This document shows, in pieces, positions 1 through 64,000 of a stretch of DNA of 64,000 nt. Source of the stretch: Salmonirosea aquatica (lineage in GTDB: Bacteria > Bacteroidota > Bacteroidia > Cytophagales > Spirosomataceae); NCBI RefSeq assembly GCF_009296315.1, contig NZ_WHLY01000002.1, forward strand, positions 682,001 to 746,000, read 5' to 3'. A program made the position numbers and the translations under genes. Every line of letters starts with the position of its first letter. Positions within the stretch are counted from its first letter, which is position 1. A model generated the notes under the pieces. That model was not told the origin of the DNA. It saw only the letters and a program-made list of their open reading frames with translations, and did not search any database.

Positions 1-536
1 TTGTAAATCTCGCTCGTTTCAATGGGCGCGGTAAATAGAGGTACCTTGCCGAACAGGCGCACCAACTCAAAATAGTAATAGCCGCGCAGGAATTTGGCTT
101 CGGCCACGTACCGTTTTTTGACCGCCGCACTCAGGTTGGGTACCTCGCCTTCCAGCTTGGTCAAAATAGTATTAACCCGGGAAATGCCCGTGAAGTTTTT
201 CTGCCAGAAATCAAGCTGCGGACCATTGGCCGGATCGAGCGTGAAGGCATTCATCGTATTTAGGAAGGGTACATCGGATGAGCTACCCCCACCGCCATAA
301 CAATCGTCGGAGGCGGCATTCAGGCAGGCAAAGTTGCCGTACTGAACCGTACCTTCCCAGCTCATCGGATCGTAGGCCGCCACCAGACCGTTGAACACTT
401 CTTCGGGATTCTTGTAGTAATTGGTTTCTACCTTCGTGGCTTTGGCATCCACTTCCAGGAAGTTTTCCTGGCAGGAAGTCAACAGGGGTAAGCTGGTCGC
501 TAAAAGTGCCGTATATAAGATTTGTTGCTTCTTCAT
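1..536 (-). CDS. SusD/RagB family nutrient-binding lipoprotein (N-terminal part; cut by window edge)
   Basis: Reading leftward from an ATG at 536, the protein begins with a lipoprotein signal ending in the lipobox LLTSC (Cys22), so it should be anchored at the outer membrane. The following residues (NFLEVDAKATKVE, then YYKNPEEVFNGLVAAYD) and the later EAKFLRGYYYFELVRLFG segment are typical of the SusD/RagB N-terminal helical repeat region. About 178 codons are present; family members are usually 450-600 residues, so the rest lies left of base 1. It starts 18 nt after the susC stop, and the SusC/SusD pair would form one nutrient-import complex: SusD caps the SusC barrel and binds a glycan or peptide. 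The substrate cannot be told from this part. Confidence 0.9.
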   Translation of the reverse strand, partial: MKKQQILYTALLATSLPLLTSCQENFLEVDAKATKVETNYYKNPEEVFNGLVAAYDPMSWEGTVQYGNFACLNAASDDCYGGGGSSSDVPFLNTMNAFTLDPANGPQLDFWQKNFTGISRVNTILTKLEGEVPNLSAAVKKRYVAEAKFLRGYYYFELVRLFGKVPLFTAPIETSEIY

Positions 537-554
537 TTTGGAGTTGATTTAAGG

Positions 555-3500
555 TTAAAAACCAAGATTGAGGCCCAGCAAGAACGAGCGCGACTGCGGA
601 TAAATAGCCCGGTCGATACCGTAGCTACTACCCCCGATTTCAGGATCGTAGCCTGTGTATTTCGTGAACGTAATCAGATTATTGCTACTCACGTAGATGC
701 GGGCTTTCTGCAGTCCGACCTTACCCGCGATCGCCTTAGGCAGTGTATAGCCTACCTGCAACGACTTGATCCTGAAATAGTCGCCGCGCTCCAGATGAAA
801 GTCCGACGGATTGGCGAAGTTCTTGTTGGCATCCTTGGTGGTCAGGCGGGGGTAGGTATCCGACGTACCGGGCTCCGTCCAGCGATCGAGCACGCTGGTC
901 TGCCAGTTGGCCGTGGGAATGTCCAGACGGCGCAGGCCCTGGAAAATATCGTTGCCGGCCACGCCCTGTCCGAACACCAGCAGGTCGAAATTTTTCCAAG
1001 AAGCATTGGCTGTAAACCCGAACGACCAGTTGGGAATGGGATCACCGATGAAGGTACGGTCGTCCGAGGTAATCTGCCCATCGTTATTAATGTCCGCCCA
1101 GCGGAAGTCGCCGGGCTGGGCCGCTGGCTGAATGGGCTTCCCGTCAGGCCCCGTGTAGGCTTCGATTTCCTGTTGATTCTGGAAAATGCCCTGCGTCTGG
1201 AATCCGTAAAAAGAGCCGATGGCGTGTCCCACTGCCGTCCGGGTAAGTTCGTAGGTACTGTTCTGCAAAGTGGCTCCACCCTGCAAAAAATCCTTGCCTT
1301 CACCCAGGTACTTCACTTCGTTTTTCAGGTACGAAATATTACCCCTCAGATTGAGCTTTACGCCCCCTACCTGCTTGCGGTAGCCGAGTTCCAGTTCGAC
1401 GCCCCGGTTGCTCATGTCGGCTACGTTGCCGTAGGACGAGCCCGTTGCGCCCACATAGGCGGGGAACGTGACGGTTTGCAGGATGCCCGTCGTCAGTTTG
1501 TTATACCAGTCGAAGGTCAGGTTCCAATCCTGGAAAAGCACCATATCCACGCCGAAGTTGAGCTGGCTGGTCTGTTCCCACCGCAGGTCGGGATTGGCCG
1601 GTGCGTCAGGGCTGTAGCCAATCAGGTAGTTGTCGTTGCCGAAGGTGAAGTTCCGGCCACCACCCACTGTGGACAGGTACCGGAAATTACCCAGCACGTC
1701 GTTGCCGGTAACCCCGTAGGAAGCCCGGAATTTCAGGAAATTGATCGTGTTCTTGATCGTCCAGAAATCTTCCTGCGAAGCGACCCAACCTACCGAGGCG
1801 GAGGGGAAGTACCCAAAACGGTTGTTGAACCCGAAGCGCGAAGAACCATCACGGCGCAACACGCCCGTGAACAGGTACTTTTCATTGTAGCTGTAAGTCA
1901 CCCGGCTGAACAGCGAACTTACCTTATGATTAATTCCCTCGTAGCCGGTGGCGTTGATGTCATTGGCTGAGGTACTGTAATTCATCGAAGCCTCCTTGAA
2001 TGTATTGACCGGCAGGTTGAAGTACGTCACCGTGAGGCCCGTGGAGTTGTTGTCAAGGTAGGCTCCCTGCCCGACCAGAATGGTAAAGTCGTGCTTTCCC
2101 GCGGTACGGCGGTAGGAAGCCGTGTTTTCCAGGTTCCAGTTCACGGTTTTACCATTGAAGCGGGAAAAGGAAGTCTGGGTAGTCAGCTGATTGGAATTCA
2201 GGTAGCTCAATGGGGTAAAATTCTCATTGCCATTGTAGGACAGGGTGGTACCTACCGTCGACCGTAATTTCAAGCCTTTCAGCGGCTCTGCCTCCACGAA
2301 AACATTCCCCACGATATCGTCCGACCAGTTGTAGTTTCCTCGCACGGTTTGTACAAAAGCCAGTGGATTGGTAACCTGCTGCGCAATGTAATCCGAGATA
2401 CCGTAGGGGTTGCCCTGCGCATCACGCACCACGGGCTGCGTGGAATAAGGTACCTGGCCTGCTACGGTGGGATCGGTAATCACCGTAGGCGTAATGGGGT
2501 CGAGCATGAGGGCCGAACTCAGCGGGCCGCCGAAATTACTGTTGGCATTGACACCACTTTTGTTCCTGATATGCGAATAGCCCAGCGTTTGACCAAAAAC
2601 CAGCCAATCCTTGATTTTATGCGAGGAATTGAGCCGGATGTTGTACCGCTGAAAACCCGATACCTCCGAGGCCACGATTCCCTGCTGGTCGTAATAGCCA
2701 AACGAAGTGTAGAAAGTCGACCGATCGGTGCCACCACTGATGCTGAGTTCGTGATTCTGAATGCGGGCATTGTTATTGAAAATCAGTTTTTGCCAGTCGG
2801 TCCCCTTCCCATAGGAGGCCGGATCGGCGAAAGGAGCTTTCTTGCCGTCGTTGACCGCCTGCTCGTTCATCAGGGTAGCGTATTGGGACGCATCCAGCAG
2901 ATCGAGCTTCTTGGCCGGAGCTTGACCGCCATAGTAGCCACTGTAATTGACCCGAATCCCGCCTGAGGTACCTTTCTTGGTCGTGACCAGGATTACCCCC
3001 GCCGAAGAGCGTGCTCCGTAAATGGCCGCCGAAGCGGCGTCTTTCAGTACTTCAATGGATTCTATATCACTGGGATTCAGGTAGTCGATCCCGCCGGTGC
3101 CTACCACAACGCCGTCGACTACGTACAAGGGATTGCTGGCTCCCTCATTCAGCGAAGTCGTACCCCGAATCCTGACCGTGGCCGTAGAGCCGGGCGCGCC
3201 CGAGCTGGAAGCAATCGTGAGACCCGAGGCCCGGCCCTGTAGGGCTTGCTCCAAACGGCCAATCTGCTGATTTTCGAGGTCAGTCGATTTTACGCTGGAA
3301 ATAGCTCCGGTTACCACGCTTTTCTTTTGGGTACCATAGCCGACTACCACTACTTCCTGTAATGCCTGAATATCGGCCGTCATGGCGACATCAAGCAACT
3401 GGCGACCATTCAGTTCGACGATTTTAGTAACATAGCCGATGTAAGAAAAAACGAGCGTCTGCACGTCATCCCCGATGCTGATTTTATAATTTCCCTCTAC

Positions 3501-4103
3501 ATCCGTGACGGTACCCTGGGTGGTACCCCGGACTACAATGCTCACGCCCGGCAGCGCCTGGCCGTTTTCCTGGTCGGTCACTTTGCCGCTCACCGTCCGG
3601 GCTACCTCGGCCCGAATTATTTTGTCGTAATGCTTACTTTGTCCCGTCGTGCGGACTATATTTTCCAGCCGCGACGATGAATCGGAGGTTTCTCGTTGAG
3701 AAGGTACTGTCCGGCTTTCCCGCTCTTTGGGATAAATGACGTAATATTTTTCGCGTAGCTTTTCGTATTTCAGCCCCAAAGGATTCAGGATTCGCTGCAA
3801 CGATTCATCAATGCCAGCTGCGCCTTCAAAGGCCGCCGCACTAACCATTTTTCCTTTGACAACCTCCACCTCGTAGTTGAGGTACACTTTGTATTTTTTC
3901 TGCAAATCGCGCAGAACCGATTGCAAGGTCTGCGCCTTGCCGTCCAGTTCCGGCCTCTGGGATTCGGCAGGAAGGGAGGTACCCGCGCTGGCACCAAAAG
4001 CGGGCAATAGGCTACCTACGGACAACACACTCACCCAGAGCATAGCCTTGAAGAGTAACGACTTTTTCATAAGATTGTATAGTTTACTTTTTTGATTATA
4101 CAT
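555..4103 (-). CDS. SusC/RagA family TonB-linked outer-membrane transporter with STN domain
   Basis: About 1182 residues. After a signal peptide ending near AFGASA come, in order, an STN (secretin/TonB short N-terminal) domain at about 55-126, a carboxypeptidase-D regulatory-like beta domain at about 170-256 (VSGKVTDQENGQALPGVSI), a TonB plug at about 260-378 with the SusC signature IESIEVLKDAASAAIYG, and a long beta-barrel to the C-terminus. It imports substrate across the outer membrane with energy from TonB, together with the adjacent SusD. The STN domain fits signalling to the FecR anti-sigma factor encoded 14 nt upstream. I chose the ATG at 4103; a TTG at 4109 and an ATG at 4070, directly before the signal sequence, are alternatives. 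The substrate is unknown. Confidence 0.95.
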   Translation of the reverse strand: MYNQKSKLYNLMKKSLLFKAMLWVSVLSVGSLLPAFGASAGTSLPAESQRPELDGKAQTLQSVLRDLQKKYKVYLNYEVEVVKGKMVSAAAFEGAAGIDESLQRILNPLGLKYEKLREKYYVIYPKERESRTVPSQRETSDSSSRLENIVRTTGQSKHYDKIIRAEVARTVSGKVTDQENGQALPGVSIVVRGTTQGTVTDVEGNYKISIGDDVQTLVFSYIGYVTKIVELNGRQLLDVAMTADIQALQEVVVVGYGTQKKSVVTGAISSVKSTDLENQQIGRLEQALQGRASGLTIASSSGAPGSTATVRIRGTTSLNEGASNPLYVVDGVVVGTGGIDYLNPSDIESIEVLKDAASAAIYGARSSAGVILVTTKKGTSGGIRVNYSGYYGGQAPAKKLDLLDASQYATLMNEQAVNDGKKAPFADPASYGKGTDWQKLIFNNNARIQNHELSISGGTDRSTFYTSFGYYDQQGIVASEVSGFQRYNIRLNSSHKIKDWLVFGQTLGYSHIRNKSGVNANSNFGGPLSSALMLDPITPTVITDPTVAGQVPYSTQPVVRDAQGNPYGISDYIAQQVTNPLAFVQTVRGNYNWSDDIVGNVFVEAEPLKGLKLRSTVGTTLSYNGNENFTPLSYLNSNQLTTQTSFSRFNGKTVNWNLENTASYRRTAGKHDFTILVGQGAYLDNNSTGLTVTYFNLPVNTFKEASMNYSTSANDINATGYEGINHKVSSLFSRVTYSYNEKYLFTGVLRRDGSSRFGFNNRFGYFPSASVGWVASQEDFWTIKNTINFLKFRASYGVTGNDVLGNFRYLSTVGGGRNFTFGNDNYLIGYSPDAPANPDLRWEQTSQLNFGVDMVLFQDWNLTFDWYNKLTTGILQTVTFPAYVGATGSSYGNVADMSNRGVELELGYRKQVGGVKLNLRGNISYLKNEVKYLGEGKDFLQGGATLQNSTYELTRTAVGHAIGSFYGFQTQGIFQNQQEIEAYTGPDGKPIQPAAQPGDFRWADINNDGQITSDDRTFIGDPIPNWSFGFTANASWKNFDLLVFGQGVAGNDIFQGLRRLDIPTANWQTSVLDRWTEPGTSDTYPRLTTKDANKNFANPSDFHLERGDYFRIKSLQVGYTLPKAIAGKVGLQKARIYVSSNNLITFTKYTGYDPEIGGSSYGIDRAIYPQSRSFLLGLNLGF

Positions 4104-4117
4104 AGTCAATGTCCCGG

Positions 4118-5167
4118 CTAGGGTTGCGGGACAGCAGGTTCACTTTTCCTACTGAATATTATTTTCTTCTGATCGATATCCACGTTGATCGCTCTGGACA
4201 GCGTTTGCAGCAAAAGGTCGATATCATCGGCCGGGAAGGTACCCCGGAAGGTTTTTTGTCCTAATTGACTCCCTTCAATGGATACCTTGAAATCGTAATT
4301 ATCTTCGAGGAGCCGGGCGATTTCGTTCAGGGAAATATTGTCAAACACGAGTTGGTTGTCCTTCCAGGCCGTGTAGGGCGTTGGGTCTACCTCCTGCATC
4401 ACGAGTTCCTGCCGGGTCGCCCGCACCATATCGCCCGGTTTCATCATAATGGTTTTTCCGGCGGCGTTGTCAAGTACCTTTACCTGTCCGGTTTTCAGGA
4501 CTACTTTCGTTTCCCCGCGCCGATGGTGTACGTCGAAGGTGGTACCCAGCACTTCCACGGTCACATCCTGCGTATGTACCCTGAATTTCCGATACGTTGT
4601 AGCAGATGGGGATTGGGAAGTCTTTCGGCTGATTTTCCGAACCTCAAAAAACGCCTCCCCTTCCAGATACACATCGCGACTGCCCTGCTGCCAGTCCCGG
4701 GCGTAGGAAAGCTGCGAATTGGCGTTCAGCGTGACGCGCGAGCTATCGGGCAGAAAAACCGTTTTGGTTGCCCCATAGCCACTGCTGACCTGGATAGTAG
4801 AATCAAAGAAAAAAGTGGGGTACAGCAAGGCCAGGGTACCTGCGATCAGCAACCCAGAAGCCGCCAGCCAGTACCACCCATAGGATCGAGGCCGCCGAAC
4901 GGGTAGCGGAATAGCCGTCTCCCGCTCGTCGATTTTCTGGTGGATAGCTATCCGCAATCGGTCAATACGAGCCTCGGAAATTTCATCCTGTTCAAAATCC
5001 AGCGACTTGATGAAGGCGATGGCTTCATGCACCATCGCTACCTTGTCGGGGTGGGTAGCCAGCCAGTGATTCCAGAAAGCCGTGCTGGACGGATCGGGAT
5101 GCCTCACCCATTTCAGAAAGAAGTCGTCCGTCAGGAAATCGTCCGGGGAATAATCGTCATACTTCAT
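4118..5167 (-). CDS. FecR family anti-sigma factor
   Basis: 349 residues. The N-terminal 90 residues are cytoplasmic and should hold the sigma factor. One membrane helix follows at about 97-118, then a periplasmic FecR domain (about 125-235; the region with GEAFFEV and KVVLKTGQVKVLD) and a C-terminal DUF4974 domain (about 275-345), which resembles an STN domain. In this family the periplasmic part receives a signal from the STN domain of the cognate TonB-dependent receptor and releases the ECF sigma factor. The gene lies between the sigma gene (116 nt upstream) and susC (14 nt downstream) on the same strand, the standard Bacteroidota arrangement. The 14-nt spacing implies co-transcription with susC. 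Confidence 0.93.
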   Translation of the reverse strand: MKYDDYSPDDFLTDDFFLKWVRHPDPSSTAFWNHWLATHPDKVAMVHEAIAFIKSLDFEQDEISEARIDRLRIAIHQKIDERETAIPLPVRRPRSYGWYWLAASGLLIAGTLALLYPTFFFDSTIQVSSGYGATKTVFLPDSSRVTLNANSQLSYARDWQQGSRDVYLEGEAFFEVRKISRKTSQSPSATTYRKFRVHTQDVTVEVLGTTFDVHHRRGETKVVLKTGQVKVLDNAAGKTIMMKPGDMVRATRQELVMQEVDPTPYTAWKDNQLVFDNISLNEIARLLEDNYDFKVSIEGSQLGQKTFRGTFPADDIDLLLQTLSRAINVDIDQKKIIFSRKSEPAVPQP

Positions 5168-5283
5168 GAAGAAGAAAATCAGTGGTACGACAGGAAATGG
5201 GAGAAAGCGAAAAAAGTATCCCTACTTTTTTCAAAAAAGAATGATAAACTTCAATTTATCCAAGAAAACAGCAACCGGACAGG

Positions 5284-5889
5284 TTAGAAGAAATAGAGAA
5301 ATGAAAGAAGCAACAAAGTAGAAATCAAGACATTCCGCGGGGAGATTTTCTTTTTCAGGGAGTCCAGTGCTTTGTAGGTAAGTTTATATACAGACTTGAC
5401 GTCGATCTCCATCGTTTCGGCAATTTCCTCGAAAGACAGCTCGTCGTAGAACCGCAAAAAAATCACCTCTCGCTGCCGGCTGGAAAGAAGGTCGAGCGCC
5501 TTTTGCAGCGAGCGGTTGACACGAGAAGTGGTCTGTTCCAGGATCAGCCGAAACTCGAAAGACTCTTCCGACCATGCATTTTCCAAAGAAAAAAGATGGC
5601 GTGGCTGGCGTTGTTCCTGCGACTTACGCCGGTACAGCGTTCGGCGAAGTACCTTGAAAAGATAGAAGCGAATACAATCCGTAGGTCCCAGGCGCTCGCG
5701 TTTTTCCCAGAGTTCAACAAATATATCCTGAATGCAATCCTCTACTAAATCCTTATCCTTTACCAGCTTGAAGCCGTAGCCGTACAAGGAACGGATCTGC
5801 TCCTGGTATATCCGATCCAGCGCATCTCGGTCGCCCCGTCGGAAGGCATCCCAAAGGTCGGAATTGTGGATGTCGGAATTAGGAAACAT
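5284..5889 (-). CDS. ECF-type RNA polymerase sigma-70 factor with hydrophobic C-terminal tail
   Basis: 201 residues from the ATG at 5889; an upstream in-frame TTG at 5922 is less likely. Region 2 is seen as LVEDCIQDIFVELWEKRERL, and region 4 as LSSRQREVIFLRFYDELSFE followed by an EIAETMEIDVKSVYKLTYKA helix-turn-helix. It should direct RNA polymerase to the susCD promoter when released by the FecR protein encoded next. An oddity is the C-terminus: after the last region 4 helix (KKKISPRN) the protein ends in about 16 almost wholly hydrophobic residues (VLISTLLLLSFLYFF), long enough to insert in or lie on the membrane. The ECF sigma assignment is firm; membrane contact is a guess. Confidence 0.92.
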   Translation of the reverse strand: MFPNSDIHNSDLWDAFRRGDRDALDRIYQEQIRSLYGYGFKLVKDKDLVEDCIQDIFVELWEKRERLGPTDCIRFYLFKVLRRTLYRRKSQEQRQPRHLFSLENAWSEESFEFRLILEQTTSRVNRSLQKALDLLSSRQREVIFLRFYDELSFEEIAETMEIDVKSVYKLTYKALDSLKKKISPRNVLISTLLLLSFLYFF

Positions 5890-6244
5890 AAGGTACAAGG
5901 GCTTTGATCGGAGGAAATTCAATCAATTCCGAAAGGTAGAGAGTTAGGGTACGACGATGAGGAACGTTGGTGTTAAGGAATGGTTAACAATCGTTTAAAG
6001 TTGAAAAATTCATTCCTGAAATGCAATTTTTTCTTGATTGAAGACCAGAATGAAAAATTAATTCACTGCTTCAACGGCAATGAAAACTTCTTTCTTCAAC
6101 GAGGCCGGGCGAACCGGGAGATACCTAAGTACCTTGCATAATGTCCTGTTGCATTTTTTCATCTTTTTATTTTGCTGTTTCTTTCGTTTCTTTGGTAGAT
6201 CAACAATTGGTACAATAACAAATCGACTCACTTTCAACCCCAAC
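5890..6244. other. Divergent intergenic region between sigma gene and S9 peptidase
   Basis: About 355 bases, AT-rich in the middle, that must hold the leftward promoter of the sigma/fecR/susCD locus and the rightward promoter of the peptidase gene. On the minus strand a TACCTTTC sequence about 45 bases before the sigma start resembles the -7 box of Bacteroidota. On the plus strand TACCTTG occurs near 6129. Neither has a convincing -33 partner, so I do not call a promoter. The in-frame codons from 6080 to 6244 are probably leader rather than coding, because a clear signal peptide starts at 6245. Confidence 0.4.
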
Positions 6245-8734
6245 ATGAAAAATCTATTCTTTTTCCTTTTGCTTAGCTTCCCCGTCCTGGCCCAGGATGA
6301 CAACGGCTACAAAATCCCTCCTAAACCTCTGGCCGACCTGGTGATGGCCACCCCCACCCCTACCGTGAGCGTAGATGGCAAGGGTGAATGGATGGTACTG
6401 ATGTCGCGCAATACTGCCACGACCACCATCGCCGAGCTTTCTGAGCCTGAGTACCGGCTTGCGGGCTTGCGACTGAACCCCGCTACCAGCGGCCCCAGCC
6501 GGGCGGTATACACCAATGGCCTGACTCTCCGCAAAGTGGCGGGTGGTGCCAACGACGTGGCTGTGCAGGGCCTGCCGGACAACGCCAAGCTGTCCTATAT
6601 TCAGTGGTCGCCCGACGATAGCAAGATTGCCTTTACCAACACCACCGACGATAAACTGGAATTGTATGTGCTGGATGTGGCTTCTGCTACGGCCCGCAAG
6701 GTGAGCGACGTAGCCCTGAGCGGGGTACTGGGTACGCCATTCCGCTGGCTTTCCGACAATCAATCCTTCATTGTGCGGGCTATTCCCGCCGAGCGCGGTA
6801 AGGCTCCCGTCATCACCCGGGTACCTGACGGCCCCACGGTGCAGGAAAACCTCGGCAAGAAAGCCCAGGCGGCTACCTATCAGGATTTGCTCAAGAATCC
6901 CAACGATGAAAAACTATTTGAATACTACACCACCTCACAGGCCATGAAACTGGGGCTGGACGGCTCCTTACAGCCCATCGGCCCGATGGGCATGGTGGCC
7001 ACGGCCTCACCCTCGCCCGATGGCAAGTTCGTACTGGTGGAAACCCTGCACCGGCCTTTCTCCTACCTGGTACCGGTCAATCGTTTTCCGCAGAAAACCG
7101 ATGTATATAGTATTGACGGTACTCTGGTCAAGAGCCTGAATGACAGCCCCCTGTTGGAAAACATGCCCTGGGGACGCGATGCCGCTCCCATGGGCCAGCG
7201 CAACCACGACTGGCGCGACGACACCCCCGCTACCATCTACTGGGTGGAGGCTAAAGACGGGGGCGATCCCAAGAAAAAAGCCGATGTCCGCGACGTGGTG
7301 TACAGTCTGGAAGCACCCTTTTCAGGTACCCCCAAAGAACTGTACAAAGCGACCTTCCGCTTCGGCGGCGTAACTTGGGGCGATGCCCAGACCGCCCTGT
7401 TCTCGGAGCGCTGGAACGAAACCCGCAAAGCCATCACCAAGCTGGTGAATCCCTCGAAACCAGAGAATCCAACGGTACTGTTTGACCGTTCGTCGGAAGA
7501 CCGCTACGGTAATCCGGGTACCCCTGAACTTACCAAAAACAGTTACGGACAGTATGTGATGTACATGACGCCCGCCCGGGAGGTGTACATGACGGGGCAG
7601 GGCGCTTCGCCCGAAGGCGATCGTCCCTTTGTGGATTTGCTGAATCTGACCACCAAACAAAGCAAACGTTTGTGGCAATCGGAGGCACCCTATTTCGAGC
7701 GACCCATCACGATTCTCGATGCCCCCAAAGGCCTGTGGCTCACCAGCCGTGAATCGCAGGAAGAGCCGCCCAACTATTTCATCCGTGACCTGAATCCCGC
7801 GCCCAAGAAAGGCAAAAAAGCAGCCCCTGCCGCCCTGACGCAGGTTACGTTTTTCCCGCACCCTTATCCGCAGTGGAAAGGCATTCAGAAGCAGCAACTC
7901 CGCTACAAGCGTCCCGATGGCGTAGACCTGACCGCCACCCTGCTGTTGCCTCCCGGCTATAAGAAGGAAGACGGCCCGCTTCCCACCTTTCTGTGGGCTT
8001 ATCCCGCTGAGTTCAAGAGTGCCGCCGCCGCCGGACAGGTAATCGGGTCGCCCTATACTTTTAACCGCATCAGCTACTGGACGGGTGCCGCCTTTGCCAC
8101 GATGGGCTATGCTGTGCTTGAAAACGCTTCTATCCCCATTATCGGCGAAGGCAAAGATGAGCCTAACGATACCTATGTACAGCAACTTGTGGCGAGCGCT
8201 AAGGCCGCCATCGACGAGGGGGTACGTCTGGGGGTAGTGGACAGTAGCCGCGTGGGCGTAGGTGGCCACTCCTACGGAGCTTTTATGACCGCCAACCTGC
8301 TTACCCACAGCAACCTGTTCAAGGCAGGGATTGCGCGGTCGGGGGCTTACAACCGAACGCTGACGCCCTTTGGTTTTCAGAACGAGCAGCGTACCTACTG
8401 GCAGTCGCCCGAGGTATACAACACCATGTCGCCCTTTATGAACGCCACCAAGATGAAAACGCCCCTGCTGCTGATTCACGGTGAGGCTGACAACAACACG
8501 GGTACCTACCCCATTCAGTCGGAGCGTTATTACAACGCGCTGAAAGGCATGGGCGCTACCACCAAGCTGGTGTTTTTCCCCTACGAAAGCCATCATTACG
8601 ATGCCCAGGAATCGCTCCTGCACATGCTGAACGAGATGAACGGCTGGTTGGATAAGTACGTAAAGAACGCATCAACGACGGCTTCGTCCTCTTCCGCACC
8701 GGCACGCATGGGCGGAAGTTCAAATAATAAATAA
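6245..8734 (+). CDS. Secreted S9 family serine peptidase (prolyl oligopeptidase / glutamyl endopeptidase-like)
   Basis: 829 residues from the ATG at 6245, which begins a clean signal peptide (MKNLFFFLLLSFPVLAQ), so the enzyme is exported. Residues about 30-560 form the beta-propeller half with repeated WSPDDSKIAF-like blades, and about 580-815 form the alpha/beta hydrolase. The catalytic serine is S676 in GGHSYG, the acid is probably D749 in HGEADNN, and the histidine is H783 or H784 in ESHHYD. The GEADNNTGTYP loop and length resemble the S9D glutamyl endopeptidase-like group of Bacteroidota. A Ser/Ala-rich low-complexity tail ends the protein. Two hairpins follow. It likely degrades peptides in the periplasm or outside; cleavage preference is not determined. 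Confidence 0.93.
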   Translation: MKNLFFFLLLSFPVLAQDDNGYKIPPKPLADLVMATPTPTVSVDGKGEWMVLMSRNTATTTIAELSEPEYRLAGLRLNPATSGPSRAVYTNGLTLRKVAGGANDVAVQGLPDNAKLSYIQWSPDDSKIAFTNTTDDKLELYVLDVASATARKVSDVALSGVLGTPFRWLSDNQSFIVRAIPAERGKAPVITRVPDGPTVQENLGKKAQAATYQDLLKNPNDEKLFEYYTTSQAMKLGLDGSLQPIGPMGMVATASPSPDGKFVLVETLHRPFSYLVPVNRFPQKTDVYSIDGTLVKSLNDSPLLENMPWGRDAAPMGQRNHDWRDDTPATIYWVEAKDGGDPKKKADVRDVVYSLEAPFSGTPKELYKATFRFGGVTWGDAQTALFSERWNETRKAITKLVNPSKPENPTVLFDRSSEDRYGNPGTPELTKNSYGQYVMYMTPAREVYMTGQGASPEGDRPFVDLLNLTTKQSKRLWQSEAPYFERPITILDAPKGLWLTSRESQEEPPNYFIRDLNPAPKKGKKAAPAALTQVTFFPHPYPQWKGIQKQQLRYKRPDGVDLTATLLLPPGYKKEDGPLPTFLWAYPAEFKSAAAAGQVIGSPYTFNRISYWTGAAFATMGYAVLENASIPIIGEGKDEPNDTYVQQLVASAKAAIDEGVRLGVVDSSRVGVGGHSYGAFMTANLLTHSNLFKAGIARSGAYNRTLTPFGFQNEQRTYWQSPEVYNTMSPFMNATKMKTPLLLIHGEADNNTGTYPIQSERYYNALKGMGATTKLVFFPYESHHYDAQESLLHMLNEMNGWLDKYVKNASTTASSSSAPARMGGSSNNK

Positions 8735-8754
8735 GCAGGCCGATAATTGACCTG

Positions 8755-8792
8755 AACGCTGGTAGGGATCAAAACCCTGCCAGCGTTTTTTT
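8755..8792 (+). terminator. Rho-independent terminator after the S9 peptidase
   Basis: A 13-bp stem (AACGCTGGTAGGG paired with CCCTGCCAGCGTT, one G-T wobble), a 7-base loop and a run of seven T form a standard intrinsic terminator 20 bases after the stop. Confidence 0.85.
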
Positions 8793-8809
8793 GTGGGATA
8801 CGTATCACT

Positions 8810-8853
8810 CAACAGGGAGTACATTTTTTAGTTAAAAAATGTACTCCCTGTTG
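8810..8853. terminator. Second perfect hairpin, 21-bp arms
   Basis: Arms at 8810-8830 and 8833-8853 are perfect inverse complements with only GT between them; the sequence then runs GGTTTTTG. It lies 18 bases past the first terminator and about 50 bases before the next start codon. It may back up termination or sit in the leader of the next gene. Confidence 0.65.
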
Positions 8854-8904
8854 GTTTTTGTGGCAAATATTAAGTTACTTAATGTCGGCATTCCCTTCCA
8901 CACG

Positions 8905-9660
8905 ATGAAACGCTCCAATTACCTGATTCAACTGGATAATCCCTGCTCCGAAAGTTGGGATTCCATGACACCTACTCCCACGGGGCGGTTTTGTCAAAAC
9001 TGCACCAAAAACGTCATTGATTTCACTGGCCTCTCCGACGATCAGGTACTGGCTATCCTCAAAAAATCCAAAGGTACCCTATGCGGACGAGTGGAGGAAA
9101 CGCAGCTAAACCGCTACCTCATCAGCCGCACCGAATCCTCTTTTTCCACCCGCCTCTTCAAAGCCTTAGCCGGACTTTTTCTGTTGACCACCACAAAAAG
9201 TCTGGCCCAAGAACCCATCGTGAAACAGCCGCGCGCGCTCGTTCAGACTCCGACGGGATGGAGGCAAGACGCGGTCAGCCTAGCCAACAACCCCGACTAC
9301 GCTTTGAAAGTCCGCTTACAGGCTCGTCTTATTTCGTCAGAAACCCAAAAACCTGCCCCCAACGCACTTGTAGCCCTTATGCTCCCACCCCGCAATGGCT
9401 ACTCCCGTAGCGTATCTGTGACTACCTCTGATGCGGAGGGATTCTTTGAAATGACCATCCCCGATAGCTTAGTGGACCAGTCCACAAAGTTGGCCATTAC
9501 TCATGTCGATTTTGCGCGCCAAAGTATACCCCTCCGGGCCGGAGCCTATCCCGAAGTCATCGAATTACTTCCTCCGCCGCCCATAGTCAAGGTTTCCGGA
9601 GGCGGTTTGATGGTAGTGAAGCGGAAGTGGTGGCAGCGGAGGAAGAAGAATTGTTCATAG
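8905..9660 (+). CDS. Cys-motif protein with carboxypeptidase-regulatory-like domain, membrane-associated
   Basis: 251 residues from the ATG at 8905; the hairpin upstream excludes the 8839 start. The N-terminus has a compact cysteine pattern, NPCSESWDSMTPTPTGRFC then CTKNVIDFTGLSDDQV and a later LCGRV, which I recognise from Bacteroidota proteins that join it to TonB-like or carboxypeptidase-regulatory domains; it may bind metal. A hydrophobic segment near 85-100 (LFKALAGLFLLTT) is probably a membrane helix. The C-terminal half has a beta-sandwich with a TSDAEGFFEMTIPDSL motif, typical of CarboxypepD_reg-like repeats. Its role is unknown. The stop is 78 bases before the next gene, so they may share a transcript. 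Confidence 0.72.
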   Translation: MKRSNYLIQLDNPCSESWDSMTPTPTGRFCQNCTKNVIDFTGLSDDQVLAILKKSKGTLCGRVEETQLNRYLISRTESSFSTRLFKALAGLFLLTTTKSLAQEPIVKQPRALVQTPTGWRQDAVSLANNPDYALKVRLQARLISSETQKPAPNALVALMLPPRNGYSRSVSVTTSDAEGFFEMTIPDSLVDQSTKLAITHVDFARQSIPLRAGAYPEVIELLPPPPIVKVSGGGLMVVKRKWWQRRKKNCS

Positions 9661-9738
9661 AAATCCCGGAAATCGAACCACTGAAAAATTCTACTTTGCA
9701 CCTTCAGGTATTTGCTTCACCTACATCCCTACACCACC

Positions 9739-12700
9739 ATGAATAGAATCTACATTTTCCTATTTGCCACCCTGCTTATCCCGAACCTCATTTCGGCGCA
9801 ATGTTTCAAAACGTCCTTGTACTTTGATGGAGTTTATAACGCAGAAAGTACCTCCAACGATCATGTGGATATTTCCACCTATGGTCCCATGTCCACCATT
9901 GAGAGTGGGGTCAGCTATACCATTGAAGCCTGGGTGAAGCGGGATCGTATCAGCAATCCGGGAGGGTATGAGCGCATTCTCTCCAAAGACTTCATCTACC
10001 AGTTTCGGATCATCGACAATCAGTTTGTGGGAGAAATAGGTACCTCGTCGGTCCAAACCCCCTACCCGGCCGATACCCTGTGGCACCACCTCGCCTTTGT
10101 CAGGAATGCCGCCCAGGGTACCCTCATCCTATTCATCGACGGGCAATTGAGAGCCACCGCTCCTGACAACTCCACGAGCCTCCCCAACAACAATGCCATG
10201 GTGTGCATCGGAGCCCGTAACAATGGTGCCGGAGAAATTAATGAATTATGGAAGGGCAACATCCGCTGGATGCGCGTATCGAAGGTAGCCCGCTACCTGG
10301 CCGATTTCACTCCCACGGAAACTTATGTGACTGATTCCCAAACCCTCGCAGTTTGGCCACTTAATGAAGGCTATGGAACTTCACTGAATGATCCGGCAGG
10401 ATATAATACAGGTAAAATCGTAAACGCTACCTGGATTACTGAATCACCCACCTTTGCACCTATTCTTTCCGCCCAGTCTACGGCTATCTGTGCGGGAATC
10501 AGCACCCGACTTACCGCGAGCAATTGCACGGGCAGTGTGGCATGGGGAACGGGAGAGACGGGCAGTTCCATCACCGTTACTCCCTACACCACCACCACCT
10601 ACGCGGCCAGGTGTGTGAGTCCAGACGGATGTCCCAGCAACGCGGCTGAAATAACGATTAACGTGGAGGGGGTCATGCCGACCATCAGTATTTCAGCCGA
10701 TCCGGGTACTTTCATTCAAAAAGGAGAAACCGTCACTTTTACGGCCAACATCACCAATGGGGGAACAACGCCCGTGTACCAGTGGCGGAAAAACGGGGTC
10801 GTGGTAGGTACCAACGGCCCGAGCTATACGGACGCTCAACTGAATTCCGGTGACTCGATCCGCTGCATTCTGACCAGCAACGCGCCTTGCCTCCAACTGG
10901 ACAAAGTAATAAGCAACGAACTCACGATTCAGATTCCCGAACTGGTGTCGGAGGGAGCCTGCGGTGAGGCTTCACTCACGCTGAACGACCTACCCTATAC
11001 CGAAATCCGCTGGAAAAAGGATGGGCAGTACATCGAAAATCCTGTCACCAGTAACAGGGGCGGGGGAGTGACGGTAGCTGGTGGCAATCCGCAAGGGATA
11101 ACCGTTGTTGCCGGAAGTATATTTGTGGACGAGGCCAATGCGGTGTACACAGCTAGTAATATGGGTATTTTGAAAATTGAAGCAAGTGGCAGAGAAAAAA
11201 TTGTGATTCCCTCTACCCGACAATCATTTCTCCGCGCACGGGATGGAAGATTTTATGTTCCTTTTGAAGACCGCGTGGAAAAATGGGAGATTGGTGATAC
11301 CCTAGGTACCGTAGTTGCTGGAGGGAATGGAATAGGGAGTAATGCCAACCAGCTTTCACTTGGCTCACCGGTTTTACAGACTGTCCAGGTTACCGAAGCG
11401 GGTATAATTTATGTCCTCGATAGGGGCAACAATCGCATTCAGCGCTGGAACCCCGGTGCTAGCGAGGGTATAACAGTGGCCCAGGGAAACAAAGTAGATT
11501 GGCTATTTTTTGTGGATGCAGCTGGCAGTCTGTTCACTGCTTCAGAGGGCACTATTTACAAATGGCCGGCTAATTCACTGAATGCAATACCTCTCTACAA
11601 TTACCCAAACATCACACCATTAGCTCTACAAGGAGACACCAAAGGAAATTTATACATCCCGATTTACGATAACTCACTCAGAACGCAAGTATACCGTTTA
11701 AATGAGAATGGGATTATAGAAATCTTTCGTTTAGAAGGCAATCATCCTTCTAATAGGTCCATTATATACAGCATCGCTATATCTCTGAATGGAGAAATAC
11801 ATCTAAATGCGGATATAGGTGGTGGGTACAGTGGTGGAGTATTCAAGTATAGCTCTGGCTTTTATCCTCAACTCAGTAGAGAAAAGTACATCAGCAGCGA
11901 AACCAACATGGTTTCACCTAACGACGTATTTGTAAATGAAAACGGTGAAATTTTTACCGCAGGAGAAGATAGAGTACAAAAGTGGTTGCCTGACAGCAAA
12001 GTAGGTATTACTTTGGCGGGTGGAAACGGTCTTGGAAATTCTTCAAATCAATTAAATAATGCTACGGACGTCGCTGAGGATAATGAGGGGAATATCTATG
12101 TAGTCGATAAGAATAATCATCGGGTTCAGCGATTTGGTCCTGGTAGTTCCATAGGAGTTACCATGGCGGGAGGAAACGGGCCCGGCTCTGCTGCTAATCA
12201 GTTGAATTACCCAAACCGCTTTTTCCAGGATCAGAACAAGAATCTGTTTATAGCGGATGGGAGTCGGGTTCAAAAATGGGCCAATAATTCGACGAGTGGA
12301 ATCACGGTTGTCAATGCTCCAAGTAGCTACATTTTTGTTCGGGAAGATACCATCTATGCCGCGGGTAGTAAATGGGGTCCCGGAGTTAGTACAGGAGTCA
12401 GACTATGTGGCATTAGCACTAATTACAATTCTGATATTTATTTAGATAGCAAAAAAAATATTCTTTTCAGCTACTATGATGCATACAGAACTACTATCTA
12501 TAATTCCAGTATTAGACGCTGGAGCCCAACTAATGAAATTTTGAATGGATGCCTTATGGGCAAAATAGACACGCTTACCCAGAGTGTCTATACCCCCACC
12601 GGTATTTTCATTGATAGCCTGAACAACTTATACGTAGCCGATAACCAACGAAAGAAAATCCAGAAATTCCTGGGTACTGCACCTACTCTGGCTGCCTACA

Positions 12701-12987
12701 CGAGCGGTCAGTATACCGCTGAAGTTACGATCGGTAGCCGGACCCTGACACTCAGTGCCATACCAGGCAGCAACGTTCTGGGCTTGTGCGAAAGTACCGG
12801 AAGCGGAGATTGGGGCAATGCCGCCACCTGGACATGTGGGCGCGTTCCGCTAGCGTGTGATCAGGTAGTCATCAATACAGATCACACCATCGCACTGGCT
12901 GATACGGTGCAGATTGCCGGTTTGGAAATTCGACAGAACGGAAATCTTTCGCTCATGGGTGGAAATGTGCAGATCGCTAAGCCTTGA
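9739..12987 (+). CDS. Large secreted LamG / Ig-like / NHL-repeat protein
   Basis: 1082 residues from the ATG at 9739, which opens a signal peptide (IFLFATLLIPNLISAQC). Residues about 25-215 form a LamG/concanavalin-like lectin domain (SYTIEAWVKRD, LWHHLAFVRN, LILFIDGQLRA). Ig-like beta domains follow at about 240-400, then a long stretch of NHL-type propeller repeats in which YVLDRGNNRIQRWNPG, YVVDKNNHRVQRFGPGS and YVADNQRKKIQKF recur along with AGGNGxGxxxNQL loops. The end lacks an obvious type IX sorting domain. The stretch around 11600-12500 is visibly more AT-rich than its neighbours, which may mean recombination or relaxed selection in the repeats. Likely a surface or secreted adhesin or sensor; ligand unknown. 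Confidence 0.8.
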   Translation: MNRIYIFLFATLLIPNLISAQCFKTSLYFDGVYNAESTSNDHVDISTYGPMSTIESGVSYTIEAWVKRDRISNPGGYERILSKDFIYQFRIIDNQFVGEIGTSSVQTPYPADTLWHHLAFVRNAAQGTLILFIDGQLRATAPDNSTSLPNNNAMVCIGARNNGAGEINELWKGNIRWMRVSKVARYLADFTPTETYVTDSQTLAVWPLNEGYGTSLNDPAGYNTGKIVNATWITESPTFAPILSAQSTAICAGISTRLTASNCTGSVAWGTGETGSSITVTPYTTTTYAARCVSPDGCPSNAAEITINVEGVMPTISISADPGTFIQKGETVTFTANITNGGTTPVYQWRKNGVVVGTNGPSYTDAQLNSGDSIRCILTSNAPCLQLDKVISNELTIQIPELVSEGACGEASLTLNDLPYTEIRWKKDGQYIENPVTSNRGGGVTVAGGNPQGITVVAGSIFVDEANAVYTASNMGILKIEASGREKIVIPSTRQSFLRARDGRFYVPFEDRVEKWEIGDTLGTVVAGGNGIGSNANQLSLGSPVLQTVQVTEAGIIYVLDRGNNRIQRWNPGASEGITVAQGNKVDWLFFVDAAGSLFTASEGTIYKWPANSLNAIPLYNYPNITPLALQGDTKGNLYIPIYDNSLRTQVYRLNENGIIEIFRLEGNHPSNRSIIYSIAISLNGEIHLNADIGGGYSGGVFKYSSGFYPQLSREKYISSETNMVSPNDVFVNENGEIFTAGEDRVQKWLPDSKVGITLAGGNGLGNSSNQLNNATDVAEDNEGNIYVVDKNNHRVQRFGPGSSIGVTMAGGNGPGSAANQLNYPNRFFQDQNKNLFIADGSRVQKWANNSTSGITVVNAPSSYIFVREDTIYAAGSKWGPGVSTGVRLCGISTNYNSDIYLDSKKNILFSYYDAYRTTIYNSSIRRWSPTNEILNGCLMGKIDTLTQSVYTPTGIFIDSLNNLYVADNQRKKIQKFLGTAPTLAAYTSGQYTAEVTIGSRTLTLSAIPGSNVLGLCESTGSGDWGNAATWTCGRVPLACDQVVINTDHTIALADTVQIAGLEIRQNGNLSLMGGNVQIAKP

Positions 12988-13037
12988 AGTGGTCAATAAT
13001 ACCGGCCGTAATGAAAAAATAGTGCAGATAAACTTTT

Positions 13038-13094
13038 AAATAAACCCCAACGCCTGACCCTTTATAAAAGAGAACCAGGCGTTGGGGTTTATTT
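13038..13094. terminator. Bidirectional terminator, 19-bp perfect arms
   Basis: Arms at 13038-13056 and 13076-13094 are perfectly complementary, with AAA/TTT ends on both sides. It lies between two convergent genes and can serve both. Confidence 0.85.
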
Positions 13095-13105
13095 TCAGTC
13101 AATAA

Positions 13106-13546
13106 TCAATGGGCAATTGATAAATGCGTGCTGATCGCAATCCTATTCCAGGCATTTATTTCTACTGCCGACATAATGATCTCCGCGATGGTTTCTGGGC
13201 TAAAATACTTTTCCGCCTGCGCATACGTGCTATCTGAAATACCATGTTGATGGATTAGCGTTACTTCCTCCGTCAGGGATAGAATTGCCTTTTCTTCTTC
13301 CGTGAATAGATTCGTCTCCGCCCATACACCTATTAAAAATATCCGCTGTTGTGTATCACCTGCCTTTAAGGCTTCCTTGGTATGCATGTTGATACAATAG
13401 GCACATGAATTGATTTGAGAAGCCCGGATTTTGATCAGGGACTTTTGAATGGGGGTTAGAGTGGATTTACTCAGACTCCCCGCCAAGCCATACATAGCTT
13501 TCCAGACTTCGGGCTTTGCTTGTTCAATTTTTACTCTGCTTTGCAT
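13106..13546 (-). CDS. Carboxymuconolactone decarboxylase / AhpD-like protein
   Basis: 146 residues from the ATG at 13546. The AhpD core motif is present: a CxxC pair with downstream histidine (C48, C51 and H55 in NSCAYCINMHTKEAL), preceded by LIKIRASQI. In AhpD-like enzymes this motif carries out thiol-based peroxidase or reductase chemistry in the cytoplasm. A true decarboxylase is unlikely given the CxxC. It lies 65 bases downstream of a Crp/Fnr-type regulator on the same strand, an arrangement that suggests the regulator controls it, perhaps in response to oxidants. The N-terminal phrase RVKIEQAKPEVWKAMYGL fits the peroxidase-related CMD group. Confidence 0.88.
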   Translation of the reverse strand: MQSRVKIEQAKPEVWKAMYGLAGSLSKSTLTPIQKSLIKIRASQINSCAYCINMHTKEALKAGDTQQRIFLIGVWAETNLFTEEEKAILSLTEEVTLIHQHGISDSTYAQAEKYFSPETIAEIIMSAVEINAWNRIAISTHLSIAH

Positions 13547-13611
13547 AATTTTTGTTGTTGTTTGGTACCCCAAAGGTACCCTGCGCCCTATGTACAAATC
13601 CTTAAACTGGT

Positions 13612-14199
13612 TTATGAAATAGCTTTTTTTCTGATTTCACTGAGGTATTCAGGGGTAAATCCCAAAAATGAAGCTAACAGATATTGAGGGATGCGTTGTA
13701 CAAATTCGGGATGAAGTTTGTTAAACTGGTGGTAGAATTCTTCGCTCGATAAATCGTACAAATATTTTATTCTAAATTGCGATGCGGCATGCGCTCTTTG
13801 ATGGATTATCCTAAAATATCTTTCCATTTGGGGAAATTGCTCCAGCATCGTTTCATGATCCACGTAATCAAGCGATAAAACCTCGGAATTCTCAATGGCC
13901 TGGATTGCGAAAGATGAAGCTTTTTGGGTCGAAAAAGCTGTATAATCAGCTAGCCACCAATTTTCCAAAGCAAATTGTATGGTGTTTTCTTTGCCTTTTT
14001 CATTGGTAAAAAACATCCTCAAACATCCACGAACTACAAAATAATTGGATCTGCATAGCTGGTTCTCTACTAATAGATATTGCTTCTTCTTAATTTTATG
14101 ATGCTTGAAATAACTCGAAATTCTTACAATATCTTCCTCATTGATATCAACAAACTTTTGTATATGTACTTTCAAAGCTTCTATCATCATCTGTTGCAT
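13612..14199 (-). CDS. Crp/Fnr family transcriptional regulator
   Basis: About 195 residues from the ATG at 14199 (ATGs at 14190 and 14187 are equally possible). A cyclic-nucleotide-binding-like beta-roll spans about 25-115 (KKKQYLLVENQLCRSNYFVVRGCLRM). A C-terminal winged helix carries RIPQYLLASFLGFTPEYLSEIRKK, the usual Bacteroidota form of the Crp/Fnr recognition region. There are no clustered cysteines for an Fe-S centre, so it is not a classical Fnr. It precedes the AhpD-like gene by 65 bases on the same strand and probably regulates it. Composition is AT-rich relative to neighbours, as in several genes from 13 to 17 kb. Confidence 0.9.
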   Translation of the reverse strand: MQQMMIEALKVHIQKFVDINEEDIVRISSYFKHHKIKKKQYLLVENQLCRSNYFVVRGCLRMFFTNEKGKENTIQFALENWWLADYTAFSTQKASSFAIQAIENSEVLSLDYVDHETMLEQFPQMERYFRIIHQRAHAASQFRIKYLYDLSSEEFYHQFNKLHPEFVQRIPQYLLASFLGFTPEYLSEIRKKAIS

Positions 14200-14393
14200 G
14201 AGAATGCTGGAAAATTGAAAAAGGCAGCGTGTTGGATTGACCAAAATACAAAAAACCAAAAACGTGTTGTCTTATCTATTGCAGAAATCGCCTCACTTGG
14301 AGTGGGCAATGGTTTGCGATTTTTGCCCAACTCAATTTCAGTGAGGGGGTCGTAGCTTTACAAAAGAAGCTAATACAGTCCAACAATACGTAC

Positions 14394-14879
14394 ATGCAAC
14401 CCTTTCAGGCTACACTAGAAATCATCGGAATCAACCCTTACGTATATGTACCCGAGGAGATTCTGGCTGAGATATTTGAGCAGGCCGGGAAAGCCAAAGG
14501 TCCTATTCCTATCAGGGGAGCGATTAATGGCATCTTGTACCGGCAAACCCTGGTAAAGTACGCGGGTGCGTGGCGGCTGTATATCAACCTGATGATGCTC
14601 AAAAACTCTCCCAGGCGCATCGGTGAAGTAGTGGAGGTGACAATTGAGCACGACCCGGAAAGTCGGGAAATCCTGCCACCCGCACAGTTTGTGCTAGCAC
14701 TTGCGGCTCAGCCCGAGGCCCAACGCGTATTCGATGCTTTGACTCCCTCTTTACGGTTGGAAATAGTAAGGTACCTGGCCCGGCTGAAAACCAAAGAAAG
14801 CCGGGAGCGGAACATCGAAAGGGCCATTCAGTTTTTGCTGGGCAACGGACGGTTTGTGGGGAGAGACTTATCTCAATGA
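14394..14879 (+). CDS. DUF1905 / YdeI (OmdA-like) family protein
   Basis: 161 residues. The first 85 or so match DUF1905 (FQATLEIIGINPYVYVPEEI and GPIPIRGAINGILYRQTLVK), a small beta-barrel-like fold. The last 60 (LPPAQFVLALAAQPEAQRVF, then LTPSLRLEIVRYLARLKTKE) match the YdeI/OmdA bacteriocin-protection-like domain, with helical segments rich in Arg and Glu. It is predicted cytoplasmic with no signal peptide. Function is not well established in this family. It stands alone, transcribed away from the Crp-type regulator, with 195 bases between the two start codons. Confidence 0.8.
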   Translation: MQPFQATLEIIGINPYVYVPEEILAEIFEQAGKAKGPIPIRGAINGILYRQTLVKYAGAWRLYINLMMLKNSPRRIGEVVEVTIEHDPESREILPPAQFVLALAAQPEAQRVFDALTPSLRLEIVRYLARLKTKESRERNIERAIQFLLGNGRFVGRDLSQ

Positions 14880-14954
14880 CGGCTACATGTACGACTTAGC
14901 ATCGGAAATCTTTTTCAAACATTGATCACGGATCCGCACGACCAGCGAAATGCT

Positions 14955-15449
14955 TCACCAGGTAATTTTTTGTATTTCCAATTTCCGCACTTCCCTACCC
15001 AGGCGCAGCTCCGCCACTTCGCCCACTTTCTTTCCTGTAACGGCTACGGCAATGGGCGCTACAAAGGCGATTTTCTGCTTTTGAATATCCGCTTCGTCCA
15101 CGCCCACGATCTGGAATTGTTGGATTTTTCCGGCGACTTTCAGAGTCACGGTAGCTCCGAAGCGTACCGCATTCCGCTGGGTATCGTCCGGGGTAAGTAG
15201 TACGGCCGAATTGATTCGTTCCTGCAAGAGTTGTAGTTTTCCGTTGAGGACAGCCGCTGCAATTCGTTGCTCGGTTTCGTTTTCCAGGCTAAGGGTATCC
15301 TTTTCGGTTTGTAAGGCCGCCTGCTCTTTTAATAATTGCTCATATCCGGCGGGTGTCACGTAATTGGTGACGCCCGGTGGAAGGAAAGCGCGGGGCGGTA
15401 TGATCGGAACCTCTTCCTGGTCACCTTCTTTGACAAATGCTCTGCTCAT
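14955..15449 (-). CDS. GreA/GreB family transcript-cleavage-like factor
   Basis: 164 residues beginning MSRAFVKEGDQEEVP, a start shared by GreB-like proteins of this phylum. Residues about 50-80 form the N-terminal coiled-coil region (YEQLLKEQAALQTEKDTLSL), and the C-terminal domain holds the FKBP-like fold of Gre factors (VRFGATVTLKVAGKIQQFQI, then PIAVAVTGKKVGEVAELRLG). Gre factors enter the RNA polymerase secondary channel and stimulate cleavage of backtracked RNA. The coiled-coil tip lacks an obvious adjacent acidic pair, so it might be a Gre-like regulator rather than a cleavage factor. It is 149 bases downstream of an unknown gene on the same strand, with a terminator between. Confidence 0.87.
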   Translation of the reverse strand: MSRAFVKEGDQEEVPIIPPRAFLPPGVTNYVTPAGYEQLLKEQAALQTEKDTLSLENETEQRIAAAVLNGKLQLLQERINSAVLLTPDDTQRNAVRFGATVTLKVAGKIQQFQIVGVDEADIQKQKIAFVAPIAVAVTGKKVGEVAELRLGREVRKLEIQKITW

Positions 15450-15529
15450 AATTTTTGTTTAATCCGATTTGCTACAAATACACTGCCAATAGCCCGAATT
15501 ATGTCTTTATTGATTCTTTACCAAACAAA

Positions 15530-15564
15530 AATCCCCTCACAACAAAAGTATGTGTGAGGGGATT
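15530..15564 (-). terminator. Intrinsic terminator for the leftward unknown gene
   Basis: A 12-bp perfect stem (AATCCCCTCACA at 15530-15541, complement at 15553-15564) with an 11-base loop. Reading leftward it is followed by TTTTGTTT. It lies 34 bases past the stop of the gene at 15599. Confidence 0.8.
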
Positions 15565-15598
15565 CGCTAACTTACCAGCCAATCACTTGAACCGACAT

Positions 15599-16159
15599 CT
15601 ACGCAAAAAAGCTGGGACGTCTGAATTCACCGGAGTCCCAGGACGAATCGCGGCGGCGCAAAGCCTGCGCAATCCGGATCACCTCTTCACCCTTACGGCC
15701 CTGATCCCTCATACTAGCCTTTTCGTATTCATCGCGCAGGGCGGCGTCCCACTCAAAGAGTTCGGTTCGGTCATCGTAGATTCCCACCGGCGTGCGGTCC
15801 TTATCATCGAGCAACACCCCCAAGGCGGCCTGGGCCTGTGCATATGTGGCGCAACCCAGATGTTTGTATTGTTCTTTTAACAGATACACCACCGAGTAAC
15901 GGTTGGCATACGGGGCATGGTGAGGCTCCTCGATAGCCCGTTGCGGAGGAGCACCGCGATTTAACTCTCCGGATGGCACCCGATTGCCATCCGTATGGAA
16001 CCGGTCGGGCAGCACGCTACCCCCGTAGTGATTGCCCATGCGGGCCAGCGACTCAAAAACGTCCTGTTTGGCGTTGATCTTCGTATTCAGAAATGTCTCC
16101 ACGGAGGTACGGATTTCTGATAGGGAGATTTTATTTCTATATGCTTGAATAAGTGTCAT
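15599..16159 (-). CDS. Conserved-looking hypothetical protein, 186 aa
   Basis: I do not recognise this family. It has no signal peptide or membrane helix and is rich in charged residues. It begins MTLIQAYRNKISLSEIRTSV. A central part is Pro/His-rich (RAIEEPHHAPYANRYSVVYL) and is followed by a predicted helix with YKHLGCATYAQAQAALGVLL. The end is strongly basic (RRRDSSWDSGEFRRPSFF). Codon use matches the neighbours and it has its own terminator, so it is probably a real gene. It could be a nucleic-acid-associated or regulatory protein, but nothing in the sequence proves that. The 700-base region upstream is AT-rich and gene-free. Confidence 0.6.
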   Translation of the reverse strand: MTLIQAYRNKISLSEIRTSVETFLNTKINAKQDVFESLARMGNHYGGSVLPDRFHTDGNRVPSGELNRGAPPQRAIEEPHHAPYANRYSVVYLLKEQYKHLGCATYAQAQAALGVLLDDKDRTPVGIYDDRTELFEWDAALRDEYEKASMRDQGRKGEEVIRIAQALRRRDSSWDSGEFRRPSFFA

Positions 16160-16857
16160 AATTCCTAAGATTTAGAATTGTTAGATAAACCAAGAAAAAT
16201 TCAGGAAATGGAATCCGCGTTCGCGGGAGTAGAGCAGTAATGTGTGTATTGGAAAAGTACAAAGTAGTTTTTATAGTCGGCTGGTAAGCCCAATACGACT
16301 CTATCTACTTTCCGGGTACCTTAGGATCGAGCTACGTTCTTGTATTAGTTATATGAATAGATAAAATTACCCGATCCTTACTTCAGGCAGAATCCTAAAT
16401 TCTTCACAAAGGAACAAGACTATTTATCAATTGATTACAAAAATCATATGTATTTGCTCATGAGATGAAAAGTTCTTGATATTCACTGATAAAAATAATA
16501 GTATAGTACAATAAATAGTGTCAATTTATTCATTTGACATCTACTTAGATTAACTGGAATATGATTAAAAATCAGTTTATCCCATAATATGTTTTAACAA
16601 AATATTTATATATTCATATTTCTCTTTATCATTTTTCTGATGAGTAGGAATTTCATCGTGAACCAAGTACCCAAGTGCATCTATATCCCATCTACAATGA
16701 TTTAAAACGAGGGGTACCTTATCACAGCAAATACCTTATCATCAGGTATTTATTTATGAATAATACAGAAAATTCAGATATGAATCAATAAAATCATGGC
16801 ACAAGTTTTTCCATCCGGCTTGGAGCGCATTTGGAAAAACCAAAACACAATCGACTT
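16160..16857. other. AT-rich gene-poor stretch, about 700 bases
   Basis: No convincing gene, tRNA or known RNA. Base composition drops sharply in GC from about 16360 to 16790 compared with both sides. AAAGTAG (16261-16267) and CTACTTT (16304-16310) form a weak inverted repeat with an imperfect inner pairing. Two GGTACC motifs occur here (near 16315 and 16714) although nothing is translated. It may be a decayed acquired segment or hold regulatory DNA for the flanking genes. Confidence 0.4.
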
Positions 16858-17235
16858 ATGGAAAACTCAATTAAAGATTTTTTTGATGAGTATGCGACGG
16901 CTTTGCTATCGCTCTCTGCCGAAAAGATTTCGGAATATTATCAGGTACCCCTGGCTGTTTACTCCGATCAAGGCATTCAGACTGTTACCGAAGCATCCGA
17001 TGTGGTGGCTTTCTGGAAGGAAGGAGTCAAACCTTACGCCGCCCAGCACATTGAAAAAGCAAAACCTACCCTTGTGAGTGAAGAACAGCTTTCGGATAAA
17101 ATTTTCATGAGTAAGGTACTTTGGAATAATTACGACAGCACGGGGAAAGAAGTATCGGACGAAACCAACCTCTATATTTTATCCAGGCATGGCGAAGAAT
17201 TCAAAATCAGCGGGCTGGTCTTGATGAAAAATTAA
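16858..17235 (+). CDS. SnoaL/NTF2-like small protein, 125 aa
   Basis: From the ATG at 16858 the protein starts MENSIKDFFDEYATALLSLS and has the look of an NTF2-like (cystatin-fold cone) protein: an N-terminal helix pair, a YYQVPLAVYSDQGIQ strand turn, and a closing pair of strands (TNLYILSRHGEEFKISGLVL). Such folds serve as small-molecule isomerases, hydrolases or polyketide-cyclase-like enzymes, and many have unknown substrates. It is predicted soluble and cytoplasmic. It stands alone, between the AT-rich stretch and a terminator. The fold is inferred from pattern only. Confidence 0.65.
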   Translation: MENSIKDFFDEYATALLSLSAEKISEYYQVPLAVYSDQGIQTVTEASDVVAFWKEGVKPYAAQHIEKAKPTLVSEEQLSDKIFMSKVLWNNYDSTGKEVSDETNLYILSRHGEEFKISGLVLMKN

Positions 17236-17289
17236 ATGCGTGACCGAAAGAAAATAAATACCGGATTAGCAATCCGGCAGGTCAATAAG

Positions 17290-17325
17290 AATCCCCTGAT
17301 GGAGCTTCATCAGGGGATTTTTTGC
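17290..17325. terminator. Terminator, 12-bp perfect stem with T run
   Basis: AATCCCCTGATG at 17290-17301 pairs with 17308-17319 across a 6-base loop, followed by TTTTTG. It lies between convergent genes. The AATCCCCT stem foot is shared with the hairpin at 15530. Confidence 0.85.
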
Positions 17326-17347
17326 CAATAGGTACCTGTGCTTTCAA

Positions 17348-17614
17348 TTATAGCGTGGCGATGCCCGGATCGGCTATTGACTTGGTGACAATATCGAAAA
17401 TGTCCATCTTATTCAGCAGATCGTAGAAAGTCTCGTCGCGTTGTTCCTTGGTTTCGAACTTGATGTGGAGCTTTCGATCCGTATCCAGCTCCATATAGAT
17501 TACGGGCAAGCCGTCTTCGGCTTGCTCGGTGGGCTCGTCGGTCTTCCACATTTTTCGGATGTAGGCCAGGTTATAGATTTCGTCTTCGCCATCGATTCTC
17601 AGGTAATTTGCCAT
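17348..17614 (-). CDS. Small hypothetical protein, 88 aa
   Basis: Starts at the ATG at 17614 (MANYLRIDGEDEIYNLAYIR). It is acidic and soluble, with alternating strand and helix pattern: DGLPVIYMELDTDRKLHIKF then KEQRDETFYDLLNKMDIFDI. The FETKEQRDETFYDLLNKMD segment looks like a helix following a beta-hairpin, as in small PH-like or binding modules, but I cannot name a family. An upstream in-frame start at 17698 would add a segment unlike the rest. It is monocistronic and ends near a shared terminator. Confidence 0.6.
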   Translation of the reverse strand: MANYLRIDGEDEIYNLAYIRKMWKTDEPTEQAEDGLPVIYMELDTDRKLHIKFETKEQRDETFYDLLNKMDIFDIVTKSIADPGIATL

Positions 17615-17850
17615 AATAGTTTTTATAAGGGTAGATGAAAAGACAGAAAACTTAAAAGATCGTTCCAGCAGCACCAGGTAAAGGGTATTCCCGACCATCT
17701 TGCAATCGTTGTCTTGCCATCGCTACGTGCCCGAATTATTCGTTTGTTGAAACCCTACCCCACGAATTTGCGTAAGTACCTTGAGCATGACCCGATGAAC
17801 ACAATACCCCACTCGTGCGTTTTATGCCTATAATCAAAACAAAACAACCT

Positions 17851-18522
17851 ATGAATCTTTACAAATCGATCGCTGTTGCCGCGGTCAGTCTGATACTAGG
17901 GGCCGCAGCCTGCGAAACCAGTGGTAATACCCAACAGGGAACCGATAATAGCGCCGTACGTAGTGTAGCGCTGGAAGCTCCCGCTGGCCAAGCCACCGCG
18001 GCGTTTGCAGAAGGGTGCTTCTGGTGCACCGAAGAAATTTTTGAAGCCGTAGTGGGCGTGGATTCCGTGATCTCGGGCTATGCGGGCGGTACCACCAGCA
18101 ACCCTACCTACGACTTGGTGAATACCGAAACCACGGGCCACGCCGAAACCGTATTGGTATATTACGATCCGGCCAAGGTAAGTTACGAAGAATTGGTGCG
18201 GGTATTTTACCTCTCGCACGATCCCACCACTCCCAATCAGCAGGGCCCTGACCGGGGATCGTCGTACCGCTCCATTTTATTTTATAACACCCCCGAGGAA
18301 AAGGCTACCGCCGAAAAAGTGACGGCAGAGATGAATAAAGATAGGTACAATGGTAAAATCGTGACCCAGCTCAAAAAGCTGGACAAATTTTACCGCGCCG
18401 AAGGCTATCACCAGGATTATATCAGGCACAACCCCGGAAATCCGTACGTACAGAATGTCTCGATCCCGCGTTTCAACAAATTCAAGGCTACCTACAAGGG
18501 AAAGTTGAAGGAAGGAGTGTAA
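17851..18522 (+). CDS. msrA: Peptide-methionine (S)-S-oxide reductase MsrA, lipoprotein form
   Basis: 223 residues from the ATG at 17851. The active-site motif GCFWCTEEIFEAVVG is present with catalytic C56, and the family signature continues through GYAGGTTSNPTYDLV, GHAETVLVYYD and EGYHQDYI. It reduces methionine-S-sulfoxide in proteins back to methionine. Unlike common cytoplasmic MsrA it begins with a lipoprotein signal (SLILGAAAC, Cys21), so it should act in the periplasm or at the outer membrane to repair oxidised envelope proteins. No MsrB domain is fused, and no msrB lies beside it. A large hairpin follows. Confidence 0.96.
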   Translation: MNLYKSIAVAAVSLILGAAACETSGNTQQGTDNSAVRSVALEAPAGQATAAFAEGCFWCTEEIFEAVVGVDSVISGYAGGTTSNPTYDLVNTETTGHAETVLVYYDPAKVSYEELVRVFYLSHDPTTPNQQGPDRGSSYRSILFYNTPEEKATAEKVTAEMNKDRYNGKIVTQLKKLDKFYRAEGYHQDYIRHNPGNPYVQNVSIPRFNKFKATYKGKLKEGV

Positions 18523-18539
18523 GAGAGATTAAAAAGTTC

Positions 18540-18601
18540 AAAGGCACAGAGGCACAAAGTTGAATTCGTCTATGAATTCAACTTTGTGCCTCTGTGCCTT
18601 T
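18540..18601. terminator. Perfect 28-bp inverted repeat, bidirectional terminator
   Basis: Arms 18540-18567 and 18574-18601 match perfectly around a 6-base loop, with T-rich DNA to the right and AAAAAG to the left. It lies between convergent genes. The arm contains two GGCACA(G/A) repeats, and a related CTTTGTGCCTTTG phrase appears near 23907. Confidence 0.85.
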
Positions 18602-18621
18602 TTCTTTTTGAGCCTTCTCTC

Positions 18622-19251
18622 TTACCTACCCAGTACCATATTCGTCGTAATTTCCTGATCGAAGGTGATGTAGCCTGGGTAGTTGACCTGCTTATCCCCT
18701 ACCGCCAGAGTAGGTTTGATCTTAACCGTCAGTTTCGCAGGCTTGGTGTCGGATTTTCCCGCCAGCGACTGCACCATCGCAATAAAATCATCACGGGTCT
18801 TGTCGTTGGTGAGCAGTTCATAGGCGTTGGTGCTGAGGTGCACAGGTACCTTGGTACTCCCCGTGCCGGGATATACTTCAATCCGGCGGTTAAGTACCCC
18901 CTTGAAAATCTCGCTATCCGACAACAACACGATGTATTCGAGCTGGTTGATTGCGGCAAGGCGGTTGGTGGGATTATTCACATCCAGATTGACCCGCAAA
19001 TCAAGGGGTACCTTCTTGCGAAGCAATCCCAGCGCAAGGTCGGGGTACTTCCGGGGATCCAGATCTTTGACACTACTGACGTTTCTGAACTCGCGCACGT
19101 CGGTACCAGCCAGGTAGATACTGTCGATGGAGGTAATGGCGTATTTGCAGTCTCCAAAGGTCTTGGCTTCTTTTATTTGCTTGCTCACGCCGCACTGACT
19201 TAAAAGCACGACCACAGCCAACAAGCCGACTGCACTGATTATTTTTTTCAT
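18622..19251 (-). CDS. LEA-like (WHy-type) lipoprotein
   Basis: 209 residues with a lipoprotein signal (AVVVLLSQC, Cys20). The body resembles the LEA14/WHy beta-sandwich: LDLRVNLDVNNPTNRLAAIN, then EYIVLLSDSEIFKGVLN and VPVHLSTNAYELL, the usual order of conserved NP, hydrophobic strand and threonine-rich strand motifs. Such proteins are linked to desiccation or stress tolerance or serve as envelope modules. The assignment is by pattern, and an unrelated Ig-like fold is possible. The gene is monocistronic and convergent with msrA, sharing its hairpin. Confidence 0.65.
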   Translation of the reverse strand: MKKIISAVGLLAVVVLLSQCGVSKQIKEAKTFGDCKYAITSIDSIYLAGTDVREFRNVSSVKDLDPRKYPDLALGLLRKKVPLDLRVNLDVNNPTNRLAAINQLEYIVLLSDSEIFKGVLNRRIEVYPGTGSTKVPVHLSTNAYELLTNDKTRDDFIAMVQSLAGKSDTKPAKLTVKIKPTLAVGDKQVNYPGYITFDQEITTNMVLGR

Positions 19252-19503
19252 GGGATTATTAAAAATGATGGAAAATTGATAATGGAAAATTAAGCCAAAT
19301 CGCTGTTTAACGGGTTATAGAACGCCAGATTAAGGGCTTTCCGTTCATCAGAGCCTTGTTTTTCCTGGAAGAAAAACCGTCCTATTTCTCTGTTCAGCAA
19401 AGGTAAGACTTCTACGCGATGGAATCGTTTAACGGCGGTTGCTTCATGGCATGAGTTTTTAAGTTGACAACTTATCCACTGACATCTTAAAACCAATTTA
19501 ATC

Positions 19504-19701
19504 ATGCCCTGGACCAAAAAAGACTATCCGCAATCCATGAAAAACCTCATGGCTCCGGTACGCAACAAAGCCATCGATATAGCCAATGCCTTGCTTAATG
19601 AAGGCTACGAGGAAGGACGAGCTATCGCCATCGCCACATCAAAAGCAGAAGAATGGGGCGAAAATCGGGGGAAGAAAATCCGTAAGGATAAGGCTTCCTG
19701 A
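19504..19701 (+). CDS. Small helical protein resembling YdaT-type stress proteins, 65 aa
   Basis: The protein begins MPWTKKDYPQSMKNLMAPVR and continues NKAIDIANALLNEGYEEGRA with AIAIATSKAEEWGENRGKK. This matches a widespread short family of ChaB-like or YdaT-like proteins (W-x-K-x-D-Y-P-x-S, then N-x-L-x-x-x-V-R-x-K-A-I-x-I-A-N). It has no signal peptide and is highly charged with two amphipathic helices. Function is not known; family members are often linked to general stress. A weak GC-rich hairpin with a T run follows near 19765-19800. Confidence 0.75.
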   Translation: MPWTKKDYPQSMKNLMAPVRNKAIDIANALLNEGYEEGRAIAIATSKAEEWGENRGKKIRKDKAS

Positions 19702-19873
19702 ATCATGCAAATCGTGGTTCTTTACTGGAATAGAAACGAAAAAGTACGTAGTATTGCAATCCCAAAAGAGGTGAGACGGCAAGTACCGCCTGCCTCTTTT
19801 TTTATTTGATGCGTTTCCTTACGACATCGGGAACATCCAATTTATTTATCATTCATAATTTATAACCGATTCC

Positions 19874-20371
19874 ATGGCAAGCTGGTATTTAGGCAAAATA
19901 AGATATCAAAAGGAAGATGAAAACGGACGGCTGAAAACTACCAACGAGGCCTACCTCGTGGATGCTCTGACCTATACTGAAGCCGAGGCACGCCTCTACG
20001 GCCAGATCGTGACGGGGGTTTCGGATTTCACGGTGACGGCCATTACCCGCATGCGGCTGGCGGATCTTTTCACCTACGAAGGCGGTGAAAAGTGGTTCAA
20101 GGCCAAGGTGGTTTTTTATTCGCTGGATGAAAAAAGCGGGAAAGAAAAGAAAGTGGTCAACTACATACTCGTCAATGCCGACGACATCACACAGGCCCTG
20201 GAACGCATCACTGAAAGCCAGCGCACGATGCTGATTCCCTACGAAACCACAGACCTGAACCTGACCCCTATTCTGGATGTGTTCCCCTACTCCGCTGAGC
20301 CGGAAGCGGTAGTACCACCCAATTTCCGACCTTTGGCAGAGGTACAGGTCGAGCAGGCCCAAAACGCCTGA
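19874..20371 (+). CDS. DUF4494 domain protein
   Basis: 165 residues. The sequence WYLGKIRYQKEDENGRLKTT followed by NEAYLVDALTYTEAEARLYG is the DUF4494 hallmark found mostly in Bacteroidota. Further conserved pieces are KWFKAKVVFYSLDEKSGKEK and VNYILVNADDITQALERI. It is predicted cytoplasmic with a beta-rich fold; function unknown. The ATG at 19874 begins directly at the domain, so the start is secure. The last 15 residues are variable and Gln/Glu/Ala-rich. It is followed 19 bases later by an extremely long perfect hairpin. Confidence 0.88.
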   Translation: MASWYLGKIRYQKEDENGRLKTTNEAYLVDALTYTEAEARLYGQIVTGVSDFTVTAITRMRLADLFTYEGGEKWFKAKVVFYSLDEKSGKEKKVVNYILVNADDITQALERITESQRTMLIPYETTDLNLTPILDVFPYSAEPEAVVPPNFRPLAEVQVEQAQNA

Positions 20372-20390
20372 TCGCTATCCATACGCAAGT

Positions 20391-20451
20391 AAAGGGCTCG
20401 CCCGATTGGTCCGTGAGGAATTTCCTCACGGACCAATCGGGCGAGCCCTTT
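20391..20451. terminator. Perfect 30-bp palindromic hairpin
   Basis: Arms 20391-20420 and 20422-20451 are perfectly complementary with a single central T. The ends are AAAGGG and CCCTTT. It follows the DUF4494 stop and lies between convergent genes, so it can stop both. This is the longest perfect hairpin I see in the window. Confidence 0.85.
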
Positions 20452-20581
20452 TCATATACCTACCTCGACGATAACCGGGGCAACTTTTTTAACAGCACAA
20501 GGGACGCACAGGTACCCTAACGCACGGCGAGACTCCCGCTTTGGGCACCTATTTGCCAGGGTACCTGCAGATCGAAGCCAC

Positions 20582-21322
20582 TTAGTATTGCTTTGCGTAC
20601 TGGTTTAAATCCAAAAAGTAGGGGTTGCTTTCGTAAGCAATTAACTTAACGGTCATGTAGGCGTCGTCGGCTTCCGTGACGAGTTGTTGAGGAGATAAAA
20701 GGTAGGTGTAACTGAATGAAACAGGCAGTTGAGCATCGCCTTCCCATTCGTCAAACGCATACAGCGGGTACACATTGAAAGGTACCTCAGCCAGCCAGAG
20801 TTTACTTTTCTCATTGGTCTTGAGGTAGGTTAGCGTATGCTCGGTACTTTGCCATCCAAACTCCTGGCGCGTATTGCCGGTGGGAATACATTGTTTCCGA
20901 AATGTCTCACGCTGAAATTCCACGTCTTCGGGCACGGGCGTTACAGAGCTGTTCTTGAAGGTTTCCCTGATTTTCTTACCCGATTCCGTTTTGCCACAGG
21001 CAATCATCTGCCCATTGGGAAAAGCCAGAATTGCCTCGTTCATGTCGTCAGTAGCCCCAAAACTGGATTCCCGCTGAAAGCATAGGGTACCCGTCACGGG
21101 ATCGATAAACACCCATAACTCACCTTTGGTCGAATCGACTTTGTTGAAGTATTCGTAGATCAACGCATGGCTGAAATAGTACTTCCCCTTTTCGGGTTTC
21201 CACTGGGCGTTGCGCTGCGCGTCCGACGCGGATTTTTTGGGTGGGGTAGTCTGAGCTACGACTTTGCCTCCCAATAGGAATACGGACAGCGAGCCGATCA
21301 AAAACAGGTAGGAGATACGCAT
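20582..21322 (-). CDS. Exported hypothetical protein, 246 aa
   Basis: The start is MRISYLFLIGSLSVFLLGGK with a cleavage site near VVAQT, so the protein is exported. The mature part has no family I recognise. It is beta-rich, with WKPEKGKYYFSHALIYEYFN, GELWVFIDPVTGTLCFQRES and PFNVYPLYAFDEWEGDAQLP segments and three mature-region cysteines. It may be a periplasmic or lipid-associated protein. It is alone on its strand, bounded on the 3' side by the region of the long hairpin, and 124 bases downstream of the response regulator gene. Confidence 0.6.
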   Translation of the reverse strand: MRISYLFLIGSLSVFLLGGKVVAQTTPPKKSASDAQRNAQWKPEKGKYYFSHALIYEYFNKVDSTKGELWVFIDPVTGTLCFQRESSFGATDDMNEAILAFPNGQMIACGKTESGKKIRETFKNSSVTPVPEDVEFQRETFRKQCIPTGNTRQEFGWQSTEHTLTYLKTNEKSKLWLAEVPFNVYPLYAFDEWEGDAQLPVSFSYTYLLSPQQLVTEADDAYMTVKLIAYESNPYFLDLNQYAKQY

Positions 21323-21446
21323 GGAGAAAATAATAGCTTAGCTGGATCGAGGTTTATTTCCTGCAAAGGAAACAATTCTTCTTCAAACCAAGCCATCAGA
21401 AGGGTACCTCTCTTTTAAAAACCGCCGGACTGGCATTCTGCAAGCA

Positions 21447-22511
21447 TCAATTCCGCATTCTGAGCAATTTATCATAGTCCAGTATCGTGATAAGGCTACC
21501 CTTCATCTCCACCAGTTTCTCATCCTTAAAATCCGAAAGGGTACGGATGACCGTCTCGGTGGCAGTACCTACGATGGAAGCAATGTCTTCCCGGGTAATT
21601 GCCATGGAAAAAGGCTTGCCCCTATCAGCCTGATAGCGGTTGGACAGCATTACGAGTGCCTCGGCCACCCGCTTACGCACTGAATTATAGGCCAGCTGTA
21701 GCAAGCGTTCCTCACGCTCCTTGATTTCATTGGAGAGCATCCGGATAAACTTGGCTGACACCTCTCGGTTTCCCTGCAAAAGGCTGAAAAAATCCTCTTT
21801 CGGAATCACCGCCACCTCCGCTTCTTCCAGCGCCACGGCCGTATCCTGGTAGGGCTTATCCTGCAATATGTCTACGTATCCAAAAAAATCCCCTTTTTTG
21901 TACAAATCGGTGATAAACTCCTTGCCGAATTCATTGGCACGGTAGGCTTTGATTTTCCCGCTTAGCAGAAAAAATATACCCGTGGGGTAGCTGCCTTCGG
22001 TATAAACCGTATCCTTCTTTTTAAAGCTTTTGACTTTTTTTTCTTCGGCCAGTTTGCTGAGCGCATCTACGGTGCGGACTTCCTGAATAAACTGATCCAA
22101 TCCCTCACCAGTACGGCTGAACTCCGCCTTGAGACGTTCGCTTTTTTTCAGGCGCATTTCTACGGCTCCGAGCAGCTCTACATCGTCATAGGGCTTGGTC
22201 AGGTAGTCGTCGGCACCCATCGTCATGCCCTTGCGGTAATCATTTTTTTCAGCCTTGGCGGTCAGAAAAACGAAGGGAATGTTTGCGGTCCGGTCGTCCT
22301 TACTGAGCAAATGCAGCACCCCGTATCCGTCTAGTTCGGGCATCATGATGTCGCAGATAATCAAGTCTGGCTGTTGGTGATGTGCCAGCTTTATACCCTC
22401 CTTGCCATTGGTAGCGGTCGTAACTTCGTAGTTGGCCAGCTCCAGGATTTCGGCCGTGTTCTCCCGCATTTCGGGATTATCTTCGATCAATAGTATTTTT
22501 TTCGTACTCAT
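21447..22511 (-). CDS. Response regulator receiver fused to Crp/Fnr-type DNA-binding regulator
   Basis: 354 residues. An N-terminal receiver (1-120) has the phospho-acceptor D54 (CDIMMPELDGYG), T84 and K106. A linker helix leads to a cyclic-nucleotide-binding-like beta-roll (about 160-255; GSYPTGIFFLLSGKIKAYRA) and a Crp-type winged helix (about 275-354). The recognition helix TATETVIRTLSDF keeps the Glu (E319) and Arg (R323) used by Fnr and Crp to read TGA half-sites, and lacks the extra Arg of Crp that selects GTGA. No Fe-S cysteines are seen. It is encoded 14 nt after the PAS kinase, its obvious partner. In effect FixJ and FixK are one chain. The neighbourhood (hemN, cbb3) suggests it controls microaerobic genes. 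Confidence 0.9.
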   Translation of the reverse strand: MSTKKILLIEDNPEMRENTAEILELANYEVTTATNGKEGIKLAHHQQPDLIICDIMMPELDGYGVLHLLSKDDRTANIPFVFLTAKAEKNDYRKGMTMGADDYLTKPYDDVELLGAVEMRLKKSERLKAEFSRTGEGLDQFIQEVRTVDALSKLAEEKKVKSFKKKDTVYTEGSYPTGIFFLLSGKIKAYRANEFGKEFITDLYKKGDFFGYVDILQDKPYQDTAVALEEAEVAVIPKEDFFSLLQGNREVSAKFIRMLSNEIKEREERLLQLAYNSVRKRVAEALVMLSNRYQADRGKPFSMAITREDIASIVGTATETVIRTLSDFKDEKLVEMKGSLITILDYDKLLRMRN

Positions 22512-22525
22512 AGGGGTTGGTCGGG

Positions 22526-23782
22526 TTAGGCGGCGGATGGGGCGTAGTTGGGCAAATTGATGTAAAAGGTCGTTCCCTTACCGGTTTTGCTCGTAAACGA
22601 TATTTCCCCTTTCATCAAATCAAGATATTTTTTCACAATATTCAAACCCAGCCCGGTACCCTGTGCATTCCCGGCATTATGGGCGCGGAAAAAGCGCTCG
22701 AAGATATTGGTCTGATCGCTTTCGGGTATGCCGATGCCCTGATCCTGAATTTCTAAATGAACACCTGCCTCGTCCACCCGGGTACGGAGCCAGATATCGG
22801 TGTAGCTTTCGGAATACTTGATGGCATTGGAGAGCAGATTGATCAACACGTTGCGTATCAAATGTTTGTCGAGCCACGCCTCGGCAGCCCCCTCATGCTG
22901 GTAGAAAATTTGCTGTCCTTCCTTGCAGACGCCTTTGATTTCGTCCATGAGTTCGGAGCAGCAGGCAGGCAGATCCACTTCTACCGGAACACTATGCATC
23001 CGCCCCTCTTCCAGCTTACCCACAGAGAGGAAATCGTTCAGGATTTCGGTCAGGTTGTTCACCGCCGATTTGATGCGGTGCACGTGCTTCTGGCGTTTTT
23101 CGTCCTCTTCGGTATGCACGTACCGTCCAATCAGCGAGGCCGACGACAGAATCGTAGCCAGCGGCGTGCGGAACTCGTGTGAGGCAATGGTCACGAACTT
23201 GCTTTTCATGTCGTTCAGTTCGCGCTCTTTCTCCAAAGCCCGTATGACCTCCTGCTGCGAGGTTTCGAGCTTTAATAGCGTTTCGGCCAGCTCCTGCGTG
23301 CGTTGCGTTACGCGCATTTCGAGTTCGGTATTGAGTTTCTGAATTTCTTCATTGGCGGCCCGAAGATCATTCTCCTGCCGCTTGCGGTCTGTGATATCCA
23401 CGACGAAGGCCACCACGAAATCGCCCTCACTGGTAGCAAACGGGCTGAGACTCACTTCCACTGGGAATTCGGTACCATCGCTACGGCGGGCAAACAAATC
23501 GCGATTATGACCCATGCCCCGCGCCTGCGGGGCACCCATATAGCCCATCCGTAAACTGGCGTGGCTGCGGGCATACCGGATTGGCACCAAAAGCTCTATT
23601 TTATTGCCGATCAACTCTTCCTCATCATACCCAAAAAGTTGCTTCGCAGTCGGGTTCATCATGGCAATTACCCCCTGGCCATCCACCACAACGATCCCCT
23701 CCGTAGCGTGTATGAACAGCGCGTTGAGCATTTCAATATGCCGCTTCATTTGTTCCGTATGTTTGATATACAATTCTAACAT
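22526..23782 (-). CDS. PAS-domain histidine kinase, FixL-like
   Basis: 418 residues from the ATG at 23782; the upstream in-frame extension is unlike coding sequence. One PAS domain spans about 16-135, followed by a coiled coil (about 135-190), the HisKA box with phospho-acceptor H202 (IASHEFRTPLATIL) and an ATPase domain with N-box (LLSNAIKYS), DQGIGIP and GTGLGLNIVKKY. There are no membrane helices, so it is cytoplasmic. In the PAS domain H74 and R94 fall at the same spacing as the haem ligand His200 and the ligand-sensing Arg220 of Bradyrhizobium FixL. A large non-haem PAS group also shares this general pattern. It is co-transcribed with the receiver-Crp regulator and lies just downstream of hemN. 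Confidence 0.9.
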   Translation of the reverse strand: MLELYIKHTEQMKRHIEMLNALFIHATEGIVVVDGQGVIAMMNPTAKQLFGYDEEELIGNKIELLVPIRYARSHASLRMGYMGAPQARGMGHNRDLFARRSDGTEFPVEVSLSPFATSEGDFVVAFVVDITDRKRQENDLRAANEEIQKLNTELEMRVTQRTQELAETLLKLETSQQEVIRALEKERELNDMKSKFVTIASHEFRTPLATILSSASLIGRYVHTEEDEKRQKHVHRIKSAVNNLTEILNDFLSVGKLEEGRMHSVPVEVDLPACCSELMDEIKGVCKEGQQIFYQHEGAAEAWLDKHLIRNVLINLLSNAIKYSESYTDIWLRTRVDEAGVHLEIQDQGIGIPESDQTNIFERFFRAHNAGNAQGTGLGLNIVKKYLDLMKGEISFTSKTGKGTTFYINLPNYAPSAA

Positions 23783-23943
23783 ATCAAAGTAAGGGAGGTT
23801 TTTGCTTAGGAACAAAAGGGATGTTCGTTGTGTCGAGTTTATGGGTTCGTAGTTCAGAGCCGAGAGTTCATAGAAGGGGTTCCAGGCGATCACGTTTGAA
23901 TAAAGTACTTTGTGCCTTTGCCCCTATGGTCCTTTTTTTAAAC

Positions 23944-25308
23944 TCATACAGTCTGACTGAACAGATTTGTCTGGGGTGCGTTTTCCCAAAGCCGGGCGTC
24001 GAAGGCCATGCACACGTTCCGGACGAACGAGCGGCCTTTTTCAGTAATGCGCAAATGGTAGGGCTCGATTTCCACCAGTCCGTCAGCTTCCATTTCTTCC
24101 AGACGATTCAGGCCTTCGTATAACGCCTTGCATTTCTCCGATTCCTGACGCCAGGTAGTTTCAAAGTTGCACATCAGGCGCTGGATGTGACGGCTCAGGA
24201 TGAGGTCTTCGCGCGACGATACATGGCCCCGGAAGAAGGGCAACTCGTCGTTAGACAGCCGCTTGTAATATGCCTCCACACCCTTTTCGTTCTGGGCGTA
24301 GCCCCACCATGCATCGCTGATGGCCGACGCACCCAGACCGATGAGCAGCGAGGTCTGGGTATCGGTATAGCCCATAAAATTGCGGTGCAGTCGCTTTTCG
24401 GCGGCGGCTCGGTACAGGCCGTCGGTTTTGAGGGCGAAATGATCCATGCCCAGATCCTGATACCCCGCCAGTTCCAGCGCGTTGCGGCAGGTTTCGTAAA
24501 TCGCCAGTTTTTTTGTCGAATCGGGCAGGTCCTCTTCCGTGAAGCGGCGCTGCCCAGGTTTGATCCAGGGTACATGGGCGTAGCTGTAAAACGCAATGCG
24601 GTCGGGCCGGAGCTGGATTACCTTGAAAATCGTCTGGATCATGGAGCACACCTTCTGCTGCGGTAGCCCGTACACCACATCGTAATTGACCGAAGTATAA
24701 CCAATTTCCCGCGCTTTTTCGGTCAGGTGCTTTACCTGATCGTAAGTTTGATGACGGTTGATGATTTCGAGCACGACGGGGTTAAAATCCTGCACACCGA
24801 TGCTGACACGCCGGAAGCCGACTTCGTAGAGTGCCTGCAAATGTTCGTCGGTGGTATTGCCGGGATGCGCCTCAAAGCTGAATTCGGCCTGCGCGTGCAC
24901 TTCGCAGCCTTCAAGGAGCCGGGTGATCATTTCATGAAGATTTTCCGGACTAAAAAAGGTAGGGGTACCCCCGCCCAGATGCAGCTCGCGGATGATGGGT
25001 TTTTCAGCTCCCAGCACTTTCTTGTATAACTCCCATTCTTTCAGCACCGCTTCCAGGTAGGGGCGCTCGACTTTATGGTTGACGGTGATACGGGTGTTAC
25101 AGCCGCAGTAGGTACACAGGCTTTCGCAGAAAGGCAAATGTACATATAGGCTAATACCCTGCTTTTGATTCGTGACCGAGAACGTATCATTCACCAGTTC
25201 ACCCCAACGTTCGGGTGAAGGCGGGGTACCTTGCCAGTAGGGTACGGTCGGGTAGCTGGTGTAGCGCGGGCCGGGCACGTTGTATTTTTGCAGGAGTTCG
25301 TGGTTCAT
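23944..25308 (-). CDS. hemN: Oxygen-independent coproporphyrinogen III oxidase
   Basis: 454 residues. The radical-SAM cluster motif CxxxCxxC is present (C61, C65, C68 in FCESLCTYCGCN), followed by a GGGTPTFFSPENL motif and the HemN C-terminal domain (FRGHVSSREDLILSRHIQRL). It decarboxylates coproporphyrinogen III to protoporphyrinogen IX without oxygen, using SAM, for haem synthesis at low oxygen. The length and N-terminal YNVPGPRYTSYPTVPYW are those of true HemN and not of HemW. It has its own promoter with a TGAC-N4-GTCA site about 90 bases upstream, and sits between the cbb3 oxidase operon and the PAS kinase genes. Confidence 0.95.
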   Translation of the reverse strand: MNHELLQKYNVPGPRYTSYPTVPYWQGTPPSPERWGELVNDTFSVTNQKQGISLYVHLPFCESLCTYCGCNTRITVNHKVERPYLEAVLKEWELYKKVLGAEKPIIRELHLGGGTPTFFSPENLHEMITRLLEGCEVHAQAEFSFEAHPGNTTDEHLQALYEVGFRRVSIGVQDFNPVVLEIINRHQTYDQVKHLTEKAREIGYTSVNYDVVYGLPQQKVCSMIQTIFKVIQLRPDRIAFYSYAHVPWIKPGQRRFTEEDLPDSTKKLAIYETCRNALELAGYQDLGMDHFALKTDGLYRAAAEKRLHRNFMGYTDTQTSLLIGLGASAISDAWWGYAQNEKGVEAYYKRLSNDELPFFRGHVSSREDLILSRHIQRLMCNFETTWRQESEKCKALYEGLNRLEEMEADGLVEIEPYHLRITEKGRSFVRNVCMAFDARLWENAPQTNLFSQTV

Positions 25309-25361
25309 TGTAGGCTATACTGGATAATTAATGTTGGATTCTGGACTTTGCCAGGTACCTC

Positions 25362-25404
25362 CAAAACTACGGGGAGTTTTAGCCTCTGAACATGACAACG
25401 GTCA
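25362..25404 (-). promoter_or_regulatory. hemN promoter: TGAC-N4-GTCA operator plus TAGTTTTG -7 element
   Basis: On the minus strand the perfect inverted repeat TGACCGTTGTCA (25393-25404) is followed by TAGTTTTG (25362-25369), which fits the Bacteroidota -7 consensus TAnnTTTG. The TA of the -7 box is the 30th base after the centre of the repeat, so the site would be centred near -42, the class II activator position. The -33 region here is poor, as expected for an activator-dependent promoter. The hemN start is 53 bases further on. The elements are read directly; the protein that binds is inferred. Confidence 0.65.
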
Positions 25405-25505
25405 GAAATGGGAATGACTTTGAGAGTAACCTCATTGGGGCAAGCTCTCCCTCTTAGTCCGGAAGGCGAAAAACCTTGTCCCGTACCCGAACATTGAGGT
25501 ATTTT

Positions 25506-26225
25506 TTACTTTGAAAAAGAAGCCGCTCCACCATGACAAATCGGGAGTTCGGTGGGAGTACCAGAGACAAGAAATGGGGATGGTAACTGAATCAAAAGTC
25601 CGCGCCCTACCAACCAAATTCCGGCCACAGCCATCAGCACGGGCGTGAGGCGTCGCATCCGGCTTCGTAGCGCGGGGCTGAACCATTGTTTGAAAAAACC
25701 TACCGCCATCATAGCGGGTAGGGTACCTAAGCCAAAAAAGAACATATAAGCCGCCCCGTTTAGCAGTGTACCCGTGGCAATCGAACTCACCAGAGCCAGA
25801 TAGACCAGTCCGCAAGGCAGTAGTCCGTTCAACATACCCAGGACTGCCCAGCCGCTGAGCTTGCGGCTCTGCAGATGCTGCGCCATGCCGGATTTCAGTC
25901 GTGCGACTGCCTTTTGCCAAAAGACCGGAACTTTCAAAACCCGATCAAGTCGCGCGGGCCACAGCACATACAGCAGCATCAGCGTACCCGCTGCGATAGA
26001 CAAATAGCGAAGGTACCCTACCCAAAGGACCGCGCCACCCAGCGCTCCGATGGCTGCCCCCAGAAGTGCGTAGGTACCCACCCGGCCTAAATTATACGTC
26101 AACAAACCCGCAATTTGTCGGACTTTGCTACCCCGGTGGATAGGGAGTGCCAAGGCAATGGGCCCGCACATCCCCACGCAGTGAAAGCTACTAATGATGC
26201 CGATTGTGAAAGTCAGGAAAAGCAT
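25506..26225 (-). CDS. SafE/UreH-like (DsbD transmembrane-type) protein of the cbb3 cluster
   Basis: 239 residues, about six membrane helices. Two motifs stand out: FHCVGMCGPIALALP in the first helix region and LNGLLPCGLVYLALV in the middle, the paired Cys-Pro/Cys-Gly helices found in the DsbD/CcdA/UreH-like transporter group, often annotated as sulfite exporter TauE/SafE. In Bacteroidota it is regularly the last gene of cbb3 oxidase clusters, where a role in copper or thiol supply for oxidase assembly is more plausible than sulfite export. It follows ccoH by 79 bases on the same strand. The cysteine-containing tail (LPICHGGAASFSK) could bind metal. Confidence 0.85.
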   Translation of the reverse strand: MLFLTFTIGIISSFHCVGMCGPIALALPIHRGSKVRQIAGLLTYNLGRVGTYALLGAAIGALGGAVLWVGYLRYLSIAAGTLMLLYVLWPARLDRVLKVPVFWQKAVARLKSGMAQHLQSRKLSGWAVLGMLNGLLPCGLVYLALVSSIATGTLLNGAAYMFFFGLGTLPAMMAVGFFKQWFSPALRSRMRRLTPVLMAVAGIWLVGRGLLIQLPSPFLVSGTPTELPICHGGAASFSK

Positions 26226-26304
26226 GGGGTCGGGGTTAAGTGAGAATTGGACGATTGGCGCAGGCTAGTGCTTTTGTGCATCACTCATTTCTCATTATTC
26301 ATAA

Positions 26305-26751
26305 TCACTTCACCACCACTACGCCTTCGTTCCAGTAGGCGGTTTCACCATTTTTCCAATCGAATTGAAGGAGATAGCGGCCCGGCTGAACACTTTGCAA
26401 GAGAACAGTCTGCTTGTTGGCAGAACCTGGATGTACCGAAAATTCGGCATCTTTCTTGTTATCCGAAGGACAGTAAAAATGAATACTACCGGCCAGGTCT
26501 TGCCCCGTCAATTCGGTAGGATACTGCACTTCAAGGGCTCCGTCCAACACCTGCCAGCGCAAGGGTGTTGGCAGGGTTTTGGCGCGGTTTATCTTTTCAA
26601 TTTTCTTCTGAAATGCCAGTTCCTGGGCATAATAATCTTCCGTAACCAGGTCTACGCGCTGGTTCATGCTCATGGTGACGAGCGTCAGGATTCCGGCCAC
26701 GAAGCCGATGTAGAGCAAGGCGATTCTCGTGCCCCAATTGATCTTTTTCAT
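26305..26751 (-). CDS. ccoH: FixH/CcoH family cbb3 oxidase assembly protein
   Basis: 148 residues with one N-terminal membrane helix (IALLYIGFVAGILTLVTMSM) directly followed by QRVDLVTEDYYAQELAFQKK, the hallmark of FixH. The rest forms a periplasmic beta-sandwich (LEVQYPTELTGQDLAGSIHF, then PGRYLLQFDWKNGETAYW). CcoH is needed for stable assembly of cbb3 oxidase and contacts CcoN and CcoI. It is placed between ccoG and the SafE-like gene in the same direction, consistent with the usual order. Confidence 0.92.
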   Translation of the reverse strand: MKKINWGTRIALLYIGFVAGILTLVTMSMNQRVDLVTEDYYAQELAFQKKIEKINRAKTLPTPLRWQVLDGALEVQYPTELTGQDLAGSIHFYCPSDNKKDAEFSVHPGSANKQTVLLQSVQPGRYLLQFDWKNGETAYWNEGVVVVK

Positions 26752-26857
26752 CTTTTCTGCTTTAAGCTGTAAGTTGCGGGTTCTTGCTGAGTGGGTACTA
26801 ATATCTTAGAGTATTATGCGCCATAAAAGCCTATCGCATGCGGCTTTCGGCATTTTT

Positions 26858-28258
26858 CTACTGTGGGGCAATGAAGGTGGTTTTAAATTCTTCCATTTTT
26901 TTATCGCCCTGGTACACCGAAAACTTCACATCCGTCTTGCGCTTATTCAACTCAGATTTGGGTAATGTCACGAACAAAGTACCTTCCGACATACCTACCG
27001 GATCGAGCGCAAGATCAGGTTTTCCTGCAAAGCGCAGGGTACCCTGGGGCGATTCGAGTTTCAGCGTGGGGGCAATAGGGTGATTGGTTTTGTTAAAAAT
27101 TTTGAACGTGTACAGGTTGCTCACCGTGCCGTCGGAATTTTCGATGTAGGTAGTACCGGGAGCGCGGAAAAGTGTTGTTTCGGTATCGGTGCGGGTAGCC
27201 ACCATGAAGCCTAACACGCCCCACAGCAGCGCCAGTACCACCGAATAGCCAATTACCCGGGGTGTAATAAGCCGATTGGTACCATCGGCGATGGAATTTT
27301 CGGAAGCATAACGAATCAGGCCGCGCGGGAAACCTACCTTGTCCATCATGTGGTCGCAGGCGTCGATGCAGGCCGTACAGTTGATACATTCCATCTGGGT
27401 ACCGTTCCGGATGTCGATGCCCGTGGGGCACACCACCACGCATTGCTGGCAGGAAATGCAATCGCCGGCGTTGCGGTCCTGACCTTTGTGGAGTTTTTCG
27501 CGGGGCTCGCCGCGCTTGTAGTCGTAGGCCACCACCATCGAGTTGCGGTCAAGCAGTACGCCCTGCAAGCGGCCGTAGGGACAAATCACCGTACAGACCT
27601 GGTCGCGCGCCCAAGCGAACACAAAGTAGAAAACTGCCGTGAAACCCACCACGCCGCCAAACAGCGACCAATGTTCGGAGAGTGGCTCGGTTATGATTTT
27701 TTTCAATTCATCCACCCCCACGACGTAGGATAGCAGCAGGTTGGCAATCACGAACGAGATCAATAAGAAAATACTCCATTTGCTGACTTTCTTAGCGATC
27801 TTATCCGTCGTCCACGGAGCTTTGTCCAATACTTTTTGCTGAGTGTGGGTACCTTCGATGGCGTACTCGATCTTGCGAAAAACCATTTCCATAAAAATGG
27901 TCTGCGGGCAGGCCCAGCCGCAGAACAGCCGCCCGTACACCACGGTAAACAGCACGATGAACACCATAAATGACATCATAGCCAGGCCGAAAAGCCAGTA
28001 GTCTTGCGGCCCGATGAACAGGCCGAAGATGATGATTTTCCGCTCAATGACATTGAATAAAAACAGCGGTTGGCCATCGACTTTGAGGAAAGGTCCGGCA
28101 AACAAGAGGGTCAGGGCCACGGCGGAAAACCAGGCCCGGCGGTTGTGCCAGAAGCCGCTGGGTTTCTGGGGGTAAAACCAATTCCGCTTACCTTCTTCGT
28201 TGACCGCGCTATAATGGTCGCGGAACGAGTCGTCGTAAATTTCGTACGTGGATTTCAT
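26858..28258 (-). CDS. ccoG: cbb3 oxidase accessory protein CcoG (RdxA/FixG), polyferredoxin
   Basis: 466 residues from the ATG at 28258; an earlier in-frame start at 28339 would overlap the gap and adds a sequence unlike the family. Several membrane helices in the first half hold a cysteine pair in GRLFCGWACPQTIFMEMVFR. A two-cluster ferredoxin domain follows (DCISCQQCVVVCPTGIDIRN and ECINCTACIDACDHMM), and a C-terminal periplasmic Ig-like domain (FixG_C) ends in a region with ALDPVGMSEGTLFVTLPKSE. CcoG is linked to copper reduction during cbb3 assembly. It is 113 bases downstream of ccoQP and 106 bases upstream of ccoH. Confidence 0.95.
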   Translation of the reverse strand: MKSTYEIYDDSFRDHYSAVNEEGKRNWFYPQKPSGFWHNRRAWFSAVALTLLFAGPFLKVDGQPLFLFNVIERKIIIFGLFIGPQDYWLFGLAMMSFMVFIVLFTVVYGRLFCGWACPQTIFMEMVFRKIEYAIEGTHTQQKVLDKAPWTTDKIAKKVSKWSIFLLISFVIANLLLSYVVGVDELKKIITEPLSEHWSLFGGVVGFTAVFYFVFAWARDQVCTVICPYGRLQGVLLDRNSMVVAYDYKRGEPREKLHKGQDRNAGDCISCQQCVVVCPTGIDIRNGTQMECINCTACIDACDHMMDKVGFPRGLIRYASENSIADGTNRLITPRVIGYSVVLALLWGVLGFMVATRTDTETTLFRAPGTTYIENSDGTVSNLYTFKIFNKTNHPIAPTLKLESPQGTLRFAGKPDLALDPVGMSEGTLFVTLPKSELNKRKTDVKFSVYQGDKKMEEFKTTFIAPQ

Positions 28259-28371
28259 GCTGTAGGCTCCGCTATCGGCCAGAAGCCTTTTCGTTTTGAA
28301 ATGATAATCAACTCTACATGACTGGCCTGCTGCTTTCAACCCATTGCCTCGAGTATCTTAGGGCCAAAAGC

Positions 28372-29442
28372 TTATTGTTGTTTGGCTACTTCAAGGGCTT
28401 GGGGCACCGGATTGGTGGGTACGTCGGCAGGCGTTTCGTACAATTCTCCCTGCGGTGCTTTGGGAGCCATGGGTTTGTTGCCATGTAACTCGGCTAGGAT
28501 GAAGCTGGCCACTTTCTGCATTTCCTGGGGCGGGAGTTGCTTTTCCCACGAAATCATGCCCTTTTCAGGTACCCCGTACTTAATCACCTTGAACACATCT
28601 TTGATATCGCCACCATGAAGCCAATAGTCATCGGTCAGGTTGGGACCTACCCCACCTCCACCGTCAGCCGCGTGGCAGGCGGTGCATTTTTCCGTAAAAA
28701 TCACGCCCCCTTCCTTGATGAGCGCTCCTTCGGTGAGCAGCGTCACATTCTCTTCATTAATACCCGCGCCCATTTTCTCAATATAGGCCTTCTTCTGCAC
28801 CTCGGCCATAGCCAGTTCTTTGTTCAACTCTTCCATCTGTAAATCACCAAAACCAAAGGCATGATAGTACAGACCGTACGTTATGGCGAAGAGCACCGTA
28901 CCCACAAACATGAACTGCAGCCAGGGCGGCATCCGGTTGTCGAGCTCGTGAATGCCGTCGTATTCGTGGCCCGCCAGCAGGATCTTTTCTTCCTTACTCA
29001 ACGGTGTGGAAAAACCTACGAACTTGCGCCACCAGCCGGGACTGAACAGAGGGGTAGATTCGGCTTGTACCTCGGCGGGTAGCGCTTTGGTGGTGATTTT
29101 CTGATACAATACGATTACCTGTACCAGTACGACCAGCAGCACAAGGATCATACAGACCAACAGAAACATCACGACATAAAGAAGGAAATCGGAATAGGAG
29201 GTAGGTACCTCGGTGCCCTGGGCGAAAGCCGATGGGACAACTAGCAGGGCCAAAATGGTCAAAAGGGTCTTTTTAATTACACTGTCGTCCAGTGGAACCG
29301 CTTTCATTGCGTCCACTTCCTGACGGCCCATGCGGAGGACGTACCACAGCAGCCCAACGAAAAAGGCCACGAATATCACCAGCGAGATCAGCGGGTAAAT
29401 GCTGACGCCCGCAATGGTTTCGAGATAGTTCTTGAATTTCAT
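28372..29442 (-). CDS. ccoP: Fused CcoQ-CcoP subunit of cbb3 cytochrome oxidase
   Basis: 356 residues from the ATG at 29442. Residues 1-50 look like a complete CcoQ (YLETIAGVSIYPLISLVIFV, then LLWYVLRMG). Without a stop the frame runs into VIKKTLLTILALLVVPSAFA at 55-74, which looks like the signal peptide of a separate CcoP, followed by the CcoP N-terminal helices (about 84-115 and 172-195). A single c-type haem motif occurs (C253-T-A-C256-H257), with M296 as a likely axial ligand. Proteobacterial CcoP has two haems; one is usual for this phylum. It passes electrons to the catalytic subunit at the cytoplasmic membrane. Confidence 0.9.
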   Translation of the reverse strand: MKFKNYLETIAGVSIYPLISLVIFVAFFVGLLWYVLRMGRQEVDAMKAVPLDDSVIKKTLLTILALLVVPSAFAQGTEVPTSYSDFLLYVVMFLLVCMILVLLVVLVQVIVLYQKITTKALPAEVQAESTPLFSPGWWRKFVGFSTPLSKEEKILLAGHEYDGIHELDNRMPPWLQFMFVGTVLFAITYGLYYHAFGFGDLQMEELNKELAMAEVQKKAYIEKMGAGINEENVTLLTEGALIKEGGVIFTEKCTACHAADGGGGVGPNLTDDYWLHGGDIKDVFKVIKYGVPEKGMISWEKQLPPQEMQKVASFILAELHGNKPMAPKAPQGELYETPADVPTNPVPQALEVAKQQ

Positions 29443-29540
29443 ATGCTTGGATGTTGGATCGGTCCGCCGAAGCGGCTGGATTTTGGGTACTGGATGCCCA
29501 TGCTTCGCTAGGGCACCCAATACCCTGTCTCCGTTATCGA

Positions 29541-31715
29541 TTAGTTTAGGTTTGCTACATTTCCATTATTGCCCTTGATGTCGGTACCCAGGCGTTGCAG
29601 GTAGGCGATGAGTGCCACGATTTCGCGGTCGGACTGCGTCTCGATGCCGCTTTGCTTGAGGCGGCCCTTAATCTGGTCGGCCTGCTTCATCAGGTCGCGG
29701 TTAGCGATTTGGTCGTAGCCTTCCTCATAGGGTACCCCCAGGGTCTGCATGGCGCGGATTTTGGCCGCCGTAGTAGCCGTATCGAGCGGCGCGTCCAACA
29801 GGAACGAATAGGGCGGCATGAGCGAGCCGGGCGACATCGAGCGCGGATCTTCCATATGGTTGTAGTGCCAGGAGTCGGGGTACTTTTGTCCTACTCGGTG
29901 CAAGTCGGGGCCCGTACGCTTGGAACCCCACTGGAAGGGATGATCGTAGACGAATTCCCCGGCTTTGGAATACTCGCCGTAGCGTTCGATCTCGGCCCGG
30001 AATGGGCGCACCATCTGCGAATGGCACACATAGCAGCCTTCCCGTACGTAGATGTCACGGCCCTGCAATTCGAGCGGCGTATAGGGCTTCACGCTGGCAA
30101 TGGTAGGTACGTTGGACTCGACCATGAAGGTAGGTACGAGCTCGATGACGCCCCCAATAGCCACGGCGATCAACGCGCAAACGGTAAGCAGTACCGGCTT
30201 CCGCTCTACCGTGCGGCTATGCCAGTATTCACCTTTACTGGGCTTCCAGGACGACGCGACGGAGGGTACCCTTGCAGTTTCAGTTTCGACCAGCGTGCCG
30301 TTTTTGGCAGTCATCAACAGGTTGTAAATCATCACTGCGAAGCCCACCAGATACAGTACCCCGCCGATTCCACGCAGGATATAAAGGGGTACCAGTTGGA
30401 TCACTGTTTCGAGAAAATTGGGGTACTTCAACAACCCTTCTTCGGTAAACTGCATCCACATGGAGCTTTGCGTCCAGCCCGCCCAGTACATCGGCACGGC
30501 GTAGAAGATGATACCCAGGGTACCGATCCAGAAGTGGAAATTGGCTAGTTTCTGCGAATGCAGCGGCGTAGCATAGATACGCGGAATGAGCCAGTACAGG
30601 ATACCAAAGGTCAGGAAGCCATTCCAGCCCAGCGCTCCCACGTGCACGTGGGCGACGGTCCAGTCGGTGAAGTGGCTAATGGCGTTCACACTTTTGAGTG
30701 ACAGCATCGGCCCCTCGAAAGTCGCCATGCCGTAGGCCGTCAGGGCTACCACCATGAATTTGAGCACCACATCCTCGCGCACTTTATCCCAGGCTCCACG
30801 AAGCGTAAAGAGGCCGTTGATCATTCCACCCCAGGAAGGCGCGATCAGCATGATCGAAAACACTACGCCCAGGGTTTGGGCCCAGTCGGGCAGGGCATTG
30901 TAGAGCAGGTGGTGCGGCCCCGCCCAGATGTACAGGAAGATCAGCGCCCAGAAGTGCACGATCGACAGGCGGTAGGAATAGATGGGACGGTTAGCAGCCT
31001 TGGGTAAGAAGTAGTACATCAGACCCAGATAGGGGGTAGTCAGGAAGAACGCCACGGCATTGTGGCCATACCACCACTGCACCAGCGCATCCTGCACCCC
31101 GGCGTATACCGAGTAGCTCTTGAACAACGAAATGGGTAGCGCCAGACTATTCACGACGTGCAACATGGCCACCGTGATGAAGGAGGCAATGTAGAACCAG
31201 ATGGCCGCGTAGATATGCTCGGACCGGCGGTTGACCATCGTCATGAGCAGATTGATCATGGCTGCCACCCACACTACTGCAATGGCGATGTCGATGGGCC
31301 ATTCCAGTTCGGCGTATTCCTTGGAAGTGGTCAAACCCATGGGTAGGGTAATGGCAGCCGCCAGAATGATGGCTTGCCAGCCCCAGAAATTGAAGTAACT
31401 CAATTTTTTGCTCCACATCGGTGCTTTGAGGATGCGGGGCGCCGAGTAGTACATACCCGTGAAGAAACCATTGCCCACAAAGGCGAAAATCACCGCGTTG
31501 GTGTGCAGCGGGCGCAGCCGTCCGAAAGTCGTGTACGACAGTTCGAAGTTGAGGAAGGGGTAGGCAAGCTGAAAAGCAATCAGCACCCCGACCAGGATGC
31601 CAATCAGGCCGTACAATACGGTGGCAATGGCAAAGTTCCGGACGATTTTGTTGTCGTACTGAAATTCGTCCATCACAACCGGAGGGTGAGCATCGATAGC
31701 TATAGTTGAACTCAT
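29541..31715 (-). CDS. ccoN: Fused CcoN-CcoO catalytic and monohaem subunits of cbb3 cytochrome oxidase
   Basis: 724 residues. Residues 1-480 are the 12-helix CcoN, with haem and CuB histidines in RPLHTNAVIFAFVGNGFF, WWYGHNAVAFFLTTPYLG, PHHLLYNALPDWAQ and VHVGALGWNGFLTFG. Residues about 500-724 are CcoO, with one membrane helix (VLLTVCALIAVAIGGVIEL) and a c-haem motif at about 561-565 (EGCYVCHSQMVRPF). The fusion of the two is a known Bacteroidota form. The enzyme reduces oxygen to water with high affinity and pumps protons, supporting growth at low oxygen. It lies 26 bases after ccoS and 98 bases before ccoQP in one transcription unit. Confidence 0.97.
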   Translation of the reverse strand: MSSTIAIDAHPPVVMDEFQYDNKIVRNFAIATVLYGLIGILVGVLIAFQLAYPFLNFELSYTTFGRLRPLHTNAVIFAFVGNGFFTGMYYSAPRILKAPMWSKKLSYFNFWGWQAIILAAAITLPMGLTTSKEYAELEWPIDIAIAVVWVAAMINLLMTMVNRRSEHIYAAIWFYIASFITVAMLHVVNSLALPISLFKSYSVYAGVQDALVQWWYGHNAVAFFLTTPYLGLMYYFLPKAANRPIYSYRLSIVHFWALIFLYIWAGPHHLLYNALPDWAQTLGVVFSIMLIAPSWGGMINGLFTLRGAWDKVREDVVLKFMVVALTAYGMATFEGPMLSLKSVNAISHFTDWTVAHVHVGALGWNGFLTFGILYWLIPRIYATPLHSQKLANFHFWIGTLGIIFYAVPMYWAGWTQSSMWMQFTEEGLLKYPNFLETVIQLVPLYILRGIGGVLYLVGFAVMIYNLLMTAKNGTLVETETARVPSVASSWKPSKGEYWHSRTVERKPVLLTVCALIAVAIGGVIELVPTFMVESNVPTIASVKPYTPLELQGRDIYVREGCYVCHSQMVRPFRAEIERYGEYSKAGEFVYDHPFQWGSKRTGPDLHRVGQKYPDSWHYNHMEDPRSMSPGSLMPPYSFLLDAPLDTATTAAKIRAMQTLGVPYEEGYDQIANRDLMKQADQIKGRLKQSGIETQSDREIVALIAYLQRLGTDIKGNNGNVANLN

Positions 31716-31741
31716 ATTGTTAATTTTGATTGAGTGAATGT

Positions 31742-31930
31742 TTATTTGCTGGCTGTCTGGGGTGTCGATTTGTCAGAAGGAAGCGGGTTGATGGTATCGT
31801 CGAACAGGATGCGGACGGAGGGTGTGTAGTCGTCATCGAACTGTCCGCCCCGCACCGACCACACAAAGGCTCCCAGGAATCCCAAGGCAGCCAACAGGCT
31901 GAAACCGATCAGGATAATTAGTGCGCTCAT
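31742..31930 (-). CDS. ccoS: cbb3-type oxidase maturation protein CcoS
   Basis: 62 residues with one N-terminal membrane helix (LIILIGFSLLAALGFLGAFV) then WSVRGGQFDDDYTPSVRILF, the compact CcoS signature. CcoS is needed to insert haem b and CuB into CcoN. It is the first gene of the oxidase operon, 26 bases before ccoNO. Its upstream region carries two perfect TGAC-N4-GTCA sites and a TAGTTTTG -7 element. Confidence 0.95.
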   Translation of the reverse strand: MSALIILIGFSLLAALGFLGAFVWSVRGGQFDDDYTPSVRILFDDTINPLPSDKSTPQTASK

Positions 31931-31948
31931 AAGGGGTACCTTTGGTTA

Positions 31949-31960
31949 TGACTTGGGTCA
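31949..31960 (-). promoter_or_regulatory. TGAC-N4-GTCA site between promoter and ccoS start
   Basis: A perfect inverted repeat (TGACTTGGGTCA on the plus strand) lies 18 bases before the ccoS ATG. It is downstream of the TAGTTTTG box, near +28 if that box is used, so it may mediate repression or belong to a second promoter. Confidence 0.55.
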
Positions 31961-31988
31961 GAAATCAGTGTCTTACCTTTCATGGCAA

Positions 31989-32054
31989 CAAAACTACCAT
32001 CAGGCTCACCGCTGAACGATGAGGTAGGTCAAGGTCGGGAAATGACATTGGTCA
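31989..32054 (-). promoter_or_regulatory. cco operon promoter: TAGTTTTG with tandem operator copies
   Basis: On the minus strand TAGTTTTG (31989-31996) is identical to the hemN -7 box. A one-mismatch copy of the repeat, TGACCTACCTCA (32020-32031), is centred so that TA is the 30th base after the centre, exactly as at hemN. A perfect copy, TGACCAATGTCA (32043-32054), is centred 23 bases further upstream, about two helical turns. This looks like an activator promoter with a proximal weak and a distal strong site. Confidence 0.6.
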
Positions 32055-32103
32055 GTTTTAAGAATAAGGGCATAGTAAAAACAACATTTATTGGAACAAT
32101 GGA

Positions 32104-32147
32104 AATAAGAAAAGGCCGACACACGTGTGTGTCGGCCTTTTCTTATT
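32104..32147. terminator. Perfect 21-bp hairpin
   Basis: Arms 32104-32124 and 32127-32147 are perfect complements around GT, with CCTTTTCTTATT at the right foot. It would terminate leftward transcripts from the SGNH gene before the cco promoter and insulate the oxidase operon. Confidence 0.75.
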
Positions 32148-32363
32148 CATAAGATCTTGGGTCGTTCAATCCCCAGGTTTACTGATGGTGTTTTGGGCTT
32201 TGATGTATGGTTTTAGCTGATCATATCACGCATTCTGAACTGTTTGCATTGCGAGAGGCTTACTCACCTAAACCTACTTTAAACGCCTACTGCCAATTGA
32301 TCGAAGAGTTATGAAAAAAGTAGATGGTTCCTTCAGCAGCGCAACGCATCTGCGTAATGAGCG

Positions 32364-33422
32364 TCATGGCCCGGCTATTAGGCTTGGTAGTTGACCCGCC
32401 AGAGACGCCGCAGCCACACGATTCCCTTTAATATTCCAATGGGAGTCGTTAGGTATGTAAAGCGGTGGGCCTTGCCGCCGGGCGACGAATTCGTTCAACA
32501 GATCCACCACCGGTACATTGGCTTTTTCCAGTTCCTGCCTCAAAACCCGATTGGGCTGTTCGTTGTCCCAGGCTGCCGCGGCAAGGGTACCTTTAGCAAG
32601 CACGCGTTTCTGTAAGTCCGTATTGACCTGCATTTCATCGGGCAACAATGCTACCACTAGTTTGATACCCCGGCGCTTGCATAAATTGTTGATTTTGTGC
32701 AGGTAGGAAAGAGCATCCTGTACATGCCTTTCAAAATTGGTATTGTTCTGGCAGAAAACATAGCTGCGTTGCGTTTCGATATCGAGGTACCTTTCGGGGT
32801 CCAATGTACTACAGGAGTCACAGTACACATATCCTTTGCCATAGGCAGTAGCCGTGCCATTCTGGCTAAGTCCGGTCAGAACTTTGTAAATGTAGTATAC
32901 AGATGACGCCAGATAGGAATAGGTGAACAGTTTGCGTTTCCGCGAGTCGCGGGAACTTTCCGCAATATCGTTACCTACGAAAACCGAAAGCAGAATCATA
33001 TCGGGTTTGAGTGGTAGCGCTTCATCGGTGATGATGGATAGGTAGTGAGGCGGCGCAGTGCTGCAAATCCCCATGTTGATAATCTCCACTGGAGGCAAAG
33101 TAGACATGTTGTGAAGCGTGTCTTCCAGAAGGGTCAGGTAGTTATAAGGATAAGGTGCCACCCCAAAAGTGAAAGAATCGCCAACGCCCACGATCCGGTA
33201 TGTACCGGGCGTTTTGGCAATATTGTATTCTACGTCTTTGAATCCGTGGGCGTTGAGTTTGAATCCATAACTATCCGAGTGCGGAATCCCCCGGTACTGA
33301 TTGTAATCTTCGCGGTAGAAAATGGAGGTTGGATATACGTAATTGAACAAGCGAAGACAAACCTCAACGAAGACGATATTGAGGAATAACAGTATAATTC
33401 CGAAAAGTATTTTCTTGATCAT
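32364..33422 (-). CDS. SGNH/GDSL-type hydrolase, membrane-anchored
   Basis: 352 residues from the ATG at 33422, which opens an N-terminal membrane helix (ILFGIILLFLNIVFVEVCLR). The SGNH blocks are visible: GVGDSFTFGVAP (nucleophile Ser in GDS), a glycine in MGICSTAPPHYL, VFVGNDIAE (GND) and NDSHWNIKGNRVAA (catalytic Asp and His). Such proteins are often O-acyl esterases or acyltransferase partners that act on cell-surface glycans in the periplasm. The acceptor is unknown. It sits between ccoI and ccoS with no evident link to respiration. Confidence 0.82.
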   Translation of the reverse strand: MIKKILFGIILLFLNIVFVEVCLRLFNYVYPTSIFYREDYNQYRGIPHSDSYGFKLNAHGFKDVEYNIAKTPGTYRIVGVGDSFTFGVAPYPYNYLTLLEDTLHNMSTLPPVEIINMGICSTAPPHYLSIITDEALPLKPDMILLSVFVGNDIAESSRDSRKRKLFTYSYLASSVYYIYKVLTGLSQNGTATAYGKGYVYCDSCSTLDPERYLDIETQRSYVFCQNNTNFERHVQDALSYLHKINNLCKRRGIKLVVALLPDEMQVNTDLQKRVLAKGTLAAAAWDNEQPNRVLRQELEKANVPVVDLLNEFVARRQGPPLYIPNDSHWNIKGNRVAAASLAGQLPSLIAGP

Positions 33423-33698
33423 TACCTGAGGGGAGAAGGTGTACACAAAACCTACAGGCAGGCGTGGCACCTATCGAAACGCCTCCTGATGTTTTCATTT
33501 CCCCAAAAGTAGCCATTGTTATACAAATAAACCAAATAGTCCAAAAACAAAATACCCCATTAGCCTTCTCCCCCATTTCACATTCTGGGGCGTACCGGAT
33601 CGCCCGACCCGACAATGTACTTTCACGCCCCTGGCATTGGCATCGGACCTTTCATCAGAACCCAATTTTCCCAGGCTAGCTATCAGTTGTCGCGCGCT

Positions 33699-34460
33699 TT
33701 ACTCCGGAAACGCAAACAGTTTTGGATCAAATTTCGCATTCGTTTCGATGTTCTCGAGTTGAATGGTTTCGCCAGGCTGGCCGTTGTAGCTGATTTTGCT
33801 CGAAAACGGAAAGAGTAGCCCCTGTACCTGACGGTAGTCGTCGAGCAGCGTTTCTACAGAAGCTCCCTTGGTTTGTCCACTGAGGGACATATTACGCATG
33901 GCGACAGGCAGATAATTTTCAGGATCGAAAAAATAGTACACGATATTCTCCTGTTCCTGGCCATCGAGTTTGACGGGGGTTTTTATCAATTTGACTTTGA
34001 AGGCTTCCTTACCTTCGATCATCTCCTTCCCTTCCAGCTGGGCCAGGTAGCCTTTTGCCTTGTAGTTGTGTAAAGCGTCGGGAAAATCCATTACCTGCTG
34101 TTTAGTATTGGCATTGGCTTCGGCGCTCATTTTCTCCGCCTTCTGGTTCATAAAGTCCGTATTCCAGCCCTTTTCTCCATCAAAGGCCACCTGCGTTATC
34201 TCCTGCCCCTGAAATTTAATGCTTACCTTCTGCTGCCCGGCGGCCGTCTGGATAATCGTGACCGGAATTTCCATACCCTGCACTGAAACCTGCCCTGTCA
34301 TCCGTACACTTTTCAGAGAATCCCACAGAGCCTTACCTCCACTGTTTTCATAGTACTTGTTCAGAATATCGTCCACAGTCGGTGCCTTGACAGTTGCCTG
34401 CTGTGCATTGGATGTGCCCGATGCCAGCAACAGTATTACCAGCAATTTAAAAACCTTCAT
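33699..34460 (-). CDS. Outer membrane lipoprotein-sorting-like (LolA-fold) protein
   Basis: 253 residues from the ATG at 34460, with signal peptide MKVFKLLVILLLASGTSNAQ. The mature protein shows the LolA/LolB-like half-barrel pattern common in Bacteroidota: DDILNKYYENSGGKALWDSL, SVRMTGQVSVQGMEIPVTII, then EAFKVKLIKTPVKLDGQEQE and YFFDPENYLPVAM. True LolA is shorter; this longer type has unclear cargo and may carry lipids or lipoproteins across the periplasm. It is encoded between ccoI and the SGNH gene in the same direction. Confidence 0.82.
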   Translation of the reverse strand: MKVFKLLVILLLASGTSNAQQATVKAPTVDDILNKYYENSGGKALWDSLKSVRMTGQVSVQGMEIPVTIIQTAAGQQKVSIKFQGQEITQVAFDGEKGWNTDFMNQKAEKMSAEANANTKQQVMDFPDALHNYKAKGYLAQLEGKEMIEGKEAFKVKLIKTPVKLDGQEQENIVYYFFDPENYLPVAMRNMSLSGQTKGASVETLLDDYRQVQGLLFPFSSKISYNGQPGETIQLENIETNAKFDPKLFAFPE

Positions 34461-34610
34461 AGAAATTGGCGTTGATTCGTGTTCAAATATATCCACGAAA
34501 ACGCTCTACCGTCTCCAATGTTGTGAAATATTCGCCGGAGTAAGACTCCTGAAAGAAGATTTTTCCAATTTCGCGGACCAATACACTACGGAGTGCATCA
34601 TACGTCCATA

Positions 34611-37079
34611 TTACTTTACCCGCAACCATCGGCGCGCCGAATAGTTAGTGGCGGCGGTTGTAAAAAGCACGATGAAGATAGAACTAATAGGCATAAGAAT
34701 GGCTGACACTGCGGGCGACAATTGCCCCGTAATCGCGAACGAAACACCCACTAAATTATAGAGCAACGAAATGCCAAAACTGGTTTTTATAATGCGCTGT
34801 CCGGACTGCGCCAGCCGGATGTACCTGGGCAGTAAGGGTAGCTTTTCGCCCTGTAAAAGTACATCGCAGGCGGGCGAGAAGTTGTTAATGTCGTCCGAAA
34901 CGGCCAGCCCTACGTCGCTTTGTTGTAAGGCTCCGGCATCGTTGAGGCCGTCGCCCACCATGAGTACGTTCCGGTTTTGAGTTTGTTGAAGCTTCTTGAT
35001 AAAATCGAGCTTTTGCTCTGGTTTTTGCTGAAAAAGCAGGTGAGAATTATCCCCGAAAAGTTCGCCCAGAAACTGCGGATCGGTGGGCTGATCGCCCGAT
35101 AACAGGTAGGTATCGTAGTTTTCGGCCTGCAGGGTAGCTACCGTAGCGGCCAGGCCGGGCCGGTAGCGCGGACGAATCGCAAAGTACCCCCTGATATTGC
35201 CGTCGACTGCTACGTAAACGTGCGGATTTTGGGGAGGGGTACCTTCGCCGAATTCAGATGGAATTCCTGTCCCCTCACCTACCCAACGGAACGAACCCAG
35301 ACGTACCGATTGCCGCCCCCACTCAGCCCGGATGCCTGCCCCTTCCTGCTCGTAGAATTGGGTGAACGCTTTTTTGCTCGTAGGTACCTCCGGTAATGCT
35401 TTCACTAGCAAGCGGCTCAATGGATGTGACGATTGGGTAGCCAGGGTTTTGAACATACTCTGCTCTTTGGCAGTCAAAGGTACCCCCACAAACTCCACCT
35501 CCGCTTCACTGGGGAGCGTTATCGTTCCTGTTTTGTCAAATACGACCGTATCGGTCCTGGAAAGGCGTTCGAGAGCGTGGGCATTTTTGAGATAAAAGCC
35601 GTGCTTGCCGAACAGGCTCAGCAGGTTACCATTGGTGAAAGTAGCCGAAAGCAACAGGGCACACGGACAAGCTACCAGCAGGACCGTCGTAAACGCATTG
35701 AAGGCGGTTTCCCACTGCCCTGCTACCGACCATACCACAAACGTGACCGCCGCCAGCGCTAATACGACAACCGAGAAATAACGGTTGATGCGTGCGGCCA
35801 GCGTTTGGTTCTGATCTTCTTTTTCTTTGGTAAAGGCATCATTGTTCCAGAGTTGTGTCAGGTAGCTTTGGGAGACGCGCCGCACGATTTCCAGCTCTAT
35901 AGCCGGACCGCACTGCCGTCCCCCGGCGTAGAGGATATCTCCCTTTTTCCGTTTCACCGGTTCCGCTTCACCCGATACGAAACTGTAATCAATAAGCGTC
36001 GCGGGGCTTGCCAACGTGGCATCCGCCGGAATCAGTTCGCGGTTGCGTACCCTAATGCGGTCGCCGGGCCGCAGATCCTGTACGGGTAGCCGCGTTTCGA
36101 CGCCGTCGTTTACGACCGCGACGGCTATGGGGAAGTAGGATTTGTAATCGCGATCGAAGGCGATACTGGCGTAGGTTTTATCCTGAAAGTACCTTCCCAA
36201 TAGCATGAAGAACACGGCTCCGGCTAACGAATCGAAGTACCCCGATCCACTTTGCGTAATGACCTGGTAGATACTCGTCAGAAAAACACTCAGCAGTGCG
36301 AGGGCAATGGGCGCGTCGATGTTGAGGTACCTTCCCCGCAGGGCTTTCCCGGCCGACACAAAAAATTCGGAAGCACTGTAAAAAAACACCGGTACGGCCA
36401 AGGCTACATTCAGCGTGGTAAACAAGCCGCGCAATTGCTGGTCTTCGGTACTTTGCCCAAGGTTGAAATACTCGGGCAGGCTCAGCATCATGATATTGCC
36501 AAAGGCAAAACCCGCAATGCCGATCTTGTACAGACGCGTACGGTTCCATTTGGGAGGCCGCTTGTTTTCTACATCATTCAGACTGATGTAAGGCTCATAA
36601 CCGACCCGCGCCATGAGTTCAGCCAGTTGGCTGAGTCTTATTTGGGCAGGGTCAAAGGTAATACGAACGGTCTTTTCGGGAAAGTTGACAACCGAACTCC
36701 TGACGCCCGGATGCAAACGGTGCAACTGCTCCAGCAGCCAGATGCACGAACTGCAGTGCATTTTGGGTACCAGCCAATTGACCCGCTCCTGCCGCCCATC
36801 GGTAAATTCCAGTAATTTGGTGCGCATGTCGTCCAGGTCCAGATGGGCGAACTTACCCTGGTAGAAATCCACGTCAGGCGAGTTGCCCTTTCCATCCGTG
36901 AAGCGGTAGTACTGGCACAGGTCATTCTCCTTGAGCAGGTCATAGACCGTCTGGCAGCCTTCACAACAGAAATCGTGGTGATCGTGGCTGATTGGCTCAT
37001 CGCGACAGCGTTCGCCGCAGTGGTAGCAAAGGGTAGGTTCGGCGGTAGGTACCTGTGTATTGGGTTCGTTCTTTCCCAT
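34611..37079 (-). CDS. ccoI: Copper-transporting P-type ATPase CcoI (FixI)
   Basis: 822 residues. The N-terminus carries a Cys/His-rich metal region (CYHCGERCRDEPISHDHHDF, CCEGCQTVYDLLKENDLCQY), then a heavy-metal-associated domain with M-H-C109-S-S-C112. Eight membrane helices include the transport motif CPCALLLS. The cytoplasmic ATPase parts have DKTGT (phospho-Asp), SHPLSRLLV (the nucleotide-binding His-Pro) and MVGDGLNDAGAL. CcoI supplies copper for CuB of the cbb3 oxidase. It is normally adjacent to ccoS, but here two unrelated genes lie between, so it needs its own promoter; a variant operator lies 87-98 bases upstream. Confidence 0.95.
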   Translation of the reverse strand: MGKNEPNTQVPTAEPTLCYHCGERCRDEPISHDHHDFCCEGCQTVYDLLKENDLCQYYRFTDGKGNSPDVDFYQGKFAHLDLDDMRTKLLEFTDGRQERVNWLVPKMHCSSCIWLLEQLHRLHPGVRSSVVNFPEKTVRITFDPAQIRLSQLAELMARVGYEPYISLNDVENKRPPKWNRTRLYKIGIAGFAFGNIMMLSLPEYFNLGQSTEDQQLRGLFTTLNVALAVPVFFYSASEFFVSAGKALRGRYLNIDAPIALALLSVFLTSIYQVITQSGSGYFDSLAGAVFFMLLGRYFQDKTYASIAFDRDYKSYFPIAVAVVNDGVETRLPVQDLRPGDRIRVRNRELIPADATLASPATLIDYSFVSGEAEPVKRKKGDILYAGGRQCGPAIELEIVRRVSQSYLTQLWNNDAFTKEKEDQNQTLAARINRYFSVVVLALAAVTFVVWSVAGQWETAFNAFTTVLLVACPCALLLSATFTNGNLLSLFGKHGFYLKNAHALERLSRTDTVVFDKTGTITLPSEAEVEFVGVPLTAKEQSMFKTLATQSSHPLSRLLVKALPEVPTSKKAFTQFYEQEGAGIRAEWGRQSVRLGSFRWVGEGTGIPSEFGEGTPPQNPHVYVAVDGNIRGYFAIRPRYRPGLAATVATLQAENYDTYLLSGDQPTDPQFLGELFGDNSHLLFQQKPEQKLDFIKKLQQTQNRNVLMVGDGLNDAGALQQSDVGLAVSDDINNFSPACDVLLQGEKLPLLPRYIRLAQSGQRIIKTSFGISLLYNLVGVSFAITGQLSPAVSAILMPISSIFIVLFTTAATNYSARRWLRVK

Positions 37080-37165
37080 GAAAGTGTAGCGCTGGGGTAC
37101 TTTACAAACCCCAAAATTCGCTCCACAATTTTCCTAAAAAGATGACGTACCCTTCTTGAAAAACA

Positions 37166-37177
37166 TGACTTTGATCA
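37166..37177 (-). promoter_or_regulatory. Variant operator upstream of ccoI
   Basis: On the plus strand TGACTTTGATCA differs from TGAC-N4-GTCA at one base (ATCA for GTCA) and shares the AACA left flank of the hemN site. Its centre is 92 bases before the ccoI ATG, almost the same as at hemN (90). No good TAnnTTTG box lies at the same spacing (TCTTTTTA is found there), so this is weaker evidence. Confidence 0.4.
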
Positions 37178-37264
37178 GCTACCGAATACTAAAGTTTCCA
37201 GCATTACAGCCTATAATTTCTTAGATTTAAGGAAGTTAATCCTAAAACCTTAAATCAAAAAGCC

Positions 37265-37897
37265 ATGAAAAGGATTGTCAATCTTGGTACTCTACTCCTG
37301 ATTTTGTTCACATTTTCCTGTAAGGACGGTAGCAAAAATAAAGTGACGCCCAACCAGTTTTCACAAAAAGTACTGAATGTCGCTTCCCAAAAAATCATCG
37401 ATGATTTAAAAGCGCAGGGAATGCCCGTTTACGGGGGAACTACTGAGCCGTTGGTTCAGGGAATATTTCAGATGCAATCCCTTGTGTTCGTAAAAGATTG
37501 GGCAGCGAGTAGTATTTCCAGAGTCGGAGCCAAGGCTGACGCCACTAAAATGCAGTTCGTTGCCGTGGACTTTATTGACCCTTCGGATCATGAGACCGTC
37601 GATATATATTTCAAGTTGGCGACAAGTTCAAATGCTACTTTTTGGAAAGGAACGGTATCTGGAAATGGGAATTTATTCACGGCCTTCACGGAGGTACTCG
37701 CTCAGTATAGTGACGGAACTTCATTGGTTTTGATAATTGCAATCTCTGGGGAAATCACTCCTGATGGCATCAAGGATTATCATTTCGCCCAATATGTTAA
37801 AGAAATATCGAATGATCCCAAGAAAGTTTTTTCAGTTGGTTCTATCGTTATTTTGAAGGAGGAAGACAGCTTGGCGGAAAAGACCAGCGTTTTCTAA
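37265..37897 (+). CDS. Hypothetical lipoprotein, 210 aa
   Basis: MKRIVNLGTLLLILFTFSCK gives a lipoprotein signal with Cys19. The mature part has no family I know. It contains ASQKIIDDLKAQGMPVYGGT, a central DWAASSISRVGAKADATKMQ and a beta-rich second half (VDIYFKLATSSNATFWKGTV). The gene is more AT-rich than the ccoI gene and the kinase gene on either side. It may be an outer-membrane-associated lipoprotein; role unknown. It is transcribed divergently from ccoI, and a hairpin lies about 150 bases after its stop. Confidence 0.65.
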   Translation: MKRIVNLGTLLLILFTFSCKDGSKNKVTPNQFSQKVLNVASQKIIDDLKAQGMPVYGGTTEPLVQGIFQMQSLVFVKDWAASSISRVGAKADATKMQFVAVDFIDPSDHETVDIYFKLATSSNATFWKGTVSGNGNLFTAFTEVLAQYSDGTSLVLIIAISGEITPDGIKDYHFAQYVKEISNDPKKVFSVGSIVILKEEDSLAEKTSVF

Positions 37898-38198
37898 CGA
37901 TCAGATTTTAAAGCAACAGTGATTTCAAGGCGCTTTGCTTTATGTGGTGTTTTACGTTTACATTAGCATTATCACCAATGCCATAGCACGTCCTATCAAA
38001 TCTCAAGCGCATTTTCCGGGATAAATAAGAAGTCTCGAATAAAATTAGGCAGTTGTTGGTGAGAACATCAACAACTGCCTCAGAAAAATCCTGATTTTAG
38101 TCAGGTGTGGGTTCATAAGCACCGAATCAGGCTGACGGGCTATTACGTGGTAATTCCTATCTTAGCGATCAGAACCCCGAATGCACTCGCTCCTACCC
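37898..38198. other. Intergenic region with a hairpin, before the 7TM kinase
   Basis: About 300 bases without a gene. A hairpin at 38047-38080 is the only clear element. The sequence before it is AT-rich and holds no recognisable RNA. The last 100 bases should contain the promoter of the kinase gene, but I see no convincing -7/-33 pair. Confidence 0.4.
38047..38080 (+). terminator. Hairpin, 15-bp stem
   Basis: Arms 38047-38061 and 38066-38080 pair with one G-T wobble around AGAA. It is not followed by a long T run on the plus strand, so it could be a weak terminator for the lipoprotein gene. Confidence 0.5.
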
Positions 38199-40253
38199 AT
38201 GCGGAAACTCGTATCTGCCTGTTTGCTTATCCTGTTATTTACGCCAATCCTGGTTGCCCAACCCGTACCTACCCTTCGCCTTTCAGATATCAAAAATGAC
38301 ACTTCACTGATTGGCCTGGCCCTATGGCGCATTACGGCACAGCCCCCGTTTCCGAACGACACACTGGCGGTTTCAACGTTTCATACTTTCGGGGGTGGGC
38401 AAGAATCAGGGCGTGATAGTGTCTATTGGGCCCGATTTGATGTACTTAACGATACACCCTACCCCCAACGTCGGATTTTTGATTCGCCCGCTCAGAATGA
38501 TGTCGTTCATTTCTATATCTCGCCCGACCGTTTCCGCACGGTACGGCACGAGCGGGTAGGACGTTTCGTATCCTACTGGGAGGTAGCCTACCGGTATAGC
38601 AATTATCTGCTACCGGTGGATTTTTCGCCCGGCCAAACGCTTTCCTTCCTGATCAGAATCGATAACCGCTATGCGCTTTTCTCTGACCCCAATGTACGCT
38701 TTATCACGGAACAAAGCCTGAAGGATAGCTTTTGGGAAAGCTATTCGAGCAACTTCAATGGCGCGTACCTTAGCGTGCTGGTTCTGGGCGCGGTACTGGC
38801 TATCTTTTTGTTCGTCGCTTTCCTATTCATCACCACCCGCGACTCCCTTTATCTATACTATGGTCTATATCTGGGTGGCGTAGCCCTGTACTTCACTCTG
38901 AAAACCGACTCGTTGTTTTTTATGGGCTACTGGGTCGATGGCTTCCCCATAACCGTCAGCCTTATCAACGAACCTCTGCAACTGATTTATACTGCGCTCT
39001 ATATCCGTTTTTCCATGGGACTGCTGCGGATCAGGGAGCATGATCCGCACCTGGACCGCTTCCTGAATATTTCCTGGAAGGGATTGATAGACTATGCTTT
39101 CCTGGTCTTGTTAGTTTCGGCGGTCATCTGGAAGCGTGAGTTTGAACAGAACTTGCTCATCTTCGACCGGGTGGTGCTGCTGGTATTCAATGTGGCCATG
39201 CTGGTACGTATTCTCCAAAAAAACCGCTCGCCTCTCCTGACGTACTTTTTGATCGGTAATGTTTTCTTTATCACCGGCGTAGTACTTTCCACCGTTACCA
39301 GCCTGGGGCTGATTGATAGGGAAGTGTACGCAACGCTTTCACCGATCAACTTTTTTCAGATTGGCGTTCTGTGCGAAATCATGTGCTTTTCGTTTGCGCT
39401 TGGCTACAACGTAAGGCTACTGGAACGCGAACGAAACAATAATCAGCGGGCTTACATTGATCAGTTGCGCGTGAATCAGGATATTTCGGAAAAAGCAAAC
39501 CGCGAACTGACCGAAAAGCTAGACGAGCGAACTCGGGAAGTGATGGCCATGTCGGAAGCCATGCAAGTACAGAAAGAAGCACATTTGCGGTCGGAGTTTG
39601 AGTTTCAGCTGAGTGAAATGGAAATGCAGGCCCTGCGGGCGCAGATGAATCCGCACTTTATTTTCAACAGCCTCAACACGATTCGGTACTTCGTACTCAA
39701 CAATGAGAACGACAAGGCCAGCGATTACCTGGGCAAATTTGCCCGCCTCCTCAGGATGGTACTCCAAAATTCCAGCGAGAACACGATCCCGTTGAGTGAA
39801 GAACTGGAGGCCCTGCGGCTGTACCTTGAAATTGAAGCGAGGCGCTTCGGAGAAAGTTTTGGGTATGAGATCAGGGTACCTGAAGACTTCGATACGGACG
39901 GCCTGCAGGTACCCCCGTTGCTACTGCAGCCTTTTGCTGAAAATGCTATCTGGCACGGCTTGTTACACAGCCCTAATCCCGACAAGCAGCTCACTGTAAG
40001 GGTTTCGGAAGAGAAAGACTTTTGCCTGTTTGTGATTGAGGACAACGGAATCGGCAGGCAGAAAGCCCGCCAGATGAAGAGCCGCTCGGCCCACGTCAAG
40101 AAATCGTTCGGTATGCAGATCACCAGTAAACGGGTGGAGCTTTTTAACAAAAACTTTTCCTCCCAAATCCAGATTGCGGTAAATGATGTGGTAGGACCGG
40201 ATGGCGAGGTTGCAGGTACCTCCGTAGAAATTCGCTACCAGTTGCCCGAGTAG
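38199..40253 (+). CDS. 7TM-type LytS-like sensor histidine kinase
   Basis: 684 residues from the ATG at 38199 with signal peptide (KLVSACLLILLFTPILVAQ). A periplasmic 7TMR-DISM extracellular domain spans about 25-180, then seven membrane helices (about 190-400), a coiled coil (about 410-480) and a LytS/YehU-type kinase core with phospho-acceptor H486 in RAQMNPHFIFNSLNTI. The ATPase part has NAIWHGLLHSPNP, EDNGIGRQ and a C-terminal GTSVEIRYQLP strand. No response regulator follows on the same strand; the nearest LytTR regulator, 1.6 kb further on and on the opposite strand, is paired with another kinase fragment. Signal unknown; DISM domains often bind carbohydrates. Confidence 0.9.
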   Translation: MRKLVSACLLILLFTPILVAQPVPTLRLSDIKNDTSLIGLALWRITAQPPFPNDTLAVSTFHTFGGGQESGRDSVYWARFDVLNDTPYPQRRIFDSPAQNDVVHFYISPDRFRTVRHERVGRFVSYWEVAYRYSNYLLPVDFSPGQTLSFLIRIDNRYALFSDPNVRFITEQSLKDSFWESYSSNFNGAYLSVLVLGAVLAIFLFVAFLFITTRDSLYLYYGLYLGGVALYFTLKTDSLFFMGYWVDGFPITVSLINEPLQLIYTALYIRFSMGLLRIREHDPHLDRFLNISWKGLIDYAFLVLLVSAVIWKREFEQNLLIFDRVVLLVFNVAMLVRILQKNRSPLLTYFLIGNVFFITGVVLSTVTSLGLIDREVYATLSPINFFQIGVLCEIMCFSFALGYNVRLLERERNNNQRAYIDQLRVNQDISEKANRELTEKLDERTREVMAMSEAMQVQKEAHLRSEFEFQLSEMEMQALRAQMNPHFIFNSLNTIRYFVLNNENDKASDYLGKFARLLRMVLQNSSENTIPLSEELEALRLYLEIEARRFGESFGYEIRVPEDFDTDGLQVPPLLLQPFAENAIWHGLLHSPNPDKQLTVRVSEEKDFCLFVIEDNGIGRQKARQMKSRSAHVKKSFGMQITSKRVELFNKNFSSQIQIAVNDVVGPDGEVAGTSVEIRYQLPE

Positions 40254-40262
40254 CGTATAATG

Positions 40263-40305
40263 GAGAATGATAGAATTCGTGAATAAAAACTATTCTATCA
40301 TTCTC
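40263..40305. terminator. Bidirectional terminator, 14-bp stem
   Basis: GAGAATGATAGAAT (40263-40276) pairs perfectly with 40292-40305 around a 15-base loop, between the convergent kinase and OmpA genes. Confidence 0.7.
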
Positions 40306-40333
40306 TCATGCCATCATTCAAAACTATCTTCCC

Positions 40334-41728
40334 TTACATCTTCACGAACTCTACCCGGCGGTTGTTGGCTTTGCCTTCGGGAGTAGTGTTGGGAGCGGCC
40401 GGAGCGGTTTCGCCCTTGCCGTCGGTTTCCAGACGGCTTTTGTCGATTCCGAATTCAGTCACCAGGTTTTCTTTTACCGACTCAGCCCGCTTTTTGGACA
40501 GCGCCATATTGGTTGCATCGTCCCCATCGGAGTCGGTATGCCCGATAATCTTCACCTTTACCGCTGGATTTTCGGAGAGCGTGCCGGCAATATCCTTAAG
40601 AACGGCATAAGACTCGGGCCGGATGGTAGCGGAGTTCACATCGAAGGTAATTCCCGTTGTCACAAATTTGCCTTCGGTGATCAGCTTGGAACGCGTGTCG
40701 GGTGCACCGACGGCCAGGCGAATGTTTGATACGAACATCTGGTCATTTTCCCTGGACAGACTCGAATGAAACCGCATGGCGTTCAAATTGATGTCCGCGG
40801 GAAAAATGCGGGGTAGGTCGAATACTTTCAGGTCGTCCACATAGATCCGCAGTCGCTGCTTCTGCCGCCACATCGCTACATGGAAAATCTTACCGTTGTT
40901 GTCAGGGTTGATGACGTTGGCCATGTCGCGGTTGCCCTGCAAATCGGTGCGGTAGGCATTTGGGTCAGTCTGAACCAGTGAAACGCTGCCCGATCCCATA
41001 CCGCCATTGATTCCAAAAACTGCCCCCCGGCCGCCACTTTCACTTTGGATATTGGCGTCATTTTTTTCTGCCTCGTAAAATGCCGTGTAGAGCCATTGCT
41101 GGTAGGCATACTCTTTGTCTAAGTTATTATAAATCAGGTCGTATTCGAGCGTAAAATTATCGGGTAAGTTTTTTATAAAATCGGGAATATACGATGCGCT
41201 CTTCGTCTGATTGAACATGAGCCATTTGCCCTCGTAGCCTTCGATCGTCACCACTTCGGCCGAGCCATTGGTATTCCACTTAGCCGGAAAATCACCTACG
41301 GCATCCTGGGAGAAATCTTCGGAGGCCACAATTTTTTCACCCGGCACAAAATCAAACTTGCTGTACGATTTAAAGGCGGCTTTTTCAGAGCCAGCCCCTT
41401 GGGCGGCTTGGTCGTTAGCATCCCCGCCCGACATGCGTCCACCCCCATTCTGGCTTTCAGAGGTTTCCGCGGTACCATTCCCATTATTTCCACCCTCTTC
41501 CTTCTTGACCTCCTCCTTTTTATCTTTTTTCTTAAAGATACTCCCGATACCTTCTTCCAGTTTGTCGAAGCCCTTGTCTACAGCCTGGTCGATGCGGCGG
41601 TTGGCGCGGTTTTCGGCCTGCCTTTCGATCACGCGTTCGGGCCTATTGATGCGGATCTGAGCCTGGCTTTCCCAAGCGATTGCAAAGCCCATTGTGGTTA
41701 ATAATGCGAATATTTTAAACGATTTCAT
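40334..41728 (-). CDS. OmpA family outer-membrane protein with central LamG-like region
   Basis: 464 residues with signal peptide (IFALLTTMGFAIAWESQAQ). A basic and then Lys/Glu-rich linker (about 27-85; FKKKDKKEEVKKEEGG) precedes a central beta-sandwich region at about 135-345 (FSQDAVGDFPAKWNTNGSAE, RIYVDDLKVFDLPRIF). The C-terminal OmpA domain (about 370-464) has the peptidoglycan-binding signature IIGHTDSDGDDATNMALSKK and KRAESVKENLV. It should tether the outer membrane to peptidoglycan. The central domain suggests added ligand binding. Monocistronic, convergent with the 7TM kinase. Confidence 0.88.
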   Translation of the reverse strand: MKSFKIFALLTTMGFAIAWESQAQIRINRPERVIERQAENRANRRIDQAVDKGFDKLEEGIGSIFKKKDKKEEVKKEEGGNNGNGTAETSESQNGGGRMSGGDANDQAAQGAGSEKAAFKSYSKFDFVPGEKIVASEDFSQDAVGDFPAKWNTNGSAEVVTIEGYEGKWLMFNQTKSASYIPDFIKNLPDNFTLEYDLIYNNLDKEYAYQQWLYTAFYEAEKNDANIQSESGGRGAVFGINGGMGSGSVSLVQTDPNAYRTDLQGNRDMANVINPDNNGKIFHVAMWRQKQRLRIYVDDLKVFDLPRIFPADINLNAMRFHSSLSRENDQMFVSNIRLAVGAPDTRSKLITEGKFVTTGITFDVNSATIRPESYAVLKDIAGTLSENPAVKVKIIGHTDSDGDDATNMALSKKRAESVKENLVTEFGIDKSRLETDGKGETAPAAPNTTPEGKANNRRVEFVKM

Positions 41729-41824
41729 TGGTAATGAGTTGGTTGGTGATTCTGAATCCGATGGGTAAATATACCATTTATTGCCTTGAGATGCCCAAAA
41801 AATGAGTAAGCGGACAACAAAGGC

Positions 41825-42583
41825 TTAGTTCCGGAAAGACCGCACTTTGAGCAAAGTATTCAAAACATCTTTCCGGCTCCGCGATACCGTAATTTCGCTG
41901 CCATCCGACATCACCACATACCCTCCGTCCGAGCGCAGGTACTTACGGAGGTGATCCAGGTTGATCAGATGAGAGTGGTGAATACGGGCAAAATTGGCGC
42001 CTTCCAGCAGTTCTTCCACTTCCTTCAGTGTGCGGCAGATCAGGGTAGGGCTATTCCCGCCCTGATAAATCCGGGTATAGTTGCTATCCGACTCACAACG
42101 GATTATTTCCGCAATCTCGACGTATTCGACGCCCTGGGTAGTGGGCAAGGCAATTTTCTGGGGTACCTGCTGCTCGCGCAGCAACATCGTACGCAGAAAC
42201 CCTAACTGCCCTTCCAGATCGTGCTGCCGTTGTTTCTCACTCAATTTGCTTACACATTCCTGAAGCTCTTCGGCATCGATGGGTTTGAGCAGGTAATCGA
42301 AGGCGCTATATTTGAAGGCTTTCACCGCAAACTGGTCATAGGCAGTCGTGAATACGACGTCGAAATTCTTGTTGGGTACCCGGTTCAAGAGTTCAAAGCC
42401 ATTGTAGACCGGCATTTCAATATCCAGAAAAACCACATCGAAATCACCCTGACCCAACCGGAGCAAGGCCTCTTCCGAGCGATTGAACTTGGCCAGTACC
42501 TGTACACCCGGGCAATAACTGCGCAGCAGAATGTCCAGGCTTTCGGTGCAATGCAGTTCATCATCTACGAGAATAGCTTTCAT
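41825..42583 (-). CDS. LytTR-type response regulator
   Basis: 252 residues. The receiver (1-115) has D54 in VVFLDIEMPVYNGF and the KPIDAEELQECV segment after the conserved Lys. The LytTR DNA-binding domain (about 150-250) has CESDSNYTRIYQGG, then FARIHHSHLINLDHLRKYLR and GSEITVSRSRKDVL. It is encoded 101 bases after a LytS-type kinase gene on the same strand, the usual order of such pairs. Targets are unknown. LytTR proteins bind direct repeats rather than the palindromes noted elsewhere here. Confidence 0.93.
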   Translation of the reverse strand: MKAILVDDELHCTESLDILLRSYCPGVQVLAKFNRSEEALLRLGQGDFDVVFLDIEMPVYNGFELLNRVPNKNFDVVFTTAYDQFAVKAFKYSAFDYLLKPIDAEELQECVSKLSEKQRQHDLEGQLGFLRTMLLREQQVPQKIALPTTQGVEYVEIAEIIRCESDSNYTRIYQGGNSPTLICRTLKEVEELLEGANFARIHHSHLINLDHLRKYLRSDGGYVVMSDGSEITVSRSRKDVLNTLLKVRSFRN

Positions 42584-42684
42584 GGTTTTATCGGCAGATT
42601 GTCAGGTTCCTTTTTTATAAAACAAATATAAAGGTACTTTCCAGGGATCAGGCGCTCAAATCGCAAAGGGTTGAAACGAGAGAT

Positions 42685-43347
42685 CTACCGTCCTGCCCTT
42701 AGGTACCCCCCCCGCTTGCCAGGTACCCCGGCATGTGATTCGCCCGCAAGCTCGGGATTTCCAAGGGTTACCCGCAGATCCGTGCCGAATTGTCGGTTGA
42801 GCAGCCGCAGGCGCTCTCCAACCAAATCCAATCCGGCCTGATCGTGTGGCTTCAGCCGGTCAGAAAGCCGCTTTGAGCGCCCCTTGCCATTATCTTCCAG
42901 GAGCAGATGGTACCGGGTTGATTTCTTGATCAGTTTCAACTGAATGGCTCCCGCTTCCTCCCGCTGCTGCAAAACGTGCCATATGGCATTCTCCACGTAG
43001 GTATGCAGCACCAAGGAAGGTACCCATACGTACGCAGGGTCGATCCCGGGCTCGATGGAAGTGACGAAATGGATCGGCTGACTGAACCGCATGCTTTCGA
43101 GCTTTATGAAAAGCCGAATGGTCTCCATCTCGTCAGACAGCCTGACGAATTCGCGGCGTGAATCGGCCGTGATACGCCGCAATAGCCGGGCAAACAGCGT
43201 GAGGTACGAAGACGCCATTGTAGGATCTTCCCTCAAAATGCGGTAATTGATCGCATTCAGATGATTGAACAAAAAGTGGGAGCTAAATTGCGCGCGCAGT
43301 AGCTTCACTTCCAACCGGGCCATTTGAAGGTCAATATCCAGAGGCAT
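42685..43347 (-). CDS. Sensor-less LytS-type histidine kinase, probable frameshift at C-terminus
   Basis: 220 residues from the ATG at 43347 (a TTG at 43356 is also in frame). The protein begins almost at the kinase core: H24 in RAQFSSHFLFNHLNAI is the phospho-acceptor, followed by LTLFARLLRRITADSRREFV, VENAIWHVLQQREEAG and EDNGKGRSKR. No sensor, coiled-coil or membrane segment precedes it. The annotated end (GKRGGYLRAGR) departs from the family. The reading passes through eight G (42706-42713); one more G would give GKRGG then VPKGRTVDLSFQPFAI and stop at 42656, matching the usual final strand (GTSVEIRYQLP in the kinase at 38199). Sequencing error, true mutation or a slippage switch are all possible. 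Confidence 0.8.
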   Translation of the reverse strand: MPLDIDLQMARLEVKLLRAQFSSHFLFNHLNAINYRILREDPTMASSYLTLFARLLRRITADSRREFVRLSDEMETIRLFIKLESMRFSQPIHFVTSIEPGIDPAYVWVPSLVLHTYVENAIWHVLQQREEAGAIQLKLIKKSTRYHLLLEDNGKGRSKRLSDRLKPHDQAGLDLVGERLRLLNRQFGTDLRVTLGNPELAGESHAGVPGKRGGYLRAGR

Positions 43348-43549
43348 ACATAGCAATAATCTTCCTTTGGGAGGACGGATGTGCAGATCATTTTATCGAA
43401 TATACGGACTTGGAAACGGACTTGCGCGCGTTAGTGAGCAAATCAACTCCCCGAAATGGCAATCGGGGTGGATGGGCTATCATTCGGAGGGCACGACTTG
43501 TAAAGCTCCGTACCAACCTCGTAACTTGCGGCCCAATTGAAGCAGCACT

Positions 43550-44392
43550 ATGACCACGACTTTCCCCACGGAGCGTATTGACTTGAAGCCTGGCAAGCGG
43601 GCGTATTTTTCGTCCGACTTCCACCTGGGTGCCCCCAGCCCCGAAGCGAGCCAGGTGCGCGAGCGAACCATTGTGCGCTGGCTCGAAAGTATCCGACCCG
43701 ATGCCCAGATTATTTTTCTGGTAGGGGACATTTTCGATTTCTGGTTCGAATACAAGCATGCCGTACCCAAGGGCTTCATCCGCTTGTTGGGAAAACTCGC
43801 CGAATTGGCCGATGAAGGTATTGAACTGGTTTTTTTTACGGGCAATCACGACATGTGGATGGCCGACTACTTTGCCACCGAACTGGGGGCAGCGATTCAC
43901 CGGGCGCCCGTTCGTTACCTTTTCCGCACGGCACAGGGTACCCAGCGTACCCTGTTGGTGGGCCATGGCGACGGGCTGGGGCCGGGCGACCACGTGTACA
44001 AGGGATTGAAAAAGGTATTTGAAAATTCGCTCGCCCGCTGGACGTTCCGGCAACTACATCCCGACGTGGGTCTGCGCATTGCCACAACCTGGTCGAAACG
44101 CAGCCGTATTTCCAATAGTAAGAAAGGGGAAGAGACTTTTAAAGGCGAAGCGCAGGAATGGCTTTTCCTGTATTGTCGTGAAGTAGAAGCCGTCAGTCCG
44201 CACGATTTCTATGTTTTTGGGCATCGCCACCTACCCCTTGACCTGCGAGTCAGTGAAACCAGTCGGTATATCAATCTGGGAGAATGGGTCAACCAACAGA
44301 CCTACGCGGAATTTGACGGAGAGAAGATGGAGTTACTGGTATACGAAGAAGACCGGGCCCAGAAGCTTAGGAGAACAAAAACTCAGTCCTAG
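43550..44392 (+). CDS. lpxH: UDP-2,3-diacylglucosamine diphosphatase (LpxH-type)
   Basis: 280 residues of the calcineurin-like phosphoesterase fold. Metal ligands are seen in order: D23 and H25 in SSDFHLGAP, D60 in LVGDIFDFWF, the GNHDMW motif near 98-102, GHGD near 140 and FGHRHLPL near the end. It hydrolyses UDP-2,3-diacylglucosamine to lipid X and UMP in lipid A synthesis at the inner face of the membrane. It is slightly longer than E. coli LpxH (240), as usual in Bacteroidota. The gene stands alone; the 200 bases before it separate it from the divergent kinase. Confidence 0.9.
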   Translation: MTTTFPTERIDLKPGKRAYFSSDFHLGAPSPEASQVRERTIVRWLESIRPDAQIIFLVGDIFDFWFEYKHAVPKGFIRLLGKLAELADEGIELVFFTGNHDMWMADYFATELGAAIHRAPVRYLFRTAQGTQRTLLVGHGDGLGPGDHVYKGLKKVFENSLARWTFRQLHPDVGLRIATTWSKRSRISNSKKGEETFKGEAQEWLFLYCREVEAVSPHDFYVFGHRHLPLDLRVSETSRYINLGEWVNQQTYAEFDGEKMELLVYEEDRAQKLRRTKTQS

Positions 44393-44452
44393 CGAACTAC
44401 ACACCGTACCCACGCCGTAACAAACCCTGCCGGGTACCTTCAACTGAAAAAC

Positions 44453-45175
44453 TCACTTTTTGATAAAATCCTGCCGGGTCATGTTTTCGCGGGGAGTCTG
44501 ATTCAGATCTTTACGATATTCTTTTTTCTTCAGGTCACCATCTTGCACCGACTTGATGAATTTACCCCAGGCAAACGGATTCAGGAACGGAAAGGTAGTC
44601 GCAAAGCCCTTATTAGCTGCCGATTCCCGCCCGAACAATTGTTGGTCCATCGTGTAGCGGTAGTTGGTTTGCGCATTATTGGGCATTTGGGCGGCCATCC
44701 GGTTTATGTAGTCAATATCGGTACTGCGAGCCAGGGCGTCACGGTCGGCCTGATCGGGTAATTTCAATGCCAAAAAGGCCTTCTTGAATTCTTCTTCGGT
44801 AGCGTAGGGGTACACCCGTACCTCAGCCAGCATCGTGACCGACTCCTGCATGGCAATGATCGCCGAGTAGGTTTCGGCATTGTAGTTTCGCGGAATGATG
44901 TGGTATTGAGTCTTGTACCCTACGTAGCTAAACACGATACTATCGCCCGGAAAAACGGGAATTGAAAAATAACCCGCATTGTACCCGTTACTGGATAGGG
45001 TACCCCGGCCCGCCTTAGGAAGATAAATGTACGCCCCCGGTAACCGCTCGGTCGACTTACCTGCTACAACTACCCCCGTGAAGATAATGGCCTTCTGCTC
45101 ACCCTGTGCCTGGGCTTTTGAGCCAAAAAAGGTTGCAGAAAGCAATAATACGATTAGTAGGAGGTTGTTTTTCAT
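44453..45175 (-). CDS. Exported carboxypeptidase-regulatory-like protein
   Basis: 240 residues from the ATG at 45175 (an ATG at 45181 is equally possible), with signal peptide ending near GSKAQAQ. Residues about 30-115 form a carboxypeptidase-D regulatory-like beta-sandwich (IFTGVVVAGKSTERLPGAYI, then FVFPGDS-like strand and YVGYKTQYHIIP). The rest is helical with repeated basic stretches (FLNPFAWGKFIKSVQDGDLK). The same fold is found as the N-terminal domain of SusC-like receptors, but no receptor follows. Role unknown; it is conserved in form across the phylum. Confidence 0.8.
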   Translation of the reverse strand: MKNNLLLIVLLLSATFFGSKAQAQGEQKAIIFTGVVVAGKSTERLPGAYIYLPKAGRGTLSSNGYNAGYFSIPVFPGDSIVFSYVGYKTQYHIIPRNYNAETYSAIIAMQESVTMLAEVRVYPYATEEEFKKAFLALKLPDQADRDALARSTDIDYINRMAAQMPNNAQTNYRYTMDQQLFGRESAANKGFATTFPFLNPFAWGKFIKSVQDGDLKKKEYRKDLNQTPRENMTRQDFIKK

Positions 45176-45354
45176 GCTCATATGTTGGACTGGCTTTGGG
45201 CCATAATCTTTTTATACTATCTATAACAAGGTACCTGAAACTTACCGTATATATTACCTCAGGTAGAAGTTTAGTTGGATTTCATAGTCCTTTGAGTCAA
45301 AACGCACCATCCCCCCCCTAATTGTTCCTTTTTTTCAATAAAAGGTTGCCCGGC

Positions 45355-46188
45355 CTACGAAAAAAGCTTCAAAAAAGTGACGATGAAAGGGGCCGAAAGT
45401 AATAATCCGTCGAAGCGGTCCAGAAAACCGCCATGACCCGGAATGGTACTTCCCGAATCCTTGATGGCTATGCTACGCTTGAACAACGACTCTACCAGAT
45501 CGCCGTAGGTACCTGTCACTACGATGATGCCTCCGATACAAAACCATTTCCAGGGCTCGAATGTGTGGAAATACAAGCCCAGTACAAAAGCAATCACCGT
45601 GGCCGAAAGTGCCCCACCCACCGCGCCTTCCCACGATTTCTTGGGCGAAACACGCTCGAATAATTTACGCCGGCCAAACTTGGTGCCGGCAAAATAGGCC
45701 CCGATATCCGTAGCCCACAAGAGCAAGAGGCTACCCAGCACTATTTCAAAATTATACACCCCGCCCCGCATGGCCATGACCACAATGAGTGAGAAAGGCA
45801 GCGCTACATAGATAAGCCCCAGAAATGTGAAACCAATGTTCGTAAAAGGTTTCAGGTCATTTTTTTTGTAGAGCTTGATAAAGAAAATCATTGCCAGAAA
45901 CGGACTGATCAGGAAATAGTTTTCAAACGCGATCAGGCCCTTCTCGATCACATACGTGAGCAATACCAGCAACACCCCACACAAGGTACCATAAAAGGTT
46001 AGGGGCAGGTTGCCATCCAACCCCAGCAGCTTGTAGAATTCGAGCTGCGTGAACATGCTCATGGCACAAAACAGCAGGGCGAACGTAAGATCACTATATA
46101 AAATGGATGACACGATAATGGCCACTCCGATGACCGCCGCTACGACCCGCTGTTGTAAATTGCTCAGGCTATTCAGGCGTGACTTCAT
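45355..46188 (-). CDS. cdsA: Phosphatidate cytidylyltransferase
   Basis: 277 residues with about eight membrane helices. The CDP-alcohol signature region is present near the end (GDLVESLFKRSIAIKDSGST, then IPGHGGFLDRFDGLLLSAPF), with the metal-binding Asp residues. It makes CDP-diacylglycerol from CTP and phosphatidic acid for phospholipid synthesis. The start overlaps the preceding DUF2007 gene by 20 bases, so the two are translationally coupled. Downstream lies a C8 tract (45311-45318) in the gap before the next leftward gene. Confidence 0.95.
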   Translation of the reverse strand: MKSRLNSLSNLQQRVVAAVIGVAIIVSSILYSDLTFALLFCAMSMFTQLEFYKLLGLDGNLPLTFYGTLCGVLLVLLTYVIEKGLIAFENYFLISPFLAMIFFIKLYKKNDLKPFTNIGFTFLGLIYVALPFSLIVVMAMRGGVYNFEIVLGSLLLLWATDIGAYFAGTKFGRRKLFERVSPKKSWEGAVGGALSATVIAFVLGLYFHTFEPWKWFCIGGIIVVTGTYGDLVESLFKRSIAIKDSGSTIPGHGGFLDRFDGLLLSAPFIVTFLKLFS

Positions 46189-46381
46189 TGGCTAACAGCG
46201 CTTTGGCGGCTTCGACGTACTCAACAGGCACCAGCACTTCGGCATAACCAAAAATATTGGAATAGCTGCTGTCTTTTCTGTCCATGATTACCGCATCGAT
46301 GCCGTTCTGCTCCAAAAGTCCACGCGCGATCTCGGCCTGTGCCGAGTTTTTAGTATTCATTACACTTTCCCAATTCTCCAT
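46169..46381 (-). CDS. DUF2007 small protein
   Basis: 70 residues. It shows the DUF2007 pattern: WESVMNTKNSAQAEIARGLL, then EQNGIDAVIMDRKDSSYSNI and AEVLVPVEYVEAAKALLAN, a ferredoxin-like beta-alpha-beta fold. The family is often annotated as a putative signal-transducing protein and in this phylum commonly sits directly upstream of cdsA, as here with a 20-base overlap. It is cytoplasmic; function unknown. Confidence 0.88.
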   Translation of the reverse strand: MENWESVMNTKNSAQAEIARGLLEQNGIDAVIMDRKDSSYSNIFGYAEVLVPVEYVEAAKALLANEVTPE

Positions 46382-46483
46382 ATTGCTGTGTATTAATTTA
46401 AAAGTAGATACTGGACTCAGGGTACCACATTTTGGTCTAAAATAAGTATTTACCCGTCATCTTGTCAATTCCTCAGCTTATTT

Positions 46484-46579
46484 TTACTCAATCTTCAAAT
46501 CCTGTTGCCAGCCGACGTTCACGGCTGCGGACATAGCTTTGGGCGGTGCTTCACCTTTTGCTTTCTTTTGGTCCTGCAT
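46484..46579 (-). CDS. Candidate small protein, 31 aa
   Basis: An ATG at 46579, seven bases after the CPBP protease stop, opens a 31-codon frame: MQDQKKAKGEAPPKAMSAAV then NVGWQQDLKIE. The highly charged N-terminus and sensible codon use look real. The tight spacing suggests translation with the protease gene. I do not recognise a family. The remaining 100 bases before the DUF2007 start would be its downstream leader. Confidence 0.4.
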   Translation of the reverse strand: MQDQKKAKGEAPPKAMSAAVNVGWQQDLKIE

Positions 46580-46586
46580 TCAAAAA

Positions 46587-47537
46587 TCAGGCCACCTGAG
46601 GTTTGCTTTGTCGCCGGATTCCATAGAGCAAAGCTACCGTAACGACCAGTGATGCCAGAGCGGCGGGCCAGGGTACCGACTCATTGTCCTCGATGTTGTA
46701 GTCGACCAGCCCGAGGTGGTAAAGGTACAACATCAGCACCATGATGCCATTGTTGACAAAGTGCGCGAAGATAGCAATCAAAAGGCTTCCCGACCAATAG
46801 TACAGGTAGCCAAAGAGGGCACCAAGCAACATCCGGGGCAGAAAACCGTAGAATTGAACATGGATCGCACTGAATAACGCAGCGGCCACCCAAATCGCCA
46901 GGTGCGGGTTGACCCACTGTTCTGTGAGTTTGCGCTGGAGCACACCACGGAACAGCACTTCTTCGCCGATGGCCGGCAGCACTCCGATCACCAGCATGGC
47001 CACCACAAACTGCTTGGGGGTTTCGAAAGCAGTCATGAAATCGGTAAGTCTGGCCAGCTGATCTTCCTGGCTGCGCATCCATTGCTCTACGCCGCCCAGC
47101 GCATCGGGAAGCTTCATCTCCGCGTTCCATTCGATGATCAAGCTATTGAGTGGCATAAAGGCCAGTACCACAACCAGGGTAAGTCCCCACAGGACTGGCG
47201 GTGTAAACGGTCGCGTCCGGAAATCGTGTAGTTTCCGGCGCTCGATATAAAACCAGTAAAGCAGGGGAGGAATCAGGTAAGTAGATACATGCGCCATAGC
47301 CTGCAGCAGCAGCAAGGCGTACCAGCCGTTGGGTACATCCTGAGGCGACCGAATCAGGGTATTGATGATATCCATATCAGCAATTCCCTGCCCACTCCCC
47401 AACACCTTCACCAGTACCAAAACGGCCAGAATATTGCCCACTGACATTCCCACCAGAATAAATCCCACAAGAACCAGAAGGCTCCGCCAGGTGTTAGGGA
47501 CGCGTGATGGTAGGGTTAGTGGCGTAGTATTTTGCAT
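46587..47537 (-). CDS. CPBP family intramembrane metalloprotease
   Basis: 316 residues with about eight membrane helices. The CPBP (Abi, CAAX-protease-like) motifs are visible: EExxxR as E192-E193-V-L-F-R197 (IGEEVLFRGVLQ), then ALFSAIHVQFYGFLPRMLLG with the conserved His, and IFAHFVNNGIMVLML with HxxxN. These enzymes cut substrates within the membrane; in bacteria roles include processing of peptides and tolerance to bacteriocins. Substrate unknown. The gene leads a leftward run containing a possible 31-residue peptide, DUF2007 and cdsA. Confidence 0.9.
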   Translation of the reverse strand: MQNTTPLTLPSRVPNTWRSLLVLVGFILVGMSVGNILAVLVLVKVLGSGQGIADMDIINTLIRSPQDVPNGWYALLLLQAMAHVSTYLIPPLLYWFYIERRKLHDFRTRPFTPPVLWGLTLVVVLAFMPLNSLIIEWNAEMKLPDALGGVEQWMRSQEDQLARLTDFMTAFETPKQFVVAMLVIGVLPAIGEEVLFRGVLQRKLTEQWVNPHLAIWVAAALFSAIHVQFYGFLPRMLLGALFGYLYYWSGSLLIAIFAHFVNNGIMVLMLYLYHLGLVDYNIEDNESVPWPAALASLVVTVALLYGIRRQSKPQVA

Positions 47538-47679
47538 AATTCCCGTAAATTTACGGCAATATTGTTTAATTGTTCACTTGTTTATCCGCTGAGTCCTCGA
47601 ACTGTGGCTTACAGTACACGCTTCTCCCGCAGCAGAATACCAAACATTTTAACGATCAGACACTTCAACCGAAAACAAA

Positions 47680-48678
47680 GTGGTAAAGATTGGTAATATA
47701 TCCCTGAACGATTTCCCCCTGCTCTTGGCCCCGATGGAAGATGTGAGCGACCCTCCGTTCCGAGCGGTGTGCAAGCAGAACGGGGCCGACCTGATGTACA
47801 CGGAATTTATTTCGTCCGAAGGACTGATCCGTGATGCGGCCAAGAGTGTACAGAAATTGGATATTTTCGAATACGAACGGCCCATCGGCATCCAGCTCTT
47901 TGGCAGCGATGTCGAAACCATGCACTCTTGCGCCGAAATCGCTACCCGCGCCCAGCCCGATCTGATTGACATCAACTACGGCTGTCCGGTAAAAAACGTA
48001 GCCTGCCGGGGCGCAGGAGCAGCCTTGCTGCAGGACATACCCAAAATGGTGAGAATGACCGAAGCCGTGGTCAAAGCCACCCACCTACCCGTGACCGTCA
48101 AGACGCGACTCGGCTGGGACGAGACCACCAAAAATATTCTTGAGGTAGCCGAACGGCTACAGGATGTGGGCATTCAGGCGCTCACCGTCCACGGCCGGAC
48201 GCGGGTACAGATGTACAAGGGTGCTGCCGATTGGACGCTCATCGCCCGCATTAAGGAGAATCCGCGGGTTACGATCCCGATTTTTGGCAATGGCGACATC
48301 GACAGTCCCCAAAAAGCCCTCGACTACAAAAACCGCTACGGTGTGGACGGAATCATGGTAGGCCGCGCGTCCATTGGGTACCCCTGGATTTTCAATGAAA
48401 TAAAACACTACCTCGCAACAGGTACCTTCCTCCCCTCACCTACCCTGGCCGAACGCGTGGAAGTATGCCGCCAACACCTAGAATTTTCAGTGCGCTGGAA
48501 AGGCGAGATCACGGGAATTTTTGAGATGCGTCGCCATTATACCAATTATTTCCGGGGCCTGGATCACTTCAAGCCCTACCGGATGCGACTGGTGCAAAGC
48601 ATGTCGTTCGACGAACTCAATACGATCCTGAACGAAATCAGTGAGGTATTCGGGGAGGTAGAATCCTTGTCGGTATGA
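47680..48678 (+). CDS. dusB: tRNA-dihydrouridine synthase (DusB-type)
   Basis: 332 residues with a GTG start at 47680; the next methionine would remove conserved FMN-barrel sequence. Motifs are LLLAPMEDVSDPPFRAVC at the start of the TIM barrel, IDINYGCPVKNVACRGAGAA with the catalytic Cys, PVTVKTRLGWDE, HGRTRVQMYKG and FGNGDIDSPQKA plus MVGRASIGYPWIF for FMN phosphate. It reduces uridines in the D-loop of tRNA. It overlaps the following transporter gene by four bases (ATGA), so the two are co-translated. Confidence 0.93.
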   Translation: MVKIGNISLNDFPLLLAPMEDVSDPPFRAVCKQNGADLMYTEFISSEGLIRDAAKSVQKLDIFEYERPIGIQLFGSDVETMHSCAEIATRAQPDLIDINYGCPVKNVACRGAGAALLQDIPKMVRMTEAVVKATHLPVTVKTRLGWDETTKNILEVAERLQDVGIQALTVHGRTRVQMYKGAADWTLIARIKENPRVTIPIFGNGDIDSPQKALDYKNRYGVDGIMVGRASIGYPWIFNEIKHYLATGTFLPSPTLAERVEVCRQHLEFSVRWKGEITGIFEMRRHYTNYFRGLDHFKPYRMRLVQSMSFDELNTILNEISEVFGEVESLSV

Positions 48679-49610
48679 GCGAAAAACCGGCCCACCCCAA
48701 CACCTCCGGCACTTGGCTGGCGTGGGGGCTGCTACTGTTGCTGGCTCTGGTTTGGGGGAGTTCGTTCATCCTTATCAAAAAAAGCCTGCTCACCTATTCG
48801 GTTTCTGAGGTAGCCGCCGGGCGGGTGTTTTTCGCCTTTCTCTTTTTCATACCGGTCCTGATCCGCAGCTGGAAAACCATCCCCAAACCGCTTATGGGGC
48901 ACTTCTTTACCTCAGGTATGCTGGGGTACCTGATGCCAGCGTTTTTTTTCGCCATCGCCCAAAGCAAAATCAACAGTGCCCTGGCCGGTACGCTCAACGC
49001 GGTAAGCCCGATGTTTACGATGCTCATCGGAATCTTGTTTTTTGCCAAAAGTACCCACCGGATGCAGGTGGTAGGTTTGGTGATCGCTTTGGCGGGTGCT
49101 CTGATGCTGGTATTCACCCGGGGCGGGGTAGCCATGCCGGTAATCAACTACTACGCGCTGTATATTGTCCTGGCTACGGTTTGCTACGGTACCAATATCA
49201 ACATTGTATCCCATTATTACAGCCAACTACCCGCTGTCGTCTCAACGGCGTGGATTTTTGCGGGAGTAGGACCGGTCGCTTTTGGAATTTTGTTGTTTAC
49301 CAATTTTTTTGAAAAAATAGTCGATCCGGTCAACCTGATTCCCTCCTCCTACCTGCTGAGCCTTGGCGTGCTGGCCTCGGGACTGATGTCGGTTATTTTC
49401 AACCGCATCATCCAGATTACCAGTGCGGTTTTCGCAGCTTCGGTCACCTATTTGATGCCCATCGTAGCCTTATCGTGGGGTTTGCTGGACGGTGAATTCA
49501 TCGGGCTTCAGCAATGGCTTGGTACGGCTGTCATTCTGATCGGGGTGTACCTGATCAACCGCCGCACCAAAACCCGAAAAGCTTTGCTCAACATTGAAAG
49601 TACCCTTTAA
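48675..49610 (+). CDS. EamA-family (DMT) exporter
   Basis: 311 residues with ten membrane helices in two EamA repeats (first about 15-150, ending LVIALAGALMLVFTRG; second about 160-300, ending LGTAVILIGVYLINRR). The start shows LLLALVWGSSFILIKKSLLT, typical of drug/metabolite transporters that export amino acids or other small molecules. Substrate is unknown. Its ATG lies within the dusB stop region, giving a four-base overlap, and the biotinyl protein gene follows 12 bases later. These three genes probably form one transcript. Confidence 0.9.
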   Translation: MSEKPAHPNTSGTWLAWGLLLLLALVWGSSFILIKKSLLTYSVSEVAAGRVFFAFLFFIPVLIRSWKTIPKPLMGHFFTSGMLGYLMPAFFFAIAQSKINSALAGTLNAVSPMFTMLIGILFFAKSTHRMQVVGLVIALAGALMLVFTRGGVAMPVINYYALYIVLATVCYGTNINIVSHYYSQLPAVVSTAWIFAGVGPVAFGILLFTNFFEKIVDPVNLIPSSYLLSLGVLASGLMSVIFNRIIQITSAVFAASVTYLMPIVALSWGLLDGEFIGLQQWLGTAVILIGVYLINRRTKTRKALLNIESTL

Positions 49611-49622
49611 TCATTTCCTTTT

Positions 49623-50123
49623 ATGCTGAAAATCACAGTCAACGAAGCGAGTACTTTCGAGGTAAGGCAGGAAAAAGACAAATGGTACCTGGACGGGTCG
49701 CTTTTCGAAGGCGATGTGGCACAGTTGAGCCCCAACCGGTACCATGTCCTTTGGAAAGACCGTTCTTTCGAAGTAGAAGTAGTAGAATACGATCCGGCAG
49801 AAAAGAAAACCACACTCAAAATCAATGGACAGCTTCTGACCACCACTACCAAAGACCGCGTGGCCCTGCTTCTGGAAAGTATGGGTATGGACCATGCCAT
49901 CGCCACCAAAATCAACGAAGTAAAGGCCCCCATGCCGGGCCTGATTCAAACTGTATCGGTCAAGGTAGGTGATGCGGTAAAGAAAGGCGATATTTTGCTG
50001 GTGCTGGTGGCTATGAAGATGGAAAATACCATCAAAGCTCCCGCCGAGGCTACCGTAAAAGCCATCCGAATTGAGCCGGGTACCAGCGTTGAAAAAAACC
50101 AGGTACTGATAGAGTTTGCCTGA
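49623..50123 (+). CDS. Biotin/lipoyl attachment (biotin carboxyl carrier-like) protein
   Basis: 166 residues. The first 75 are a beta-rich segment not found in AccB (FEVRQEKDKWYLDGSLFEGD). The C-terminal about 70 form a biotinyl domain: KAPMPGLIQTVSVKVGDAVK, then LLVLVAMKMENTIKAPAEAT, with the biotin acceptor K132 in AMKMEN. It resembles the carrier subunit of acyl-CoA (propionyl- or methylcrotonyl-type) carboxylases or of oxaloacetate decarboxylase rather than the AccB of acetyl-CoA carboxylase, because there is no Pro/Ala-rich linker. No carboxylase subunit is adjacent. Confidence 0.88.
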   Translation: MLKITVNEASTFEVRQEKDKWYLDGSLFEGDVAQLSPNRYHVLWKDRSFEVEVVEYDPAEKKTTLKINGQLLTTTTKDRVALLLESMGMDHAIATKINEVKAPMPGLIQTVSVKVGDAVKKGDILLVLVAMKMENTIKAPAEATVKAIRIEPGTSVEKNQVLIEFA

Positions 50124-50185
50124 ATAAGTTGTAATTCTGACCCCAGCCTTCTTATTTTTACGGATTCATAGCCAAAAACACCCCC

Positions 50186-50914
50186 ATGCCCCAGCCCAAG
50201 TATAAGCGCATTTTACTCAAACTCAGCGGCGAAGCCCTCAACGGAGGCGATAAAAACCAGGTAATAGACTTTAATGTACTCGATGAATACGCCCGGGAGA
50301 TCCGCCGGGTATACGATGTGGGGGTCGAAATTGCGATCGTCATTGGCGGCGGCAATATTTTCCGGGGAGCATCCGTTGAGAAATCCGGGATCGATCGGGT
50401 TCAGGGTGACCACATGGGAATGCTGGCTACCGTGATCAACGGCATGGCAGTACAGAGTGCCCTCGAAAAGCATGGTATGTACACGCGGCTGATGTCGGCG
50501 ATCAAGATGGAACAGGTATGTGAACCCCTGATTCGTCGCCGGGCCATTCGTCACCTCGAGAAGAAACGCATCGTGATTTTTGGCGCTGGTACGGGTAACC
50601 CCTATTTCACCACCGATACCACCGCCAGTCTGCGAGCCATCGAGTCGGAGGCGGAAGTAGTATTGAAAGGTACCCGGGTGGATGGTGTCTATACCGCTGA
50701 CCCCGAAAAGGACGCATCGGCGGTGAAGTACGCGCATCTTTCGTTTGATGAAGCCCTGGCCAAGAATCTCAAAATCATGGATCTCACGGCCTTTGCCCTA
50801 TGCAAGGAAAATAACCTACCCATCATCGTCTTTGATATGAACAAGCCCGGCAACCTGTACAACCTGGTTATGGGCGACGATTCTGTCGGGACGCTGGTTT
50901 CGAATGAGAGTTAA
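50186..50914 (+). CDS. pyrH: UMP kinase
   Basis: 242 residues of the amino acid kinase fold: [20 protein letters not shown] with the nucleotide loop, [35 protein letters not shown] and [19 protein letters not shown], then [16 protein letters not shown]. It phosphorylates UMP to UDP for RNA, DNA and sugar nucleotides and is regulated by GTP and UTP. The gene is followed 76 bases later by frr, the classical pyrH-frr order. Confidence 0.97.
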
Positions 50915-50990
50915 ATTTGAATGCATGCATGTCGTACTTTCATTTCTTGACATTCCGTCATCCATGTACTCACTCAATCACAATTAATCA

Positions 50991-51551
50991 ATGGAAGAAA
51001 TAGAAATTTATCTGGAATCCGCCGCAGAAACTATGGACGGCGCCATTAAGCACCTGATCATTGAGCTAGGTAAAATCCGCGCGGGTAGGGCCTCCCCCCA
51101 GATGCTCGAAGGAATCCAAATAGATTATTACGGCTCAATGTCGCCTTTACAAAACGTGGCCTCCGTAAACACACCGGATACCCGTACACTGGCGATCCGT
51201 CCCTTTGAGAAGCGAATGATCGGTGAAATTGAGAAGGCCATCCGAAATAGCAATATCGGTCTTTCGCCAAATAACGACGGCGAGACGATCCGGCTTTCGG
51301 TACCCCCTCTTACCGAAGAGCGCCGTCAAGATTTGGTGAAGCGCGCTAAGCAGGAAGTCGAAACGGCCAAGGTGAATATCCGGAACGTACGTCAGGATGC
51401 CAATAACTCCATTCGGAAATTGACCAAGGAAGGGGTGTCTGAGGATATGGTCAAAATCGGGGAAGAACGCGTTCAAAAACTTACCGACGAGCACACGAAC
51501 CGGGTAGATAAAATATTTGATGCCAAGGAAAAAGATATCATGGAAGTGTAG
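50991..51551 (+). CDS. frr: Ribosome recycling factor
   Basis: 186 residues. The three-helix-bundle protein shows the family signatures GKIRAGRASPQMLEGIQIDY, then NVASVNTPDTRTLAIRPFEK and TEERRQDLVKRAKQEVETAK. With EF-G it splits the post-termination ribosome. The start at 50991 begins right at the first helix (MEEIEIYLESAAETMDGAIK). A strong terminator follows 17 bases after the stop, closing the pyrH-frr unit. Confidence 0.97.
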   Translation: MEEIEIYLESAAETMDGAIKHLIIELGKIRAGRASPQMLEGIQIDYYGSMSPLQNVASVNTPDTRTLAIRPFEKRMIGEIEKAIRNSNIGLSPNNDGETIRLSVPPLTEERRQDLVKRAKQEVETAKVNIRNVRQDANNSIRKLTKEGVSEDMVKIGEERVQKLTDEHTNRVDKIFDAKEKDIMEV

Positions 51552-51568
51552 TAACACTTTTTTGACCT

Positions 51569-51617
51569 ATAAAAGCAGACAGGCTCTCCCAAAGCGGGAG
51601 AGCCTGTCTGCTTTTAT
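51569..51617. terminator. Perfect 22-bp terminator hairpin
   Basis: Arms 51569-51590 and 51596-51617 pair perfectly around AAAGC; TTTTAT closes the right foot. It serves frr, and on the other strand the leftward DUF4136 gene that ends at 51633. Confidence 0.88.
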
Positions 51618-51632
51618 ACTTTTACAGTGTGA

Positions 51633-52232
51633 TTACTGATTAAGCGCCAGATCATACTTGTCAAAAATAAGCCTTACGGCCTGTGCAATGTGATCGGGAT
51701 CACGGTCAAAGGAATTGCCATCGGTCAATCCGCTGGCGTATCCCTGCCACACCACTACGCCCTTCTTAGCATCTACGATTTGTACCATGACAGTTCCTTT
51801 GTCGAAATAGTACTCGTTGTCATTGTCATACGTAGAACTTGAAATAGGAAGCGTCCCCAAGGCATTATTTCTTACTTCGTCCGTTCCCCAGTACTTGGCG
51901 TCATGGAAATATCCATCGGCATCTTTCACACTCACCGGCTTGTCGAATACCCGGTAGTTTACCAGCACATCCGGATTCGACTGATTCATTGTGAAGTTAC
52001 GGGATTTCATTTCGTGGGCGACTGCGTCTTGTATCTTACTCTTTATGATTGCGTCATTAAGTGCATACGCCAGACTATTCGTTGTGGTTACGTGTTTCGC
52101 CCAGCTATAGCTTTTGTAGTTGTCAAAGGGTGCCGACATATCCCGGTCAGAAGTCACGGTGTAGCGTTGAGCCAGAAGCGGTGTCGTTACAAAGGCTAAC
52201 AGGATCAGTAATGTTTTTTTTAGTGGTTTCAT
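51633..52232 (-). CDS. DUF4136 exported protein
   Basis: 199 residues with signal peptide (KTLLILLAFVTTPLLAQ); the Cys of typical DUF4136 lipoproteins is absent here, so it is periplasmic or loosely bound. The domain shows DMSAPFDNYKSYSWAKHVTT, then IQDAVAHEMKSRNFTMNQSN, DVLVNYRVFDKPVSV and GTVMVQIVDAKKGVVVWQGY. The family is a common envelope-associated protein of unknown function. The gene is alone on its strand and shares the frr terminator. Confidence 0.88.
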   Translation of the reverse strand: MKPLKKTLLILLAFVTTPLLAQRYTVTSDRDMSAPFDNYKSYSWAKHVTTTNSLAYALNDAIIKSKIQDAVAHEMKSRNFTMNQSNPDVLVNYRVFDKPVSVKDADGYFHDAKYWGTDEVRNNALGTLPISSSTYDNDNEYYFDKGTVMVQIVDAKKGVVVWQGYASGLTDGNSFDRDPDHIAQAVRLIFDKYDLALNQ

Positions 52233-52464
52233 GATATATTAAGTTTTCTTTTAAAATAGATGTAAGTGCTTGAAAAATAAATAACTCATTCATTACCAAG
52301 CTTATAATTTCACTTATTAAACCAAAAAAACTATTCCGACCCCTCCCACAAGCTCTTACTTACTTTTCGATGACGTATATGCGGAGTTTCTGTAACAGGA
52401 GGTGTTTCAGCTACTCCACACCGACAATGAGGTATTTTTCAATGATAGACTTTTATGACAAACA

Positions 52465-52494
52465 AAAAGAGCTTCCCAGTCGGGAAGCTCTTTT
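52465..52494 (-). terminator. Terminator, 13-bp stem
   Basis: AAAAGAGCTTCCC (52465-52477) pairs perfectly with 52482-52494 around AGTC. Read leftward it ends in TTTTTGTTTGT. It lies 20 bases past the stop of the uxs-like gene. Confidence 0.8.
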
Positions 52495-52514
52495 CCATGT
52501 ACGTTGCTACGCAA

Positions 52515-53504
52515 TCAATCCTTCTTGTAATCGTCAAAAGCCCGGTGGTTGGAATCTTCATACAATCGTTCTTCGGGCAAACTTTTGAAATAATCGTAGG
52601 TAATCCGTAATCCTTCTTCCCGTAGTACCTTTGGTTCCCAACCCAGAATTTCTTTCGCTTTCGTGATGTCAGGCTGTCGTTGCTTGGGGTCATCCTGCGG
52701 AAGTTCTTTATAAATCACTTTCTGGTTCGTTCCGGTCAATTTGATGATTTCCTCTGCGAATTCCTTGATAGTAATCTCGGACGGGTTTCCAATATTGACA
52801 GGATAGGGATAGTCGCTCAATAAGAGTCGATAAATACCTTCCACCAGATCAGCCACGTAGCAGAATGAGCGTGTCTGCGAGCCATCACCAAATATCGTCA
52901 GGTCTTCGCCCCGCAGTGCCTGCCCAATGAAAGCGGGCAGTACCCGACCGTCGTTCAAGCGCATCCGAGGACCGTAGGTATTAAAGATGCGTACAATGCG
53001 CGTTTCCAGGCCATGATAGCGGTGGTAGGCCATTGTGATTGCCTCCTGATAGCGTTTGGCTTCATCGTAACAGCCACGCGGCCCAATAGGGTTTACGTGC
53101 CCCCAGTACTCCTCAGTTTGGGGATGTACCAGTGGATCACCGTACACCTCCGATGTAGAAGCGATAATAAACCGGGCATTTTTGACCCGGGCCAGGCCCA
53201 GCAAATTATGCGTACCCATGGCTCCTACCTTGAGCGTTTGGATGGGTATCTTCAGGTAATCAATCGGGCTGGCGGGCGAGGCAAAATGCAGAATATAGTG
53301 CAGATCGCCGGGCACATGCACGAACTTCGTAACGTCGTGGTGGTAGAACTCGAAATTCGGATGCGGCATCAGGTGTTCGATGTTACGCATATCGCCCGTA
53401 ATGAGATTGTCCATCGCGATTACGTGGTGTCCTTCCTTTACGAATCGGTCGCACAGGTGTGAGCCTAAAAATCCCGCGGCTCCGGTGATGAGGGTACGCT
53501 TCAT
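52515..53504 (-). CDS. uxs: UDP-glucuronate decarboxylase (UDP-xylose synthase-type SDR)
   Basis: 329 residues of the extended short-chain dehydrogenase fold. The NAD motif GAAGFLGSH is near residue 8, the catalytic pair is Y146 and K150 ([10 protein letters not shown]) with the Ser/Thr in [12 protein letters not shown], and the UXS-specific phrases [20 protein letters not shown] and [19 protein letters not shown] are present. It converts UDP-glucuronate to UDP-xylose. It follows the UDP-glucose dehydrogenase gene by 92 bases on the same strand, so the two give UDP-glucose to UDP-xylose for surface polysaccharide or protein glycosylation. No glycosyltransferase is nearby. Confidence 0.92.
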
Positions 53505-53596
53505 TTAACTAGTTAAAAATGAAAAATTGAGAATTAAAAGTAACTTTTGATGGGAATGAGCAAAGCCTCAGACCCTTCTGTTCAATGCTACAGAGT

Positions 53597-54940
53597 TCAG
53601 AGGGCGGTATCGTCCACCGCCAGCTGTCCACTCATCACCGCTTCCCGGCCAATGCTGTAATAGGTATACCCCATTTCGCGCATCAGGTCCAGTTCGTACA
53701 GATTACGCCCGTCGAACACGACCTTGTTTTTCAACAGTTTGTTCATTTTTTCGAAGTCCGGCGTGCGGAACTGCGGCCATTCTGTAAAAATCATAAGGCC
53801 GTCGGCATCGTCGAGCGCGGCATAGGGTGTATGGCAGTAGGTGAGCTGGTCACCCAGTACGCGCTTCACATTGTCCATGGCCTCGGGGTCGTAGACTGTC
53901 ACCTTGGCGCCTGCCTCTAGGAGTACCTTTATGTTTTCCAGGGCCGGAGCCTCCCGGATGTCGTCGGTGTAGGGCTTGAAGGCCAGGCCCCATACGGCAA
54001 TGGTTTTCCCCTTCAAGTCTCCCTCAAAATAATCCATCAGCAGCGGAATGAGCCGCTTTTTCTGATCCTCGTTGACCGCCATGACCGAGTTCAGGATCCG
54101 GAAATCATAGGCGAAGTCACGCGAAGTCTTGGCCAGGGCCTGCACGTCTTTGGGAAAGCAGCTTCCCCCGTATCCAATGCCGGCAAACAGGAAACGCTTG
54201 CCAATGCGGCTGTCGGTACCGATGCCGCGGCGGATGTCGTCCACGTTGGCACCTACCTTCTCGCACAGATTCGCGATTTCGTTCATGAAGGTAATCTTCA
54301 TGGCCAGAAACGAATTGGCCGCGTATTTGCTCATTTCGGCCGAGCGCTCGTCCATGAAAATCACCGGGTTACCCTGCCGCACCAGGGGCGCGTACAGTTT
54401 TTCCATGGTTTTGCGGGCCTTCTCTGAGGTAGTACCTACCACCACGCGATCGGGTTTCATGAAGTCCTCCACGGCCACTCCTTCGCGCAGAAATTCGGGA
54501 TTGGACACGACGTCGAACTCGACTTTCGCATTCTTGGCAATGACCGCATGCACTTTTTCGGCTGTGCCCACGGGTACGGTGCTCTTGTCCACAATGACGG
54601 CATAGTGTTCCAGCAGGGGACCCAAATCATCGGCTACCTTAAGAATATATTTCAGATCGGCGGAGCCGTCTTCGCCCGGCGGGGTGGGTAGGGCCAGAAA
54701 GATAATCTGCGCCTCCTTGATCCCTTCGGCCAGGTTGGTCGTAAATTTCAGACGGCCCTCGGCCACGTTGCGATCGAACAGCACGTCGAGCCCCGGCTCA
54801 TAAATGGGGATCTGGCCCTTGGTGAGCCGCTGGATTTTGTTCTCGTCGATGTCGACGCAAATGACCTGATTTCCGGTTTCGGCAAAACAAGTACCTGTCA
54901 CGAGTCCGACGTACCCGGTACCTACAACTGCGATTTTCAT
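53597..54940 (-). CDS. ugd: UDP-glucose 6-dehydrogenase
   Basis: 447 residues. The Rossmann motif GTGYVGLVTGTCF opens the protein, the catalytic Cys is C261 in GYGGSCFPKD, and LPTPPGEDGSADL and AVWGLAFKPYTDDIREAPAL are family signatures. It oxidises UDP-glucose to UDP-glucuronate with two NAD+. It is the first gene of a two-gene leftward unit with the UDP-glucuronate decarboxylase. The protein ends with a short tail (MSGQLAVDDTAL) after the domain. Confidence 0.95.
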   Translation of the reverse strand: MKIAVVGTGYVGLVTGTCFAETGNQVICVDIDENKIQRLTKGQIPIYEPGLDVLFDRNVAEGRLKFTTNLAEGIKEAQIIFLALPTPPGEDGSADLKYILKVADDLGPLLEHYAVIVDKSTVPVGTAEKVHAVIAKNAKVEFDVVSNPEFLREGVAVEDFMKPDRVVVGTTSEKARKTMEKLYAPLVRQGNPVIFMDERSAEMSKYAANSFLAMKITFMNEIANLCEKVGANVDDIRRGIGTDSRIGKRFLFAGIGYGGSCFPKDVQALAKTSRDFAYDFRILNSVMAVNEDQKKRLIPLLMDYFEGDLKGKTIAVWGLAFKPYTDDIREAPALENIKVLLEAGAKVTVYDPEAMDNVKRVLGDQLTYCHTPYAALDDADGLMIFTEWPQFRTPDFEKMNKLLKNKVVFDGRNLYELDLMREMGYTYYSIGREAVMSGQLAVDDTAL

Positions 54941-55232
54941 GTGCTTGGATGGGTAAGATTGTGTAACGATTGATTCCTGAATTGTACTTTCCTAGTGTTT
55001 TATCGGGAAAGCAGCCCAAAAATAGCACTTTTTCCAAGAATCAAATGGCCCACCTCACATAATTTAGTAACTGTACTCCTGAAATCTCATACCAAAAATG
55101 GGCGAAAAGGAGAAAAATGTGGAAAATTCACTTAACTTGTCACAAGCCGGCGGGATAATACCATGAAATGAGCCCCACTCGTTTATCTAGTATATTGCCT
55201 CTGCCAACACTTCATCAATTCAATAAAGACCT

Positions 55233-56375
55233 ATGCTTACCGAAACCGCCGAAAACCAGGCCCTTATCGAACAGACCGTCCGCGACTTTGCGGAGCGGAA
55301 CATCCGTCCTTATATCCGGGAATGGGATGAAGCCCAACATTTTCCCGTCGATGTCATGCATCAGATGGGCGAACTCGGCCTTATGGGTATTCTGGTACCA
55401 CCACAGTACGGTGGTTCAGGCCTCGGCTACCGTGAGTACGTGGCCGCTCTGATTGGAATTTCCCGGGTAGACCCCTCCATCGGCCTTTCGATGGCAGCCC
55501 ATAACTCCCTGTGCACCAATCATATTTTAATGTTTGGTACTGAAAATCAGAAAGGCACCTACCTACCCAAACTAGCGTCGGGCCAGTGGCTTGGTGCGTG
55601 GGGACTCACCGAGCCTAACACGGGATCGGATGCGGGCAACATGCGTACTGTAGCAGTGAAAGAGGGTACCGAATGGATTCTGAACGGTTCCAAGAATTTT
55701 ATCACCCATGGCAAGAGTGGCGACGTGGCCGTGGTAATCGCCCGCACTGGTGAACCGGGCGATAAGCACGGAGCCACTGCCTTCGTAATCGAGAAAGGTA
55801 CCCCCGGCTTTTCGGCTGGGCGGAAGGAGGATAAGCTTGGAATGCGGGCTTCCGAAACCGCCGAACTTATTTTTCAGGATTGCCGGATCTCCGACGAGCA
55901 ACGGCTGGGCGAGGTAGGTGAAGGATTCATACAATCGCTTAAGATTCTGGACGGTGGACGTATATCTATCGCCGCTTTGAGCGTAGGTACGGCGCTGGGG
56001 GCTTACGAAGCCGCCCGCGACTATGCCAAAGAACGCAAGCAGTTCGGCCAATCCATTTCCCGCTTCCAGGGCATCGCTTTCAAGCTGGCCGATATGTACA
56101 CCGACATCCAGGCCTCCACCATGCTCACCTACAATGCCGCCGACATGAAGGACCGGGGGGAAAAAGTAAGCCTGGCGAGTTCGGTAGCCAAGTACCACGC
56201 ATCCGAAACTGCCGTGCGGGTTTCCAATGAGGCTGTGCAGGTGTTTGGAGGCTACGGGTTCACGAAAGACTACCCCGTCGAGAAATTCTACCGCGACAGC
56301 AAGTTGTGCACCATCGGGGAAGGTACCAGCGAAATCCAGAAACTAGTCATTTCGCGGGAAATATTGCGGGGATAG
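55233..56375 (+). CDS. Acyl-CoA dehydrogenase
   Basis: 380 residues. It has the three-domain FAD fold with signatures GAWGLTEPNTGSDAGNMRTV (FAD/substrate site) and QVFGGYGFTKDYPVEKFYRD near the end, with a probable catalytic Glu in the GEGTSEIQKLVISREI region. The length, DYAKERKQFGQSISRFQGIA and overall pattern fit the short- or medium/branched-chain butyryl-CoA dehydrogenase group. It catalyses the first step of beta-oxidation or branched amino acid breakdown, passing electrons to ETF. No ETF gene is adjacent. A terminator follows 30 bases after the stop. Confidence 0.95.
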   Translation: MLTETAENQALIEQTVRDFAERNIRPYIREWDEAQHFPVDVMHQMGELGLMGILVPPQYGGSGLGYREYVAALIGISRVDPSIGLSMAAHNSLCTNHILMFGTENQKGTYLPKLASGQWLGAWGLTEPNTGSDAGNMRTVAVKEGTEWILNGSKNFITHGKSGDVAVVIARTGEPGDKHGATAFVIEKGTPGFSAGRKEDKLGMRASETAELIFQDCRISDEQRLGEVGEGFIQSLKILDGGRISIAALSVGTALGAYEAARDYAKERKQFGQSISRFQGIAFKLADMYTDIQASTMLTYNAADMKDRGEKVSLASSVAKYHASETAVRVSNEAVQVFGGYGFTKDYPVEKFYRDSKLCTIGEGTSEIQKLVISREILRG

Positions 56376-56404
56376 GTACCCCTTAAAAGTCTACCGGACG
56401 TAAC

Positions 56405-56454
56405 AGGCTGTTCTCTGGAAAGGGGTACCACTCATCCCTCCAAAAGAACAGCCT
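56405..56454 (+). terminator. Terminator after the acyl-CoA dehydrogenase
   Basis: AGGCTGTTCT (56405-56414) pairs perfectly with 56445-56454 across a 30-base loop and is followed by ATTTTTTAC. Confidence 0.65.
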
Positions 56455-56584
56455 ATTTTTTACCTCACCACTTATAACGCCCTTCCGCCGATAGCCCCCG
56501 ACCGGGGGGCGTTCATCCGACAAGTATTGCGGACCTGCTGCGCACTTCCTACATTCGTGGCGTACCCTTAAATCAACCTCCGAT

Positions 56585-57502
56585 ATGATCGCCTTAATAG
56601 TACTTCTTGTGCTGGTGGTGCTGGCTATTCTAATGGCCGTCAAAGTAGTACCCCAGCAATCTGCTTATGTCGTCGAACGGCTCGGGAAGTTTTACGCCGT
56701 GCTGCAACCCGGCATCAATTTCATCATTCCCTTTTTTGATCGCGTCGCCTACAAGTATACCCTGAAAGAGTCGGCCATTGATATTCCCGAGCAGATATGC
56801 ATCACCAACGATAACGTACAGGTGCGCATGGATGGGGTCATTTTTATTCAGGTGATCGATGCCAAGAAAGCCGCCTATGGCATTTCCAACTATACCTTTG
56901 CCGTAACCCAGTTAGCCCAAACGACCATGCGGAGTGAGATTGGCAAACTGGCCCTTGACAAGACCTTTGAGGAGCGTATGACGATTAACCGGGCGGTAGT
57001 CGAAGCTATCGATGAAGCTGCTACGGGTTGGGGAGTGAAGGTATTACGTTACGAAATCAAAAATATTACCCCACCGCAAAGTGTGCTGATGGCCATGGAA
57101 AAACAGATGCAGGCCGAACGGGAGCGCCGGGCGGTGATTCTGCAATCGGACGGAGAGAAGCAGGCCGCCATTAATGTAGCCGAAGGTCAGAAGCAGAAGG
57201 TTGTTCTGGAATCAGAAGGGATTCGGGAGCGGCAGATCAATGAGGCGCAAGGCGAAGCTTCAGCGATTCTTTCCGTAGCTGAGGCAACCGCCGAGAGTAT
57301 CCGCCTCGTGGCGGCTTCCATTCAAAACCAGGGTGGCATGGAAGCAGTCCAACTCCGGGTGGCTGATAATCTGGTAGAACAGTTTGGAAAACTGGCCAAA
57401 ACAAACAATACGCTTATTTTGCCTGCCAACTTTGCTGATATGGGTTCGCTGATTGCAGCGGCCATGACGGTTGTCAAATCGGACCTACCCAAGTCGAAGT
57501 AA
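56585..57502 (+). CDS. Slipin / stomatin-like SPFH protein (QmcA-type)
   Basis: 305 residues. An N-terminal membrane helix (ALIVLLVLVVLAILMAV) is followed by the SPFH/band 7 domain (about 20-180; VVPQQSAYVVERLGKFYAVL and VRMDGVIFIQVIDAKKAAYG) and a coiled coil with Ala/Glu repeats (EKQAAINVAEGQKQKVVLES, NEAQGEASAILSVAEATAES). These proteins form large rings in membrane microdomains and assist membrane protein quality control. The NfeD-type gene starts 80 bases later, the standard slipin-NfeD partnership. Confidence 0.95.
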   Translation: MIALIVLLVLVVLAILMAVKVVPQQSAYVVERLGKFYAVLQPGINFIIPFFDRVAYKYTLKESAIDIPEQICITNDNVQVRMDGVIFIQVIDAKKAAYGISNYTFAVTQLAQTTMRSEIGKLALDKTFEERMTINRAVVEAIDEAATGWGVKVLRYEIKNITPPQSVLMAMEKQMQAERERRAVILQSDGEKQAAINVAEGQKQKVVLESEGIRERQINEAQGEASAILSVAEATAESIRLVAASIQNQGGMEAVQLRVADNLVEQFGKLAKTNNTLILPANFADMGSLIAAAMTVVKSDLPKSK

Positions 57503-57582
57503 TGGATTGTTGATGATAGACATGGGGCCTTTATCGAGGCTTCCAATGGTCTATTTATTTGATTTTTTTACCAAGTGTACTC

Positions 57583-58020
57583 ATGGAATTAACCCTGCCC
57601 CAAATATGGCTCATTGTCGGACTGCTCATGCTGGTGGCCGAGTTGGTTAGCGTCGTACTGGTATTTGTGTTTTTTGCCGCCGGCGCTTTAATTACCGCCT
57701 TACTGGCCAGCATTGGACTGCTTCCTGATCTAAACACCCAGTTGTTTGCGTTTTCGCTAATTTCTGTGCTTTCGCTGGTCCTTCTGAGAAATCAGGCCCG
57801 CAGACTGCTCGAAAACCGGGGAAAGCACACGGAATATAGTGAATATGCGGGCGAAACTGCCATGGTCATCAAGGATATACCCGCCACAGGCGAGGGAAAA
57901 ATTTATTACCGGGGTGCCGAATGGATTGCCCTTTCGGCCACGAATTCCATTATAGAAGCCGGTAGCAAGGTCATCATCCGGGCTACGGACGGAATCAAAT
58001 TGATCGTTGAAGAAACGTAG
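57583..58020 (+). CDS. NfeD family membrane protein (short form)
   Basis: 145 residues from the ATG at 57583; an in-frame TTG at 57559 is unlikely. Two to three membrane helices in the first half (IWLIVGLLMLVAELVSVVLV, FAAGALITALLASIG) are followed by a C-terminal OB-fold domain (about 85-145; GETAMVIKDIPATGEGKIYY, IEAGSKVIIRATDGIKLIV). It is the short NfeD type without the ClpP-like protease domain. It works with the preceding slipin in the membrane. A long hairpin lies 10 bases after the stop. Confidence 0.93.
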   Translation: MELTLPQIWLIVGLLMLVAELVSVVLVFVFFAAGALITALLASIGLLPDLNTQLFAFSLISVLSLVLLRNQARRLLENRGKHTEYSEYAGETAMVIKDIPATGEGKIYYRGAEWIALSATNSIIEAGSKVIIRATDGIKLIVEET

Positions 58021-58030
58021 ACTCTCTTTG

Positions 58031-58107
58031 GGATAAAAAGGTGAAGGGCTAATGGGAAAAGGTATTCATAGAATCCCATTCTCCATTAGCCCTTCACCTT
58101 TTTATCC
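58031..58107. terminator. Bidirectional terminator, 25-bp perfect arms with nested alternative hairpin
   Basis: Arms 58031-58055 and 58083-58107 pair perfectly. Inside, AATGGGA at 58051 and TCCCATT near 58074 can form a second, competing stem. It lies between the convergent NfeD and phosphatase genes. Confidence 0.8.
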
Positions 58108-58112
58108 TCCTT

Positions 58113-59771
58113 TTATTTCAACGCTTCCGGTATGGGATTTCCTACCGTGCCGTTGGGTGGCAACAGATGCAGCAGGGCGGCGATGGTGGGAGCAATGTCC
58201 GGGATGGCCGTGCGGCGCAGCGTTTCGCCTTTGGGAATCCCCCAGCCGTAAAATAGTAGGGGTACATGGGTATCGCCATTGTAGGGTGAACCGTGGGTAG
58301 TACCTCGGGTACTGCCCGAAAACCAGCCTGGCTGCATCACAATCTGCAAATCGCCACTCCGTTTAGCATTGATAAGGTTTTTGTAAAGTTCCAGTTGATA
58401 GCTGTTAAGTGAACTTTTACCCAGCTCGGCCAGATTGATCACGTCGGCCACGCCCGGTACGGGTAGCAATGCTTCGCGCACCACCTCGAACACTTCCTGC
58501 ACCTTAATTTTTTTCTGCTTCAGGGTCGCATGGTTCAGGTACATCTGATAATTCTCACTGGCCCGGATGTAGTCGCCTTTTCCGAATGCCTCTTCCAGGG
58601 CATTGTTTACATTATTCTTGATGGTGCCGTTGTTGAGCACACCGGCATTCAGGCGATGCTCGTTCCAGAAAGCAGGAACGTCGGTTACGCCATGATCGGC
58701 CGTGAGAAATACGGTGTAGTTGCCCTTTCCCGTCCAACTGTCCAGAAAAGTAAACAGCTCCGCAAACTCGCGATCCAGCCGCAGGTACACATCCTCAACT
58801 TCAACGGAATTGGGACCGAAAGCATGCCCCACGTAGTCGGGAGAAGAAAAGCTTACGGCCAGAAAATCGGTCTGCTGGCCTTTACCCATGTTCTCACCTT
58901 TGATGGCGGCGATCGCCATATCCTTGGTCATCGTGTTGCCAAAGGGTGTGGAAGCGATGATCCCAAACGCATCGCCCGCCCGGCCCGCCAGATCGTATGG
59001 GAACGCCGAAGTCTGGTTGCCGGCCAGTTTGTTTTCGTAAGGACGATCGTCCGGGGTACTTTCCACGTACTGTTCGATGGGTAGCAAGGTTTTCCAGCCG
59101 TCTTTCAGGTACTTAGCGGGTAGCTTTTGGTCATTCACCTCCTGCGCCCATTTGGGTAATTCATTGGTATAAAAGGTGCTGGTGATCCAATTGCCCGTTT
59201 TGGAATCAAACCAGTAAGCTCCCGTAGCCGTGTGTCCGGCGGGCAGAATGGCTCCCCGGTCTTTGATGGCAATACCCACCGTCTTGGAACGGAAATTGGT
59301 ACCCAATTGCAATTGATCGGTGATCGTGCTGGTCAGCAGGTTGCGGGGGGACATTTTCCCGGCACTGGCATTGGTGCTTCCTACGGTCGTGACGGTAGTG
59401 TCCTCGGCGCAATATACTCCTTTGCCCGCAATGGGATCGAACCAATCGTTGCCTATAATACCGTTGATAGCCGGCACCGAACCAGTATACACTGCCGAAT
59501 GCCCTGCCGCCGTAACTGTCAGCGCGTAGCTGTAATGGTTGTTACGGCAGTTGAAGCCTTCATTCATCAATCGTTTCAGTCCACCCTCTCCGTATTTATC
59601 ATAAAAGCGGTACAGATAGTCGTACCGCATCTGGTCCACTACGATACCTACCACAAGCTTGGGGCGGGCGAGAGGGGGCGTTTTTTTGGGAGAAGGTTGA
59701 GCGAAGGTACTAAAACTCAGGGCTAAGAAAACGATGAGCAATCGGTAGGGTCGGTTGTCAAAAAATTGCAT
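58113..59771 (-). CDS. PafA-like alkaline phosphatase / type I phosphodiesterase family enzyme, exported
   Basis: 552 residues with signal peptide (LIVFLALSFSTFAQ). Alkaline phosphatase superfamily blocks are VVGIVVDQMRYDYL (D46 metal ligand), then YALTVTAAGHSAVYTGSVPA, where T85 or T87 is the probable nucleophile in place of Ser. Later are FSSPDYVGHAFGPNSVE, VFLTADHGVTDVPAF and FSGSTRGTTHGSPYNGDTHV, which hold the remaining metal ligands. The Thr nucleophile and loop are those of the periplasmic PafA phosphate-insensitive monoesterases of Bacteroidota. It releases phosphate from organic esters. Monocistronic. Confidence 0.9.
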   Translation of the reverse strand: MQFFDNRPYRLLIVFLALSFSTFAQPSPKKTPPLARPKLVVGIVVDQMRYDYLYRFYDKYGEGGLKRLMNEGFNCRNNHYSYALTVTAAGHSAVYTGSVPAINGIIGNDWFDPIAGKGVYCAEDTTVTTVGSTNASAGKMSPRNLLTSTITDQLQLGTNFRSKTVGIAIKDRGAILPAGHTATGAYWFDSKTGNWITSTFYTNELPKWAQEVNDQKLPAKYLKDGWKTLLPIEQYVESTPDDRPYENKLAGNQTSAFPYDLAGRAGDAFGIIASTPFGNTMTKDMAIAAIKGENMGKGQQTDFLAVSFSSPDYVGHAFGPNSVEVEDVYLRLDREFAELFTFLDSWTGKGNYTVFLTADHGVTDVPAFWNEHRLNAGVLNNGTIKNNVNNALEEAFGKGDYIRASENYQMYLNHATLKQKKIKVQEVFEVVREALLPVPGVADVINLAELGKSSLNSYQLELYKNLINAKRSGDLQIVMQPGWFSGSTRGTTHGSPYNGDTHVPLLFYGWGIPKGETLRRTAIPDIAPTIAALLHLLPPNGTVGNPIPEALK

Positions 59772-59907
59772 AGGATACAGGAGTCTAAAAAGGAATTCAT
59801 GAGGGCGGTAAAGTTAAAAGATATTTCTCAACCTACCCCCATTTGGATTTCTCCCAAACCATTTTGCTCCACCAACCGTTTTGTCCCTAGTATAAGACAA
59901 GATCTCT

Positions 59908-60660
59908 ATGCTCATCGAAAATGGCCCCGTGCTCCCCCTACCCCGTATGAAGCCCACTCCCATTGGTAATAAGGGTATCTGGGCGGCAGTCGTCGTGCTG
60001 TCGCTGTGGTTCGGATCGCTGGCCTTTCTGCTTAACTACCCCCTGTCATTTACTGATCCGCTCGTATATCTTTTCGTGTTGGTCCAAATGCACTTGTACA
60101 CGGGTGTGTTCATCACGGCTCATGATGCCATTCATGGCGTCGTAGCTCCCCAACAACCCAAACTAAACCAGGCCATCGGGTGGTTATCAGCTACCTTGTT
60201 TGCATTTAACAATTATAAGACCCTTTTTCGAAAGCACCATCTGCACCACCAGCATTCGGGTACCTTCGATGATCCCGATTTTCACGAAGGGAACGCCAAT
60301 TTCTTCATGTGGTATTACAGCTTCCTGAAGGAGTATATTTCCTGGAAACAGATCCTGTTCATGGCGATCACCTATAACCTGCTGAAACTGGCATTTCCCT
60401 GGGAAAATCTGGTGGTTTTCTGGATGATTCCGGCCATTTTGAGTACATTCCAGCTTTTCTTTTTCGGCACCTATCTACCCCACCGTGGCGAACACCATAA
60501 TCCGCCCCATAATGCCCGCAGTCAGGTACTCAACCACGCCTGGGCGTTTATGACCTGCTACTTTTTTGGCTACCATCTCGAGCATCACGCCTACCCCTAC
60601 CTACCCTGGTGGCGGCTACCCAAAGCGCGGGAAGCAACTTACCGAGTTCGTAGCTCCTAG
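59908..60660 (+). CDS. crtW: CrtW-type beta-carotene ketolase / fatty acid desaturase-fold enzyme
   Basis: 250 residues, four or more membrane helices. The diiron histidine motifs of the CrtW group are seen in order: H72-D-A-I-H76-G, H110-H-L-H-H114 with Q-H following, FFGTYLPHRGEHHNPPHNAR, and GYHLEHHAYPYLPWWRLPKA (H223, H226, H227). The FGTYLPHR and EHHxYPxxPWW phrases are specific for CrtW rather than acyl desaturases. It adds keto groups to carotenoids (for example canthaxanthin or astaxanthin synthesis). No other carotenoid gene lies here. It is convergent with a polyprenyl synthase gene. Confidence 0.88.
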   Translation: MLIENGPVLPLPRMKPTPIGNKGIWAAVVVLSLWFGSLAFLLNYPLSFTDPLVYLFVLVQMHLYTGVFITAHDAIHGVVAPQQPKLNQAIGWLSATLFAFNNYKTLFRKHHLHHQHSGTFDDPDFHEGNANFFMWYYSFLKEYISWKQILFMAITYNLLKLAFPWENLVVFWMIPAILSTFQLFFFGTYLPHRGEHHNPPHNARSQVLNHAWAFMTCYFFGYHLEHHAYPYLPWWRLPKAREATYRVRSS

Positions 60661-60718
60661 TCGAAAGTTTTAAGTTTTTGGGACATTCTGCTGCCCTGAG
60701 GTACTTCCCTTCAGGAAC

Positions 60719-61693
60719 TTATTTCGTCCGCTCGATGGTGAACTGAACGAGTTGTTCCAGTGAGGTGCGGTATACCGATTCGGGAAACGACTGAAGCAAC
60801 AGTCGGGCTTCTTCCACATAACTATGCATCACCCGCTGCGCGTACTCGATTCCCCCGGAGCTTTTAACGTAGGCGATCACTTCTGACACCTTGCGGGGCT
60901 TATGGCTTTCGTTGCGGACGATGTTGATGATTTTTCGCTTTTCCAGCCACGGTGCCTGATTGAGAGCATAAATCAGCGGCAAGGTCATTTTCTTTTCTTT
61001 GATATCGATCCCAAGCGGCTTGCCTACTTCAGCATCGCCGTAGTCGAAAAGATCGTCTTTGATCTGAAAGGCAATGCCCACTTTCTCACCAAAAGCGTGC
61101 ATCCGGCGGACGGTTTCGGCATCGCTGCACACCGAACTTGCCCCAACCGCGCAGCAGGAGGCAATGAGCGAGGCGGTTTTTTGGCGAATTATCTCGTAGT
61201 ATACTTCTTCGCTGATGTCCAACCGCCGGGCTTTTTCAATTTGCAGCAATTCGCCTTCGCTCAATTCACGCACGGCGGTGGAAACGATTTTCAGTAGTTC
61301 GTAATCCTGATTATCCACCGACAGCAGTAGTCCGCGCGAGAGCAGATAATCACCCACGAGCACGGCGATTTTGTTTTTCCAAAGGGCATTGACTGAGAAA
61401 AAACCGCGGCGGTAGTTGGAGTCGTCCACCACATCGTCGTGCACGAGCGTAGCCGTGTGGAGCAGCTCGATCAGCGAGGCACCCCGGTAGGTGGCTTCGG
61501 CAATGGTGCCGCACACGCCCGCCGATAAAAAGACAAACATCGGCCTGAGCTGTTTACCTTTCCGGCGCACGATATAATTCATGATCTGATCCAGCAACCG
61601 GACGTCACTTTTCATGAAAGCCCGAAACTTCGGTTCGAACGCCTTCATTTCGTCTTGGATGGGTACCTGGATAGCTTGGATGGAAAGTGACAT
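60719..61693 (-). CDS. Polyprenyl diphosphate synthase (long-chain type)
   Basis: 324 residues. The first aspartate-rich motif is LVHDDVVDD (D86, D87, D90, D91) and the second is QIKDDLFDYGD, both needed for magnesium-diphosphate binding; RRKGKQLRPMFVFLSAGVCG is the usual approach to the first. Bulky residues upstream of the first motif are not obvious, so the product is probably a long chain (C30-C40, menaquinone side chain) rather than geranyl or farnesyl diphosphate. Located on the opposite strand from the CrtW gene; both use isoprenoids but this is not a cluster. Confidence 0.93.
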   Translation of the reverse strand: MSLSIQAIQVPIQDEMKAFEPKFRAFMKSDVRLLDQIMNYIVRRKGKQLRPMFVFLSAGVCGTIAEATYRGASLIELLHTATLVHDDVVDDSNYRRGFFSVNALWKNKIAVLVGDYLLSRGLLLSVDNQDYELLKIVSTAVRELSEGELLQIEKARRLDISEEVYYEIIRQKTASLIASCCAVGASSVCSDAETVRRMHAFGEKVGIAFQIKDDLFDYGDAEVGKPLGIDIKEKKMTLPLIYALNQAPWLEKRKIINIVRNESHKPRKVSEVIAYVKSSGGIEYAQRVMHSYVEEARLLLQSFPESVYRTSLEQLVQFTIERTK

Positions 61694-62166
61694 AAATAGC
61701 TGACTGCTAATAGCGACTAGCTATTGGCATTGGGAAGTTCCAAAAGGGAGAATCGGGTACTATTGCCAGGTGGAAATTTCTTACACTTACCGGGCAGTGG
61801 CACTTCACCTTCAAAGAAGTTCGATTGTTTATAAATGGGCCGATCGTTAAAAAATGGGTGAGTGATTGGTGACTTTACAAGCCCAAAATTGCCATAAATT
61901 CTTTTGTTTATACCTATTTGCCGGGCAAAATGTTTATCTGATCAGGCGGGGAAAGTTGAAAATAGACAATGATTTTGTTATCTAGCCGTTCCACACGAAC
62001 CGAATGTCGTCAGCCAAAGTAGAGAAAAAGAAACAAAGTACCTGCCGGGCCGTGGCCATCGGGACGAACCTATACAAACCAAAAGCACAGGCTGTAGCCG
62101 GGAATATCGCTGAATTCAGCTAAACCGATTAGCCGATTATTTACGGCCAGTGCCAACCGTCAATCT
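61694..62166. other. 473-base region without a gene
   Basis: Between two divergently transcribed genes, the polyprenyl synthase (leftward) and the patatin gene (rightward). I see no gene, RNA or hairpin of note. The AT-rich part near 61890-61980 contains TTTTG then TATACCTATTTG, a possible rightward promoter with imperfect elements. The leader before the patatin gene is long (about 170 bases). Confidence 0.4.
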
Positions 62167-63087
62167 ATGAGAGCATTAGTATTTGGAGGAGGTTCTATGA
62201 AAGGTGCCTTTCAGGTAGGAGCCGCTAAAGCGGTGTTAGAAGACGGTTTCGAGCCGGACATGATTTACGGAGTATCGGTAGGTGCCCTAAACGCCACTTA
62301 TCTGGTTAATGAAGCCGGGAAACAGGATTTGGAAAATGGCCGGGTCAACTGGCCCCTCGCGGGCCGGGAATTGATGGCCTTCTGGATCAAGCATATTACA
62401 CAGCCTCAGGATGTGGCGCTTCTGCGCTCCCGGGTTTCGCTGGGATTCAACACTCTGATGAGTCGCTTCGACGGGCTACTCGACCCATCACCTCTTCACA
62501 ACCTCATCCGCCGTCACACCGATGCCTACATGCTGCGCACCAGCCCCGTCAAAATCAAGGTAGGAGCGGTCAATATCACCAACGGCAATATTAAATTTGC
62601 CTCGCCCGATGACGAATATTTCATGGATTACGTCCGGGCCAGTTCGTCGCTGCCCATGCTAATGCCTGCCGTGCCCATCGGCAGCCGTAACGACAAGTAC
62701 CTTGATGGAGGCCTGCGTGTGGTGGCCCCCATCCACGAAGCCATCCGGGACGGTGCCCGTGAAATCGTGTTGATCGCCTGCCACGCCAAACAACTCTACA
62801 CCCGCGAAAATTTCAATTCCCGTAACCTGATTAGCCTCATCGAGCGCGTGAAAGATGTAACGGTCAATCAGATCGTCAACAATGACATCGAGTGGGCTGA
62901 AGGGTACGCCGAGCGCTCTGTTTTGCGTGGTGATCCGATCAAACTCACCATCATCCGGCCCGAAGAGCCGCTGCTGCTCGACTTGCAGGGTTTCTCATCC
63001 GACGATATTACGCGTTTGATTCTGGATGGGTACCGGATTGGCCTCGATGCGTTGAAACGATCCAGAGAGACCGCTTCCAAGCCCTGA
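62167..63087 (+). CDS. Patatin-like phospholipase
   Basis: 306 residues. The oxyanion loop (FGGGSMKGAFQVGAAKAVLE), the nucleophile S37 in GVSVGALN, and the catalytic Asp D180 in YLDGGLRV form the patatin Ser-Asp dyad. It lacks a signal peptide, so it is a cytoplasmic or membrane-peripheral acyl hydrolase acting on phospholipids. There is no outer-membrane barrel domain as in PlpD-type proteins. A perfect hairpin terminator follows. Confidence 0.9.
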   Translation: MRALVFGGGSMKGAFQVGAAKAVLEDGFEPDMIYGVSVGALNATYLVNEAGKQDLENGRVNWPLAGRELMAFWIKHITQPQDVALLRSRVSLGFNTLMSRFDGLLDPSPLHNLIRRHTDAYMLRTSPVKIKVGAVNITNGNIKFASPDDEYFMDYVRASSSLPMLMPAVPIGSRNDKYLDGGLRVVAPIHEAIRDGAREIVLIACHAKQLYTRENFNSRNLISLIERVKDVTVNQIVNNDIEWAEGYAERSVLRGDPIKLTIIRPEEPLLLDLQGFSSDDITRLILDGYRIGLDALKRSRETASKP

Positions 63088-63103
63088 AAATTAGATTTTC
63101 CAT

Positions 63104-63137
63104 GAAAAAGCCCGCACCATTTGGTGCGGGCTTTTTC
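63104..63137. terminator. Bidirectional terminator, 16-bp perfect arms
   Basis: GAAAAAGCCCGCACCA (63104-63119) pairs perfectly with 63122-63137 around TT and ends in CTTTTTC. It lies between the patatin gene and the convergent receptor gene. Confidence 0.88.
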
Positions 63138-63168
63138 GTGGTTTCAAGCTTCTTTAAATATATTCAGT

Positions 63169-64000
63169 TTAGTTGAAAATGTAGCGAAGACCTACCTGCG
63201 CCTGCCACACATTATTAACTGATACACTAGGAACAAATGAATCTTTAAGCAATACCGTCTCCCTGTCAACCACCTGAGTAGCTAATCGGTATGAAGGTAC
63301 ACCCGCAGCGCTAACACTTGCCAGAGCCAGCGGGTTAAAGGTAGTGGCCTGCTGGCCTGTTCCGTATTTGTCATTGAGCAGGTTGCCGACATTCAGGATA
63401 TCGGCACGCAGCTGAATTACGTTTTTCTTGCCTTTGGCGCCAACCGCTACATAAAATTCCTGAATGACCGTAAAGTCGAATCGGGTCAACCAGGGGAAAG
63501 AACCGCCATTGCGCTCCGCGTACTGTCCACGACGGGTTTTCAGATAATCATTACCATTGATGTAAGCATCGAAAGCGGCCTGTTGCTGCTCGGGAGAGAA
63601 GGTTTTAGCGGCAGAACCCGTTCCTACTGTCAACGGAGCGAACGTCAGCTCGGAGGCAGTATTAGGCACATAGATAAGATCATTGGTCGTTTGACCATCG
63701 CCGTTCAAATCCTGGTTAAGCGTATAGGAAATCTTGCTTCCGCTGTTGGATACCCCGGCCAAGGTAAAAGTGGTGGAGCCTCCGATTTTGCCACCGTAGT
63801 TGATGCGGTAGTTCAGTACGCCCACAATGCGGTGGCGCAGGTCGTTGTCTGAATAGGTCAGGGGCAGGTAGTTCTGGCCCACCACCGAGGGAACGTTGGC
63901 CTGTACCGTGCTACCTACAAAAGCAATGTCTTTCGCTTCCCCATACGTGTAAGACACAAATCCGCCAAATCCATTGGTAGCTGGTTTCTCCAGCTTGACA
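63169..64000 (-). CDS. TonB-dependent receptor, C-terminal part (cut by window edge)
   Basis: The frame is open from the right edge to the stop at 63169, about 277 codons. Barrel strands are clear ([60 protein letters not shown]) and the chain ends [16 protein letters not shown] with a terminal aromatic-hydrophobic residue pattern as required for outer-membrane insertion. The phrase on building the barrel ([13 protein letters not shown]) is that of Oar-like receptors with an N-terminal carboxypeptidase-regulatory domain, which would lie beyond the edge. The substrate is unknown. Confidence 0.85.

Follow-up and report, generated by a model that had tools for sequence, protein, structure and literature searches.

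We found that hemN of Salmonirosea aquatica is probably preceded by a class II activator site with its centre at -41.5, and on sequence grounds we propose that the PAS histidine kinase and the receiver-Crp/Fnr fusion (REC-Crp) encoded beside hemN form a low-oxygen switch acting through it. As read from the sequence, hemN, the cbb3 oxidase operon and the gene for its copper pump have one common promoter design, and all three lie within the window (i.e., the whole 64,000-nucleotide stretch that we analysed). We infer that the switch would involve oxygen and heme sensing, binding of the site by REC-Crp, and activation rather than repression.

An operator at a fixed distance from the hemN -7 box

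The hemN gene (23944..25308, minus strand, start at 25308) encodes an oxygen-independent coproporphyrinogen III oxidase that matches the TIGR00538 equivalog with 431 bits against a cut-off of 325. Upstream of it, a sequence-only reading of this DNA had picked out a perfect TGAC-N4-GTCA repeat on the minus strand with the TA of a -7 box as the 30th base past the repeat centre. Both are in place: the operator is TGACCGTTGTCA (25393..25404, minus strand), and the T of the -7 box TAGTTTTG (25362..25369, minus strand) is the 30th base counted from the centre of that repeat. Mapped promoters of Flavobacterium psychrophilum place TAnnTTTG at -12 to -5 (PMC9723704), so base 30 corresponds to a centre at -41.5 (class II), in agreement with the position near -42 given earlier, and base 53 corresponds to -64.5. 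In the same species, the cbb3 oxidase and heme synthesis are raised under oxygen limitation (PMC9723704).

With the operator as anchor, we aligned the sequences upstream of hemN from close relatives (23 regions). TGAY-N4-RTCA was present in all 23, with the N4 varying freely, which corrects the operator consensus at hemN from TGAC-N4-GTCA to TGAY-N4-RTCA. In 16 representatives, TGA and TCA at the outer ends did not vary, base 4 was C or T (G or A on the mirror side), and the four central bases carried little information. The next conserved stretch after the operator was T.TTTT, which lies on the -33 region, followed by about 17 mostly free bases and then a box of the form T/x-A-n-TTTTG; the information in the footprint was concentrated mainly at TGAY, RTCA, T.TTTT and the -7 box. 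In 17 of the 23 regions, TAnnTTTG began at base 30 exactly. Five Runella carried [GC]ATTTTTG at the same position, a weaker -7 box, and in Rhabdobacter the box was displaced by one base. The distance from operator to start codon varied from 57 to 107 bases, indicating that the spacing that is kept is the one from operator to box, not to the gene. Conservation upstream of hemN, on which the sequence-only reading had staked its case, was therefore found in several genera, where operator and box stand before hemN at fixed spacing (Arundinibacter, Persicitalea, Rhabdobacter, Telluribacter, Dyadobacter, Runella and others). The genera nearest to the window also showed a weaker half-site, (A)A(A/G)TCA, 22 bp upstream of the hemN operator. 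In the window this is AAAGTCA (25415..25421, minus strand; weaker footprint columns -16 to -11), which may be a second contact of the hemN operator.

Tandem sites at the cbb3 oxidase and copper pump promoters

The cbb3 oxidase operon begins with ccoS (FixS; 31742..31930, minus strand; PF03597) and continues with ccoNO, ccoP, ccoG and ccoH (26305..31715, minus strand; COX1/FixO, FixP_N, FixG_C and FixH Pfam domains). Its -7 box is again TAGTTTTG (31989..31996, minus strand), and two sites precede it: a perfect operator, TGACCAATGTCA (32043..32054, minus strand), 53 bases before the box (about -64.5), and an imperfect one, TGACCTACCTCA (32020..32031, minus strand), at base 30 (-41.5). Each of the 16 other Spirosomaceae cco loci that we read had a full TGAY-N4-GTCA at 52/53 bases from TA(G/C)TTTTG, and the TCA at base 30 was kept in the same 16. 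Across 59 genomes, matches of the 52/53 spacing class had TCA at base 30 in 11 of 16 cases, where chance would give 1/64 each.

The same layout was found at ccoI (fixI), which encodes a copper-type P-ATPase (34611..37079, minus strand; PF00122, PF12156 and PF00403). The first operator, TGATCAAAGTCA (37166..37177, minus strand), is 53 bases before the -7 box GAATTTTG (37112..37119, minus strand), and a downstream half-site (..GTCA; 37143..37154, minus strand) is at base 30. This operator had been overlooked earlier because the site reads TGAT. The tandem plan was present in 9/9 relatives read; all but Chitinophaga (i.e., eight) had the 53/30 spacing with CA.TTTTG, which is the form of the ccoI -7 box in the Spirosomaceae relatives read. 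In Chitinophaga, the sites at both 52 and 30 were full ones, and the box was TATTTTTG.

Genome-wide spacing of operator and box

In 59 Cytophagales genomes, the composite pattern TGAY-N4-RTCA-N23-TAnnTTTG had 165 matches, compared with 5 for the reversed pattern, and it was present in 121 of 149 Bacteroidia genomes. The window's own genome contains 90 copies of TGAC-N4-GTCA and 39 of the reversed pattern. We counted spacing histograms from the matches listed by the pattern searches. For TGAC-N4-GTCA with gaps of 8 to 38, 40 of the 147 matches listed fell at one of the 31 operator-to-box spacings, gap 23 (base 30); the gaps neighbouring 23 had 9 and 11 of the listed matches, and most others had 0 to 5. 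In the range of 39 to 67, 16 of the 75 matches listed had a gap of 45 or 46 (bases 52 and 53). A dyad centre at about -41.5 (with the flavobacterial mapped promoters as ruler) and a fixed spacing between operator and -7 box are the marks of class II Crp/Fnr sites, and both were found here.

A separate observation from the same counts is that gap 12 (box start at base 19) had 10 listed TGAC-N4-GTCA matches, more than the 0 to 5 that are usual for a gap; these are possibly repressor positions or chance.

A candidate regulator pair beside hemN

Two genes downstream of hemN encode candidate regulators. The first is a soluble, FixL-like PAS histidine kinase (22526..23782, minus strand; PAS and kinase domains), whose start at 23782 is backed by orthologs (the listed open reading frame extends to 23893). 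The second is the receiver-Crp/Fnr fusion, the proposed activator (21447..22511, minus strand; 354 residues; Response_reg, cNMP_binding and HTH_Crp_2), in which PF00027 and PF13545, the domains of FixK and other Crp/Fnr proteins, score above cut-off. The gene order hemN-kinase-REC-Crp was kept in 19/19 close relatives, and the pair also adjoins hemN in two more distant family members (G026 and G033). In the window, the gap between hemN and the kinase start is about 160 bases, which makes a separate kinase promoter possible.

The best PDB matches of the kinase PAS domain were FixL chains (4.5e-14), and the proximal heme-ligand His of FixL aligned to a His that is invariant in 19 kinase orthologs. 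The distal Arg of FixL (R220 of B. japonicum) was not conserved in these orthologs: the window protein and only a few relatives have R, and most have other residues. The AlphaFold model of the kinase (mean pLDDT 72, pTM 0.43) was of low confidence around the PAS heme His, and structural comparison matched kinase cores only, so the likeness to FixL rests on sequence. By analogy with FixL, the kinase probably binds heme and senses oxygen.

The receiver of REC-Crp is intact and retains its acidic pocket, with D11, D54 (the phospho-acceptor), T84 and K106 invariant. The E and R of the CRP/FNR recognition helix read TGA. The recognition helix of REC-Crp, TATETVIRTLSDF, is invariant in the window's clade and keeps both residues. 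The proposal of a Crp/Fnr-type activator made in the sequence-only reading thus gains from the hemN conservation, from the base-30 optimum and from these FNR-like recognition residues in a Crp-type regulator two genes downstream. An FNR-type Fe-S sensor was rejected as the binder because REC-Crp lacks the Fe-S cysteine set; its single Cys, C53, is in the receiver, and the NCBIfam FNR model gave 102 bits against a cut-off of 228. The AlphaFold model of REC-Crp (mean pLDDT 76, pTM 0.40) added little. We also noted another receiver-Crp protein, which shares about 50% identity with that of the window and is encoded on a 214 kb contig (C1:128825-129823; L135) near several copies of TGAC-N4-GTCA.

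The operator could instead be a class II activator site bound by a stand-alone FNR-like Crp protein rather than by the fusion, which we consider unlikely. A stand-alone Crp is encoded beside the cco genes of Flavobacterium, Chitinophaga and others, which use the same spacing, so the architecture is no proof of REC-Crp, and the window's own genome encodes another typical Crp (L136, helix SREVVSR). However, hemN always has the REC-Crp gene as a neighbour in the window's clade (19/19), the L136 helix differs, and a similarly sized Crp of genome G014 (C3:36168) lies beside that genome's sulfur gene, not hemN. Among the genome's cNMP-binding proteins read (all those found except the large L229), the TATE(T/S).IR helix was found only in REC-Crp and its C1 paralog. 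Position, helix and elimination thus point to REC-Crp as the putative binder of the hemN operator.

A repressor site is a much poorer prospect, and we regard it as very improbable. The operator abuts the T.TTTT tract in the -33 region, where a Crp-type or other dimer could block polymerase until oxygen falls. A repressor, however, would tolerate many positions, whereas the sharp optimum at a single spacing fits activation, as does the tandem -64.5/-41.5 design. A weak -7 box, such as those at ccoI and in Runella, is expected of activator-dependent promoters.

Perfect repeats across the window

The window contains six perfect copies of TGAC-N4-GTCA, starting at 25393, 26676, 31232, 31949, 32043 and 57465. 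The earlier estimate that the eight fixed bases occur about once per 65 kb by chance was fair, as dinucleotide shuffles of the window averaged 0.54 perfect copies, and six were never reached. That a chance palindrome came to stand beside a chance -7 box at hemN is next to impossible: this origin could draw on that background rate and on half of the perfect copies being intragenic, but it is ruled out by the hemN footprint, in which operator and box are conserved across genera while centre and flanks are free, and by the excess of composite matches over the reversed pattern.

The three copies within genes (26676 in FixH, 31232 in ccoN, and 57465) were rejected as operators because they are coding; the ccoN copy recurs at the same codons in Persicitalea, which marks it as coding sequence. 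The sequence-only reading had counted three perfect copies in only two intergenic regions. This is literally correct, but the third (31949..31960, minus strand), which sits between the cco -7 box and ccoS, downstream of the box, is not conserved, and the total for the window is six. With no counterpart at that place in relatives, the 31949 copy was rejected as an operator and is probably due to chance or species-specific.

A proposed oxygen switch and its relation to known systems

In the mechanism that we propose, falling oxygen would start phosphorylation through the heme-PAS kinase, and the phosphorylated REC-Crp dimer would bind TGAC-N4-GTCA beside RNA polymerase. Bound at -41.5, the dimer would turn on hemN (heme without oxygen), while the tandem sites at -64.5/-41.5 would turn on ccoS-NOP (the high-affinity oxidase) and ccoI (the copper pump). 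The two regulator genes adjoin hemN, run in the same direction and are perhaps in one operon with it, so that the loop would be self-reinforcing. With modest confidence, we suggest that the whole amounts to a one-protein FixJ-FixK, in which a heme-PAS kinase would signal through a receiver to a Crp activator that works at -41.5 alone, or as tandem dimers at -64.5/-41.5, on the Bacteroidota sigma-A promoter with a positive hemN loop.

This arrangement resembles the rhizobial FixL-FixJ-FixK cascade of fixNOQP and hemN in having a relative of the heme-PAS kinase, a receiver, a Crp/Fnr-type output, and the cbb3 oxidase and hemN as targets. By sequence alignment, the kinase has a PAS domain with the proximal His that marks the heme-binding PAS of FixL; the receiver has the Asp of FixJ, but its output is Crp-type, not LuxR/NarL-type. 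Unlike in the rhizobial cascade, receiver and Crp domain here share one polypeptide, which does away with the transcription step from FixJ to FixK; moreover, the half-site is TGAC/TGAT without the outer T, and the promoter is of the Bacteroidota -7/-33 type. In the hFixL-FxkR-FixK system of Rhizobium (PMC7888657), an oxygen kinase likewise feeds a FixK-type activator of fixNOQP, but FxkR and FixK are separate, with a transcription step between them. Class II activation by E. coli FNR shares the Crp-fold dimer, the TGAT/TGAC core with N4 and the centre at -41.5; here, by contrast, there is no Fe-S cysteine set, and the signal would come from the kinase. HcpR of deltaproteobacteria and cyanobacteria binds the site TTGACnnnnGTCAA, which has the same TGAC-N4-GTCA core (PMC1274295). 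HcpR is, however, a stand-alone protein that regulates hcp/norB, whereas in our sites the outer T is not conserved and position -1 is mostly C or A.

The TGAC-N4-GTCA core (HcpR), class II activation (CRP and FNR) and the FixL-FixJ-FixK logic (rhizobia) are thus already known. What is new is the exact architecture on a Bacteroidota promoter, together with the predicted fused FixJ-FixK reader and, at cco and ccoI, the tandem plan of a full site plus a half-site. Our literature search, mostly outside subscription journals, found no FNR-type operator or oxygen-responsive activator for cco/hemN in Bacteroidota. The analysis provides an exact operator and spacing, a candidate sensor-regulator pair and a list of targets. 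The Bacteroidota sigma factor reads an unusual promoter, and Crp/Fnr-type activation on a -7/-33 promoter becomes testable, as does a fused FixJ-FixK as a shortening of the classic cascade. If our proposal is true, a one-protein FixJ-FixK would act as a main oxygen switch in Spirosomaceae, and Bacteroidia in general would use the -41.5 design.

Further targets and related sites

In the window's clade, the composite also precedes ccoNO and genes for ScdA/RIC, a bacterial globin, universal stress proteins (at three loci), fumarase, a DUF983 protein and a hydroxyacid dehydrogenase. This set of targets suits low oxygen.

A second group of sites, which have a longer form, TGAC(A)AATGTCACTGA, or near variants of it at the same -7 spacing, was found before sulfur genes, namely those for metallo-beta-lactamase-rhodanese proteins, rhodaneses, a TauE exporter (variants), thioredoxin and DUF2892-like proteins. 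The stand-alone Crp of G014 is in the sulfur-gene region of that genome, and the group is probably a separate sulfide/persulfide regulon of another Crp protein. In the window's own genome, such sites are at C2:1422068, C2:2685451, C1:144551 and C1:100082 (L142, L146).

Identical sites recur about 201.8 kb apart near the ends of C1 (C1:5789/C1:207588, C1:11484/C1:213275 and C1:8076/C1:209876), which suggests that the ends overlap and that C1 is a circular replicon of about 202 kb. Finally, in L048 and L050 (Bacteriovoracaceae; 9942), a perfect TGACACAGGTCA, identical in both of these Bdellovibrionota genomes, lies about 53 bases before a hemN match, and a similar activator site may therefore exist outside Bacteroidota.
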